This document shows, piece by piece, positions 1-47,634 of a DNA stretch of 47,634 bases. A program made the position numbers and the translations under genes. Each line of letters starts with the position of its first letter. Position 1 is the first letter of the stretch. This stretch comes from Pseudomonadota bacterium (GTDB taxonomy: Bacteria > Pseudomonadota > Gammaproteobacteria > Steroidobacterales > Steroidobacteraceae): contig JAJYFF010000018.1 in assembly GCA_021785405.1 (NCBI GenBank), forward strand, positions 1 through 47,634. The letters are read 5' to 3'. The notes beneath the pieces were generated by a model. That model saw only the letters and a list, made by a program, of their open reading frames with translations. It was not told the origin of the DNA and ran no database searches.

Positions 1-506
1 CCCTCGGTGCGGTCGAGCACCGGCTTGTTGGTGATGTAGCGGATCACGCCCGCCTCGGCGCCGGAGCCGAACAGCGTGCCTTGCGGGCCCTCGAGGACCT
101 CGATGCGGTTCAGGTCGGCCGCGTAGATGTCGAGGTTGCGGTTCGGCAGCTGCGCCGACTGGTTGTCGAGGTAGATCGCGACGTTCGGGAATCCCCCTGT
201 GGACCCGCTCGACTGCGTGCCGGCGCTGCCACCCGCGCTGAGGCCACGCAGATAGAGGATGCTCTGGCCGGGTCCGTTGCCTGGTGCGGTCACGTTCGGC
301 AGATGCTGGCGCAAGTCGTCGAAAGTCCGAACGTCGAGGTCGCGGAGCGATTTCGACGAGAAGACCTGCAGGGTGATCGGGACGTCCTGCGAGTTCTCCG
401 TGCGCAACTCGGCGGTCACGACGATCGGACGCAAGGCTGGCGATCCGGTCGCCGCGAGCGCACCGCCCGCGAGGAGCACGGCAATCGCGTGCGCGACCGT
501 GCTCAT
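1..506 (-). CDS. TonB-dependent receptor, N-terminal part (cut by left edge)
   Basis: Outer-membrane receptor that takes up a ligand with energy from TonB. Only the first 168 residues lie in the window. A short hydrophobic signal segment (about residues 4-20) is followed by a TonB-box-like stretch PIVVTAEL near residue 26, then plug-domain text including LRGLSAGG, VAIYLDN and the conserved RIEVLEGPQGTLFGSGA with VIRYITNKP. The start was placed at the ATG at 504-506 because GGAG lies about 9 bases upstream. It is the last gene of a minus-strand set with the cupin-like gene (70-base gap) and the MetC-like lyase, which suggests a link to sulfur amino acid or related compounds; that link is inference. 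The ligand is unknown and the barrel is outside the window. Confidence 0.9.
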   Translation of the reverse strand, partial: MSTVAHAIAVLLAGGALAATGSPALRPIVVTAELRTENSQDVPITLQVFSSKSLRDLDVRTFDDLRQHLPNVTAPGNGPGQSILYLRGLSAGGSAGTQSSGSTGGFPNVAIYLDNQSAQLPNRNLDIYAADLNRIEVLEGPQGTLFGSGAEAGVIRYITNKPVLDRTE

Positions 507-575
507 CGCGGGCGGGCTCCGACGATGCGCGCCGCCGCCGTGGTCGCAGGGCGGCTTGCGGCCGAGCGGCGCACC

Positions 576-1199
576 TCACTTCACCGTGATCCACACGATG
601 TCGATCGGTGCGTCGCCCGCGTTGCCCGACTCATGGCCGTCGGCGAGCGCAATCGGCGTCATCCAGTCGACTTCCCCATCCGCGGATCGCTCCGGATAGA
701 CGTATTCCGGCGACGTATGGGAACGCACGGTCCACTGTCCTCCGTGGACGTGAACGTACAAGGTCCGCTCCCCGTGCGCGTGGACGCCTTCCCAGGCGCC
801 CGGCGGGATCCGAAATCGCTGCGCGATCACGGCCTCGTTGTCGAGAAGATCCTCGCCCGGGACGTTCGGATAATCGAGCGGTACGGGCGACGTCCTCGGG
901 GTGCCGGGTGCCGGGTCCAGGACGTCGACGACGACGACGTGCATGAGCTCTGCGCCGTCGTTGATCCAGCGTTCACCGGTCCGTGCGACCCGTCCCAGCC
1001 ACGCGACGCGGCCGTCGGGCCATGACACCGCCCGACCGGTCGCCACTTCTCGGGCCACTCCCCCGCGAACGAAGACGGCCAGGGACCTCGCGGTCGGCGC
1101 CGGCGGATAGACGCTTTGGCGAGCGGCGACCCAGCGCCGATGCACGCGTACCCAGGCGTTCTCCAACACGAGTTCGGTCAGGCCGTCATCGGTCGTCAT
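576..1199 (-). CDS. Cupin-like protein of unknown function
   Basis: A 207-residue protein without a signal peptide. Its layout suggests two cupin-like halves: residues 12-95, and residues 125-207 containing PPGAWEGVHAHGERTLYVHV (H140, H142, H150, H152), a His-rich strand pair reminiscent of cupin motif 1. The start ATG overlaps the stop of the MetC-like gene by four bases (ATGA), so the two are probably translationally coupled, and the TonB receptor gene follows. The sequence supports a small beta-barrel metal-binding or sensing protein; no specific substrate can be assigned. It could be a non-catalytic member of the cupin superfamily. Confidence 0.75.
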   Translation of the reverse strand: MTTDDGLTELVLENAWVRVHRRWVAARQSVYPPAPTARSLAVFVRGGVAREVATGRAVSWPDGRVAWLGRVARTGERWINDGAELMHVVVVDVLDPAPGTPRTSPVPLDYPNVPGEDLLDNEAVIAQRFRIPPGAWEGVHAHGERTLYVHVHGGQWTVRSHTSPEYVYPERSADGEVDWMTPIALADGHESGNAGDAPIDIVWITVK

Positions 1200-2359
1200 G
1201 AGCGTCCCGTGCCGGCCGCGAACGCCTTCGACAGGTCGGCGATCAGGTCCTCGGGCTGTTCCAAGCCGATGTTGAGGCGCACGAGCCGACCGGTGTCATC
1301 CCGTCCCGGTCGCCGCAGATCGGGATAGATCATCGCGAGCGACGCCGTGCCGCCCCAGCTGAAGCCCAACCGAAAGAGCGCGAGCCGATCGACGAAGGCG
1401 GCGACGTCCCGCGCCGTGAACCGCGGGTCGAACACGAACGAGAAGACGCTCGACGATCCGGTGAAATCACGCTGCCACAGATCGTGGCCGGGGCAACCCG
1501 GCAGCGCCGGATGCAGGACCGCCGCGACCTCCGGCCGGTTCGCGAGCCACCGCGCGACCGCGAGGGCGCTCGCCTCGAGGCGTTCCAGCCGCACGCCCAA
1601 GGTCTGCAGTCCACGCAGCGCGAGGCTGGCGTCGTCGGGCGAGACCGCCATCCCGAGTTGGCTCCACGCCGAGCCGATGCGCTCGTACAGATCCGCGTTC
1701 GCCACCGAGATCGACCCGAGCAGCAGATCGCTGTGGCCACCGACGTACTTCGTGAGCGCCTGCACGCTCACGGCGACCCCGGCGCCGAATGCGTCGAACA
1801 GGACCCCAGCCGCATAGGTGTTGTCGAGTGCCACCGGCACGCCTCGTTCGTGCGCGGCGCCGGCGATCGCGGGGACGTCCTGCACCTCCATCGTCACGGA
1901 ACCCGGGCTCTCGGCCCAGATCAGCGCCGTATCCGGTCGGATCAGGTCCGCGATCCGCGCGCCGATCGCCGGGTCGTAGGTCTCGATCTCGATGCCCAGG
2001 CGCCGGAGCAATCCGCCCGCGAATTCCCGGTTCGGTCCGTACGCGTTGTCCGGCACGAGCCCGTGGCTTCCCGTCTGGCACAACGCCAGATAGACGGTGG
2101 CGATCGCGGCTTGACCGCCCGGCACGATGAAACTGTGATACGCCCCTTCGATCTCCGCGATCCGGGCGCCGAGTTCGAGCGTGGTGGGGTTGCCGTACAG
2201 ACCGTAGGTATAGCCGTGCGCCGACTGACGCCAATCGTCCCGGATGTCCGCCGTGCGTTCGAAGACCACGGTCGAGCCGCGGTAGACGGCCGGGGCGAGG
2301 GATCGAAATCCAGCGGGGGCCCGCCGCGACGGATGCAAGAGTTTCGAACGCCAGTGCAT
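1196..2359 (-). CDS. metC: Cystathionine beta-lyase-like PLP enzyme (MetC family)
   Basis: Fold-type I PLP enzyme of the Cys/Met metabolism family, 387 residues, a normal length. Visible signatures are YGNPTT near residues 55-60, the substrate/PLP loop FIVPGGQAAIATVY (77-90), LDNTYAAG (178-185) and the Schiff-base lysine K204 in ALTKYVGGHSD, which resembles cystathionine beta-lyase more than gamma-synthase. The family cleaves C-S bonds, giving homocysteine, pyruvate and ammonia from cystathionine. The start at 2357-2359 has GGGAG about 6 bases upstream; the same frame stays open far upstream, but that part lacks family similarity. First gene of a minus-strand operon with the cupin-like gene and a TonB receptor. 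It may act on an imported thioether or sulfur amino acid rather than in methionine biosynthesis. Confidence 0.85.
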   Translation of the reverse strand: MHWRSKLLHPSRRAPAGFRSLAPAVYRGSTVVFERTADIRDDWRQSAHGYTYGLYGNPTTLELGARIAEIEGAYHSFIVPGGQAAIATVYLALCQTGSHGLVPDNAYGPNREFAGGLLRRLGIEIETYDPAIGARIADLIRPDTALIWAESPGSVTMEVQDVPAIAGAAHERGVPVALDNTYAAGVLFDAFGAGVAVSVQALTKYVGGHSDLLLGSISVANADLYERIGSAWSQLGMAVSPDDASLALRGLQTLGVRLERLEASALAVARWLANRPEVAAVLHPALPGCPGHDLWQRDFTGSSSVFSFVFDPRFTARDVAAFVDRLALFRLGFSWGGTASLAMIYPDLRRPGRDDTGRLVRLNIGLEQPEDLIADLSKAFAAGTGRS

Positions 2360-2453
2360 GGAGCAACTCCCTTCGAACGCGGTGTCGGTGGGGCGCGAGG
2401 CGCCGGTGCCGGTTCGCGGGATTCGAGATCCCTGCCGTGCACCTCCGCGATGG

Positions 2454-2459
2454 TACAAT
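2454..2459 (+). promoter_or_regulatory. Candidate -10 element (TACAAT) in the divergent intergenic region
   Basis: The 159-base gap between the divergent MetC-like and flavin-binding-protein genes contains TACAAT followed by a T run, one of the few A/T-rich spots in the area. It is placed to serve the plus-strand gene at 2519. No good -35 hexamer is visible 17 bases upstream, so this is a weak call. Confidence 0.3.
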
Positions 2460-2518
2460 TTTTTCCGGGAACGCGTGGACGCGGGGCTTTTCGATCGCAT
2501 CCTCAGGACAGGTGACCC

Positions 2519-3121
2519 ATGACATCGAGCGAACAGTCCTCGGTTCGCGGCCAGTTGCGACGGTCCGACAAGGTCATGAGCGACCAGGAGACCCACGCGT
2601 TTCTGCAAACGGCGTTTTGCGGCCGCACGGCCTCGGTCGATCGCGACGGCTATCCTTACGTGGTGCCGAACCTGTTTGTCTGGCACGACGGCGCGGTCTG
2701 GCTGCATACCGCGCGCAGCGACGGCCATTTCGCGCGCAACGTCCGCGACGACGACCGCGTCTGTTTCGAAGTGGACGAACCCGGGGAGGTCTTTCCCTAC
2801 GGCGACCTCGAGTGCGATACGTCGATCGCGTATCGATCGGTCGTGCTGTTCGGACGCATCGCGCTCGTGCAGGACGTCGAGCGGGCGCGCACCTTTTTTT
2901 CGCTGTTCATGCGCAAGTACGCGCCCGCGGATTCGTGGGGACGGGCGCAGGGGTCCTTTCCGCGGATCGAGGCGACGAACGTCTACGCGATCGCGCCGGA
3001 ATCGATGACCGGCAAGATCGGCGTGTTGCCGGCGGTGGAGGCGCGCTGGCCGGCGGTGAACCACAGCCTGTCGCCGCAGGCGCCGCGGCCGACGGCGGCG
3101 CCGCCGATCAAGCGGTCGTGA
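2519..3121 (+). CDS. Pyridoxamine 5'-phosphate oxidase-like flavin-binding protein
   Basis: A 200-residue member of the FMN-binding split-barrel group (PNPOx-like, close to NimA-type flavin-nucleotide-binding proteins). The core spans residues 22-165: RTASVDRDGYPYVVPNLFVW, then WLHTARSDGHFARNVRDDD, where the family contacts FMN phosphate, then VCFEVDE and a second half with SVVLFGRIALV. The C-terminal 30 residues are Pro/Ala-rich and look disordered. Members reduce or bind flavin, F420 or heme-type cofactors; the exact reaction cannot be read from sequence. Its stop overlaps the GTG start of a prpF remnant (GTGA), suggesting the pair was once co-translated. Confidence 0.85.
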   Translation: MTSSEQSSVRGQLRRSDKVMSDQETHAFLQTAFCGRTASVDRDGYPYVVPNLFVWHDGAVWLHTARSDGHFARNVRDDDRVCFEVDEPGEVFPYGDLECDTSIAYRSVVLFGRIALVQDVERARTFFSLFMRKYAPADSWGRAQGSFPRIEATNVYAIAPESMTGKIGVLPAVEARWPAVNHSLSPQAPRPTAAPPIKRS

Positions 3122-3285
3122 CTCAAAAACGCATTCCGGCCGTGTACATGCGCGGCGGCACGAGCAAGGTCGCGATCGGCGCACAGGTACGGCGGGAGGG
3201 CGACCGCTGGATCGTCACCCGGGTCGTCGTGAGCCGTAACGCCCGCCGTCTGATGGAGGGTTGGGTTCTCCTGCCCGGGGAATGA
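3118..3285 (+). pseudogene. prpF: prpF remnant: start and end of the gene joined in frame, middle missing
   Basis: A 55-codon open frame starting at a GTG that overlaps the previous stop. Residues 1-17 end in IPAVYMRGGTSK, the N-terminal hallmark of PrpF/4-oxalomesaconate-tautomerase-type isomerases. The rest (IGAQVRREGDRWIVTRVV, then SRNARRLMEGWVLLPGE) matches the extreme C terminus of the same family, where S/TARRLMEG ends the fold. PrpF proteins are about 350-400 residues, so roughly 300 or more codons are gone while the frame is kept. The remnant cannot fold as a diaminopimelate-epimerase-like isomerase. It could still be translated because of the GTGA coupling and the tight spacing to kup. 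An assembly collapse is possible but less likely given the clean frame. Confidence 0.8.
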
Positions 3286-3306
3286 CCCGATCACCCGGGA
3301 GCGCCC

Positions 3307-5190
3307 ATGGCCGTCGACCCACCTCGTGCATCGAAAGCCTCGTTCCCAGACGGCGTCGGGCCGCTCGCGCTCGGCGCGCTCGGCGTCGTCTACGGCGATA
3401 TCGGCACGAGTCCCCTGTACACGATCAAGACCGCGATCGAATGGTCGGGTCGCGACAGCGGGCCGCCCGCGGCGCTCGGGATGCTGTCGCTGATCGTCTG
3501 GACCTTGCTGATCATCGTCTCGCTGAAGTACGTCGCCGTGATCATGCGCGCGGACAACGATGGCGAGGGCGGCATCCTGGCGCTCATGTCGCTGCTCGGC
3601 GTCCAGCGCGGCCGCCGACCGGTGATCATCGCGATGGGGATGCTGGGCGCCGCGCTGCTGTTCGGCGACGGCGCGATCACGCCGGCGATCTCCGTGCTGA
3701 GCGCGCTGGAGGGATTGGAAGGCCCGGCACCGGCGATCACGTCCTACATCGCGCCCTTGTCGATAGTCGTGTTGATCGCGTTGTTCGCGCTGCAACCGCT
3801 CGGGACGGGCCGCATCTCCCGGCTGTTCGGCCCGGTGATGGCGCTATGGTTCCTCGCGATCGGGGCGACCGGCCTGGTCGCGGTCATCCGCCACCCGGCG
3901 GTATTGTGGGCGCTCGATCCGTTGGTCGGCTTGCACTATCTGGCCGCCCATGGCCTCGCCGGATTCCTGATGCTCGGTGCGGTGTTTCTCTGCGCAACCG
4001 GCGCCGAAGCGCTCTATGCGGACATGGGACACTTCGGCGCCCGACCGATCCGGCTCGCCTGGTACGGCTTGGTGTTTCCGGCGTTGGTGCTCAACTACGC
4101 GGGACAAACCGCGTTGCTGATCGATCCCGCGACGGAGCACGTCGCGAACCCCTTCTACGCACTCTGCCCAGCGGCGTTGCAGGTGCCGCTCGTCGTGCTT
4201 GCGACCCTGGCGACGGTGATCGCGAGCCAGGCGATCATCACCGGTGCGTATTCCATGACGAGGCAGGCCATTCAACTCGGTTTGCTGCCGCGGATCCGGA
4301 TCTCGCAGACGTCCGCGCGCAGCTACGGTCAGATCTACGTCGGATTCGTGAATTGGTCCTTGATGGTCCTCACGATCACCCTGACCGCGGCGTTCCGGTC
4401 GTCCGACAAACTCGCCGCCGCCTTCGGCGTCGCCGTGTCCTTGACCATGCTCTTGACCAGCGGCCTCATGTTCGTCGCGATGCGCGACGTGTGGCGGTGG
4501 ACCTTGCTCTCGAGCATGATCGTCGCCGGACTGTTCGTCTGCGTCGACGGCGCGTTCGTCGCCGCGAATTTCGTGAAGTTCTTCGAGGGCGGTTGGATTC
4601 CGATCGCCGTCGCGAGCGCGCTCTTCTTCCTGATGACGTGCTGGAGCGAAGGTTACCTGGCGATGCGCGCGGCACTCGAGCGCGCGACCTATCCGATCGG
4701 CGAATTCGTCGAGAAATTCCGGGATCGGGCGCGGGTACCCGGCACGGCGGTGTATCTCGCCGGCCGCACCGATCTCGTGCCCGTCGCGTTGCTGCACAAT
4801 TTGACCCACAACAAGGTGCTGCACCAGCGCATCGTGCTCCTCCATGTGGCCACCCTGCACCGGCCGCGCGTGCGTGCGAAGGATCGTTCGGTCGTCGTCG
4901 ATCTCGCCGACGGCTTCCATGCGTTCACCGCGCACTATGGTTTCATGGAACAACCGAACGTCCCGCACTTGCTGACCCAGGAAGGCGGGGACGGGGCGCT
5001 GACGTTCGACTTGACGGACACGTCGTTCTTCGTCGGGCGCACGAACGTGATGCCGACCGGATCCTCGCATTGGCATCGGTTCAAGATCCACGTGTTCAAG
5101 GTCTTGTATCGCAACGCGCTGCCCGCGACGGAATTCTTCCGGATTCCGGCCGGTCGGGTCGTCGAACTCGGCAATCAGATCGAGGTGTGA
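3307..5190 (+). CDS. kup: Kup-type low-affinity potassium uptake protein
   Basis: Potassium/proton symporter of the KUP/HAK/KT family in the inner membrane, 627 residues, matching the usual length. The diagnostic GVVYGDIGTSPLYT lies at about residues 26-39, followed by the family segment ADNDGEGGILALMSLL and FGDGAITPAISVLSA. About twelve hydrophobic helices fill residues 15-460, and a soluble C-terminal domain follows (VPVALLHNLTHNKVLH, then SFFVGRTNVMPTG). The start has GGGAG 6 bases upstream. It lies 21 bases after the prpF remnant and is followed by an 86-base gap to the nicotinate phosphoribosyltransferase. No damage is visible. Confidence 0.97.
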   Translation: MAVDPPRASKASFPDGVGPLALGALGVVYGDIGTSPLYTIKTAIEWSGRDSGPPAALGMLSLIVWTLLIIVSLKYVAVIMRADNDGEGGILALMSLLGVQRGRRPVIIAMGMLGAALLFGDGAITPAISVLSALEGLEGPAPAITSYIAPLSIVVLIALFALQPLGTGRISRLFGPVMALWFLAIGATGLVAVIRHPAVLWALDPLVGLHYLAAHGLAGFLMLGAVFLCATGAEALYADMGHFGARPIRLAWYGLVFPALVLNYAGQTALLIDPATEHVANPFYALCPAALQVPLVVLATLATVIASQAIITGAYSMTRQAIQLGLLPRIRISQTSARSYGQIYVGFVNWSLMVLTITLTAAFRSSDKLAAAFGVAVSLTMLLTSGLMFVAMRDVWRWTLLSSMIVAGLFVCVDGAFVAANFVKFFEGGWIPIAVASALFFLMTCWSEGYLAMRAALERATYPIGEFVEKFRDRARVPGTAVYLAGRTDLVPVALLHNLTHNKVLHQRIVLLHVATLHRPRVRAKDRSVVVDLADGFHAFTAHYGFMEQPNVPHLLTQEGGDGALTFDLTDTSFFVGRTNVMPTGSSHWHRFKIHVFKVLYRNALPATEFFRIPAGRVVELGNQIEV

Positions 5191-5276
5191 CGGGGCGAGC
5201 CGGTCGATCGCGGTGCGAGCCGCCGGTCGGCGCGTTCCGCAGCGAAAGGTGGCGCCACCCCGGCGATATTCATAGT

Positions 5277-6707
5277 ATGGAACCCAACAGCCCCTTCAGG
5301 CCCGGTGACGGCGGTAATTCTGCGATGAGTCCCTCGACCGATGCTTCGTCCCCGGGCAACGCCGGCGCCGGTGCCGGCGATGCGCTGGCCCCCGCCTTGC
5401 TGACGGATTTTTACCAGCTCGCCATGCTGCGCGCGTATTGGGAGCGCGGCATGGAAGAGACGGCCGTGTTCGAGTTCTACGTCCGGCAACTGCCGAAGCC
5501 GCGCAACTTCCTGATCGCCGCCGGGCTCGCGCAGTTGGTCGACTACCTGGAGACGCTGCGCGTCGACGCACCGGCGCTCGACTGGCTGGAATCGACCGGG
5601 CGGTTCGCGCCCGACTTCGTCCGTCGGCTCGCGCAGCTGCGGTTCACGGGCGACGTGGATGCGATGCCCGAGGGTACCGTGTTCTTCGCGGATCAGCCGG
5701 TCGTACGCGTCACGGCGCCGTTGCCCGAAGCGCAGTTCATCGAAAGCCGGCTGATCAATCTCCTGCACTTGCAGACGATGATCGCCAGCAAGGCCGCGCG
5801 CTGCGTGCTCGTCGCCGACGGACGGCCCTTGGTCGACTTCGGTCTGCGGCGCGCGCACGGGGCCGAGGCGGGTGCGTTGGCCGCCCGCGCCGCGTATCTC
5901 GCCGGATTCCACGGCACCGCCACCGTCGAAGCGGGGCGGCGGTTCGAGATCCCCTTGTACGGCACCATGGCGCACTCGTTCGTGCAGGCGCATCGCTCGG
6001 AGATCGACGCGTTCCGTCACTTCGTCGAGTGCTTCCCGGACGACAACACCCTGCTGATCGACACGTACGATACCCTGCAAGGGGCGCGCACCGTCGTCGC
6101 GCTCGCGCAGGAACTGCGGCCGCTCGGTGGGCGAATCGGATCGGTGCGGATCGACAGCGGCGACCTCGTGCAGGCCTCCCGCGACGTTCGCCGCATTCTC
6201 GACGAGGGTGGCTGCCAGGACATCGGTATCTTTCTGAGCGGCAACCTCGACGAGTTCGTGATCGCCGATCTCGTCGCGCGTGGCGTACCGGTCGACGGGT
6301 TCGGCGTCGGCACGCGGCTCGACGTGTCGGCGGATGCGCCCACGCTCGATTGCGTCTACAAGCTGCAGGAGTACGCGGGCCGCGCGACGCGCAAGCGTTC
6401 CGTCGGCAAGGCGACCTGGCCCGGATGCAAGCAGATCGAGCGTCACCGCGATCCGCAGGGACTCCTGTCGAGGGACGAGGTCGTCCTCGACGAGGAGCCT
6501 GCGCGCGGCGAGCGCCTGCTGCTGCCGGTGATGCGCAACGGCCGGCGCGTGGGCCCGCTGCCGACCCTCGCCGTCGCGCGCGAACAGGCCCAGCGCGAGC
6601 TCGCGAGCCTGCCCTCGCGGCTGCGCTCGTTGGAACCCCGGGGCGCCTTTACGGTGGAGCTATCGGCCGGGATCCGCGCGCTCGCGCAACAAGTCGATCG
6701 ATCGTGA
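5277..6707 (+). CDS. pncB: Nicotinate phosphoribosyltransferase
   Basis: Enzyme of the NAD salvage (Preiss-Handler) pathway: nicotinate plus PRPP gives nicotinate mononucleotide. The 476-residue product begins with a Gly/Ala-rich leader, then LLTDFYQLAMLRAYW (about residues 41-55), TAVFEFYVRQLP, VDFGLRRAHGAEAG (186-199), the catalytic-histidine segment YGTMAHSFVQAH and RIDSGDL in the phosphate-binding half. This is the longer subgroup seen in many bacteria. The start is uncertain: ATG 5277 gives the leader, ATG 5325 removes 16 residues, and neither has a strong ribosome binding site. The upstream reading frame is open through kup but is not coding for this protein. A strong hairpin follows the stop. 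Confidence 0.93.
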   Translation: MEPNSPFRPGDGGNSAMSPSTDASSPGNAGAGAGDALAPALLTDFYQLAMLRAYWERGMEETAVFEFYVRQLPKPRNFLIAAGLAQLVDYLETLRVDAPALDWLESTGRFAPDFVRRLAQLRFTGDVDAMPEGTVFFADQPVVRVTAPLPEAQFIESRLINLLHLQTMIASKAARCVLVADGRPLVDFGLRRAHGAEAGALAARAAYLAGFHGTATVEAGRRFEIPLYGTMAHSFVQAHRSEIDAFRHFVECFPDDNTLLIDTYDTLQGARTVVALAQELRPLGGRIGSVRIDSGDLVQASRDVRRILDEGGCQDIGIFLSGNLDEFVIADLVARGVPVDGFGVGTRLDVSADAPTLDCVYKLQEYAGRATRKRSVGKATWPGCKQIERHRDPQGLLSRDEVVLDEEPARGERLLLPVMRNGRRVGPLPTLAVAREQAQRELASLPSRLRSLEPRGAFTVELSAGIRALAQQVDRS

Positions 6708-6715
6708 TCCGCGGA

Positions 6716-6752
6716 TCGATGCGCTCGCGGCGGATGGCCGCGAGCGCATCGA
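6716..6752. terminator. Perfect 16-bp hairpin between convergent genes
   Basis: Bases 6716-6731 pair perfectly with 6737-6752 around a 5-base loop. It lies 8 bases past the pncB stop and 21 bases short of the end of the convergent TonB receptor gene, the expected place for a bidirectional terminator. No T tract follows on either strand, so it may block read-through or protect 3' ends rather than act as a classic intrinsic terminator. Confidence 0.75.
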
Positions 6753-6773
6753 CGGTCGACCCAGCCGTGTTGA

Positions 6774-9074
6774 TTACGGCCGCAATTTCCAGTCGAAGCT
6801 CAGGCCGTAGGTGCGCGGATCGCCGTACACGCCGAACACCTCGTTCGCGATCGTGTACACGTGGGCGAGCCAGGCTTTGTTCGCCAGATTGCGGCCCCAC
6901 AGCGACACCTCGAACTCGTCCGACGGGCTGCTCCAGGTCATGCGCGCGTCGATCAGGCCGAACGAGGGCTGGATCGCGTACGGCTCGAGCTCGCCGCGCT
7001 GGCTGCCGGTGTAGGAATAGTCGGCGACCGTCTCGAGGTGTCCGTGACCGGACAACGGCAGCTTGTAGCGTGCCTCGAAGCTCCCCTTGTTCCGCGGCGC
7101 CCGGAACATGTCCTGGCCGCTCTGGTTGCGCAGGTCCAGGCATCCGGATTGCGCCGGATTGGCGAGACAGGCGGTGGGTCCCGGGCCGGTCAGCAGCGAG
7201 TAGATGGATCCGTTCGGCACGTAGACGTTGGTCAGCTTCGCGTCCATGTAACCGTAAGTCGCCGAGAAAGCGAGATGATCGGTCGCCAACCAATCGAGCT
7301 CGGCTTCTATGCCCTTCGCCCGCGCGCTACCCGCATTGAAGGTCTCGAACTCGCCGATGTAGTTCGGCGGCGGATTCACGATCCCGGGGCGCGGCCCGAA
7401 CGCCTGGATCTGCAGGTTCTTGTAGTTCGTGTCGAACAGCGCGATGTTCGCGCGCAGGCGATGCGCGAACTCCATCTTCGCGCCGAATTCGGTGTTGTAC
7501 GCGATCTCCGGTTGCAGCGGCCGCGTGTCGACGAGACTGGTTGGCGAGGCGGCGAAGCCGCCGCTCTGGAAGCCTTCGGACTCGGTCACGTAGAGATTCA
7601 CGCCGTCCGTCGGCGCGTAGCTCAACGAGACCTTCGGGGTGAAGCGGCCCCAGCCGTCCGACACTTGATTGATCAGCGAGTTCGGCAGGATCCCCAAGCC
7701 GACCGCGCCGCCGTAGCCGCTCGCGGTCGGGACGTCGCCGAACGCGTTGTTGCCCATCGTCTTGTGGTCATACGAATAGCGACCGCCCACCGACAGCGTC
7801 CAGCGAGGCTGGAACCGCCAGTCGAGCTGGCCGTAGACCGCCTTGCTGATGATCCGGTCGACGCCGGTGTAGTGCTCGTCCTGCGCGGGGGTGATGCCGA
7901 GCGCGGCATTGATCGACGGCAGCAGGAACAGTCGCGTGCGGTCGCGATCCTCGCGGCTGAGCCAGATGCCCGCGACGTAGTGGATGGTATCGGTCGGCGA
8001 GGACACCAGGCGCAGTTCCTCGGTCAGCTCCCGGTCGTTGTCGAACACGTCGCTGCCGAGCGCCAGCACCGCGCCGAGCGAATCCATCGACCACTGGTTG
8101 TAGGTGCGCTGCCACGCGGTGATCGAGATGAGATCCGTTCGGGAACTGAGGTGGTCGGTGAACTTCGCGCTGAGACCGTAGGAGGTTTGCCGTTGATAGC
8201 CATTGTAGGGATTCGTCGCGCAACTCGGATTCGGCGAGGTTCCGCAGAAGCTCTGGTAGGTCTGCAGCAGCGGCAACGGGAACAAGGTCTCGTGCGTCAG
8301 GGGTATCCGCGCCATGTCCTCGTCGTTGATGTAGCTCCCGTTCGCGCTCAGCAGCCACTCGGTATGCGCTCCCTCGTGCAGCAACTGCGCGCGAACGGAC
8401 TTCGTGTCGTCGTTCTTCTCCGTCGTGTGCAGCACCACGTTGTTGACCCAGCCGTTCGCCTTGCGGGTCGAGATCACGACCTTGCCGGCCCAGCCGTCGC
8501 CGAGCGGTCCGGTGATCAGACCGGAAAAATTATGCCGGCCGTAGTTGCCGACGGTGACGCGGGTGTGGACGTGCAGTCCGTCCATGCGGGGGCGGGAGGT
8601 CGTGATGTTGATCACGCCGCCGATCGCATTCTTGCCGTACAGGGTGCCTTGCGGGCCGCGCAGGACCTCGATCTGGGACAGGTCGAAGAGTTGTTGCTCG
8701 ATGTTGGATACCGTTCCGAAATAGACGCCGTCCACGAACACCGCGACCGAGGCGTCGGTGCCGGGTCCATCGTCGTTGTTGGAGATGCCACGCAATGAGA
8801 TCACGCTTTGTCCGATCGCGAACGGCGACATCGTGAGTCCGGGGACGAATTGTGCGAGGGAATCGAGATCGTGAATGCCGCGGGCTTGTGCCTCGGCGCC
8901 CGTCAACGGCGTCACCGCGATCGGCACCTGCTGGAGGTTCTGCCGGCGCAGCTGCGCGGTGACGGTGATCTCCTTGAGCATCGTCGAGCTCTGATCGGTC
9001 GTGGCGGCGTGAGTGCCGATCGACGCCAGGATGGCCAGTGAGACGGATCGGGCGATGATGGTCGACGCTTTCAT
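6774..9074 (-). CDS. TonB-dependent receptor
   Basis: Complete outer-membrane receptor of 766 residues. Signal peptide at residues 1-23 (hydrophobic core, cleavage near THA-A), a TonB-box-like LKEITVTAQL, then a plug domain with VISLRGISNNDDG, VAVFVDGVYFG and IEVLRGPQGTLYGKNAIGG, followed by alternating barrel strands. It ends in DWKLRP rather than the usual terminal Phe, a small oddity for BAM recognition. The start has GGGAG 8 bases upstream. It lies 43 bases downstream of the amidase and is probably co-transcribed with it and the S10 peptidase remnant, which suggests import of a peptide- or amide-type compound. This class is common in proteobacteria and acidobacteria, and the ligand cannot be deduced. 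Confidence 0.95.
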   Translation of the reverse strand: MKASTIIARSVSLAILASIGTHAATTDQSSTMLKEITVTAQLRRQNLQQVPIAVTPLTGAEAQARGIHDLDSLAQFVPGLTMSPFAIGQSVISLRGISNNDDGPGTDASVAVFVDGVYFGTVSNIEQQLFDLSQIEVLRGPQGTLYGKNAIGGVINITTSRPRMDGLHVHTRVTVGNYGRHNFSGLITGPLGDGWAGKVVISTRKANGWVNNVVLHTTEKNDDTKSVRAQLLHEGAHTEWLLSANGSYINDEDMARIPLTHETLFPLPLLQTYQSFCGTSPNPSCATNPYNGYQRQTSYGLSAKFTDHLSSRTDLISITAWQRTYNQWSMDSLGAVLALGSDVFDNDRELTEELRLVSSPTDTIHYVAGIWLSREDRDRTRLFLLPSINAALGITPAQDEHYTGVDRIISKAVYGQLDWRFQPRWTLSVGGRYSYDHKTMGNNAFGDVPTASGYGGAVGLGILPNSLINQVSDGWGRFTPKVSLSYAPTDGVNLYVTESEGFQSGGFAASPTSLVDTRPLQPEIAYNTEFGAKMEFAHRLRANIALFDTNYKNLQIQAFGPRPGIVNPPPNYIGEFETFNAGSARAKGIEAELDWLATDHLAFSATYGYMDAKLTNVYVPNGSIYSLLTGPGPTACLANPAQSGCLDLRNQSGQDMFRAPRNKGSFEARYKLPLSGHGHLETVADYSYTGSQRGELEPYAIQPSFGLIDARMTWSSPSDEFEVSLWGRNLANKAWLAHVYTIANEVFGVYGDPRTYGLSFDWKLRP

Positions 9075-9117
9075 GAATTCAACTCCCTTCTGTACACGAT
9101 CGGTTGTTTCGACGTTC

Positions 9118-10491
9118 TTATGGACTCAAGGCGGATTCGACCGCGGCTGCGATCGCGAGCAGCCGGCGGTCGCTGTCCGCGGGCCCGTCGAGCTCGATCG
9201 CGACCGGCAAGGGCGCAGCGGTCCCGTCTGGCGGCGAGTATCGACCGGCCGGCAGACTGATGCCCGGGATCCCGGCATTGCTCGCGGGATCGGTGTTGCG
9301 GATGTAGGTTGCGAAGGTCGGCACGCTCGCGCCGTTCAAGGTGACGACCCGGTCGCTGCCCTCGATCGGCCGCGCCGGCAGCGGCGTCGTCGGCAACAGG
9401 ACGGCGTCGACGCGGTGTTCCGCGAAGTAGTTCCGGTAGAGCGCGCGCAGCGCGGGGCGATGCACGGTCAGCGCCTCCCGGTAGACGGGCTCCGGGATCG
9501 CGCCGCCGATCACCTGCGCGATGATCTCCTTGACGTCGGCGCTCGCGATCTGCTCGTAGAGCGCGGCGAGCGTCACGTTCGATCCCGTGCCCGCGAGGTA
9601 AGTCTCGAGCGCCGCCTTGGTCTCGTAGAGGACCACCGGGAAACTCACCGCCGCGTCGACCGCGGCGACGTTCGGCAAGTCGGCGTCGATCAGCGTCGCC
9701 CCGGTCTCGCGGAGCCGGGTCACCACGCGCTCGAGCGCCTGGGCGACGCTCGAGTCCAGGTTCTCCTGGAAATGTTCTCGTGGAACCCCGATCCGGATCG
9801 TCCGCAGATCGATGGGTTCGATGCCAACCGGCGAGACGCCGGCCAGGACCGCATCGAGCACCGCGACGTCGCGAACCGATCGCCCCATCGGGCCGATCAC
9901 GTCGCGCATCGGTGAAATCAGCGCGACGCCCGCCATCGGATAGCGACCGAGGGTGGGTCTGAACCCGACGATGCCGCACAGCGCGGCGGGAATCCGCGAG
10001 GACCCGCCGGTGTCCGTGCCGAGTCCGGCACGAACGAGGCCTGCGGCGATCGCCGCCGCGGTGCCACCGCTGCTCCCGCCGGCAAAATAGCGCGGGTCGT
10101 GCGGATTGCGCACCGGGCCGAAGGCGGCATTGGCGCTCGTGATCCCGTACGCCAATTCATGCAGATTCGTCTTGCCGACGATCTCGGCGCCGGCGGCCCT
10201 CAGTCGGCTGATCGCGACCGCGTCATGCGTCGCGACGTGATGCCGCAACGCCGGCGTTCCGAGCGTGCAGGGCATGCCGGCGACGTCGATGTTGTCCTTG
10301 ACGACGATCTGGCATCCGGCGAGCGGTGCGCGGTGTGCCGCATTCGGAACCTCGTCGGTCCCCCAGGAGCCGCCGAACCCGGCGTCGAACCGCTGCGCGA
10401 CCCGCGGATCGAGGTACGTGAACGCATTGAGTTCGCGCCACTGCGGTGGAACAGCCGTTTCTTGCGCAAGGTTTGACGAGTCGGCGCGCAT
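9118..10491 (-). CDS. Amidase-signature family hydrolase
   Basis: A 457-residue enzyme that hydrolyses a carboxylic amide. The Ser-cisSer-Lys triad is present: K65 in VVKDNID, the Ser pair S140/S141 in GGSSGGT, and the nucleophile S164 in GTDTGGSSRIPA. Length and motifs fit indoleacetamide- or mandelamide-hydrolase-type members; it lacks a gatA context. No signal peptide is visible, so it should act in the cytoplasm. The start lacks a strong ribosome binding site, leaving the first residues uncertain. It sits 119 bases downstream of a decayed S10 carboxypeptidase and 43 bases upstream of a TonB receptor, so it may process the imported ligand. The natural substrate is unknown. Confidence 0.92.
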   Translation of the reverse strand: MRADSSNLAQETAVPPQWRELNAFTYLDPRVAQRFDAGFGGSWGTDEVPNAAHRAPLAGCQIVVKDNIDVAGMPCTLGTPALRHHVATHDAVAISRLRAAGAEIVGKTNLHELAYGITSANAAFGPVRNPHDPRYFAGGSSGGTAAAIAAGLVRAGLGTDTGGSSRIPAALCGIVGFRPTLGRYPMAGVALISPMRDVIGPMGRSVRDVAVLDAVLAGVSPVGIEPIDLRTIRIGVPREHFQENLDSSVAQALERVVTRLRETGATLIDADLPNVAAVDAAVSFPVVLYETKAALETYLAGTGSNVTLAALYEQIASADVKEIIAQVIGGAIPEPVYREALTVHRPALRALYRNYFAEHRVDAVLLPTTPLPARPIEGSDRVVTLNGASVPTFATYIRNTDPASNAGIPGISLPAGRYSPPDGTAAPLPVAIELDGPADSDRRLLAIAAAVESALSP

Positions 10492-10557
10492 CGTGGCGGA
10501 TTAACAACATCCCCGATAACCGCGATTCTTGGATACGGTATACGCCCAGCCCCACCC

Positions 10558-10602
10558 CGCGATCAACAGCAGCCGACTTTATTGGATCATTTGTTGATCG
10601 CG
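10558..10602. promoter_or_regulatory. 11-bp inverted repeat between S10 peptidase remnant and amidase
   Basis: CGCGATCAACA at 10558-10568 is matched by its perfect complement at 10592-10602, with an A/T-richer 23-base interior. It lies upstream of the amidase and just after the S10 stop. The long loop makes it more like a regulator site or an mRNA 3'-end structure than a strong terminator. Confidence 0.4.
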
Positions 10603-10610
10603 ATCAGTTT

Positions 10611-11905
10611 TTATCGGCCCTCGAAAACAGTGGATCCCGGCAAATCATCGGTCCGGCGAATGAACGCCGCAACCTGGTCGTGAAGCTGCTTCAAGGCGGG
10701 CCGATGCACGTAGATCATGTGTCCCGAGCGGTAATACCGATATTCGATATTGCGTTGCAGGATCGGCGGGATCGGCAGGTGATGCAGCTCGAACCAGCCT
10801 TCGTAATACGGCGTCGAGAGGTCGAAATATCCGCTGTTCACCATCACTTGCAGGTCCGGATTGCGCTTCATCGCGACCGCGAGATCCGGCAGCACGTTCG
10901 GCAGCGCGATCAGTGCGCGATGCGCGCCCGGCGGCTGGTGGCGATAGTCCCAGCTCGCATAGACCGGGATCTCGGGCTTGTAGACCATCCCCTGGCCGTA
11001 ATGCAGGCGGTCGCGCACGTACGCATTGAACGCGGACACGTACGCGGAGCCGATCGCCGCGCTCTGCGGATCGTATTCGCTGAGTCGGCTGAGTGGATCG
11101 AGGGTCGGTCCCGTGAAGCGCGTGTCGAGCGTGCCGGTGGTCAGATACTGACCCGCGAGCAACTCCTGTTGAAAGGCGCCGTACTCGATCCGTAGATCGG
11201 ACTGCAGCAGGTACGCCACCGGCAATCCAGTATCGGCGTGCAATTGGTCGGCGATCGCTTGGCGCCGCGCCGCGGGCAAGGCGTTGCCGCGCAACAACGC
11301 GAGCGCATAGTCCGTCGTCGCGAAGTGTTCGACCCGGGCGAGCAGTGCGTGCAGGTGCTGCGGGGGACCGGGCAGTGCGTGATGGTACCAGGCGGTTGCC
11401 GCATAGCTCGGCAAAGCGACGATGTACGGAAGATCGACCGATGGATTCAGGCGCGGATCGTCCGGCATCAAGTCCCAATCGAGAATCAGCGACTGCAGCA
11501 TCACGCCGTTGAGGTCGATGTCCTCGCGCTGCAGTGCCAGCGCCAGGCCGGCTGCGCGCATCGTGCCGTAGCTCTCGCCGTACAGATACTTCGGCGAATT
11601 CCATCGGTCGTATCGGGACAGGAACTCCCGGATGAACACCGCGAACGCGTGGATGTCTTGATCGACGCCGTAGAAGGACTGGGCGCCCATGTGCAGCCAG
11701 ATCGTGGAGGAGCCGGGACCGCCGTTGAACAGGAACGTGATCGGGCGGTCGGCCGGCGCGACGCCGCGCCGGAAGTACGCGACGTAGAACATCGACGCTT
11801 CGGCGGCCGGATTCTTCGGATCATTGGGGGCAGCGTGTCGGCGCCCCACGCGGTGAGTCCGCGACAGCACAGCATCAGGACGAGCAGGCGCATCTTCAGC
11901 TTCAC
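10611..11905 (-). pseudogene. S10-family serine carboxypeptidase, broken by a frameshift and internal deletion
   Basis: The start region (GTG at 11903-11905 behind GGGAGGGAG) encodes a signal peptide, MRLLVLMLCCRGLTAWGA, in one frame. Peptidase text begins about 20 codons later in another frame (NDPKNPAAEASMFYVAYF), so the two do not join, and the family segment normally between them is absent. Within the body, FNGGPGSSTIWLHMGA runs straight into QSFYGVDQDIHAF; family members carry about 50 further residues here, including the VFIDAPGTGFS stretch. The catalytic nucleophile (LYGESYGT), aspartate (NSGYFDLSTPYYE) and histidine (YRSGHMIYVH) remain. Without a secreted, complete N-terminal half the enzyme should be inactive. 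A downstream internal start in the second frame could still yield a truncated cytoplasmic product. Confidence 0.8.
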
Positions 11906-12034
11906 ATCTCCCTCCCATCGTCGCGTGTGAACGATGCGAAGGATACTCTGCGCCTGCCGCCGGGCCGAAAACATGCGATCATCGATCGCCAGGCCGGTGG
12001 TGGCCGGCTGCGCGGACGGGTCGTGGGCAGGGCG

Positions 12035-12259
12035 ATGATTTTGCGGATCAAGGTCAAGCCGAACTCGCGGGCGTCGCAGCTCTCAGCGGAGCCGGACGGC
12101 TCCTGGCGAGCGCAGTTGCGCGCGCCGCCGGTCGATGGCAAGGCGAATGCGGAGCTCGTCACGCTCCTCGCCGAGCACTTCCAGTGTCCCAAATCGGCCG
12201 TGACGATCAAGTCGGGATTGTCGGGGCGCTCGAAGATCGTACGTATCGACGTTCCGTGA
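12035..12259 (+). CDS. DUF167 (YggU-like) protein
   Basis: Small conserved protein of 74 residues from the ATG at 12035: LRIKVKPNSRASQL, LRAPPVDGKANAELVTLLAEHF and VTIKSGLSGRSKIVRI are typical of the YggU/DUF167 fold, whose biochemical role is not established. The frame is open from 11927, giving a 110-residue version, but the extra N-terminal part is Arg/Gly-rich and unlike the family, so the shorter start is preferred. It diverges from the S10 peptidase remnant and is followed by a hypothetical gene 33 bases downstream. Confidence 0.85.
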   Translation: MILRIKVKPNSRASQLSAEPDGSWRAQLRAPPVDGKANAELVTLLAEHFQCPKSAVTIKSGLSGRSKIVRIDVP

Positions 12260-12292
12260 CGCTGCCGTGCCGCTGGGCACGGGGGAGGGATC

Positions 12293-12703
12293 GTGAGCAA
12301 CGAATACCTGTTCTTCGACACCGCGGTCCGCGACCGCTTCCTGCGGTTCCTCGCCGAGCAGGGCATCGACGGCGGCGTGCGTGCGGACGAGATCGCCGGC
12401 TTCATCGTCGAGACGCCCGACGGACTCGCCGAGGAGCGCCAGGAGGCGATCGAGCAGGAGTACGATCGCCTGCTCGATGCGCAGCGCGAGGCGGTCGATG
12501 CGCGGGACGAGTCGCCCGGGCACGATCGGATGGGTGTCTCGATCACCTTGAGCGACGGGCAGCCCTGCCTGGTCCGCATCCCCGGTGCGCTGGGACGCCG
12601 ACTCTGTTCGGTCCTCACGCTCGAGGAGATCCACGATCTGGTCACAACCATCGCCCGCTGCGTCGAGCGCCCCACCGCCGGACCGCTGTGCCGCGACCCC
12701 TAG
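12293..12703 (+). CDS. Hypothetical protein
   Basis: A 136-residue acidic, soluble protein that I do not recognise. Residues 1-35 (YLFFDTAVRDRFLRFLAEQG) look helical, residues 50-75 are Glu/Gln/Arg-rich and could form a helix or short coiled coil, and residues 80-130 look like a small alpha/beta end (VSITLSDGQPCLVRIPG, then LTLEEIHDLVTTIA). No signal peptide, membrane segment or catalytic motif is seen. The start has GGGAGGG about 5 bases upstream. It is probably co-transcribed with the DUF167 gene. Confidence 0.7.
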   Translation: MSNEYLFFDTAVRDRFLRFLAEQGIDGGVRADEIAGFIVETPDGLAEERQEAIEQEYDRLLDAQREAVDARDESPGHDRMGVSITLSDGQPCLVRIPGALGRRLCSVLTLEEIHDLVTTIARCVERPTAGPLCRDP

Positions 12704-12744
12704 ATGGGGTCGATCGTCAGAGGCGTGGTCCCGCGCCCCCGTCT

Positions 12745-12767
12745 CGCGCCGTCGTCTCGACGGCGCG
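12745..12767. terminator. 10-bp GC hairpin between convergent genes
   Basis: CGCGCCGTCG at 12745-12754 pairs perfectly with 12758-12767 around a three-base loop. It lies between the hypothetical gene ending at 12703 and the convergent lipoprotein gene ending at 12771. There is no T run, so Rho-independent activity is uncertain. Confidence 0.55.
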
Positions 12768-12770
12768 GCC

Positions 12771-14723
12771 TCAACTCGCCGGCTCCGTTCCGGTGAAGTA
12801 ACTGAGCACGTACGCCTTCAACGTACCGTCGGCCTGCGGAACGCCGTAGACCCTCACCTTCGTACCGGCGGAGAGCGCGTTGGTGAACGTCGCGAGCCCC
12901 GCGCTCGTCGTGACGTCGACCGGGCTCACGGTGACGATCCCGTTGGTACGATCGATCTGGTACACCAGCGTCGCCGAACCCGCGCTCGTGCCGACGTCGA
13001 TCGTCGCCGCGGTCACGCCGCCGGCGACCGTCATCGTGAATTGGCCGTTCACGAGGCCGTTCGCCACCTGGCCGAGCGGCAAGCGCGACGGCAGCAGTAT
13101 CGCGGTCCGTGCGGACCAGCCATTCGGATTCGCCGGATCGTTCCACACCGCGTTGCTCACGCCGCGAGCGACCACCGTGCCGACGGTGCCGCCGAAGTCG
13201 ACGCTGCCGCCGGTCGCGGCCACGAAGTCGCCGATCGCGCTCGCGCCACTGTCGACGACGGTCGGATACGCGAAGTTCCACCACTTGAACCCGTCGATCG
13301 CGTTGCCGTCCTGATCCGACCCGTTCGCGGTCGACGGCGAGATGAAGTCGATCGGCACGGCGTAGTCGTCGGTCGTGGTCGCGAAGCTGCGCGTGTAGGT
13401 GAAGCCGGTCGCGCTCGGTGCCGAGATCGCGCCGCCGTAGGCGGCCGTCTCGATGTCGATCGACTGCGCGACCAGCGGTGTCGCCAGCGGATCGACGACG
13501 CTCACGTGCACCTTGAAGCCGCGGACCAGGTCGTGGTTCGCAAGGAACGCGGTTCCCGTCGCGATCGGCGTTGCATCGGCGGCCGGGTTCCAGGGTTGGC
13601 GGAAGAAGAACTGGGTGTTCGCGTCGACCTGTACGGGGACTCCGATGCCGGATCCGTTTTGAATCGTGACGACATCGGTGCTCGGATCGACGTGCAGCAC
13701 GTGACCTTCGGGACTGAGCCAGACGCGGTCGAACTGGTCACTCGCCCAAATCCGTACCGCCACCAGACTCCCGTCCTGCTGATAGCGTGCCGCGAACCGC
13801 AATTGCTTGCCGACCAGCGTGGTGAGCGTGGAGAAATCCTTGACCACGGTGCGAGTCCCGGTGTCGACGTCGTACACGATCGTGCCGTCGGTCGCGTCGG
13901 CCAGGATCGTCAGCGATTGGGCCGTCGTCACCGCGGTCTCGGGGCTCGCGATCGGCTCGGTTGGATACTCGCGATCGATCGTGATCGAATGGTAGTCGCT
14001 CGCGACGGCCGTCACGTCGCCGTAAAGCTCCCGCAATACCAGTCGACGCAGGTCGTGCAGCGGCCGGCGACGGAGCGGGCCGGCAAAGTTCACCGCCCAT
14101 ATCGTCGCGCCGGTTCCCGCCGCCACGTGCTGAACGATGAACGCCGGATCCGCGAGATCGAATTCCAGATCCAGTGCATCGTCCTGGTTCGCGTTCACGG
14201 TCAACGGCGTGTCGAAAGCGACGTTCGCCACGACCGTTGCGTTCGGGGCGTTGCCTTGAACGTGCTGTATCTGGATCTCGTTGGACGGAATCGTCGCGCC
14301 CGGCGTCGCGGCGAACCCCGGCTGCGGATCCGCCGAGGCGGTGAGCAGGACGTCACCGGGGTTCGCACCGAGAGTCAGCACCGCACCGGTGTAGGTTCCC
14401 GCGGGTAGGCTGGCATTGCCGAGCAGCTCGCCGAGCTGATCGAGCTCCGCGAGATTCACGATCGGCGGCGTCGCGGGTGCCGTGTATACCGGGACGTCGG
14501 TGCCGCCACCTTGCGGGACCAATGCGATGGACAGTACCTGGACGCCGATCATCGCCCAGTCCTCGCTCGATGCGTCACTCAGCACGACGGACAGGGTGGC
14601 GCTCTGCGCGGTCGAGGTCGGCATCGCGCTCGCGGGCGTATTCGTCGCAGAGCCGCCGCCACACGCGGTGATCATCGCGGCGCCGATGCCGGCCAGTGCG
14701 AGCTTCAAGAGTCTCGTGTCCAT
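12771..14723 (-). CDS. DUF4382-containing lipoprotein
   Basis: A 650-residue secreted lipoprotein. The lipobox ITAC with modified Cys at about residue 21 is followed by a Gly/Ser/Thr-rich linker. Residues 42-170 look like a DUF4382 domain (LSVVLSDASSEDWAMIGVQV, then LPAGTYTGAVLTLG). The remainder is built of beta-rich repeats with GTxFLANHDLVRGFKVHV and similar strands, resembling DUF5666-type OB-like modules. It probably sits in the periplasm or on the outer membrane; no enzymatic motif is visible. It is a single-gene unit with convergent and divergent neighbours, and a 270-base gap lies upstream. Confidence 0.82.
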   Translation of the reverse strand: MDTRLLKLALAGIGAAMITACGGGSATNTPASAMPTSTAQSATLSVVLSDASSEDWAMIGVQVLSIALVPQGGGTDVPVYTAPATPPIVNLAELDQLGELLGNASLPAGTYTGAVLTLGANPGDVLLTASADPQPGFAATPGATIPSNEIQIQHVQGNAPNATVVANVAFDTPLTVNANQDDALDLEFDLADPAFIVQHVAAGTGATIWAVNFAGPLRRRPLHDLRRLVLRELYGDVTAVASDYHSITIDREYPTEPIASPETAVTTAQSLTILADATDGTIVYDVDTGTRTVVKDFSTLTTLVGKQLRFAARYQQDGSLVAVRIWASDQFDRVWLSPEGHVLHVDPSTDVVTIQNGSGIGVPVQVDANTQFFFRQPWNPAADATPIATGTAFLANHDLVRGFKVHVSVVDPLATPLVAQSIDIETAAYGGAISAPSATGFTYTRSFATTTDDYAVPIDFISPSTANGSDQDGNAIDGFKWWNFAYPTVVDSGASAIGDFVAATGGSVDFGGTVGTVVARGVSNAVWNDPANPNGWSARTAILLPSRLPLGQVANGLVNGQFTMTVAGGVTAATIDVGTSAGSATLVYQIDRTNGIVTVSPVDVTTSAGLATFTNALSAGTKVRVYGVPQADGTLKAYVLSYFTGTEPAS

Positions 14724-14993
14724 GGTTCCAGTCCCTCGCTGACGGTGGTGCGCGCGGCGGCCGTCGAGTCGTCCGCAAACCGCGTCGCTGCCTAAAGGAA
14801 CGGAATTCGGGATCGTGCGTTGACCGAGATCGTTCGATCCGGCGTCGATGACGTCGAGGCGGAACGCCGATCGCCGATGCCGGTCAACCGGTCGGACGCT
14901 CGCGCGTTGTAGGCAGCGCGCCGCGAGGAGTCCAGGTCGCGCGCTGCGGTCGCGACTGACGGCGTCGTTCGCGACGCGAGTCGCGCGGCGCCG
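14724..14993. other. Intergenic region, 270 bases
   Basis: No credible gene, RNA or repeat is seen. It carries the promoter region of the DUF4382 lipoprotein and the 3' side of the propeller/phosphoesterase gene. A weak 7-bp inverted repeat (GACGGCG at 14958 with CGCCGTC at 14989) overlaps the stop of the latter. Confidence 0.5.
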
Positions 14994-17891
14994 TCAACGC
15001 AGCTCGCCGTCGTTCGCCTCGTACGCTGCGGTCGTGTCGCCGCGCGACGCGGCATAGGCCCGAATGAACCGCTGGAACGCCCGATACCGGCGCGCGCCGC
15101 GGGTTGCGATCCATTCCTGGCGCATCTGCTCCGGCCCGCCGACCTTCAAGATCGAGGTCGGGGAATACCGTTGACCGGCGGCGACGGCCGTCGTCTCGCC
15201 GTGGGGCGCGCGGTGACGTTCCAGCCAGGCCTGCGTGGGCACGTGTCCGGTCGCGCCCGCCTCCCGGCGCAGCAGCCGCTGATCGCTGCAGCGACCGCGA
15301 TTGAATTGCACCGGTACGCGCATCGGCGATACCGGCATCGGATCGAGGCGCGGTGCGGCCCGCCAGATGCCCGCGATCACCTCGGCATTCGCGTCCCACT
15401 GCGACATCGGGGGCAGATCGAAGATGGCCTCGATGCTGCGCACGATGTTCACTTGCGAGAGAGGCTGCGTGTCCAAGGTCCCGGATTTCACCCACGGGCC
15501 CAGCGCGAGACCCAGCGTGCGATGCGCGTCGAGGTGATCGGCCCCGCTCTGCGCGTCGTCCTCGTCGAGGAAGACCGCCATGTGAGCCCACTCGCGGGTA
15601 CCCGCGAGATAGTGCAGCAGTCGCGCGGTCGCGTGGTCGTTGTCGGCGACGTAGTAGTCCGGACTGTAGTAACAGGGGGTCGATCCGGCGGTGTGGTCGT
15701 CGGGGAGCCAAATGAAGACGAAGTGCGGAAACGCCGCGCCGCGATGCGTTCGCAGCCAGGCGATCGCCGCCGCGACCCGGTCGTCGTCCCGGATCATTCG
15801 ATCCCAGCCGGGGTAGGTTCGATCGACGTGCGCGAGCAGGGCGTCGCGGATCACGCCGTCACGCGCGCGCGTCAGGTTCTCGCCGAAGTCCTCGAACGAC
15901 ACGCGATGCGCGAGCAGGTCGTTGAACAGATACAGCCGCTCCGGGTAGCTGATCCACGGGTTCGCGAAAGCGCCCAAGGTCTTGCTCGAATACTCGAACG
16001 GATCATGATGGTCACGCGCGTCGGCGCTCAGCGACCCCGTGCCACCGGGGCCGGCATTCCAATTCAGACCCCGGCGCGAGTAATACTCGGGCCACAGGCG
16101 CTGTACCACGTCGGAGTCCGACGCCCCGTCGGTCCACTGGTGCCCTTGCGCGGTGACTTCGCCGTCCGCCATGAAATTGGCGAACACGGCCTCGGTCGCG
16201 GCCCAATGGTACAGATTCGGCAGCTCCGTCGGCCCGTACAGATCGAAGCGCGGATCGGCCCACCGACCGGCCGCGCGATAGTCCCCGAGGTCCTCGTCGA
16301 AGGTCTTGTTCTCCCGCAGCACGAACACCACGTACTGGATGCGCCGGCGCAGGAACGCGGCGGTGCGCGCATTGCGCGTCGCGAGCGCGCGCCGTTCGGC
16401 GGCGGCGAAGCCGTCGTTCGCGAGCGCCTCGCGCGTCCACTCGGGCAGCGCGCGCTCGAGTCCCTGCAAGGGCACTTTCTGCAGCAAGCCGTGCATCATG
16501 TTGCCGATGTACTGCCAGTGCCGGTTCGGCCCCGTGCCGAATCCTTTCGCGGCGACCACGTACAGCGAGTGACCGGCGATCGTGAGGGCGCTCGGATACC
16601 AGCCGGTCGGAATCAGGCCGAGCGATTTGCCGCTCGCGAAGTCGAATACCGCGACGTCGTCGTTGCCCGCATTCGCGACGAACAGATCGCCGTTCGCGAT
16701 CGCCAAGGCGTCCGGATAGCTCCCGGGGGGCGCGCCGGGATACGGTTCGTCCGCGAGCACGCGCATCGCTTTGAGCGACTGGGTGTCGATCTCGACGAGG
16801 GCGTCCGTATTGGCGTCCGCGACCCACAGACCCGGTCCGTCAGGCGTCGCCACCATCGCGGTGGGGTGCACGCCGGCCGCGACCGTGTGCGGACCCTGAT
16901 CGGGTCCGGTCGGAACGACGCCCAGCACCTTCAGGCTGCGCCGATCCAGGATCGTGACGCCGCGCCCCGCCCAGTTGCTCACCGCGAGGCGGCGCCCCTG
17001 GTCGGCGAGCACCACCGCGAACGGGTAGGGGCCGACGTTCACGTATCGCGTCTCGCCGGTTCGCCGGTCGATGCGCGCCAAGCTGTTCGACAGCAGGCCG
17101 GTCACGTACAGGTAATGGCCCTGCGGACCGACCGCGACCGAGTCCGGGTAGAAGTGATAGGGCTTGGTCCCATGCTCGCCCTGATAGGTATAGGGATACT
17201 GATCGTGCGGAAACGCCTGCCATTGCAATGGATACCGGCGGACGACCGCGATGCGCCCGCCGTCGATCCGCAGCGCCAGGACCTGGTCGGAGTTGCCACC
17301 CGTCGCGTACACGATGCGATCCGCGCTCGCCGCCAATCCCTGGAATAGATCGCTGTGGGATACGACCGTGGTCGGCACGCGTCGCGCGCTCCGGTCGATC
17401 GTCGCGGTCGCCAGCGCTTCGACCCGGCGCCGCGGCGCGGCTTGCGCCGGGGCATACACCGTGCCGCCCGCGCTCGGATGCCGCGGATCGATCGCCTGCG
17501 TGAGCCCGTTGCGCGACGACGAAACCGTCGCGCGGACCGGCGCCGACCGACTGAAGGCGGCCAAGCGCGCTCGTCGCCGCAACTGCCGGTCGTACCACGT
17601 CACCGTCTGGTAAGGCGTCGCGCCATTCGCCAACACCAGCACGTCGCCACCGACGCTCAGCACCCGCGTCGGGAAATTCGGAGTGCTCGCGATCGTCCCC
17701 ACCGGCGCGACGCGCCGCCACGTCGGCAGGACGCCCGTGTACCGCGACCGGACGGCCGCGGTGACGGTGACCGGTTGCGACAGGACGCTCGGCGGTGCGT
17801 GCGTCGGGAGGTCGGCCCCCGCGGGCCGAGCGATCGCCAGTACGAGGCCGAGGAAGCCGGTGGCGCGGCGGACGTGGCGTGGAGTGTTCAT
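14994..17891 (-). CDS. Secreted beta-propeller / phosphoesterase fusion protein
   Basis: A 965-residue protein with a signal peptide (cleavage near AGA-D, residue 26). Residues about 60-480 carry repeated YVTN/YncE-like propeller strands such as GHYLYVTGLLSNSLARIDRR and DGPGLWVADANTDALVEID. Residues about 515-880 form a phosphoesterase/alkaline-phosphatase-like domain: VVFVLRENKTFDEDLGDY, LPDDHTAG and DEDDAQSGADHLDAHR, which supply likely metal ligands. This architecture is known in proteobacteria as a propeller-alkaline phosphatase family. It probably hydrolyses phosphate esters in the periplasm. It diverges from a TonB receptor over a 218-base region that holds a Pho-box-like repeat. The start ATG at 17889-17891 begins the signal peptide; the ribosome binding site is weak. 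Confidence 0.88.
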   Translation of the reverse strand: MNTPRHVRRATGFLGLVLAIARPAGADLPTHAPPSVLSQPVTVTAAVRSRYTGVLPTWRRVAPVGTIASTPNFPTRVLSVGGDVLVLANGATPYQTVTWYDRQLRRRARLAAFSRSAPVRATVSSSRNGLTQAIDPRHPSAGGTVYAPAQAAPRRRVEALATATIDRSARRVPTTVVSHSDLFQGLAASADRIVYATGGNSDQVLALRIDGGRIAVVRRYPLQWQAFPHDQYPYTYQGEHGTKPYHFYPDSVAVGPQGHYLYVTGLLSNSLARIDRRTGETRYVNVGPYPFAVVLADQGRRLAVSNWAGRGVTILDRRSLKVLGVVPTGPDQGPHTVAAGVHPTAMVATPDGPGLWVADANTDALVEIDTQSLKAMRVLADEPYPGAPPGSYPDALAIANGDLFVANAGNDDVAVFDFASGKSLGLIPTGWYPSALTIAGHSLYVVAAKGFGTGPNRHWQYIGNMMHGLLQKVPLQGLERALPEWTREALANDGFAAAERRALATRNARTAAFLRRRIQYVVFVLRENKTFDEDLGDYRAAGRWADPRFDLYGPTELPNLYHWAATEAVFANFMADGEVTAQGHQWTDGASDSDVVQRLWPEYYSRRGLNWNAGPGGTGSLSADARDHHDPFEYSSKTLGAFANPWISYPERLYLFNDLLAHRVSFEDFGENLTRARDGVIRDALLAHVDRTYPGWDRMIRDDDRVAAAIAWLRTHRGAAFPHFVFIWLPDDHTAGSTPCYYSPDYYVADNDHATARLLHYLAGTREWAHMAVFLDEDDAQSGADHLDAHRTLGLALGPWVKSGTLDTQPLSQVNIVRSIEAIFDLPPMSQWDANAEVIAGIWRAAPRLDPMPVSPMRVPVQFNRGRCSDQRLLRREAGATGHVPTQAWLERHRAPHGETTAVAAGQRYSPTSILKVGGPEQMRQEWIATRGARRYRAFQRFIRAYAASRGDTTAAYEANDGELR

Positions 17892-17971
17892 GGCCGTCGA
17901 TTCTAGCTCGCCCCGCGCGACGACAAGCGGGCCGTTCGCGCTCGCGACCGCCCGCGTCGCGAGCGCGTCGA

Positions 17972-17989
17972 CCGTCACGAGACTGTCAC
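17972..17989 (+). promoter_or_regulatory. Pho-box-like direct repeat
   Basis: CCGTCAC, four bases, CTGTCAC: two 7-base direct repeats with an 11-base period, the geometry of a PhoB site (consensus CTGTCAT repeated with a 4-base A/T spacer). The spacer here is GAGA and both units end in C, so the match is partial. It lies in the divergent promoter of the phosphoesterase and TonB receptor genes. Confidence 0.4.
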
Positions 17990-18109
17990 ATCCGGCCGAT
18001 ACCGTACGCGCTTCCTCGCGGACCAGATCCCTCGGCGAGCGGCCCTCGGCCGCGGCCCAGGGCATCGCGGATTTGCGCCGACTTTCGCATCGCTCACAAG
18101 GAATACACC

Positions 18110-20425
18110 ATGCATTCGCCCCGGTACCACGCCCGGTTCGCCTCGCTGTTCGGCCTCGGAGCGCTCGCGCTCGCGCCCACGGGCGTGTTCGCGCAATCGG
18201 CCGCAGCACCGACATCGAATCCGCCGGCGCACGCCCGGACGTCCGCTGCGAACGGCGCGGACACGGCGCTCACCAAGATCCAGGTGATCGCGCGGGAGCT
18301 CTCCTTGACGCAGATCCCGATGTCCTCCGCCTACAGCGAGTCGATGATCGGTTCGTCGGCGATTCGCTTCGCGTCGCCGATGCTCGACGTGCAGGGCCTG
18401 CTCGAGCGCACCCCGTCGGTCAACGTGCGCACGCCGGCGGCGAACGGCGTACGCACCAACATCACGTTCCGCGCCTTCAGCAGCGGCCAGTTCTCGGAAA
18501 CCTTCGACGGGGTGCCGATCAACGATCCGTTCAACGGCGGCACCACCAATTCGGCGTCGACGCGCAACAACATTCCGTTGACCTTGAACGACATCAGCGG
18601 CGTGCACATCTACCGCGGCATCAACAATCCCGCGGTCACCGCGTACAACTCGCTCGGCGGCACGATCGCCTTCGAGCCGCGCGATCCGTCCGTGGCGCCG
18701 GCCGCCACGGTGAGCGCCGGCGGCGGCAGCTTCCACACCGTGTACTACGGATTGACCGCGCAGACCGGCGAGATCGCCGGCGTGCGCAGCATGATCAGCG
18801 TCAACCACAACAGCAGCAGCGGCTGGCAGGCGAACTCCGGCAACCGCAACACCAACCTGTACTACGGCGGCGTGCTGCCCTATGCCGGCGGCGACGGCGA
18901 GGTGTACGCGTACGCGATCTACAACGCCAACAAGGGACTCACGCCGCACACGGCCCCGCTGCCCCTGGTCGAGCAGTACGGGTACGGCTTCGGGTGGCCG
19001 CTCGACTGGACCTACAGCTACAACCAGGACCACGGCGGTACGTACATCCTCGGCGACCGCATGCACGTGAACTCCTGGCTCGCGTTCAACGCGCGGGTGT
19101 ACGCGCGTAACGTCGCCTACGATCGGGTGTCCTACACCAACCCGGCGTTCGCGCAGAGCGCCACCCAACCCTACGCGTTGCCGAACACCGGCGGCCCCGG
19201 CACGAACTACCACAACTATCTCTATGCGACCCATCAGTACGGGGTGATGCCGCATTTCACGCTGACGCTTCCCGACAATCTCGTGAAGTTCGGGGGCGAT
19301 TACTCGCACACGACCCTGCACTCGGCGGAATTCTGGTACGGCAGCTATCCGATGCCGCTGATCACCGGCGCGAGCGCGAACGCGACGGACGCCTGGGACG
19401 AGCACGACGGCCGCACGCTCGGCTCCGCGTTCCTGCAGGACGAGGTGACGCTGCTCGACGGCACGGTGCACGTGACGCCGGGCGTCAAATACCTCTTCGC
19501 GCGCACCTCGGATTTCGACAATCTCGGGATCTTCTACCCGATCAGCGGGACGGTCTCGGACCGGGAGAGTTACACGTCGCCGACGCTCGGCCTCAACTGG
19601 CGGCCGATCCCGCACGTGAGCCTGTACGCCGCTTGGGGCGAGACCGCGAAATTCCCCGGCATCTCCGCGTACTACAACGACGTCGGGCAGACCAACGCGG
19701 CCGGCCAGACCGTGGTCGTTCCGCTGAACGTGAAGCCGGAATACGTCCGCGACATCGAGCTCGGTGCGCGTTACGCGGACCATGGTCTCGCGGTCGCCAT
19801 GAACGTCTACCGGGAGAATTTCTCGAACACGTTCATCCAGAGCACGAACCCGGCGACCCAGTTGTCGAGCACCACCAACGGCGGCAGCTCGCGCTACGAG
19901 GGAGTGGAGATCGACCTGCGCGACGCGTTCGAGACGCCGATCGGTGCCTTCAGCGTGTTCGGCAACTTCTCGCAGAACAAGGCGTACTTCACGTCGAGCT
20001 TCACCGTCGCGAATTCGGCTGGAACCGCCGCGATCGCGGGCCAGTCGGTGAGTTCCGGCGAGCCGCTCGCGGGGGTGCCGAAGACCCTCGGGAACCTCGG
20101 CGTCGGCTGGAAGTGGCGGACATGGCGCGCCGACGTGAGCGAGCACTACGCCGGATCCCAGTACGTCTACGAATACAATGCCGGACTCCCGGGCGCGCAG
20201 ACCATTCCGAGCTATGCGGTGATGAACTTCACGTTGCGTGACACCTTGCCGCTGCGCTGGGGCGCGATCCGGGATCTCAAGCTCGCGCTGCACGTCGACA
20301 ACGTGTTGAACCGGCACTACTACACGTTCGGCTACGGCGACACGACCTACGCGGGAACCTCGTTCGTGCGCGCGATCTACGAAGAGCCGGCCGCGTTCTT
20401 CGGCACGGTCGCGGTGGATTTCTGA
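18110..20425 (+). CDS. TonB-dependent receptor
   Basis: Complete 771-residue outer-membrane receptor. The signal peptide (residues 1-30, cleavage near VFA-Q) is followed by LTKIQVIARE as a TonB-box-like element and a plug with ITFRAFSSGQF, ETFDGVPINDPFN and VHIYRGINNPAVTAYNSLGG. The barrel ends in a terminal Phe (FFGTVAVDF). The VTAYNSLGG plug motif and the fecA-like style differ from the other receptors in the window, so it is a separate subfamily. The start ATG has GGAA 7 bases upstream. The frame is open from 17795, but that upstream part is not signal-like. It diverges from the propeller/phosphoesterase gene, so uptake of phosphate or a phosphorylated compound is a reasonable but untested idea. 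Confidence 0.94.
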   Translation: MHSPRYHARFASLFGLGALALAPTGVFAQSAAAPTSNPPAHARTSAANGADTALTKIQVIARELSLTQIPMSSAYSESMIGSSAIRFASPMLDVQGLLERTPSVNVRTPAANGVRTNITFRAFSSGQFSETFDGVPINDPFNGGTTNSASTRNNIPLTLNDISGVHIYRGINNPAVTAYNSLGGTIAFEPRDPSVAPAATVSAGGGSFHTVYYGLTAQTGEIAGVRSMISVNHNSSSGWQANSGNRNTNLYYGGVLPYAGGDGEVYAYAIYNANKGLTPHTAPLPLVEQYGYGFGWPLDWTYSYNQDHGGTYILGDRMHVNSWLAFNARVYARNVAYDRVSYTNPAFAQSATQPYALPNTGGPGTNYHNYLYATHQYGVMPHFTLTLPDNLVKFGGDYSHTTLHSAEFWYGSYPMPLITGASANATDAWDEHDGRTLGSAFLQDEVTLLDGTVHVTPGVKYLFARTSDFDNLGIFYPISGTVSDRESYTSPTLGLNWRPIPHVSLYAAWGETAKFPGISAYYNDVGQTNAAGQTVVVPLNVKPEYVRDIELGARYADHGLAVAMNVYRENFSNTFIQSTNPATQLSSTTNGGSSRYEGVEIDLRDAFETPIGAFSVFGNFSQNKAYFTSSFTVANSAGTAAIAGQSVSSGEPLAGVPKTLGNLGVGWKWRTWRADVSEHYAGSQYVYEYNAGLPGAQTIPSYAVMNFTLRDTLPLRWGAIRDLKLALHVDNVLNRHYYTFGYGDTTYAGTSFVRAIYEEPAAFFGTVAVDF

Positions 20426-20492
20426 GCCGCTGAGCGCGCGTCGCTCGAGGGTCGGCGCGTCGGGACGACACTCGTACCCCGGTCCAAATACG

Positions 20493-21209
20493 TCACGCAG
20501 TCGCGCGCGGGGCGCGGATTTCCGAGATGCGCCGATCGAGGTCGAGCGAGAGGAAGGACGGCACTTCGAGCGCTCGGTCTTCGAGCGCACCGGGGCCGCG
20601 GGCGGCCCGGGCGAACCATGCGTCGTCACGACGCTCGATCAACGCGCGAATCTCCCGGCGGTGGAGCGCGATCACCGACTCGAGCACGGTGTCGATCGCC
20701 GCGTGACCGGTCGACAGACGCAAGGTCTGTAGCAGTGCGATGGTCGCGTTGGCCGATAGCGGGAGGTCGCCGGTGACCCAACGATTCACCGTGAACATCG
20801 AGATCGGCAGGCCGACCGCATTCATTCCGATCGCGAGCAAGTGCCGGGTGTTCGCACGCCGCCGGCGGCACCGCAACCGTCGCAGAAACTGTGATTCCGC
20901 GGGCTCGTCGATCGAGCCTTCCGGCCGAACGAAAAGGTGGAAGTGCCCGTGCTCCGTGGCGCCTGGCCGATCCTCCGGGTCGTGCGAATGGTAGAACCAT
21001 TGGTAGCGGCGGGTCGCGTCGATCGCGTCGTCCGCCGGATAGTGCTGCCACTGGACCGGCGGTTTGCCGTCCAGCAGCGAGGCGAGCAAGTGGCGTTCGT
21101 CCCGGGCGAGTCGCGCATAGCATGCGATGAGGTGGTCGGCGGCGCGCCGCGGGCCGAGGGTTCGTGCGCGGGAGTTCGCGGGTCGCTCGAGCGTTCGCCG
21201 CACGGTCAT
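20493..21209 (-). CDS. His-rich protein, resembles DUF6969
   Basis: A 238-residue soluble protein without signal peptide. Its notable feature is a histidine cluster: YHSHD (H74, H76) and EHGHFHLF (H87, H89, H91), followed by HLLAIGMNAVGLP and TVNRWVTGD. I recall this pattern from proteins annotated as DUF6969, whose function is unknown; that assignment is from memory. The clustered histidines would suit a bound metal. An Arg-rich patch (residues 111-118) interrupts the middle. The ATG overlaps the stop of the DoxX gene (ATGA), making it the last gene of the bufferin-like operon. It occupies a position where related clusters have DUF692 and DUF2063 maturation genes, so an enzymatic or metal-delivery role on the peptides is possible (inference). 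Confidence 0.75.
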   Translation of the reverse strand: MTVRRTLERPANSRARTLGPRRAADHLIACYARLARDERHLLASLLDGKPPVQWQHYPADDAIDATRRYQWFYHSHDPEDRPGATEHGHFHLFVRPEGSIDEPAESQFLRRLRCRRRRANTRHLLAIGMNAVGLPISMFTVNRWVTGDLPLSANATIALLQTLRLSTGHAAIDTVLESVIALHRREIRALIERRDDAWFARAARGPGALEDRALEVPSFLSLDLDRRISEIRAPRATA

Positions 21210-21700
21210 CGGGCGCGCCGCGCACGCACGAACAGGTGCCGCAACACGGCGTCGATCGAAAAAGTGCCCGGGCCTCGGGCGATCACCGCGAGGAGCATGA
21301 TCGCCCACACCTTGTGGTCGAGAAAGTCGTTGCCGACGAGCCCGTGCCAGAAGCCGTGTGGCCACAAGTCCGGATAGGAAATGACCGCGATGACGTTGTA
21401 GACGAACAAGAACGCGGCGGTGGGCCGGGCAAGCAGACCGAATCCAAGCAGCCAAGGCGTGATCAGCTCGACCGAGGTTCCGAGGAAGGCCGCGACCGGC
21501 GGAGGCAACACCGGCACGCGGTAGACGGTGCTGAACAGCATCGCCGTGCCGCTCGGATCGTCGAACTTGACGACGCCGGCGCGCCAGAAGGCGAGCGCGA
21601 CCCAGAGGCGCATCATCAGCAGCGTGGGGGGATCCACGCGTACCAAGGATGCGCTCAGGCGATCGTAGAGCGATACGCATCGATCGATCTCGGGCTTCAT
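21206..21700 (-). CDS. DoxX-family membrane protein
   Basis: A 164-residue inner-membrane protein with four hydrophobic helices (about residues 28-45, 65-85, 90-110 and 125-145). LWVALAFWRAGVVKFDDP and VAAFLGTSVELITPWLLGFGLLARP are typical of DoxX/DoxD proteins. In bufferin clusters a DoxX protein (BufD) accompanies the precursor peptide. The start at 21698-21700 has GAGGAG 8 bases upstream; a 14-residue longer version is possible but lacks support. It is followed by the His-rich gene with a 4-base overlap and preceded by the BufA1-like gene with a 45-base gap. Confidence 0.88.
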   Translation of the reverse strand: MKPEIDRCVSLYDRLSASLVRVDPPTLLMMRLWVALAFWRAGVVKFDDPSGTAMLFSTVYRVPVLPPPVAAFLGTSVELITPWLLGFGLLARPTAAFLFVYNVIAVISYPDLWPHGFWHGLVGNDFLDHKVWAIMLLAVIARGPGTFSIDAVLRHLFVRARRAR

Positions 21701-21745
21701 GGCAAGCGCTCCTCTGCGCGGTGCCGACGCGGTCTGCGGCAAGGG

Positions 21746-22018
21746 TCAGCCCTTGTGAGGCTTCGTCGAACCGCCGGCGATCTTCGCGCACAGTCCCGCG
21801 GGCACCATCACGAAGGCGCCCGGGTCGCGTGCCTTCGCGTCCTGGCCCGCGCAGGAATGGCCCGGCGACATGCAATCGTTCTTGTGGGCGGCGTTGATCC
21901 CATAGCACTTCACCATCGCCGGGGCATTCGCCGCCTGCACGGTGGTTGCGCCGATCGCGCCGACCCCGACCGTCAGCGCGCTGATCAGGGCGACACGCAA
22001 GGTTTGTTGCTTCGTCAT
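21746..22018 (-). CDS. DUF2282 / BufA1-like secreted peptide (bufferin precursor)
   Basis: A 90-residue precursor with a signal peptide (residues 1-29, cleavage near VQA-A) and a mature part with four cysteines at 38, 49, 56 and 77: VKCYGINAAHKNDC, SCAGQ and VPAGLCAKIAGGS. This is the DUF2282 signature. Members studied as bufferins bind copper after their cysteines are converted to thiooxazole-type heterocycles by a DUF692 (MNIO) enzyme with a DUF2063 partner. Those two genes are absent here. The start has AGGAG 7 bases upstream. It sits 31 bases downstream of a second Cys-rich peptide gene and upstream of DoxX; an ECF sigma gene diverges from the cluster. Confidence 0.9.
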   Translation of the reverse strand: MTKQQTLRVALISALTVGVGAIGATTVQAANAPAMVKCYGINAAHKNDCMSPGHSCAGQDAKARDPGAFVMVPAGLCAKIAGGSTKPHKG

Positions 22019-22049
22019 GAATGGCTCCTGTGGCTGTGGTGGGTGGCGC

Positions 22050-22289
22050 TCAACGCGTGCCGCACTTGCCGGCACACTTCTTCTTCGTGCCGCACTTGCC
22101 GGCGCACTTCGACATCTTCTTGTGCGCGTGGCCCGCACACCGGCCCGCGCATGCGCCGGCGCATTTGCCCATCGATTGGCTGGATGCGCAGGCCGCGGCC
22201 GCAGGGGCCGTTCCGGCGATCGCGAGCGGCAGGGCCATCGTGGTCGCGGTCAACGCGGCGAGTACGAAACGTGAATAACGGGTGGACAT
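22050..22289 (-). CDS. Small secreted Cys/Lys-rich repeat peptide
   Basis: A 79-residue peptide with a signal sequence (residues 1-32, Ala-rich end) and eight cysteines at 34, 43, 47, 51, 62, 66, 72 and 76. From residue 42 the pattern is C-A-G-x-C repeated with 4-residue spacing, ending in two copies of KCAGKCGT. This resembles the low-complexity KCG-type precursor peptides associated with MNIO enzymes (HvfA-like), but I cannot assign it to a named family. Likely secreted and metal-binding. The ATG at 22287-22289 has GGAG about 4 bases upstream. It is the first gene of the operon with the BufA1-like peptide, DoxX and the His-rich protein. Confidence 0.8.
   Translation of the reverse strand: MSTRYSRFVLAALTATTMALPLAIAGTAPAAAACASSQSMGKCAGACAGRCAGHAHKKMSKCAGKCGTKKKCAGKCGTR
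22056..22110. repeat. 30-base-period direct repeat inside the Cys-rich peptide gene
   Basis: Bases 22056-22080 recur at 22086-22110 with a single mismatch (22074 against 22104). Each copy encodes a KCAGKCGT module. The near identity at the DNA level suggests a recent duplication of the metal-binding module. Confidence 0.85.
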
Positions 22290-22336
22290 GGAGGCTCCTC
22301 ATGGAATCGGTGCTCAGTTGTGGTCGTGCCTGTTGG

Positions 22337-22352
22337 AGCGCAAAATTGCGCT
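22337..22352. promoter_or_regulatory. Inverted repeat in the divergent peptide/sigma promoter
   Basis: AGCGCAA and its complement TTGCGCT are separated by AA in the 144-base gap between the Cys-rich peptide operon and the ECF sigma gene. It could be an operator for a dimeric regulator or a small hairpin in the peptide leader. No ECF promoter could be assigned with confidence. Confidence 0.35.
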
Positions 22353-22433
22353 GCCTTGGATGAGAGGCGGGGTTGCGGGACGAGGATTCGCCGCCCGCCG
22401 ATATTTTTTGGCCGGTGGCGGCTGGATGGACGG

Positions 22434-22970
22434 ATGACCGCGGAACGACAGCAGCTCATTGGCGCGGCGCAAGGCGGCGACGCGACGGCGCTCAATCGGT
22501 TGTTGACCACCTGCCAAGTCGACGCGCGGCGCTATGCGCGGCGCCATTGCCAGGTCAGCGACGTCGACGACGCCGTGCAGGAGACGCTGTGGATCCTCGC
22601 CCGACGGATCCAGGGTCTGAAGGCCGCGGCGGCGTTCTCCAGCTGGCTGTTCACGGTCGTACGTCGCGAATGCCTGCGGCTCGAACGACGCATGCGCGGT
22701 CTCGGGCCCTCGGTCGACGAACTGGCCGAGGAACAGTTACAGCATCGCGATTCGGTCGACCTGCGCGCGGATCTGATCGCCGGAATCGAGTCGTTGCCCG
22801 CGCACTATCGCGAGATCATCCTGTTGCGGGACTTCGAGCAGATGACGATCGCGGAGATCGCGGCGCGCCTCGGTCTCGAGGTCCCCGCGGCGAAGAGCCG
22901 TCTGCACCGGGCCCGCGAGCAGCTGCGGACATTCCTGCTGGCCGGGCCGGCATCGGCGCCCGTCCCCTGA
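22434..22970 (+). CDS. ECF-type RNA polymerase sigma factor
   Basis: A 178-residue sigma-70 family protein of the extracytoplasmic-function class. Region 2 covers about residues 20-85 (DVDDAVQETLWILARR, FSSWLFTVVRREC), a variable linker follows, and region 4 spans about 110-170 (LPAHYREIILLRDFEQMTIAEI, AAKSRLHRAREQLR). It directs polymerase to stress-type promoters. The frame is open 38 codons upstream, but family similarity begins at this ATG. No anti-sigma gene follows. It diverges from the Cys-rich peptide operon, and bufferin operons are often driven by ECF sigma factors, so it is the likely regulator of that operon (inference). Confidence 0.93.
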   Translation: MTAERQQLIGAAQGGDATALNRLLTTCQVDARRYARRHCQVSDVDDAVQETLWILARRIQGLKAAAAFSSWLFTVVRRECLRLERRMRGLGPSVDELAEEQLQHRDSVDLRADLIAGIESLPAHYREIILLRDFEQMTIAEIAARLGLEVPAAKSRLHRAREQLRTFLLAGPASAPVP

Positions 22971-22992
22971 GACTGGGGACGACCAACGGCGA

Positions 22993-23006
22993 GCGCCGGC
23001 CGGCGC
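22993..23006. terminator. 14-base perfect palindrome after the sigma gene
   Basis: GCGCCGGCCGGCGC lies 22 bases past the ECF sigma stop, in the 116-base gap before the TVP38-reductase gene. As a perfect palindrome without loop or T run it is a weak terminator candidate or a regulator site. Confidence 0.3.
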
Positions 23007-23086
23007 GAATCCTTTGACTTCACGGGCGCCTCTCTACAGGGTAGTCAGGGTTCGCGGCGCGTCCGCCGCCGGCATTGGAATGACCG

Positions 23087-25231
23087 ATGATCTCGAAGTC
23101 CACGCTGGGTAAGGCTCTCCTGCTCCTCGTCCTCGCCGGGGTCCTCGGCGTGTCCGTGCGCGTCGGCCTGCACGGATCCGGGGCGCTCGGCGCGGTCCGC
23201 TCGCATCTGCACGCCCTCGGCGTGCTGCGGACCGCGCATCCCGTGCTGCTCGCGTCCGGCTTCTTCACGGCCTACGTGCTGGCCACGGCGGCCTCGCTGC
23301 CGATCGCGACGGCGTTGACCTTGCTCGCGGGTGCGCTGTTCGGCGTGCTGGAGGGCACCCTGATCGTCTCCTTTGCGTCGAGTCTCGGCGCGTTGCTCGC
23401 CTTCCTCGCCGCACGCACCGTGTTTCGAGACGCGGCGGAACGACGATTCGGGTCGCGCCTGCGCGCGATCAACCGCGGGCTCGCGCGCGAGGGCGGCGTG
23501 TACCTGTTCGGTCTGCGGATGGTGCCGGTGATCCCGTTCTTCGCGGTGAACCTCGCGATGGGCTTGACCTCGATGGCCGCCGGCACCTTCTACTGGGTCA
23601 GTCAGGTGGGAATGCTTCCCGCCACGCTGATCTACGTCAACGCCGGCACCCGTCTCGCGAGCCTCGGGGGGGTGCGCGGGATCGTCTCGCCCGCCGTGGC
23701 CGGATCGCTCGCGTTGCTCGGCGTCTTTCCGTGGCTCGCCCGCCGCGTCGCTACGCGCGTGAAGGCGCGCCGGATCCAGGGACGCTGGCCTCGTCCGCCG
23801 CGATTCGATCGGAACCTGGTCGTGATCGGCGCGGGCTCGGCCGGCCTCGTGAGCGCGTACATCGCCGCGACGGTGCGCGCGAAGGTCACGCTGATCGAAG
23901 GCGAGCGCATGGGCGGGGATTGCCTGAACACCGGCTGCGTTCCCTCGAAGGCGTTGATCCATGCGGCGCGGCTCGCGGCGGCGGCGCGCGCCGCGGCGGC
24001 GGTCGGGGTGAGTCTCGGCGAGCCCCGGGTCGACTTTCGCGCGGTGATGGACGGCGTGCACCGCGCGATCGCGCAAGTCGCGCCGCACGATTCGGTCGAA
24101 CGATACCGCGAGCTCGGCGTCGACGTGCGTCGCGGGCATGCGACGATCCGGTCGCCGTGGCTCGTCGAGGTCGGCGGCGAGGCGATCACGACGCGCGCGA
24201 TCATCGTCGCGACCGGCGCCGAGCCGATCGTGCCGGATCTGCCGGGACTCGGCGCGGAGGACTACCTGACGTCCGAAACGCTGTGGTCGCTGCAGGAACT
24301 CCCGCGGCGGCTCGTCGTGCTGGGCGGCGGGCCGATCGGTTGCGAACTCGCCCAGGCGTTCGCGCGCCTCGGCTCCCGCGTCACGCTGCTGCAGCGGGGA
24401 GCCCATGTGCTCACCCGCGAGGATCCGGTCGTCGGGGCGTTCGTCCAAGCGCGACTCGCGGCCGACGGCGTCGACGTGCGCACCGGCAGCCGGCCGGTCC
24501 GGGTCGAGCGCAGCGCCGGGGGCCGGGAACTCGTCGCGGACGTGCTGGGCGAGGCGACGCGGCTGCCGTACGATGCCTTGCTGATCGCGCTCGGCCGGCG
24601 GCCTCGCACGCGGGGATTCGGGCTCGAGGCGCTCGGGATCACGGCGGCACCGACGGTCGAGACCGATGAATACCTCGCGACCTTGCATCCGAACATCTAT
24701 GCCTGCGGCGACGTCGCCGGACCTCATCAATTCACGCACGCGGCGGCCCAGCAAGCGTGGGTTGCGGCGGTGAACGCGCTGTTCGGCGGTCTCCGGCGGT
24801 TCCGTGCGGACGACTCGGTGATGCCCGCGGTGACCTTCGTCGACCCGGAGGTGGCCCGGGTCGGCCACAACGAAACCAGCGCGCGCGCGGCCGGAATCGA
24901 CTACGAACTCACCGAGTACGATCTGGCGGATCTCGACCGGGCGATCGCGGAGCATCGTGCGACCGGGTTCGTCCGGGTGCTGACCGTGCCTGGCAAGGAT
25001 CGCATCCTCGGCGTGACGATCGTCGGCCATCGAGCCGGCGAATGTCTCGCCGAATTCACGCTCGCGATGCGCGAGGGCCTCGGCCTGGGTCGAATCCTGC
25101 GCACGATCCATCCGTATCCGACCTGGTCGGAGGCGAACAAGTACGCCGCCGGCGCCTGGCGCAAGCGACACGCGCCCGAGCGGATCTTGCGCATGATGCA
25201 GCGCTACCACGCGTGGCGATTGCGCGGCTGA
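23087..25231 (+). CDS. TVP38/TMEM64 membrane domain fused to FAD-dependent disulfide reductase
   Basis: A 714-residue fusion. Residues 1-235 are a TVP38/TMEM64 (DedA-like) integral membrane domain with several helices and GLRMVPVIPFFAVNLAMG. From about residue 240 it is a class I pyridine-nucleotide disulfide oxidoreductase: FAD-binding VVIGAGSAG, redox cysteines C279 and C284 in GGDCLNTGCVPSK, an NADPH-binding VLGGGPIGCELAQAF, YACGDVAGPHQFTHAA, and the C-terminal catalytic H675 in IHPYPTWSEA. It is most like mercuric-reductase-type paralogues but has no N-terminal metal-binding domain or C-terminal vicinal cysteines. The fusion is known in proteobacteria with unclear function. It lies 14 bases ahead of the ABC transporter operon. 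Confidence 0.93.
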   Translation: MISKSTLGKALLLLVLAGVLGVSVRVGLHGSGALGAVRSHLHALGVLRTAHPVLLASGFFTAYVLATAASLPIATALTLLAGALFGVLEGTLIVSFASSLGALLAFLAARTVFRDAAERRFGSRLRAINRGLAREGGVYLFGLRMVPVIPFFAVNLAMGLTSMAAGTFYWVSQVGMLPATLIYVNAGTRLASLGGVRGIVSPAVAGSLALLGVFPWLARRVATRVKARRIQGRWPRPPRFDRNLVVIGAGSAGLVSAYIAATVRAKVTLIEGERMGGDCLNTGCVPSKALIHAARLAAAARAAAAVGVSLGEPRVDFRAVMDGVHRAIAQVAPHDSVERYRELGVDVRRGHATIRSPWLVEVGGEAITTRAIIVATGAEPIVPDLPGLGAEDYLTSETLWSLQELPRRLVVLGGGPIGCELAQAFARLGSRVTLLQRGAHVLTREDPVVGAFVQARLAADGVDVRTGSRPVRVERSAGGRELVADVLGEATRLPYDALLIALGRRPRTRGFGLEALGITAAPTVETDEYLATLHPNIYACGDVAGPHQFTHAAAQQAWVAAVNALFGGLRRFRADDSVMPAVTFVDPEVARVGHNETSARAAGIDYELTEYDLADLDRAIAEHRATGFVRVLTVPGKDRILGVTIVGHRAGECLAEFTLAMREGLGLGRILRTIHPYPTWSEANKYAAGAWRKRHAPERILRMMQRYHAWRLRG

Positions 25232-25245
25232 TCCGGGGTCGGGCG

Positions 25246-26469
25246 ATGCGCGCGCGCGGTTTCGCGATCGTCGCGTCGATCCTCGCGTGCGCGGCGCTCG
25301 GCGCCTGCACCCGCGCCCCACGCGGAGGAGCGTCGCCGTTGCCGGCGACCTGGGCGGGTATCGTCGCGGCCGCGCGCGGCCAGACCGTGACGATCGCGAT
25401 GTGGCGGGGCGATCCCGCGGTGAACCGGTACATGCAGGACGTGGTCGCGCCCGCGCTGCGGCGTTCGGACGACATTCGCCTGCGATTCGTACCGGCCCAG
25501 GGTGAGCAGATCGTCAGCGCGCTGATGACCGAGATCGAGGCGCACCGGCGGACGAGTCGGTACGACGTCGTCTGGATCAACGGCGAGACGTTCTACCAGT
25601 TGCGCCAGATTCACGCGCTGTACGGCCCGTTCACGGCGCGCTTGCCGAACGCACGCCTCATCGACTGGCGTAACCCGACCATCGCGGAGGACTTCCAGCA
25701 ACCCATCGATGGTTACGAGTGCCCCTGGGGCAATGCCGAGTTGATGCTGATCACGGATTCGCGCCGGGTCCCGCACCCGCCGACGGATCCGGCCAGCCTC
25801 GCCGCGTGGATCCACCGCCACCCCGGCCGATTCACGTTCGATACGAGCTTCACCGGCCTCAGCTTCCTCAAATCCCTGATGTACGCGTTCGCGACGAATC
25901 CCGCACAATTGCAAGGCCCGTTCGACGAGGCGCGCTACCGGCGCTTGCGGGACGCCGTGTTCGCGTGGATCCGCTCGGTGCGCCCGGATCTGTGGCGGCA
26001 CGGCGCGACGTTCCCGCAAAGCACCGAACAGCTCAACCAGCTGTTCGCGGACGGCGAGGTCGATTTCACGATGAGCTTCACCGACGGCGAAGTCGATCAT
26101 CGAATCGCGAACGGCGAGTTTCCACCCACGGCCGAAGGGTTCTCGCTGCGTACCGGGATGATCCGGAACAGCCACTATCTCGGGATCGTCGCGCGCGCGG
26201 CGCATCGTGCGGCGGCGATGGTCGTGATCAACGAACTGATCTCGCCGCGGGCGCAATGGCGCAAGCTCGACCCGGCGGTCTGGGGCGACGGGACCGTGCT
26301 CGACGTCCGACGGTTGCCGCCGGCGTGGCAGGCCCGTTTCGCCGCCGCGGCGCATCGCGCGCATGCGCCGTCGCGCGCGGCGCTGCAGGCGGTCGCGCGA
26401 CCGGAGCCTTCCGCGCAGCTGATGATCGAGTTGTCGAAGGATTTCCGCCGTGACGTCCTCGAACACTGA
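25246..26469 (+). CDS. ynjB: YnjB-like ABC transporter substrate-binding lipoprotein
   Basis: A 407-residue extracytoplasmic binding protein. The signal peptide ends in the lipobox LGAC (Cys near residue 25). The mature part has ABC-binding-protein features (VTIAMWRGDPAVNRYMQDVV, VVWINGETF, DFTMSFTDGEVDHRIANG) and resembles E. coli YnjB, a thiamine/spermidine-putrescine-type binding protein of unknown ligand. The start is the first ATG in frame after the upstream stop. Its end overlaps the first permease gene by 20 bases. Gene order with two permeases and an ATPase matches ynjBCD. Confidence 0.88.
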   Translation: MRARGFAIVASILACAALGACTRAPRGGASPLPATWAGIVAAARGQTVTIAMWRGDPAVNRYMQDVVAPALRRSDDIRLRFVPAQGEQIVSALMTEIEAHRRTSRYDVVWINGETFYQLRQIHALYGPFTARLPNARLIDWRNPTIAEDFQQPIDGYECPWGNAELMLITDSRRVPHPPTDPASLAAWIHRHPGRFTFDTSFTGLSFLKSLMYAFATNPAQLQGPFDEARYRRLRDAVFAWIRSVRPDLWRHGATFPQSTEQLNQLFADGEVDFTMSFTDGEVDHRIANGEFPPTAEGFSLRTGMIRNSHYLGIVARAAHRAAAMVVINELISPRAQWRKLDPAVWGDGTVLDVRRLPPAWQARFAAAAHRAHAPSRAALQAVARPEPSAQLMIELSKDFRRDVLEH

Positions 26470-27361
26470 GCGCCGGCGCCCCGCGTGCCGGCGGCGGGCC
26501 GATGGCCTCGGGATCGCGAGGCTCGCCGCGATCTGGCTGCTGATCGGCGGTCCCTTGCTCCTCAGCGCGGCGTTCATGGTCGCCTACAGCGTCGGACTCA
26601 CGGGACTGCTCGCGCACGGCCTGAGCTTCGCCGCGTGGGCGAAGGTCCTCGGCGATCGGGTCACGTGGGTCACCTTGGGGTTTTCGTTCTGGGTCGGCGG
26701 GGCGAGTCTCGGCGTGTCGATGCTCGGGGCCCTGATCGTGCTCGCGCGTCGTCCGGCGCGGGCGGCGCCGCCCGGGCGATCGGACCTCACGCCGTGGTTC
26801 CTGCCGATCGCCGTGCCGCCGATGGTCGCCGGCCTGACCGCGGTGCTCTGGCTCGGCAATGCCGGAGCGCTCGCGCGCTGGGCGTACGCGCTCGGCTGGA
26901 TCCGTCGCCCGGCGGACTTCCCGTCGCCGATCTACTCGACCGGGGGTCTCGGCATCATCGTCACGCAAGCGGCTCTGGTGCTGCCGTTCCTCGTCGTGCT
27001 GTTCGATCGATTGTCGCGGGTGCATCGGATCCGGGAACTCGGCGAAGCCGCGCGCACGCTCGGCGCGTCGCCGCTCGCCGCCTGGATCCGGGTCGGCGTG
27101 CCCTTGCTGCTGCGCGCGGCGACGCCGACCCTCGGCGTCTACTTCCTCGCGCTGAGCGGTGCGTTCGAGATTCCGCTGCTCGTCGGGGCGACCTATCCGA
27201 CGATGCTGTCCGTCCGGGTCGCGCAACTGTTCGGTCAATTCGACCTGTCGACTCGCCCGCAGGCTTACGCGCTCGCGCTCCTGTACGCCCTCGTGGCCTC
27301 GGTGTGCGCAGCGGTCGCGCTGCGGGTGCGCGCGCGCCCGCCGCGGACGGAGCGCGTCTGA
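26450..27361 (+). CDS. ABC transporter permease (YnjC N-terminal half-like)
   Basis: A 303-residue inner-membrane permease with about six helices and the EAA-loop-like segment ELGEAARTLGASPLAAWIRVGVPLL. It corresponds to the first half of the fused E. coli permease YnjC; here the halves are separate genes. Its start lies 20 bases inside the binding-protein gene and its stop overlaps the next start by one base (TGATG). The N-terminal 20 residues are Arg-rich, consistent with a cytoplasmic start. Confidence 0.9.
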   Translation: MTSSNTERRRPACRRRADGLGIARLAAIWLLIGGPLLLSAAFMVAYSVGLTGLLAHGLSFAAWAKVLGDRVTWVTLGFSFWVGGASLGVSMLGALIVLARRPARAAPPGRSDLTPWFLPIAVPPMVAGLTAVLWLGNAGALARWAYALGWIRRPADFPSPIYSTGGLGIIVTQAALVLPFLVVLFDRLSRVHRIRELGEAARTLGASPLAAWIRVGVPLLLRAATPTLGVYFLALSGAFEIPLLVGATYPTMLSVRVAQLFGQFDLSTRPQAYALALLYALVASVCAAVALRVRARPPRTERV

Positions 27362-28158
27362 TGCGCGCGGAGCGAGCGCGTCCGTTGCGCCGATCGGCGA
27401 CCCTCGCGCTCACGGCGGCGTTCCTCGCGCCGGTCGCGCTGTTGCTCGTGTGGTCGTTCGCCGGGCGATGGCCGTGGCCGGCGCCGCTGCCGAGCCGGTG
27501 GCGGGCATCGGCGTGGATCGACCTGGCCGGGACCGGGGGGCTCGGCGCCGCCGCACTCCGCTCGCTCGGCATCGCGACCACGGTGGCGTTCGCCGCGACC
27601 GGCCTCGGGTTCGTGACCTGCCGCAGCGCGGCCGAGGCGCGGTCTCGCGACGTGCTGCGGCTGCTGCTGCATCTGCCGTTCGCGTTGTCGCCGGTCGTGC
27701 TCGGCGTAGGCCTCGAGTACTCGTTCCTGCGCGCGGGGCTCGCGGGACGCACGGCCGGCGTCGTGCTCGCGCAGGGCATGCTCGCCTACGCCTACGCGCT
27801 GATCCTGCTGAGCGGGCTGTGGAACGCCCGCACCCGGGCGTATCTCGAGGGCGCGGCGACGCTCGGGGCCGCGCCGCGGCAGGGATGGGTGCTCGTGCTG
27901 TTGCCGATCGCGCGGCCGCTGTTGGTCTTGTGCTTCGTGCAGACCTTCCTGATCTCCTGGTTCGACTACGCGCTGGTGCTGCTGATCGGGGGAGGTCGCG
28001 TGGTGACGCTCACCACGAGCCTGTATCAGTTCCTGCTGTCGGGCGATCTGCGCTTGGCCGCGGCGAGCGCATTGCTCCTGCTGCTGCCGCCGTTGGTCGC
28101 GCTGGCCGCCCATAGGCACCTGCGGCCGACCGCGTTCGCGGCCGATCCGGGGTTTTGA
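27361..28158 (+). CDS. ABC transporter permease (YnjC C-terminal half-like)
   Basis: A 265-residue permease with about six helices. The EAA-loop-like segment is YLEGAATLGAAPRQGWVLVL, followed by SWFDYALVLLIGGGRVVTLT. It would pair with the preceding permease to form the membrane channel. Its start overlaps the previous stop by one base, and its stop lies one base before the ATPase start, so translation is tightly coupled. The substrate is unknown. Confidence 0.9.
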   Translation: MRAERARPLRRSATLALTAAFLAPVALLLVWSFAGRWPWPAPLPSRWRASAWIDLAGTGGLGAAALRSLGIATTVAFAATGLGFVTCRSAAEARSRDVLRLLLHLPFALSPVVLGVGLEYSFLRAGLAGRTAGVVLAQGMLAYAYALILLSGLWNARTRAYLEGAATLGAAPRQGWVLVLLPIARPLLVLCFVQTFLISWFDYALVLLIGGGRVVTLTTSLYQFLLSGDLRLAAASALLLLLPPLVALAAHRHLRPTAFAADPGF

Positions 28159-28159
28159 G

Positions 28160-28918
28160 ATGCCGGATCGGGCGCCGTCCCGGGGTTTGCGCGTGACAGG
28201 TCTCGCGGTCAGCCGCGGCGGTCGGGCGATCCTGCGCGGGGTCGATTTCGCGGTGGAGCACCGTTCGACCCTGGCGATGATCGGGGCGTCCGGCAGCGGC
28301 AAGACCACGCTGCTGCGCGCGCTCGCGGGCCTCGGCGACGTGGCGGAGGGAGGCATCGAAGTCGATCGTCGGCGGGTCGATCGACTGCCCGCGCATCGCC
28401 GCGGCATCGTCTATCTCAACCAAGAGCCGCTGCTCTTTCCGCACCTCGACGTCCGCGACAACGTGGCGTTCGGCCTGCGCTTGCGACGCTGGGACGCCGC
28501 CCGGATCGCCGCGGTCGTCGATCCGCTGATCGCGGCGCTCGGCCTGCAGGGTCTCGACGCCCGCGACCCGGCGACGCTCTCCGGCGGCGAACGCCAGCGG
28601 GTCGCGTTCGGCCGTGCGCTCGCGGTGGAACCCGCGGTCCTGTTGCTCGACGAGCCGTTCGCGAGTCTCGATCCGGCGACGCGCCTCAGCATGCAGACGC
28701 TCTTCCGCCAGGTGGCCGGGAGCCGCGGCATCACCGCGATCTTCGTCACGCACGATCTCAAGGAATGCCTGCGGGTCGGCGACCGATTCGCCGCGATCCG
28801 CGACGGCGCTTGTCGGCTCTATGCGGACCGGGCCGCGTTCTGCGCCGATCCGGCGAACGGGGTCGCCGACGAGGTGGCGTTTTGGGAGGCCGCGGCCACG
28901 CCACCGCGACGCGATTGA
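28160..28918 (+). CDS. ynjD: ABC transporter ATP-binding protein (YnjD-like)
   Basis: A 252-residue ATPase energising the transporter. Walker A GASGSGKTT (residues 42-50), Q-loop near Q88, signature LSGGERQ (140-146), Walker B LLLDE (161-165) and the switch H198 in FVTHD are all present. It ends with a short His/Arg tail. It is the last gene of the plus-strand ABC operon; a convergent phosphatidyltransferase gene ends 31 bases away. The ynjBCD-type order supports assignment to that transporter. Confidence 0.95.
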   Translation: MPDRAPSRGLRVTGLAVSRGGRAILRGVDFAVEHRSTLAMIGASGSGKTTLLRALAGLGDVAEGGIEVDRRRVDRLPAHRRGIVYLNQEPLLFPHLDVRDNVAFGLRLRRWDAARIAAVVDPLIAALGLQGLDARDPATLSGGERQRVAFGRALAVEPAVLLLDEPFASLDPATRLSMQTLFRQVAGSRGITAIFVTHDLKECLRVGDRFAAIRDGACRLYADRAAFCADPANGVADEVAFWEAAATPPRRD

Positions 28919-28949
28919 ACGCGCTCGGGGACGGTGCCGCGCCGCACGT

Positions 28950-29534
28950 TCAGGAGGCGAGCAGCCGGGCGGCGTGCCAGAGCCGCTGTCCCATCGTGAT
29001 CACGATCAGCGCGATGAACAGTGCGGTCCACAGCGCGAGCCGGCGTTGATCCGCTATCATCGCGGTGAGGAACAGGAACGCTTCGGTGCGCTCCCCGAGA
29101 CCGGGTGCGTAATGAAAGGACTTCACCGAGCGATTGATCACCGCGGCCGCGATCGACAGGAACAGGGACATCGCGACGGCGATCGCGCCCACCAGCAGCA
29201 GCAGCTCGAACCGCAGCGCGGGGTGGCGCCATGCGAGCGCCGCGATCACGGCGGTCTCGACGACCCGATCGAAGGTGATGTCGAGAATCGCGCCGATCGG
29301 CGTGCCCGCGGTCAAGCGCGCGAGGGTGCCGTCGACCGCGTCCAGGGTGCCCGAGATCCACAAGAGCGCGATCGCGAGGCCGGGTCGGCCGCCGGCGACG
29401 CTGCCCGCGGCGGCGAGTCCGATCAGCAGCGCGGTCAGCGAGACCACGTTCGCGGAGACTCCGAGCCGTCGCAGCGCGAGCGCGGCGCGGCGGAGCACGG
29501 GTTCGACGAAGCGTCGAGCCTGGCTGTCGAGCAT
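28950..29534 (-). CDS. ynjF: CDP-alcohol phosphatidyltransferase (YnjF-like)
   Basis: A 194-residue inner-membrane enzyme transferring a phosphatidyl group from a CDP-activated lipid to an alcohol. The complete family motif D68-G-x2-A-R73-x7-G81-x3-D85-x3-D89 is present, surrounded by about six hydrophobic helices. In E. coli ynjF sits just after the ynjBCDE genes; here it is next to the equivalent transporter but on the opposite strand. It is the last gene of a minus-strand set with the desaturase-like and propeller genes. The acceptor alcohol is unknown. Confidence 0.93.
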   Translation of the reverse strand: MLDSQARRFVEPVLRRAALALRRLGVSANVVSLTALLIGLAAAGSVAGGRPGLAIALLWISGTLDAVDGTLARLTAGTPIGAILDITFDRVVETAVIAALAWRHPALRFELLLLVGAIAVAMSLFLSIAAAVINRSVKSFHYAPGLGERTEAFLFLTAMIADQRRLALWTALFIALIVITMGQRLWHAARLLAS

Positions 29535-29582
29535 GAACCGGCGGCCTCCGTGGCGTCGTGGTGAGCGTCGGCCCGTCCGGGT

Positions 29583-30362
29583 TCAGCGCAAGGGCTGGAC
29601 CAGCAGCGCCGGCAAGCGTTGGTCGGCCGGTGACCGGAATTCGCCGAGGCCGATCCGGATCCGCGCGGGCGGGTTCGTCGCGCGCGCGAGATAGGTGCCG
29701 AACAGGCGATCCCAGACGGCAAACTGGAAGCCGAAATTGCGGTCGTGCTCGGCGCGCGCGACCGAATGGTGGATCTTGTGCATGTCCGGGGTCACGAACA
29801 AACGGCGCAGCGCCTCGTCCAGCCCGGCGGGGAGCGCGAGGTTCGCGTGAGTGAACAACGCGAAGGCGCTCAAGGCGGCCTCGAACGCGATCACGGCCCC
29901 GACGGACACGCCGAGCAGCAGCACGATGCCGATCTTGAACGCCATCGACAGCAGGATCTCGAGCGGGTGGAAGCGCACCGCGGAACTCACGTCGAGCACG
30001 AGATCGGTGTGGTGCAGCCGGTGGAGCCGCCACAACACGGGGATGCGGTGCGACACCACGTGCTGCGCGTAGACCGCGAGATCGAGGAGCACGAACCCCA
30101 GCATCGCGCCGATCAGCGGTGAGACGTCCGCGAGCCGCAGCAGACCGACCCGATGCAGCATGCTCCAGCGGGCCGCGTCGACCGCGAGCCACGGCATCAA
30201 CCCGCGGACCGCGACGACGTCGATCGCACCGAGCACGAAGTTCACCGGCCAGCGATGCCGGCGGTCCGGGGCCGCGGGGTTCCGCGGCCATCGCCACTCG
30301 GCGATCGCGAGGATCGTGACGAGGCTCGCGAACGTGCCGGCTCTGAGGAGCGCTTCGGTCAT
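29583..30362 (-). CDS. Sterol desaturase / fatty acid hydroxylase family protein
   Basis: A 259-residue membrane di-iron oxygenase. The His boxes are visible: H101-x3-H105 (QHVVSHR), H114-x2-H117-H118 (HRLHHTD), and H195-x2-H198-H199 (HKIHHS), with a trailing NFGFQFAVWDRLFGTY segment. Four or so hydrophobic helices surround them. The family introduces hydroxyl groups or double bonds into lipids. It lies between a phosphatidyltransferase gene (48-base gap) and a propeller gene (28-base gap), suggesting a membrane-lipid modification unit. Confidence 0.93.
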   Translation of the reverse strand: MTEALLRAGTFASLVTILAIAEWRWPRNPAAPDRRHRWPVNFVLGAIDVVAVRGLMPWLAVDAARWSMLHRVGLLRLADVSPLIGAMLGFVLLDLAVYAQHVVSHRIPVLWRLHRLHHTDLVLDVSSAVRFHPLEILLSMAFKIGIVLLLGVSVGAVIAFEAALSAFALFTHANLALPAGLDEALRRLFVTPDMHKIHHSVARAEHDRNFGFQFAVWDRLFGTYLARATNPPARIRIGLGEFRSPADQRLPALLVQPLR

Positions 30363-30390
30363 CGGTGGATCACCCGATCGCGGGCCGCGC

Positions 30391-31425
30391 TCAATCGAAC
30401 TCGAGCACGCGTCCGTGGCGCGGATCGCAGACGAAGGCCTGTCCGGCCTGATCGGAGGCGACGCAATGCGCGCCGAGCGCGGTGCGATAGACGCCCTCGA
30501 GCGTCAACTGGCCATTCGCCGCGACGTGCAGCGTGGTCATCGTCGCGCTGCGCGCACCCGGCGCGTACAGCCGTTGCCGCGACGCATCGTAGGCGATGAT
30601 GTCGACGCCGCGACCCGTCCGGGCCGTCGCGAGCACCCGTCCGCCATGGCCCGCATCGAGCACGCTGACCTGCCCCTCCGCGCAGCCGACGAACAGGAAC
30701 CGCGACGCCGCATTCCACGCCAGGCCGCGGGAGCCCTGGCACCCATTGCGCCACCGCGCCTGCACGCGGCGACTGGCGACATCGATCACGACCGTCTCGC
30801 GCTTCCAGAGGTTCGTGTACGCGAGTCCGCGGTGCGCGTCGATGACGAGCGATTCCGGACCCCCCGGGATGCGGATCGTGCCCACGCGATGCAGCGTCGG
30901 CGCGGGCGCGAAGTCGACGCCGAAGATCTCGATCTGCTGCGCGGCGGGTTCGGTGACCCAGAGTTCGCGCACCACCGGATCGTACCGTAGGTAGTCGGGG
31001 CCGGCGCTCAAGGCCACGCGATCGAGCACCCGGTTCCCGTGCGGATCGACGATCACGACCTGATGCGTGTCCCGGTCGCTCGCGAACAGGAAGCCCCAGG
31101 CGTAAGCGGCGGACGTCGTGCCCTCGCCGTGGCCCCGGGCGGTGCGCTGCGGCGTCGTGATGCCGGGGATCAGGGTGAGCGCGTGCCGCCGGGGGTCGAT
31201 CAACGCGAGCGCCCCGGTCTGACCCGCGGGGACGACGACCTGACCGAGTTCGGGCACGTAGTCCATGTCGTCGAAGCCGATGCCGTGGGTCCCGCCGGGA
31301 ATGGGGATGATGCGCGATGGGGCGCCGAGCGCGGCGCTCGACGCGCCTCGCGCGGCCAATAATCCGCCGACGCACAGCATCGCAAGCGCCCACCGGGCGC
31401 CGGTCCAACCGCAGGATGAACGCAT
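30391..31425 (-). CDS. Secreted YncE-like beta-propeller protein
   Basis: A 344-residue protein with a signal peptide (cleavage near ARGASSAALGA, residues about 26-34) and repeated beta-propeller blades such as VVIVDPHGNRVLDRV, SLVIDAHRGLAYTNL and VSVLDAGHGGRVLATA. The start at 31423-31425 has GGGAGG 7 bases upstream; an ATG at 31440 is less well placed. Such YVTN/YncE-like proteins bind partners or nucleic acids, or serve in periplasmic sensing; no catalytic site is visible. It heads the minus-strand set with the desaturase-like and phosphatidyltransferase genes. Confidence 0.83.
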   Translation of the reverse strand: MRSSCGWTGARWALAMLCVGGLLAARGASSAALGAPSRIIPIPGGTHGIGFDDMDYVPELGQVVVPAGQTGALALIDPRRHALTLIPGITTPQRTARGHGEGTTSAAYAWGFLFASDRDTHQVVIVDPHGNRVLDRVALSAGPDYLRYDPVVRELWVTEPAAQQIEIFGVDFAPAPTLHRVGTIRIPGGPESLVIDAHRGLAYTNLWKRETVVIDVASRRVQARWRNGCQGSRGLAWNAASRFLFVGCAEGQVSVLDAGHGGRVLATARTGRGVDIIAYDASRQRLYAPGARSATMTTLHVAANGQLTLEGVYRTALGAHCVASDQAGQAFVCDPRHGRVLEFD

Positions 31426-31579
31426 CACGATGCCTCCCATGTTCGATCGCTCCGAATCGCCGCGCGCGCCGCGATCGGTGCGTTGGCGCGGCGGTCTCCG
31501 CGGTTCCCATTCGGGTGCGCGGGTGACATTATAAGGTGCCCGCGCCGCCGGCGCGTCCACCCTTGGCAGGAAACAGCCG

Positions 31580-31975
31580 ATGAGCGACTACGGATTCGAT
31601 ACCCGCATCGATGGGCCGTTCGACGCGGCGGTCGAGCGGGTCACTGCCGCGCTCAAGGCCGAGGGCTTCGGCGTGCTCACCGACATCGACGTCCGCGCGA
31701 CCTTCAAGGCGAAACTCGGCGTCGACGGCCGGCCGTACCGCATCCTCGGCGCCTGCAATCCGCCGCTCGCGCACCGTGCGATCACTGCCGAACCCGATGT
31801 CGGGCTGCTCCTGCCCTGCAACGTGGTCGTCCGCGAGGAAGCGGACGGGCAGGTGACCGTCGCGTTCCTCGATCCCGACGTGATGGCGCGGTTCGTCGCG
31901 AACCCCGCGATGCTCGACGTCGCGCGCGATGCGCGCGCACGGTTGCTGCGGGTCAAGGACGCGCTGACCGCCTGA
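31580..31975 (+). CDS. DUF302 protein
   Basis: A 131-residue soluble protein matching the DUF302 family: [20 protein letters not shown] at the N terminus and the characteristic [20 protein letters not shown] and [13 protein letters not shown] strands. Function is not established; members form a small alpha/beta fold, often near redox or metal genes. AGGAAA lies upstream of the start. It converges with the SMP-30 gene only 11 bases away. Confidence 0.92.
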
Positions 31976-31986
31976 GCGCGTCGGCG

Positions 31987-32907
31987 CTACGGTACGTTCG
32001 GGATCCGCACGATGCTGCCCCGGGCGAGGGGATCGTTCGGATCCTTCACCACCGTCACGTACAGCTCCTTCTCGCCGGGGCCGAACGCGACGTTCGTGGT
32101 GCCGTCGCCCGCGGCGATGTCGAAGACGTGCAGGAGCTTGCCGCCGGGGGAGATCTTCAGGACCTTGCCGCCCATCCACTGCGCGACGTACAGATTGCCG
32201 TGCCGCCCGACCTTCATGCTGTCGGGACCGATCCACCAGGCGTCGACCTTGTTCGGCACCAGCACGTAGAGCAGCGCGAAATTCGAGCGATGGCTGAGCG
32301 TGCCATCCGGGTTCACGGTGAACTTCAGGATGCAGTCGCCGACCGTCTCGTCGACGTAGAGCGTCTTCTGGTCGGGCGAGATGCCGATGCCGTTCGCGTA
32401 GTTCAGGTCGGTCGCGACCTGCACCCACTGCCGAGCGCCGGGCGCGAGATACAGGATCTTGCCGGTCACGCCCACCGGCACGGGTTTGTACGTGCCGAAC
32501 ACGGTCGCATAGGCGCCGCCGTTCGCGGTGACCATCAGGTCGTTGATGCCGCCGATGAACTTGCGGCCCTTGTTGTCCGCGTCCCAGCGACGCAAGATCT
32601 TGCCGCGCATGTCGAGTTCGAGGATCGCGCCGCGCTCCGCCGTGCACGCGAGCAGGAACGTGTGCTGCTTCGTGAGCGCGAGCCCGTTGTGGCTGCACCC
32701 GTCGAGGTGATTGAGCACGACGCTGCGGTGGCCATCCCACCTCGACAAGGTGTTCGAAACCCAGCTCACGTAATAAAGATCGCCGTCGACGAACAGCGGA
32801 CCCTCGGGGCCCATCACGTGGCGGACGACGGTGACTTCGGCCGCGCGCACCGATGCGGCGCAGAGCAGGGCGACGACGGCGAGAACGGCGATGCGGGGAG
32901 CTTTCAT
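31987..32907 (-). CDS. SMP-30/gluconolactonase-like periplasmic propeller
   Basis: A 306-residue protein with a signal peptide (residues 1-22, cleavage near VRA-A). The mature part is a six-bladed propeller of the SMP-30/gluconolactonase-like type: GPEGPLFVDGDLYYVSW, NGLALTKQHTFLLAC, INDLMVTANGGAYATVFG and NYANGIGISPDQKTLYVDE. Members are lactonases or sugar/lactone-binding proteins. The start has AGGAGG 7 bases upstream, and its ATG overlaps the stop of the quinone oxidoreductase gene by four bases (ATGA). It is the last gene of the long Lrp-linked operon and may open a lactone formed there (inference). Confidence 0.87.
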   Translation of the reverse strand: MKAPRIAVLAVVALLCAASVRAAEVTVVRHVMGPEGPLFVDGDLYYVSWVSNTLSRWDGHRSVVLNHLDGCSHNGLALTKQHTFLLACTAERGAILELDMRGKILRRWDADNKGRKFIGGINDLMVTANGGAYATVFGTYKPVPVGVTGKILYLAPGARQWVQVATDLNYANGIGISPDQKTLYVDETVGDCILKFTVNPDGTLSHRSNFALLYVLVPNKVDAWWIGPDSMKVGRHGNLYVAQWMGGKVLKISPGGKLLHVFDIAAGDGTTNVAFGPGEKELYVTVVKDPNDPLARGSIVRIPNVP

Positions 32908-33905
32908 GCGCAAACCTCCTGAACGGGAACGAGCACGATCGGACCGGTGGAGCGACGCGACTCGAGCAATTCGTGCGCTTCCGGCGCGCGAGCCAAGGGT
33001 ACCCGCGTGATGGTCGGCGCGCGCAGGATGCCGGTCTCGATCGCGCCGAACACCTCCGCGGCCATCGCCTCGAGCGCGGCGCGGTCGCGAATGTAGTGGA
33101 ACACCATCGGCCGCACCACGCCGTTCGATCGGGCCGCGAGCAGCGACGGGCTGAACGGCGCGACCGGGCCCGAGGATTGGCCGAAATTCACCAGCAGACC
33201 CTGATACGCGAGACACTGGAGCGACCCCAGGAACGTCGCGGCGCCCACCGAGTCGTAGGCGACGTCGACGCCGCGGCCCTCGGTGATCCGGGTCACGCGG
33301 TCGACGAAATTCTCGTCGCGGTAGTTGATCAGGTGATCCGCGCCGCAATCGCGCGCGATCGCGAGCTTCTCGGCGGAGCCCGCGGTCGCGATCACCGTCG
33401 CGCCGAGGTGCTTCGCCCAGCGGACCAGCGGCTGGCCGACGCCGCCCGCCGCCGCGTGGACCAGCACGGTCTCCCCGGCGCGCACCCGATGCACCGAGCG
33501 CAGCAACATCGAGGCGGTGAACCCCTTGATCGTGAGACTCGCCGCGACGTCGTCGGTCACGCCCGGCGGCAGCCGTACCGCGAGCCGCGCGGGCAGCACG
33601 CGCGCCTCGGCATACGCACCGTAGCCCGCATCGATGTAGGTGATCCGGTCGCCGACCGACAGCCCCGTGACGCCCGCGCCGAGCCGCTCGACGACTCCGG
33701 CCGCTTCGACCCCCGGGATCCCCGGCAGCCGGAGCGTCCGGTAGAGCCCGGAGCGCACGTAGGTATCGTGGAAATTCACGCCGATCGCGGTGTGGCGCAC
33801 CAGGACCTCGCCCGGCCCCGGCGCGCCGAGCGGCACCGACTCCCACGCGAGCCGCTCCGGTCCGCCGGTCTCGTGGATCACGATCGCTCGAGTGCTGTCG
33901 GCCAC
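32904..33905 (-). CDS. Quinone oxidoreductase (zinc-free MDR family)
   Basis: A 333-residue NADPH:quinone oxidoreductase-like protein. N-terminal GroES-like domain with GVNFHDTYVRSGLY and LPGIPGVEAAGVVERLG, and a Rossmann domain with VLVHAAAGGVGQPLVRWAKH and NYRDENFVDRV, as in QorA. The cysteine ligands of zinc alcohol dehydrogenases are absent. It reduces quinones or alpha,beta-unsaturated carbonyls. The GTG start has GGAGG 4 bases upstream; the open frame further upstream lies within the aminotransferase gene and is not this protein. It overlaps the SMP-30 gene by four bases and follows the aminotransferase by 14 bases. Confidence 0.93.
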   Translation of the reverse strand: MADSTRAIVIHETGGPERLAWESVPLGAPGPGEVLVRHTAIGVNFHDTYVRSGLYRTLRLPGIPGVEAAGVVERLGAGVTGLSVGDRITYIDAGYGAYAEARVLPARLAVRLPPGVTDDVAASLTIKGFTASMLLRSVHRVRAGETVLVHAAAGGVGQPLVRWAKHLGATVIATAGSAEKLAIARDCGADHLINYRDENFVDRVTRITEGRGVDVAYDSVGAATFLGSLQCLAYQGLLVNFGQSSGPVAPFSPSLLAARSNGVVRPMVFHYIRDRAALEAMAAEVFGAIETGILRAPTITRVPLARAPEAHELLESRRSTGPIVLVPVQEVCA

Positions 33906-33919
33906 GGGTCCTCCGAAGT

Positions 33920-34984
33920 TCAAGCGGCGCTGAGGTCTCTCGTCCAGCCGAACGGGTCCGGCGCGCGCCGCTCCTGAATCGCGAGCAGCGACTCGCGCAG
34001 CCGCTTCGCGACGACGTCGACGTTCGGCGGCGAGTAGTGGCGGCCGTCGCTCTCCCAGAGCGATTCGATCGGGCTCACGATCGCCGCGGTCCCGCACGCG
34101 AACACCTCGGTGCACGCGCCGCTGCGGATTCCGTCGATGATCTCGCCGATCGCGATGCGCCGCTCGTGGGTCGCGTAGCCCAGGCTCCGTGCCAGCTGGA
34201 GCACCGAATCGCGCGTGACCCCGGGCAGGATCGTGCCGTCGAGCTCGGGGGTGTGCAGCGCGCCGTCGATCACCGCGAACACGTTCATCCCCGAGAGCTC
34301 CTGGACGTCGCGATGGTGGGCGGCGTCCAGCCACAGCGCGACGGTGCAGCCCCGATTCACGGCGGCCGTGGACGCCCGCAGCGACGCCGCGTAGTTGGCC
34401 GCCGCCTTGGCTTCGCCGATGCCGCCCGCGGCGGCGCGTACGTCCGCGCGCTCGATCGTCACCTTCAGCGCACCGGCGGCGTAGGCTTCCACCGGATTGG
34501 CGATCACCATGAAGCGGAACGTGGACGAGTTCTTCAGCAGGTAGCTGTTCTCCGTGCCGAACAGGAACGGCCGTAGATAGAGCGATCGTCCGCTCTGGCG
34601 CGGAATGAAGTCGGTGCACGCGCGGGTCACCGCCTCGATGCCTTCGAAGAACAAGGGCTCGGGCACGACGGGCATCGACATGCGGCTCGCCGAGCGCGCC
34701 AACCGGCGGCAGTTCTCCAGCGGACGAAAGAAGTTCGGTCGTTCCTGCCCGACCCGGTACGCTTTCAGGCCCTCGAACACGAGCTCCGCGTACTGCAGCG
34801 CGCGCGACCCGGGCCAGAGCTCGATCGGTCCGTACGGGAGGAGCTGGCCGCGGCTCCAGGCGCCGTCGCTCCACGTCGTGCTGTACATCACCGGGGCGTT
34901 CACGAGCCCGAAGCCGAGCCGTTCCGGCAGGGTGAATCCTCGGACCGCGGCGGCGACGCCCGGATCCACGTCGTAGGCGTTCAT
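33920..34984 (-). CDS. ilvE: Branched-chain amino acid aminotransferase
   Basis: A 354-residue fold-type IV PLP aminotransferase. The Schiff-base lysine is K193 in GGIGEAKAAANYA, with YAELVFEGLKAYR and YLRPFLFGTE in the substrate-binding face and ACGTAAIVSPI near the C terminus. Length and motifs fit the longer BCAT subgroup (as in IlvE of many bacteria and eukaryotic BCATs). It exchanges the amino group of Leu, Ile or Val (or a related amino acid) with 2-oxoglutarate. Its start directly abuts the stop of the cupin gene. Being inside an uptake operon with a TonB receptor and permease, it more likely has a catabolic than a biosynthetic role here. Confidence 0.94.
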   Translation of the reverse strand: MNAYDVDPGVAAAVRGFTLPERLGFGLVNAPVMYSTTWSDGAWSRGQLLPYGPIELWPGSRALQYAELVFEGLKAYRVGQERPNFFRPLENCRRLARSASRMSMPVVPEPLFFEGIEAVTRACTDFIPRQSGRSLYLRPFLFGTENSYLLKNSSTFRFMVIANPVEAYAAGALKVTIERADVRAAAGGIGEAKAAANYAASLRASTAAVNRGCTVALWLDAAHHRDVQELSGMNVFAVIDGALHTPELDGTILPGVTRDSVLQLARSLGYATHERRIAIGEIIDGIRSGACTEVFACGTAAIVSPIESLWESDGRHYSPPNVDVVAKRLRESLLAIQERRAPDPFGWTRDLSAA

Positions 34985-35365
34985 TCAGCCTCGCAGATAC
35001 GCGTCGGTGCCCGTGAGCCAGTCCTCGCGCGGCGGCGAGAACACGTCGACGTCGAGCGTGTCCTCGAGCGCGAGCGCCCGATGGGGAAGATTCGAGGGAA
35101 TCACGATCACTTCGCCGGCGCGTACCGTGACCTCGGAATCGCCGTCGGGCCCGAACCAGAAGTGCAGGGCGCCCGACAGGATGTACGTCAGCTGCTCGTT
35201 GTGATGCGAGTGCCGGGGCACCTCGTCGCCCTTCTTCAGGTGGACGTGCGCGATCATCATCCGCTCGCCGGTGATCAGCTTGCGGGTGATGGTCCCTTTC
35301 AGGGGCTCGGCGGGCAGGTCGTCCCAGCGGTAGTGGGGGACCGGGGTCTTGGTCGGTGCGGTCAT
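34985..35365 (-). CDS. Single-domain cupin protein
   Basis: A 126-residue cupin: KKGDEVPRHSHHNEQLTYIL with H52 and H54 as metal ligands, ALHFWFG, and a second motif VIPSNLPHRA with H95. Probably a cytoplasmic metal-binding cupin, enzymatic or sensing; small cupins of this kind accompany catabolic operons. GAGG lies upstream of the start. No gap separates it from the aminotransferase start, and 46 bases separate it from the cyclase. Confidence 0.92.
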   Translation of the reverse strand: MTAPTKTPVPHYRWDDLPAEPLKGTITRKLITGERMMIAHVHLKKGDEVPRHSHHNEQLTYILSGALHFWFGPDGDSEVTVRAGEVIVIPSNLPHRALALEDTLDVDVFSPPREDWLTGTDAYLRG

Positions 35366-35411
35366 GCGCAGTGCCTCGCGGTTCGAATGACGAGTGGGGT
35401 CGGGAGCGTCC

Positions 35412-36326
35412 TCATCGCGCGCCCGCGCCGGTGTCGTTCCGGGGGACGATCGCGACGACGCGCGCCGGGAAACCGGTGCCGTGCTCGGGCTTCGGGAAGG
35501 ACACCATCACCAGCGCGCCGGCGTCCGGCACCCGGTCGAGGTGCGCGAGCACCTCGATCTGGTAGTGATTGGTGCCGAGCACGTAGGACTCCAGCGAGTA
35601 GTCGTCCTTCGAGGCCCCGAGACCGCCGTCGGTATCGGTCGTCTCGTGCCCGATCGCCGTGACCTGCCGCCGCGTGAACAGGAACTTCAGCACCGGCAGG
35701 CTCCACCGAGGATAGTGCGCGACGCCGTGCGCGTCCTTGTTCTGCATCGCGGTCTGGCTCGGCCAACGCTTCGACCAGTCGGTGCGCATCGCGACGAACG
35801 CGTGCGGCGGGATCCTGCCGTAACGATGTTCCCAGGCGCGCACGTCGCCCATCGTGATCGCATAGTCGGGATCCTTCGCGACCTGCTGGTGCACGTCGAT
35901 CACGACGAGCGGCATCAGCATCTGATCCACCGGGATCTGGTCGACCGTGCGCAGGCCGTGATGGAAGTGCGCGGGCGCATCCACGTGGGTGCCCCACTGA
36001 CCGACGTGACAATACTGGTCCACGTGGAAGCCGTCCTTGCGGATGGTGTAGAGCGTGCGCACGGTCATCGGCCCGAAGCCCTTCCAGTGCGGCGTGTCCG
36101 GACCGAACGCGTGCGTCAGGTCGACGTAGCGCGCGCCGGCCAGGAAGTGCCGATAGACCGACCACAGCGGGAACGCCGGTGCGTGCGCCGCCGCCCGCGG
36201 CGCGGTCGCGGGCGGCGCCGCGGCGTACCCGACGAACGGCAGGCCGAGCGAGGCGACGAGCGCGGCGCCCGCGACGCGGTGGCGAAGTCGAAGTCCAAGT
36301 CGAAGTCCAAGTCGAAGGTCGTTCAT
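35412..36326 (-). CDS. Secreted cyclase-family hydrolase
   Basis: A 304-residue cyclase-superfamily protein (related to kynurenine formamidase KynB and similar metal hydrolases). The metal motif GTHVDAPAHF (H114, D116, H120) is complete, with VDLTHAFGPDTPHW and a later IGHETTDTD. Unusually it has a signal peptide: an Arg/Leu-rich start LRLGLRLGLRLRHR, then a hydrophobic core up to VGYAAA near residue 37, so it should be periplasmic. The Arg-rich start is encoded by a 12-base tandem repeat. GAGGGGA lies 6 bases upstream and overlaps the end of the TonB receptor gene. The family hydrolyses formamides or cyclic amides/lactones; the actual substrate is unknown. Confidence 0.9.
   Translation of the reverse strand: MNDLRLGLRLGLRLRHRVAGAALVASLGLPFVGYAAAPPATAPRAAAHAPAFPLWSVYRHFLAGARYVDLTHAFGPDTPHWKGFGPMTVRTLYTIRKDGFHVDQYCHVGQWGTHVDAPAHFHHGLRTVDQIPVDQMLMPLVVIDVHQQVAKDPDYAITMGDVRAWEHRYGRIPPHAFVAMRTDWSKRWPSQTAMQNKDAHGVAHYPRWSLPVLKFLFTRRQVTAIGHETTDTDGGLGASKDDYSLESYVLGTNHYQIEVLAHLDRVPDAGALVMVSFPKPEHGTGFPARVVAIVPRNDTGAGAR
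36284..36317. repeat. 12-base tandem repeat in the cyclase signal peptide
   Basis: The unit GAAGTCCAAGTC occurs at 36290-36301 and 36302-36313, with partial copies on both sides. On the coding strand it gives alternating Leu-Arg-Leu-Gly codons at the start of the signal peptide. Because the unit is 12 bases, expansion or loss would keep the frame and change only the basic n-region. Confidence 0.85.
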
Positions 36327-36336
36327 GAAAGTCCCC

Positions 36337-38742
36337 TCAGAATTTGTAGCTCCACTGGGTGCCGATCGTCATCGGCTGCATCGTCGAGATGCGCGTCAGC
36401 GGACCGATGTTGAAGCTGAAGCTCGTGTTGTTCGCGGAGATCCAGGGCACCTTGTTCGTCAGGTTGGTCACGAAGAACGCGCCCGTCCAGCGGTTCGCGC
36501 CGAGCGTCACGCGCAAGTTCGCGATCGCGTAGCCCGGGAGCTGGATCACCGAGAAGGCCTCGTCCCAGGACGAGCCGGTATAGGTCCCGTCGAGACGCAC
36601 GGTCAGCGTCTTGTCGGCGACCGGCACCGAGTACTCCAACGACGCGCTCGCGGTTTCCTTCGGCACGTTCAAGATCGGAATGCTGTTGCACGGACCGCCG
36701 ACCGGGCAGCTCGGAAAGCTGTAGCCGGAATTCGCGAGCGAACCGACGTAGCCCGCGCTCGGGCTGGTGATGTCGGCCTGGGTCCAGGTGCCGGCGAGGT
36801 GCGCGGTCCAGTGCTCCCAGAATCGCGCCGCGATGTCGATCTCCGGACCGTAGCTGCGTCCTTGGCCCGCGTTGGTCACGTACTGGGTGCCGCAGGACAG
36901 CAGCGCGGTCTGTTGCACCTGATTCCATTTGATGTAGTAGAAGTCGCCGTTGATGCGGACGCGGTCGTTCGCGAGCATCGACTTGCCGCCGAGCTCGTAG
37001 TCCCACACGGTGTCCGGATTGAACGACTTCGGTCCGCCGAGCGGGCACGCGGTCAACGGGATCGCCATGTTCGCGCCGCCCGGACGGAAGCCCTTGGAGG
37101 CCGACAGGTACATCATCACCTTGCTCGTCGGCAGCCAGGCGAGGTCCACGCGGGGAATCACGCCGGACGCGTTCGAGAACTGACCGGGCGGGTTCGCGAG
37201 CGGGGCCGCCTGCGGCGTGAAGAAGTAGCCCCATTCGTTGTTGTACGCCGAGGTGTCGTAGCGGTACCAGCGCAATCCGCCTTCGAGCTTCCAGGTCGGG
37301 GCGAAGCGCCACGAGGCGTCGGCGAACGCCGCCTTCTGCGCGATCTCGTACTGGTTGTTGATCCCGAACGTCAGGCCCGCCGGGTTGTTCATCGGCGGCG
37401 ACAGCTGCTGCGAGAGTTGCGCGATGAAGGGCGCGTACTGGGACTCGACGAACGCGGAGTTCAACTTGCTGTAGAACAGCCCCGTGACCCAGTGGAGATT
37501 GGTGTTGCCCGCCGAGTTCAGCCGCACTTCCTGGCTGAACTCGTGTTCCGGCTCCGCCTCGTAGATCGGCGTATTGATGTACGTCGGCATGCCGAGCGCC
37601 GCCATCTGCGCGGGGCTGACCAGGAAGGACTCGAGGGTCCAGGAGGTCGCCTCGGAGGCGTCCTGCAGCTGCCAAGGCTGCCGCTCGAAGTAGCCGGTCG
37701 CGCTCGTCAGGTCCGCGAAGCCGAGCTTCCCCTTGATCGTCGCGGAGAAGATGCTCGCGCGATCGTGGATGCGCTCGGCGAGCGGATAGGGCTGGTAATG
37801 CGTCAGGTGAGCCGGGCCGGGCGGCAGATCGAACTCGTCGTAGCCGCCGAGGTTCATCTGCTGGCCGAGCGCGAGCAGATTGATCCGCCACCGGGAATTC
37901 GGCTGGACCAACAGCTCGATCCGTCCCGAGAGCTTGCGCTCGTCGTTCACCGCCGGGGTGATGCTCTGCGCGGGCGTGTTCGCGACGTCACCGCGGGTCC
38001 ACGGCGGGCCGTTGAGCGCGAGCACGTCCGCGGGGAACGGGCTGATCACGGTGCGACTGATCCAGCCGCTGCGATGGTCGTCGGAGACGACCGCGCGCAC
38101 CGCCCAGTAATCGCTGTTCGAATAGTTCAGCATCAGGTCGCCCGACTCGTTGGCACGGCCGCCGTCGGTGTGCGACAGCGTCGCGTCGGCCGAACCTTCG
38201 AAGCGGTTCAGCACCGGCGCGTGCGGAATCACCTTGATGGTGCCGCCCATCGAGCTCGAGCCGTAGAGCGTGCCTTGCGGGCCGCGCAGCACTTCGATGC
38301 GGTCGAGGTCGTACAGGTTCGGATCGATCACGACCTTGCCGATCTGGCCCATCGCCGGCGGATCGAGCGGAATGTCGCCGAGATAGAAGCCGACCGTCGG
38401 GGAATTGCCGCCGTTCGAGGCGATGCCGCGGGCCTCGAACTCGCTTTGGCCGGGTCCGGAGCTGCGCATCGACAAGCCGGGCACGTCGCGCGCGATCGCC
38501 TCGATCGACGTCGTGCCTTGCTTCTCGAGGTCCGCACCGGTCACCGCGGAGAGGCTGATCGGCGTTTCCTGCGCCGAGGACGCGTAGGTCTCCGCGGTAA
38601 CGACGATCTGTTGCAGGGCCTGATCGGCATTGGCCGATGCATCCTGGGCGTGCGCGCTCAAGGCCCAGCTCACGCCGAGCGCCACGCACAGTGGCGCCAG
38701 GCGAGGTCTCGTCAGTGAATGCAGGCGTCCGGTCGTCGACAT
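36337..38742 (-). CDS. TonB-dependent receptor
   Basis: Complete 801-residue outer-membrane receptor. Signal peptide residues 1-33 (cleavage near AHA-Q), a TonB-box-like QQIVVTAET, a plug with FEARGIASNGG, VGFYLGDIPLD and RIEVLRGPQGTLYGSSSMGG, and a barrel ending in the terminal Phe (GTQWSYKF). The barrel holds pairs of Cys (for example CPLGGPK and CPVGGPC) that could form loop disulfides. GGGGGA lies upstream of the start. It is the second gene of the long operon, 33 bases after the APC permease and 10 bases before the cyclase, so it likely imports the compound catabolised by the operon. Confidence 0.95.
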   Translation of the reverse strand: MSTTGRLHSLTRPRLAPLCVALGVSWALSAHAQDASANADQALQQIVVTAETYASSAQETPISLSAVTGADLEKQGTTSIEAIARDVPGLSMRSSGPGQSEFEARGIASNGGNSPTVGFYLGDIPLDPPAMGQIGKVVIDPNLYDLDRIEVLRGPQGTLYGSSSMGGTIKVIPHAPVLNRFEGSADATLSHTDGGRANESGDLMLNYSNSDYWAVRAVVSDDHRSGWISRTVISPFPADVLALNGPPWTRGDVANTPAQSITPAVNDERKLSGRIELLVQPNSRWRINLLALGQQMNLGGYDEFDLPPGPAHLTHYQPYPLAERIHDRASIFSATIKGKLGFADLTSATGYFERQPWQLQDASEATSWTLESFLVSPAQMAALGMPTYINTPIYEAEPEHEFSQEVRLNSAGNTNLHWVTGLFYSKLNSAFVESQYAPFIAQLSQQLSPPMNNPAGLTFGINNQYEIAQKAAFADASWRFAPTWKLEGGLRWYRYDTSAYNNEWGYFFTPQAAPLANPPGQFSNASGVIPRVDLAWLPTSKVMMYLSASKGFRPGGANMAIPLTACPLGGPKSFNPDTVWDYELGGKSMLANDRVRINGDFYYIKWNQVQQTALLSCGTQYVTNAGQGRSYGPEIDIAARFWEHWTAHLAGTWTQADITSPSAGYVGSLANSGYSFPSCPVGGPCNSIPILNVPKETASASLEYSVPVADKTLTVRLDGTYTGSSWDEAFSVIQLPGYAIANLRVTLGANRWTGAFFVTNLTNKVPWISANNTSFSFNIGPLTRISTMQPMTIGTQWSYKF

Positions 38743-38775
38743 GTTTCCCCCTTCGGCGTCGTTGAGGCCGTATCT

Positions 38776-40467
38776 TCAGTTGTTCGATCCATGGGCGGCG
38801 GCCGGCGCGGCTGCGCCGGGCCCCGGTTCCAATTCGAGCCCGGGCTGCGCCGGCAACAGGTCCGCGATGGCCGGCTCGGGCAGTCCGGCGCGCGTTCCCC
38901 ACGCGCAGAACAGCGCCGCGACGAGCGCGACGACGAGCATGTCCCAGCCGTACGGCAGGACGCCGTGGCCGCCGAATTCGCCGCTACCGAGCCAGGAGAG
39001 CGCGACCACGACCGGCAGGTAGAGGAGCAGCCACGTCGCGTGACGCAGATCCGACCGCAGCAGCGCGCGGGCGGACCCGAGCCGATACCAGGCGTACACC
39101 GGCAGCGGCACGAGCATCAGGCCGATGATCTCGGCGGTCAGCGGCCAGCGCGCCCAGTAGAGGAGTTCGCCCGCGAGCACGAACCCGATCGTGCCGACGA
39201 AGTTCATCCCGCGGACCCGGAACGGCCGATGCAGGCCCGGCGAGGTCCGTCGCAGCGACATCGCGGAGATCGGGATCATCAGGTACGACAGCGCGGTCGC
39301 GACCGAGATCATCGCGGCGAGCGCGTTCCAGCCGCGGAAGCCGTACAGCACGACGAATGCGACGATCAGGTTCATCCACAGCGCCGGCCGCGGCACGCCG
39401 TAGACCGGGTCGATCCGCCCGAGCAGCGCGGGCGCGAGCCCGTTCAGCTCGACGCCGAGGATCATCCGCGAACTGGTCGCCATGTCGGTGATGCCCGCGC
39501 CGCTCGGCGACACGAACGCGTCGGCGTACAGCACGATCGCGAGCCAATTCAGGTTGAGCGCGAGCGCGAGTTCGGCGAACGGCGAATTCAGATTGACCGC
39601 CGCCCAGCCGTGCGCGATCGCGGCGGGACTCACCGCGGCGAGAAACGCGACTTGCAGCAGGAGATAGATGATGCCGCCGACGAGCACGGAACCGAGCACC
39701 GCGAACGGGATCGTGCGATGCGGATCCCGGGCCTCGCCGGCGAGATTCAAGGGGCTTTGGAAGCCGTTGAACGACAGCACGATGCCGGACGTGGAGACGG
39801 CCGTGAGCAAACCCGAGAGGCCGTAGGGGAAGAACCCGCCGGGGCCGTTGCCCACGGCCTGCGAGGGGCGCACCGCGGCCACGATCAGCGCGATGCCAGT
39901 GAGCGTCGGCACCACGACCTTGAACACCGTGATCAGCGCGTTCGAGCGGGCGAAGAGCTTCACGCCCCAGAAATTGAGCAGGAAATACACGATGATCAAC
40001 GCGCTCGCGAGCAGCAGTCCGGTGCGGGTCAAGGTGCCCGCGACGACCAGCGAGTGCGCCCAGGGCAGATTCCAGGAGCTCAGGTACTGGACGGACGCGA
40101 CCGCCTCGAGCGGAATCGCGCCGGCGATCGACAACCAGTTCGCCCAGGACGCGAGGAAGCCGACGAGCGCGCCGTGCGTTCCCTGCGGGTAACGGGTGAG
40201 GCCGCCGGAGATCTGGAACAGGGTGCCGAGCTCCGCGGCGGCCAAGGCGATCACGAGGATCACCGCCCCGCCGAGCAGCCACGCGAGGATCGCGGCCGGA
40301 CCCGCCAACGCGGCGGCCCGCTGCGCGCCGAACAGCCAGCCGGAGCCGATCATCGCGCTCAGGCCCGTGAACAGCAGCGGGAGCGCGCCGATCTCGCGGC
40401 GCAAACGGCCGCCCGCGCGCGCGCCGCGCGCATCCGCTGCCCGATTGGCCGTTAAGCTGACCGACAT
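38776..40467 (-). CDS. APC-family amino acid permease
   Basis: A 563-residue inner-membrane transporter with about twelve to fourteen hydrophobic helices. The first helix carries GLSAMIGSGWLFG, the APC-superfamily substrate/Na-site motif, and RYPQGTHGALVGFLASWANW follows. Its length is slightly above the usual 450-500 residues, with a Pro/Gly/Ala-rich C-terminal tail. It moves an amino acid or amine across the inner membrane. GGGGA lies upstream of the start. It heads the seven-gene operon, 143 bases downstream of the Lrp gene, with a palindromic operator-like site in that gap. Confidence 0.93.
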   Translation of the reverse strand: MSVSLTANRAADARGARAGGRLRREIGALPLLFTGLSAMIGSGWLFGAQRAAALAGPAAILAWLLGGAVILVIALAAAELGTLFQISGGLTRYPQGTHGALVGFLASWANWLSIAGAIPLEAVASVQYLSSWNLPWAHSLVVAGTLTRTGLLLASALIIVYFLLNFWGVKLFARSNALITVFKVVVPTLTGIALIVAAVRPSQAVGNGPGGFFPYGLSGLLTAVSTSGIVLSFNGFQSPLNLAGEARDPHRTIPFAVLGSVLVGGIIYLLLQVAFLAAVSPAAIAHGWAAVNLNSPFAELALALNLNWLAIVLYADAFVSPSGAGITDMATSSRMILGVELNGLAPALLGRIDPVYGVPRPALWMNLIVAFVVLYGFRGWNALAAMISVATALSYLMIPISAMSLRRTSPGLHRPFRVRGMNFVGTIGFVLAGELLYWARWPLTAEIIGLMLVPLPVYAWYRLGSARALLRSDLRHATWLLLYLPVVVALSWLGSGEFGGHGVLPYGWDMLVVALVAALFCAWGTRAGLPEPAIADLLPAQPGLELEPGPGAAAPAAAHGSNN

Positions 40468-40596
40468 CGGCTGATCCCCGATCTTCCCCGTTCTCGTTGG
40501 TAGGCGCCCGATCGCAACGCCTCTCGGTCACCTGCAGCAGTCTAACGACGATTCCGTGGTCACACTGTGCATAAATGGCGATCGATGGCCCTATCG

Positions 40597-40614
40597 ATGT
40601 AACAAATATTTCAT
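40597..40614. promoter_or_regulatory. Candidate Lrp-type operator upstream of the APC permease
   Basis: ATGTAACAAATATTTCAT is an imperfect palindrome matching the site at 41198-41215 at 15 of 18 positions. It overlaps the last codons of the lrp-like gene and lies 130 bases upstream of the permease start. A second palindrome, ATCGAT-6-ATCGAT (40581-40598), overlaps its edge. Confidence 0.6.
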
Positions 40615-41162
40615 CGGTCTTCAATATTCGGGGATCGTGTTGCGGAGCGATCCGGCCAGCGCGTGAGCGATGCGCGTCGCGGCGGGGTGCCGAGCGGCAG
40701 GATCGGGGTCGATTTGACCGTCGACAGCACGATGATCGAGTCGCTCGCGAGCAGGCCGGGCAGGCCGGACAGCACGTCGACGAAGAACGCGTCGTACGCG
40801 GCCGTGTCCTTCACGAGCACGCGCAGCAGGAACGAGGCATCGCCGGTGATCACGACGCACTCGACGATCTCGGGGATCTTCTCGACCGCGCGCGCGAACG
40901 CCGTCAGATATTCGCGCGCGCCGTTCACCAGCTTGATCTTCACGTACACGGTCAGGCCGAGCCCCACCTTGGACGCATCGATCGAGGCGTGTCGGCCGGT
41001 GATGATCCCGGCTTTCTCCAGTCGGGCGATCCGCCGCCACGCGGTCGGACCGGTCACGCCGACGCGTTCGCCGATCTGGGCCGCCGAGAGGGTCGCGTCG
41101 CGCTGCAGGATGTCGAGGATGCGCAGATCCAGCCGATCGAGTTCGCCAAGTGGGGTGCGCAT
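40611..41162 (-). CDS. Lrp/AsnC-family transcriptional regulator
   Basis: A 183-residue regulator. N-terminal winged helix: LDRLDLRILDILQRDATLSAAQIGERVGVTGPTAWRRIARLEKAGII. C-terminal RAM effector domain with VYVKIKLVNG, VECVVITGDASFLLRVLV and LPGLLASDSIIVLSTVKS. Lrp-type proteins bind palindromes as dimers or octamers and respond to amino acids. The start at 41160-41162 has CGGAG 8 bases upstream; a 16-residue longer version is possible. It diverges from an aminotransferase gene and lies upstream of the APC permease operon; the two matching palindromes argue that it controls both. Confidence 0.95.
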   Translation of the reverse strand: MRTPLGELDRLDLRILDILQRDATLSAAQIGERVGVTGPTAWRRIARLEKAGIITGRHASIDASKVGLGLTVYVKIKLVNGAREYLTAFARAVEKIPEIVECVVITGDASFLLRVLVKDTAAYDAFFVDVLSGLPGLLASDSIIVLSTVKSTPILPLGTPPRRASLTRWPDRSATRSPNIEDR

Positions 41163-41197
41163 GGGCCGTGCTCCGTGGGATCGTCCGGACCGTCGTG

Positions 41198-41215
41198 ATG
41201 TAACGAACATTACAT
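41198..41215. promoter_or_regulatory. Candidate Lrp-type operator in the lrp/aminotransferase divergent promoter
   Basis: ATGTAA-CGAACA-TTACAT is a perfect 6-6-6 palindrome located 36 bases upstream of the lrp start and 102 bases upstream of the aminotransferase start. Its near twin lies before the permease operon. Confidence 0.65.
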
Positions 41216-41239
41216 TAAACTGGCCGCTATCGACAAAAA

Positions 41240-41270
41240 TGTAAGCCGATACCGCGGGCGTCTGCTTACA
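41240..41270. promoter_or_regulatory. Second inverted repeat in the lrp/aminotransferase promoter
   Basis: TGTAAGC at 41240-41246 and its perfect complement GCTTACA at 41264-41270 are separated by 17 bases. The TGTAA half is shared with the 6-6-6 palindromes, so this may be a lower-affinity or spread dimer site for the same regulator. Confidence 0.4.
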
Positions 41271-41316
41271 ATTTGCCGTTACGCACCGTCCTCACGTCGG
41301 AGACCCGAGGCGATCC

Positions 41317-42555
41317 ATGACCGACAAGCTCGCGCGACGCATGCAACGCGTCAAACCTTCCGCGATCCGGGAACTGCTCCGGTTGGGCGCGGATCCCCAG
41401 ATCATCTCGTTCGGCGGCGGATACCCGGACCCGGATTCGTTCCCGCGCGTCGAACTCGCGCGCGCGTACCAACAGGCCCTGCTCGATGTCGGTTCGTCGA
41501 GCCTGCAGTACGCGACCTCGCAAGGGCTGGAAGGGCTGCGCTCCGCAGTCGCGGCGCGGATGCAGCGCGACGGCGTCGCCTGCTCCGCCGACGAGGTACT
41601 GATCGTGCAGGGCGCGCAGCAAGGCCTCGACTTGATCGCGAAACTGCTGATCAACCGGGGTGACGGGATCGTGACCGAGAACCCGACCTTCCTCGGTGCG
41701 CTGATCGCGTTCAATCCGTGCCAGCCGCGGTATGCGGCGGTCCCGATGGACGGCGAGGGCATGCGCGTCGATCGGCTCGAAGCCGTGCTCGCGCACACGC
41801 CGCACGCGAAGCTGATCTACGTGATCCCGGACTTCCAGAATCCCACCGGGACGTCGATGAGCCTCGAGCGGCGCCGCGCGCTCGTCGAGTTCGCGAACCG
41901 TCACGACCTGATGATCCTCGAGGACAGCCCCTATCGGGACATCCGCTTCGCCGGCCAGGCGTTGCCGCCGATCAAGCGGTTCGACACCGAGGATCGCGTG
42001 TTCTACGTCGGCAGCTTCTCGAAGATCATCGCGCCCGGCCTGCGGCTCGGCTGGGTCGTGGCCGCGCGCGCGTTGATCGAAAGACTGGGGCTGCTCAAGC
42101 TGGCCGCGGACACCCAGTGCAGCACGATCAACATGACCGCGACCACGCTGCTGCTGGAGAGCTTCGACCTCGACGCGCACATCGCACGGGTGAGCGAGCG
42201 CTATCGGCACAAGAAGTCGGTGATGCTCGACACCCTCCGCCGAACCTTCCCGTCCGAGGTCAGCTGCACCGACCCCGAGGGCGGGTTGTTCACCTGGCTC
42301 ACGTTTCCGGAGGGCTTCGACGCCGGTCGATTCCTGTACGACGTGGCGATACCGAAGGCGAAGGTGGCGTACGTACCGGGAGCGACGTTCTTCCCCGCCC
42401 GCCAGCGCCCGAATCATGCGCGGCTGAGCTATGCGACGCAGCCGGACGAGGCGATCGTGCGCGGGATCGCGGCGCTCGGGGCGGCGTTGAACGAGGAGCA
42501 GGCACGCGGCTGGCCGCACTGCGGCGCCGGCGCGGTCGCCGCCGGGAACGTCTGA
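41317..42555 (+). CDS. PLP-dependent aminotransferase, class I/II (LysN/MocR-catalytic type)
   Basis: A 412-residue fold-type I aminotransferase. The pyridoxal lysine is K236 in GSFSKIIAPGLRLGW, with YVIPDFQNPTGTSMSLERRR and SFGGGYPDPDSFP, typical of the 2-aminoadipate/aromatic aminotransferase group that also supplies the catalytic half of MocR regulators; no DNA-binding domain is present here. It probably deaminates an amino acid imported by the neighbouring system to its 2-oxo acid. It diverges from the Lrp regulator across a 154-base region with two inverted repeats and is followed 37 bases later by a CMD-family gene. Confidence 0.93.
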   Translation: MTDKLARRMQRVKPSAIRELLRLGADPQIISFGGGYPDPDSFPRVELARAYQQALLDVGSSSLQYATSQGLEGLRSAVAARMQRDGVACSADEVLIVQGAQQGLDLIAKLLINRGDGIVTENPTFLGALIAFNPCQPRYAAVPMDGEGMRVDRLEAVLAHTPHAKLIYVIPDFQNPTGTSMSLERRRALVEFANRHDLMILEDSPYRDIRFAGQALPPIKRFDTEDRVFYVGSFSKIIAPGLRLGWVVAARALIERLGLLKLAADTQCSTINMTATTLLLESFDLDAHIARVSERYRHKKSVMLDTLRRTFPSEVSCTDPEGGLFTWLTFPEGFDAGRFLYDVAIPKAKVAYVPGATFFPARQRPNHARLSYATQPDEAIVRGIAALGAALNEEQARGWPHCGAGAVAAGNV

Positions 42556-42592
42556 CGGACGGATCGATCGAGAATCTCAACGGGAGGGTCAC

Positions 42593-42988
42593 GTGGCGCA
42601 AAAGAGAGAGCCGATTGAATACGCCGATGCATCGCCGGAAGTGCGTGCGGTCTACGACGACATCATGGCCACGCGCAAGATCGATTGGGTGAACAACTTC
42701 TGGAAAGTGCTCGCTCACGATCCGCCGACGTTGCGTCGAATCTGGTCCAACATCAAGGAAGTGATGGGCCCGGGCGCGCTGGATCCGCTCGTCAAGGAGA
42801 TGATCTACGTCGCGGTCAGCGCGAGCAACGGCTGCCGGTATTGCATCGCGTCGCACGGCGCCGCGGCCCGCAAGAAAGGCATGACCGAGGCGCAATACTC
42901 GGAGATGCTCGCGATCGTCGGCCTCGCGAACGAGACCAATCGGCTCGTCACGGCCCTCGACGTGGCCGTGGACGAGCGATTTCGCTGA
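42593..42988 (+). CDS. Carboxymuconolactone decarboxylase-family protein (AhpD-like)
   Basis: A 131-residue CMD/AhpD-type protein with the redox motif C81-x2-C84-x3-H88 (NGCRYCIASHG). Such proteins are peroxidase-related or decarboxylase-like and often act in redox defence. The start is a GTG with GGGAGG 5 bases upstream. It is probably co-transcribed with the aminotransferase. A convergent dehydrogenase gene ends 33 bases away. Confidence 0.93.
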   Translation: MAQKREPIEYADASPEVRAVYDDIMATRKIDWVNNFWKVLAHDPPTLRRIWSNIKEVMGPGALDPLVKEMIYVAVSASNGCRYCIASHGAAARKKGMTEAQYSEMLAIVGLANETNRLVTALDVAVDERFR

Positions 42989-43021
42989 GGCGCGCGGCGG
43001 GCTGACCGGGCGGCGGCGCGC

Positions 43022-45457
43022 TCACGCGCGCATCCGCTCCCCCGACGGGTCGAACAGCGGTTGCGGCGCGATCGTCGCCGGCCGCCGATCGCCGAGGATC
43101 TCGATCTCGAACGCGCGCGGGCTCGTGTCCGCGGCCAATGCGACCGGCACGTAGCCTTGGGCGAGGGATCGGTCGACGCAGTGGCCGTAGCCACCGGAGG
43201 TGACCCAGCCGACCACCTCGCCGCGATGCCAGATCGGTTCGTCGCCGAGCACGTCGGCGTCGAGCGCATCGACGACGAAGCTCACGCGGCGCAGCGTCCC
43301 GCCGGCGCGTTGCTCGCCGAGCGCGGCCTCGCGGCCGATGAAATCCGGCTTGCCGAGATCGACGAAGCGATCCAGTCCGGCCTCGAACGGCCCGTAGATC
43401 GGCCGCAGTTCCCGGTACCAGGTCGGGAAATTCTTCTCGAGGCGCAGGCACAGCAACGCGCGCATCCCGAAGTGGATCATCGCGTGGTCCTTGCCGGCCT
43501 CGAGCAGCGCCTCGTAGAGTCTGAGTTCGTATTCCGGCGCGACCCAGATCTCATAGCCGAGTTCGCCGGTGTAGCTCACCCGGTTGACCATCGCCGGGAC
43601 CTTGCCGACGTCCATCGCGCGGTGCTCCATGAACTTGAACGCGGTCGCGGACACGTCCTCGTCGGTCACGCGCTCGAGCACCGCGCGGGCGCGCGGCCCG
43701 GCGATCGCGAGCCCGACGAGACCGAGGTCGAATCGACGGATGCGCACCGATCCGTCCGCCGGCAGGTGCGATTCGAACCAGCGGAGGTGGTGGATCTGCG
43801 CCTGCGACGAACCCCAGATCAGGAATCGCTCCGGCGCGGCCCGCGCGATCGTGAAATCGCCGATCAGCTTGCCGGCGTCGTTCAGCATCGGCGTCAGCAC
43901 CAGCCGCCCGAGGCGCGGCATCCGGTTGGTCATCAGGCGATCGAGGAATCGCTCGGCGCCCGGGCCCGCGACTTCGAACTTCGCGAAGTTCGCGATCTCG
44001 GTCAGGCCGACGCCGTTGCGCACCCCGAGGCACTCGGCCTTCACGTGCGGAAAATCGTTCGAGCGATGGAACGAGACCACGTCGTGCGGTGCGACGCCGG
44101 GCGGCGCGAACCACAGGGGCGTCTCGAGGCCCCAGCTGTCGCCCATGACCGCGCCTTGCGCGAGCATCCGATCGTACAGCGGCGTGGTCTGCTGCGGACG
44201 CGCCGCCGGCAATTCCTCGTTCGGAAAGCGGATCGAGAATCGCCGCGAATAATTCTCCCGCACTTTCGCGTTCGTGTAGCTGCGCGTCGCCCAGCCCCCG
44301 TAGCGCGCGACGTCCATCGCCCAGACGTCGAAGCCCGGATCGCCGTTCACCATCCATTGCGACAACGCGAGCCCGACGCCGCCACCCTGGCTGAACCCGG
44401 CCATCACCGCGCACGCGCACCAGAAGCCCGGCAATCCCTGCACCGGTCCCACCAAGGGGTTGCCGTCGGGGGAGAACGTGAACGGGCCGTTGACGACCCG
44501 CTTGATGCCGGCGTGGGCCATCGCGGGGAAGTGCTGGAAGCCGAGTTCGAGCGACGGGGCGATCCGGTCGAGATCCGGCGGCAGCAATTGCGCGCCGAAG
44601 TCCCACGGCGTCTGCCGGGGCTGCCACGGGACGCAGGCCTTCTCGTAGGTGCCGAGCACCATGCCGGTGCGTTCCTGGCGCATGTAGATCTCGGCCTTGA
44701 AGTCGATCGCGTGCGGCAGTTCGTGGCCGCGTTCGCGGTTGAACGCGACGACCTCCGGCATCTCGTCGGTCACGAGATACATGTGCTCCATCGCGAGCAC
44801 CGGCAGCTCGAGGCCGACCATGCGGCCGACCTCCCGGGCCCACAGTCCGCCGGCGTTCACGACGTGCTCGGCGACGATCGTCCCTTGGGTGGTGACCACG
44901 TCCCAGCCGCCGCCGGGGCGGCGCGCGAGATCGGTGACGCGGGTTTGCTGATAGACCTCCGCGCCGCCGATCCTGGCGGCCTTCGCGTAGGCGTGGGTCG
45001 TCCCGTACGGGTCGAGATTGCCGTCCGCGGCGTCGAGCATCGCACCGACGAAGTAACGTTCCTCGATCAGCGGCAGCAGCGCCTTCGCCTCCGACGGGGT
45101 CAGGAGCGAGGTCTCGAGGCCGAGATAGCGGGCGCGCGCGTGCGCCATCTTGAGCCACTCCATGCGCTCCGGCGTGTCCGCGAGCAGCAATCCGCCGGAG
45201 CGGTGCAGGCCGCAGGATTGACCGGAGATCCGCTCGAGCTCGTCGTACAGGCCGATCGTGTAGCCCTGGAGCTTCGCGACGTTCGGGTCGCCGTTCAAGG
45301 TGTGAAAGCCGCCCGCGGCGTGCCAGGTGGAGCCCGCCGTCAACTGATCGCGCTCGATCAACACGACGTCCTTCCAGCCGGCTTTGGTCAGGTGGTAGAG
45401 CACGCTGCAGCCGACGACGCCGCCGCCGATCACCGCGACACGGGTATGTGATTTCAT
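43022..45457 (-). CDS. Dimethylglycine/sarcosine dehydrogenase-like flavoprotein
   Basis: An 811-residue two-domain enzyme that oxidatively demethylates an N-methylated glycine. The N-terminal FAD-binding domain (about residues 1-370) begins VAVIGGGVVGCSVLYHL and has AGSTWHAAGGFHTL; H46 is where mammalian homologues attach flavin covalently (family knowledge). A middle FAO_M-like part follows, then a C-terminal GcvT-like aminomethyltransferase domain (about 430-810) ending in WVTSGGYGHCVDRSLAQGYV. The one-carbon unit would pass to tetrahydrofolate. The start overlaps the stop of soxG by four bases (ATGA). The ribosome binding site is weak, consistent with coupling. Confidence 0.92.
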   Translation of the reverse strand: MKSHTRVAVIGGGVVGCSVLYHLTKAGWKDVVLIERDQLTAGSTWHAAGGFHTLNGDPNVAKLQGYTIGLYDELERISGQSCGLHRSGGLLLADTPERMEWLKMAHARARYLGLETSLLTPSEAKALLPLIEERYFVGAMLDAADGNLDPYGTTHAYAKAARIGGAEVYQQTRVTDLARRPGGGWDVVTTQGTIVAEHVVNAGGLWAREVGRMVGLELPVLAMEHMYLVTDEMPEVVAFNRERGHELPHAIDFKAEIYMRQERTGMVLGTYEKACVPWQPRQTPWDFGAQLLPPDLDRIAPSLELGFQHFPAMAHAGIKRVVNGPFTFSPDGNPLVGPVQGLPGFWCACAVMAGFSQGGGVGLALSQWMVNGDPGFDVWAMDVARYGGWATRSYTNAKVRENYSRRFSIRFPNEELPAARPQQTTPLYDRMLAQGAVMGDSWGLETPLWFAPPGVAPHDVVSFHRSNDFPHVKAECLGVRNGVGLTEIANFAKFEVAGPGAERFLDRLMTNRMPRLGRLVLTPMLNDAGKLIGDFTIARAAPERFLIWGSSQAQIHHLRWFESHLPADGSVRIRRFDLGLVGLAIAGPRARAVLERVTDEDVSATAFKFMEHRAMDVGKVPAMVNRVSYTGELGYEIWVAPEYELRLYEALLEAGKDHAMIHFGMRALLCLRLEKNFPTWYRELRPIYGPFEAGLDRFVDLGKPDFIGREAALGEQRAGGTLRRVSFVVDALDADVLGDEPIWHRGEVVGWVTSGGYGHCVDRSLAQGYVPVALAADTSPRAFEIEILGDRRPATIAPQPLFDPSGERMRA

Positions 45458-46098
45458 GCAAAGTCTCTGGTGGTTGAAGTCGGGGGATGCCATCGATCCG
45501 CGGCATCGGCGACGCACAGGTCGTAGCCGAACGGCAAGGCCTGGTCGAGCGTCCACTCCCAGGTCGAGACCGCGTAGGTCGAGAGCACGTACAAGTCGTA
45601 GCGCTGCACGTCGATCCGGTCGAGCAGCACCGGGGCATGGTGGACCCCGGTTTGCGCGAACGAACCGACCGGGAACGACGCATCGCGCAGATCGAGCGGA
45701 ACGAGCCGCGCCAGCAGCGCCGTCGCGGCCACGCCGTCGAGCGCGAGACGCACGCGCGCGTCGCTGAGCCGCGTCACGGCGCTGCCGGTGGCGCCGACCT
45801 CCCGCTCGAGGGCGGCCGGCAAATCCGGATCGTGGGTCGCGACCCAGAGCTGGTCGGGCGCGATGCGATACAGCCGATGCGCGCCCCGGTCGGCCGCGGT
45901 CCGCGGCGAGGTGGGTGGATCGCCGCCGCAGACGCGGGCGACCGCCGCGGCGCAGGCCGCGCGCACGGCGGGCCACGTGCCGAGCTGCAGGAGCGAGGTG
46001 CCGCGCACCTCGCCGATCCGCAGCCGCCGGCCGCCGTCGGTCCCGTCGCGGCCGCCGTCGGCCGCGCAATCGGCGAGCGGGGAGCGTCGTTCAAACAT
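45454..46098 (-). CDS. soxG: Sarcosine oxidase gamma subunit
   Basis: A 214-residue protein matching the SoxG family, a small structural subunit of heterotetrameric sarcosine oxidase. Family text includes LRIGEVRGTSLLQLGTWP, RIAPDQLWVAT and LSDARVRLALDG with VPLDLRDASFPVGSFAQTGV. It is a little longer than usual because of a Gly/Asp/Arg-rich stretch near residue 20. Its start overlaps the soxA stop by eight bases and its stop overlaps the dehydrogenase start by four. The gene order soxA-soxG-dehydrogenase suggests joint use on sarcosine or dimethylglycine. Confidence 0.92.
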   Translation of the reverse strand: MFERRSPLADCAADGGRDGTDGGRRLRIGEVRGTSLLQLGTWPAVRAACAAAVARVCGGDPPTSPRTAADRGAHRLYRIAPDQLWVATHDPDLPAALEREVGATGSAVTRLSDARVRLALDGVAATALLARLVPLDLRDASFPVGSFAQTGVHHAPVLLDRIDVQRYDLYVLSTYAVSTWEWTLDQALPFGYDLCVADAADRWHPPTSTTRDFA

Positions 46099-47634
46099 GC
46101 AGGCGCTTGCCTTCCGGATCGACGAACACCGGCGAGACGATGCGTGCCCGCACGGTCTCGTCCTTCAGCGGGAACGCGCAGACGATCTCCTCGCCCCGAT
46201 GCCGCAGCCCGCCTTGGTACAGCCCCAGCGCGATCGTCTTCCCGAGCACGGTCGAGAACGTCACCGAGGTCACGTAGCCGCGTCCGTGGCCGGCGATCGC
46301 GTCGCCGCGCGCGAACAGGATGGAACCGCCGCGCAGCCGCGCCCCGGCGTCGAGACACTCGAGACCGACGAGGCTCCAGCGATCGTCGGCTTGCAACGCC
46401 GGCCGTGCGCGCAGCGCGCGCCCGACGTAGGCCTTGTCGCCGGCGGCGAGCTTGCCGAGACCGAGGTCGTCGAGCGTGTTGCGATGGTCGAGCTCGAGAC
46501 CCGCGACGTGCCCTTTCTCGATCCGCAGCGAGGCGAGCGCCTCGAGGCCGTAGGGCTTGATGCCGAGCGGCGCGGCCCGCTCGAGCAGGTGCTCCCACAG
46601 CGCGATCCCGTGGGTCGAGGGCACGTACAACTCATAGGCGAGCTCGCCGGAGAAGCTCAAGCGCAGCACGCGCAGCGGCACGCCGTCGAGTGCGATCTCG
46701 CGCACGCCCATGTGCGGTAGCGCGGCATCCGCCAGGTCGACACCGGGCCATGCGAGCGCGAGCGCGTCGCGCGCGCGCGGACCGGCGACCGACATGCCCG
46801 CCCAGGCATCGGTGACCGACACGACCTGCACCGCGAGCTCGGGCCACGCCGTCTGCAGCAGGAACTCGAGCCAGGACAGCACCTCGCCCGCCTGCGCGGT
46901 GGTCGTGGTCATGAAGTAACGCTGCTCGCCGAAGCGCGCGGTCGTGCCGTCGTCGAGCACGGTCGCGTCGTCGTTCAGCATCACCCCGTAGCGGGCCCTG
47001 CCGACCGGGAGCTTCGCGAAGCCGTTCACGTAGACCCGGTTCAGGAACTCCGCCGCGTCCGGCCCCTGGACGTCGATCTTGCCGAGCGAGGACACGTCGG
47101 CGACACCGACGCCGTTGCGCACCGACCGCATTTCCTCGAGATAGGCCGAGCCGACGTCGCGGCCCGCCCAGGCATAGAACCACGGTCGCCGCCACGGCCC
47201 CGCCTCGATCATCGTCGCGCCGTTCGCGAGGTGCCAGGGCTCGAGCGGTGACCGGCGGATCGGCCGGAAGTGCTGGCCGACATTGCGCGCGGCGAGCGCG
47301 CCGACCGAGACGGGCGTGTACGGCGGACGGAACGTCGTGGTCGCGGTCGCGCCGACCGTGCGCGCGTCGAGCGAGGCGAGCGTCGCGATCGCGTTCAGGT
47401 TGCTGGTCTTGCCCTGGTCCGTGCCCATGCCGAGCGTCGTGTAGCGCTTCAAGTGCTCGACCGCGCCGTAGCCTTCCGCGTGGGCGAGCACGACGTCCTT
47501 CACCGTGACGTCGTTCTGCAGATCGACGAAGGTGCGGTCCCGGCCGTGTTGCGGCGGCGGGAGCGGGGCGGCGAGGGCCGCGGGCTCGGCGGCGTCCGCC
47601 GGCGCCGGCGGCGCGGCCGTGGCGTCGCCGGTGC
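46091..47634 (-). CDS. soxA: Sarcosine oxidase alpha subunit, C-terminal part (cut by right edge)
   Basis: The last 513 residues of SoxA; the N terminus lies beyond the window. It begins in a Pro/Ala-rich linker and continues with FVDLQNDVTVKDVVLAHAEG, which follows the pyridine-nucleotide domain in SoxA, then VEHLKRYTTLGMGTDQGKTS and a GcvT-like tetrahydrofolate-binding domain (VRNGVGVADVSSLGKIDVQG, YGLEALASLRIEKGHV, GYVTSVTFS). The subunit binds NAD and tetrahydrofolate in sarcosine oxidase, which converts sarcosine to glycine plus 5,10-methylene-THF and hydrogen peroxide. SoxB and SoxD, if present, lie upstream. Confidence 0.94.
   Translation of the reverse strand, partial: TGDATAAPPAPADAAEPAALAAPLPPPQHGRDRTFVDLQNDVTVKDVVLAHAEGYGAVEHLKRYTTLGMGTDQGKTSNLNAIATLASLDARTVGATATTTFRPPYTPVSVGALAARNVGQHFRPIRRSPLEPWHLANGATMIEAGPWRRPWFYAWAGRDVGSAYLEEMRSVRNGVGVADVSSLGKIDVQGPDAAEFLNRVYVNGFAKLPVGRARYGVMLNDDATVLDDGTTARFGEQRYFMTTTTAQAGEVLSWLEFLLQTAWPELAVQVVSVTDAWAGMSVAGPRARDALALAWPGVDLADAALPHMGVREIALDGVPLRVLRLSFSGELAYELYVPSTHGIALWEHLLERAAPLGIKPYGLEALASLRIEKGHVAGLELDHRNTLDDLGLGKLAAGDKAYVGRALRARPALQADDRWSLVGLECLDAGARLRGGSILFARGDAIAGHGRGYVTSVTFSTVLGKTIALGLYQGGLRHRGEEIVCAFPLKDETVRARIVSPVFVDPEGKRLHV

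Follow-up and report, generated by a model that had tools for sequence, protein, structure and literature searches.

Proteins of the DUF6969 family are conserved genomic neighbors of low-complexity Cys-repeat peptides, and of proteins fused to such repeats, across Pseudomonadota, and this association does not depend on MNIO (DUF692). One such locus lies in the window, by which we mean the whole 47,634-nucleotide stretch of Steroidobacteraceae DNA analyzed here, where a DUF6969 gene closes a four-gene operon with two different exported Cys-rich, probably metal-binding peptides. Taken overall, the Cys-repeat operon with DUF6969 suggests that such peptides are matured or handled by a system not yet explored.

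The features of the locus are collected in the table below. The sequence-only reading had described a minus-strand operon of a KC peptide, a DUF2282 peptide, DoxX and a His-rich protein facing an ECF sigma factor gene, and both the gene order and the Pfam matches agree with it. The gaps between the first three genes are 31 and 45 nt, the start of the DUF6969 gene overlaps the DoxX stop by 4 nt, and GGAG sites are found upstream of the KC peptide, DUF2282 and DoxX starts. The locus combines signal-bearing DUF2282 and Lys-Cys precursors (the signals being judged by hydropathy in the KC peptide and by eye in the DUF2282 peptide, with no dedicated predictor), DoxX alongside, and a nearly full-length PF22308 match in the DUF6969 protein. 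The translation of the KC peptide contains GKCGT twice. With this peptide, all NCBIfam precursor models stay below their cut-offs, and none matches ten other Cys-repeat peptides at E <= 0.01; the DUF2282 peptide scores 29.2 bits against the BufA2 model NF050166 and DoxX 48 bits against the HvfX model, under the cut-offs of 60 (curated) and 80, respectively.

Table. Features of the DUF6969 operon and its flanks in the window
Feature	Position	Strand	Details
TonB receptor on other flank	17795-20425		convergent ORF
DUF6969 protein, proposed maturation/handling factor	20493..21209	-	238 aa; PF22308 185.2 bits (gathering cut-off 27)
DoxX-family membrane protein	21206..21700	-	Pfam PF07681 53.4 bits (cut-off 23.6)
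DUF2282 (BufA1-type) exported peptide	21746..22018	-	90 aa, four Cys; Pfam PF10048 68.3 bits (cut-off 22.4)
KC-repeat (KCAGKCG / GKCGT) exported peptide	22050..22289	-	79 aa, 8 Cys; AALT in signal-like N-terminus
Divergent intergenic region, candidate ECF-type promoter	22290..22433	.	blocks CGGCGAATCC and CCCCGCCTCTCAT common to L127
ECF sigma factor, divergent from operon	22434..22970	+	Sigma70_r2; Sigma70_r4_2 60.7 bits (cut-off 25.7)
VTT/pyridine-nucleotide oxidoreductase fusion	23087-25231		after ECF gene; 67% identical over 713 residues beside L007

The identical four-gene order in a second genome of the comparison, G022 (L003/L127), rules out that the operon is a one-off or an assembly artefact. 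Pairwise dN/dS against L127 is 0.155-0.245 over the four operon genes (dS about 1 to 1.5; the DUF6969 value was computed on 208 aligned residues), with 0.157 for the KC peptide and 0.155 for the DUF2282 gene; this value rules out that the DUF2282 gene, which keeps all four Cys, is decaying. The ECF gene has a counterpart in L127 (85% identical, in the equal divergent position) and another beside the Rhodanobacter locus L007 (47% identical). The claim that unrelated genes flank the operon on both sides is therefore only half right: it fails on the side of the ECF gene and the oxidoreductase fusion, both of which have counterparts beside L007, and a TonB receptor gene lies on the other side. The two intergenic blocks, obtained from an alignment of two sequences only, form a candidate ECF-type promoter; a sigma-70 promoter scan found none.

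The sequence-only reading had also noted that MNIO and DUF2063 are absent, and this extends to the genome: neither MNIO (PF05114) nor its DUF2063/PME1 partner (PF09836) gives a match at E <= 0.001 in the assembly, window included, which comprises 133 contigs and is 96.35% complete, so that about 4% may be missing. A YcaO protein standing in for MNIO is ruled out by zero matches in the genome. In the window's genus, MNIO follows 13 of the 15 DUF2282 genes, and the two loci without it are exactly those with DUF6969 in the operon; the argument for a loss of MNIO draws on these two loci of one genus. Four of the 13 MNIO-linked copies (L144, L145, L146 and L148) share 72-79% identity with the window's DUF2282 peptide. 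At L007, a pair of KC peptide and DUF6969 directly adjoins a complete DUF2282-MNIO-DUF2063-DoxX cluster. Since DUF6969 and MNIO coexist in L007 and L008, DUF6969 is not a simple replacement of MNIO. Nor is it an accessory of MNIO systems: among 398 sampled genomes of the phylum, window's genome included, DUF6969 is present in 20, MNIO in 144 and both in 10 (p = 0.23), and MNIO is found at 7 of 112 DUF6969 loci, a search made with one query sequence in which some could be missed, 22 of the loci being shorter than 6 kb.

What does accompany DUF6969 are signal-bearing Cys-repeat peptides with KC, NPC, CNPC, CGAC and CAA motifs; the same repeats are also fused to c-type and P460 cytochromes beside it. 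Culturable hosts with a peptide and DUF6969 pair include Rhodanobacter thiooxydans LCS2 (L010) and Undibacterium oligocarboniphilum (L011). By fixed criteria, namely a signal-like N-terminus by hydropathy and a Cys repeat, such a peptide lies within 2.5 kb of DUF6969 at 66/112 loci; narrower first criteria gave 58/112 within 1.5 kb, and were widened once to admit fusions, with the flanks lengthened for 16 loci. Among the loci with full flanks, 44/73 have a Cys-repeat peptide against 1/73 in a reversed-sequence null, and a peptide lies within 500 bp in 31/69 against a mean of 8.3 and a maximum of 17 under random placement (500 draws). Counting by eye raises the figure to 77/112, the additions being L022, L072, L128 and eight loci of genus g63 with 4-Cys NPCGPKK peptides; about 35 of the 112 loci have no recognizable Cys-repeat peptide nearby. 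At L068 and L083 the nearest matches to the criteria are antisense ORFs, and true sense-strand NPC peptides are present there. The set of 112 is not free of near-duplicates (the members of L018/L019 and of L084/L130 being identical in the tree), and it is weighted towards the clade of the window, since 80 of the loci represent the best 80 of 554 relatives.

The association also holds in reverse: six of the seven genomes with the NPC-repeat pattern have DUF6969, against 20/398 overall (p = 5e-8). Of 37 further genomes, mostly lacking an adjacent peptide, 18 have NPC-pattern matches somewhere (nine with 5 to 31 matches, six with one only), and a search covering the NPC type only found none in the other 19. 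Moreover, the motif type follows the DUF6969 tree, with 14 changes against 30-39 in shuffles. The tree was built by a quick method, and its long branches are flagged; its labels come from a motif-counting rule, with hand-set labels for L022, L072 and the eight loci of g63 (those of g63 and L072 being checked after the tree test), and four KC rows (L033, L055, L104 and L131) fall outside the main KC clade. Thus the co-occurrence of the His-rich family with such peptides elsewhere, on which the sequence-only reading had made its proposal depend, is borne out by the locus counts, the NPC-pattern genomes and the tree. The other outcome that would have overturned the proposal, a DUF692/DUF2063 pair elsewhere in the genome, did not turn up in the assembly. 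The tetrapeptide AALT occurs in the signal region of 15/18 KC-type peptides and 20/54 of all types, against 3/299 background N-termini. This sharing is expected if the signal acts as a recognition element, as has been proposed for the bufferin signal (PMC12452194); it may also reflect plain common descent.

The window protein is a member of Pfam DUF6969, a family without described function, and a literature search found no paper mentioning it. The histidines H74, H76, H87, H89 and H91 are at the positions first read for them, and in alignment A2, all 98 members of which match Pfam DUF6969, H74, H76, H89 and H91 are invariant (98/98), as are N142 and R194; H87 is kept in at least 90% of the sequences, and D61, D64, W144 and D195 are nearly invariant. 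The conserved motifs are HxH and EHGHFH, and the N-terminus has no signal-like character. The invariant residues look like a putative catalytic or metal site. The AlphaFold2 model is confident; a Foldseek search with it against the PDB and viral models gives no match at E <= 0.001, and the best hit of a profile search of PDB sequences has an E of 0.24. There are weak second Pfam matches, such as GGACT in 3/98 members (best E 0.006), which we do not believe. As neither structure nor sequence comparison matches the PDB and no fold is assigned, conservation is the sole basis of the label 'enzyme'.

Two known systems invite comparison. Bufferin (Buf1/DUF2282) clusters are described as DUF2282-MNIO-DUF2063-DoxX with an ECF sigma factor (PMC12452194): the window shares the four-Cys DUF2282 precursor, DoxX and the ECF sigma factor, but it has a KC-repeat peptide and DUF6969, whereas locus and genome searches gave no MNIO or DUF2063. 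The Lys-Cys captophorins, fontiphorin and oxazolin, are reported with the repeats EGKCG, AKCGA and GKCGT, the latter two belonging to the 5-mers that commonly repeat in captophorin clusters (PMC13097082); the window's peptide is likewise a Lys-Cys repeat with a signal-like N-terminus and GKCGT, but it lacks EGKCG and MNIO-PME1, and its partner is DUF6969. Two precursor types in one operon, which had been singled out as unusual, are indeed present, but are less odd given the tandem precursor genes reported in PMC12452194 and the arrangement at L007.

DUF6969 is most likely a cytosolic, metal-dependent maturation factor for Cys-repeat peptides. It would bind to the precursor, the signal or leader region being the probable site of contact, and a metal would sit at its conserved His/Glu/Asp residues; its action on the repeated Cys of the peptide would come ahead of export. 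Once in the periplasm, the peptides would serve as buffers for copper or a different soft metal, with the ECF sigma factor controlling the operon and DoxX sitting in the membrane. For the operon of the window, this would make the KC peptide the native client of DUF6969, and the DUF2282 peptide a descendant of a bufferin cluster from which MNIO and DUF2063 were lost; the DUF2282 peptide may now either be served by DUF6969 or work unmodified. As a whole, this combination of a maturation factor, metal-buffering peptides and a DUF2282 gene from an MNIO-losing cluster is somewhat better than an even bet. The bolder version is tentative: that DUF6969 represents a peptide maturase of a new class, its fold having no match by Foldseek in the PDB; that it modifies exported and cytochrome-fused Cys repeats across Pseudomonadota; and that, in the window's genus, it displaced the MNIO-DUF2063 pair from a bufferin operon and took over the DUF2282 substrate of that pair.

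The main rival to a maturation factor is a non-covalent handler: a cytosolic chaperone, thiol guard, metal-delivery or export-targeting factor that would keep the Cys-repeat peptides unfolded or load them with metal. A handler would account no less well for both the association and the conserved histidines; with as many as 18 Cys in 50 residues, the peptides may need cytosolic protection, and DsbD_TM, thioredoxin and rhodanese genes are found near DUF6969 (11, 10 and 9 of 104 loci, counts without a background rate). However, N142, R194, D61, D64, W144 and D195 look more like an active site than like a binding surface, and MNIO with DUF2063, the partner known for Cys-rich precursors that are exported, modifies its substrate as an enzyme; we consider a handler possible, if rather doubtful. 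Either way, of the options in the sequence-only reading, that of an unrecognized modification or metal-delivery factor is favored by the co-occurrence of DUF6969 with Cys-repeat peptides across genomes. Its option of peptides working unmodified still has to be reckoned with, especially for the DUF2282 peptide. Extended to the system, it would make the peptides metallothionein-like exported buffers, DUF6969 a sensor or accessory, and DUF2282 the remnant of a bufferin cluster since lost; the standalone precursor genes and the 21 of 4,072 DUF2282-bearing genomes without MNIO reported in PMC12452194 fit this, but the purifying selection on the DUF2282 gene with its four Cys, and the presence of DUF6969 at both MNIO-less loci of the genus, make it improbable. 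Its remaining option, a maturase elsewhere, is nearly excluded for the window's genome by the unmatched MNIO and DUF2063 searches. The fragmented, incomplete assembly and G022, which has the same operon and two MNIO genes on other contigs, would allow the pair to act in trans from an unassembled part of the genome; yet 11 of the 21 DUF6969 genomes with at least 90% completeness and at most 5% contamination, the window's included, are without MNIO, and we regard this as very unlikely.

The DUF6969 family gains a concrete, testable role, and many Cys-repeat peptides with a signal-like N-terminus are placed in an MNIO-independent system. Should DUF6969 prove to be an enzyme, it would add to the RiPP maturases a new one whose chemistry is also new, and would be a second, unrelated way of making or loading periplasmic metal-binding peptides. 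In the window's operon DUF6969 occupies the position of MNIO, and the DUF2282 precursor next to it is almost unchanged, so that the two systems can readily be compared there.

The four minus-strand genes at 22289-20493, which encode a KC peptide, a DUF2282 peptide, DoxX and the His-rich DUF6969 protein (PF22308) in that order, form one operon by their layout: intergenic distances of 31 and 45 nt separate the first three genes, while the DoxX and DUF6969 genes overlap by 4 nt. The KC peptide matches no Pfam or NCBIfam model above cut-off (nearest TIGR04117, 16.6 bits against 50). By motif it belongs to the published Lys-Cys precursor group, AKCGA and GKCGT being among the commonly occurring 5-mers tested for that group in PMC13097082. 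The flanking VTT/oxidoreductase fusion is 67% identical to the one adjoining L007, a Rhodanobacter DUF6969 locus. Within the divergent intergenic region (22290-22433), the blocks CGGCGAATCC and CCCCGCCTCTCAT are kept between the window and L127, the same four-gene operon in genome G022 of the window's genus, and are a candidate ECF promoter.

Features of the window operon, its flanks and the Cys-repeat fusions at other DUF6969 loci (L-numbers)
Feature	Position	Orientation	Remarks
KC peptide	first gene of series	-	79 residues, KCAGKCG repeats, signal-like N-terminus
DUF2282 peptide	second gene	-	90 residues, four Cys; Pfam score above cut-off
DoxX protein	third gene	-	Pfam score above cut-off
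DUF6969 protein	fourth gene	-	238 residues; Pfam score above cut-off
ECF sigma gene	22434-22970	divergent from operon	Pfam score above cut-off
VTT-domain/pyridine-nucleotide-disulphide oxidoreductase fusion	23087-25231		next gene after ECF gene
TonB receptor	opposite flank of operon	convergent	
Cys-repeat/cytochrome P460 fusions	L038:342-1436, L040:4689-5762, L067:3284-4432		long Cys-repeat segments
Cys-repeat/SoxA-TsdA-type cytochrome fusions	L020:5168-5950, L129:6768-7613		long Cys-repeat segments

The operon resembles a bufferin/captophorin cluster in combining a Cys-rich precursor with a cytosolic partner, DoxX and an ECF sigma factor; unlike such a cluster it has neither MNIO (DUF692) nor the PME1-type DUF2063, and for this reason falls outside that class. 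The absence of both, read from the sequence alone, holds for the genome as assembled: the genome that contains the window (2.92 Mb; completeness 96.35%, contamination 0.82%) has no matches at E <= 0.001 to MNIO (PF05114), DUF2063 (PF09836) or YcaO (PF02624), for which 2, 1 and 5 of 14 control genomes, respectively, are positive. Since only 21 of 4,072 DUF2282-bearing assembled genomes lack MNIO (PMC12452194, Table 3), this situation is rare.

The genus of the window is represented by 23 genomes; 13 of them carry a total of 15 DUF2282 loci, and MNIO directly follows DUF2282 in 13 of these loci. The two MNIO-less loci, in the window and on contig 23 of G022, are the two with DUF6969 in the operon (p = 0.0095, from two cases only). 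The window DUF2282 peptide retains all four cysteines and shares 72-79% identity with four of the 13 MNIO-linked copies (38-65% with the others); its dN/dS values (0.155 in comparison with L127, 0.21-0.26 with five MNIO-linked genes) indicate that it evolves under constraint, and those of the KC peptide (0.157), DoxX (0.208) and DUF6969 (0.245) against L127 indicate the same. At the Rhodanobacter locus L007 and at L008, an intact DUF2282-MNIO-DUF2063-DoxX cluster adjoins a KC peptide/DUF6969 pair, so two systems coexist there; given this side-by-side arrangement, the window operon reads as a fusion of the KC/DUF6969 and bufferin systems, minus MNIO and DUF2063. Modification in trans is possible in G022, since two MNIO genes lie elsewhere in that genome, on contigs other than that of the operon: one accompanies a DUF2282 gene of its own, and the other sits where its contig ends.

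With the window's own genome counted each time, 4 of 60 relatives and 20 of 398 genomes sampled from the phylum carry DUF6969. So do 10 of 150 genomes from one family, three of which also belong to the phylum sample; further loci, the best 80 of 554 relatives, came from a genome-contig scan. It is a neighbour of Cys-repeat peptides: the neighbourhoods contain low-complexity Cys peptides with widely differing motifs (KCGAKCAPKC, CNPCNPCAAKK, NPCAAKNPCAAK, CGACGAC, CCAAEGC). Under fixed criteria (signal-like N-terminus, at least five Cys in 50 residues, one Cys tripeptide at least three times), a qualifying peptide lies within 2.5 kb in 66 of 112 loci, and in 41 the nearest is a separate gene that lies upstream of DUF6969 in the same orientation. 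The co-occurrence of this His-rich family with Cys-rich peptides in other genomes, on which the sequence-only reading hinged, is borne out by the loci with full flanks: 44/73 against 1/73 in reversed sequence. Adding loci recognised by eye brings the total to 77 of 112; by neither route was a Cys-repeat peptide recognised in the other 35.

A search with NPC[AG][AG]K in 37 genomes, picked mostly because no adjacent peptide had been seen, gave matches in 18 (nine with 5 to 31, three with two or three, six with one), and the reversed pattern one match in three genomes. The matches in genome G628 fall within the fused gene that is part of its DUF6969 locus; the 19 genomes without matches include the window's own and G022, both of KC type. 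The stricter NPC[AG][AG]KNPC is found in 7 of 398 genomes, its reversed form having no match among the matches listed; six of the seven have DUF6969 (Fisher p = 5e-8), and the seventh is 67% complete. MNIO shows no association with DUF6969 in 398 genomes (144 and 20 positive, 10 with both; p = 0.23).

On the DUF6969 tree (112 rows, 73 labelled) motif type changes 14 times, against 30 to 39 in 200 shuffles: KC 2 times (16.2 expected), NPC 10 (24.3) and CNPC 7 (13.9), while the CGAC type does not cluster (5 changes, 5 rows). Within the main KC clade, the window groups with L127 as its sister (SH-aLRT 97). Four KC-clade loci (L005, L010, L014, L016) have methyltransferase genes near DUF6969, and L005 also a radical SAM gene, all resembling arsenic-metabolism genes; Pfam domains were tested in L005 and L014 only. 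An AALT motif occurs in the signal region of 15/18 KC, 3/16 NPC, 2/11 CNPC and 0/9 remaining peptides (background 3/299); in the KC type it fits leader recognition and may be common descent.

Beside DUF6969, Cys repeats are also fused to cytochrome P460 (PF16694) at three loci and to a SoxA/TsdA-type cytochrome c domain (PF21342) at two. Recurrent neighbours, obtained by sequence clustering over 104 loci and named by Pfam from one representative per cluster, are FGE-sulfatase-type proteins (23), DsbD_TM (11), Sulf_transp (11), thioredoxin (10), rhodanese (9) and NrsF (7); these raw counts, taken without a background rate, suggest a periplasmic metal and thiol setting. One further cluster, found in 10 of the 104 loci, is represented by a 168-residue protein with a signal-like start (L026:1932-2438) that matches no Pfam family.

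We found no relevant paper on DUF6969/PF22308 or on the NPCAAK, NPCNPC and AKCGAKC motifs in the literature covered, most subscription journals lying outside it. The AlphaFold2 model of DUF6969 (pLDDT 93.4, pTM 0.89) has no match in the PDB (best Foldseek E 0.89, best sequence E 0.24). A SAR324 member (L047:5131-6588) has, judging its translation by eye, the entire domain duplicated in tandem. Only 7 of 103 members, the G022 protein among them, pass the hydropathy threshold for a signal-like N-terminus, with the hydrophobic stretch in or next to the domain's first helix; as most members have no such N-terminus, DUF6969 probably acts before peptide export. H74, H76, H89, H91, N142 and R194 are invariant in 98 aligned sequences, and H56, D61, D64, E86, H87, H123, W144 and D195 nearly so. 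We infer that DUF6969 is a putative metal-dependent maturation factor, which would work on the Cys residues of these peptides, possibly by covalent chemistry.
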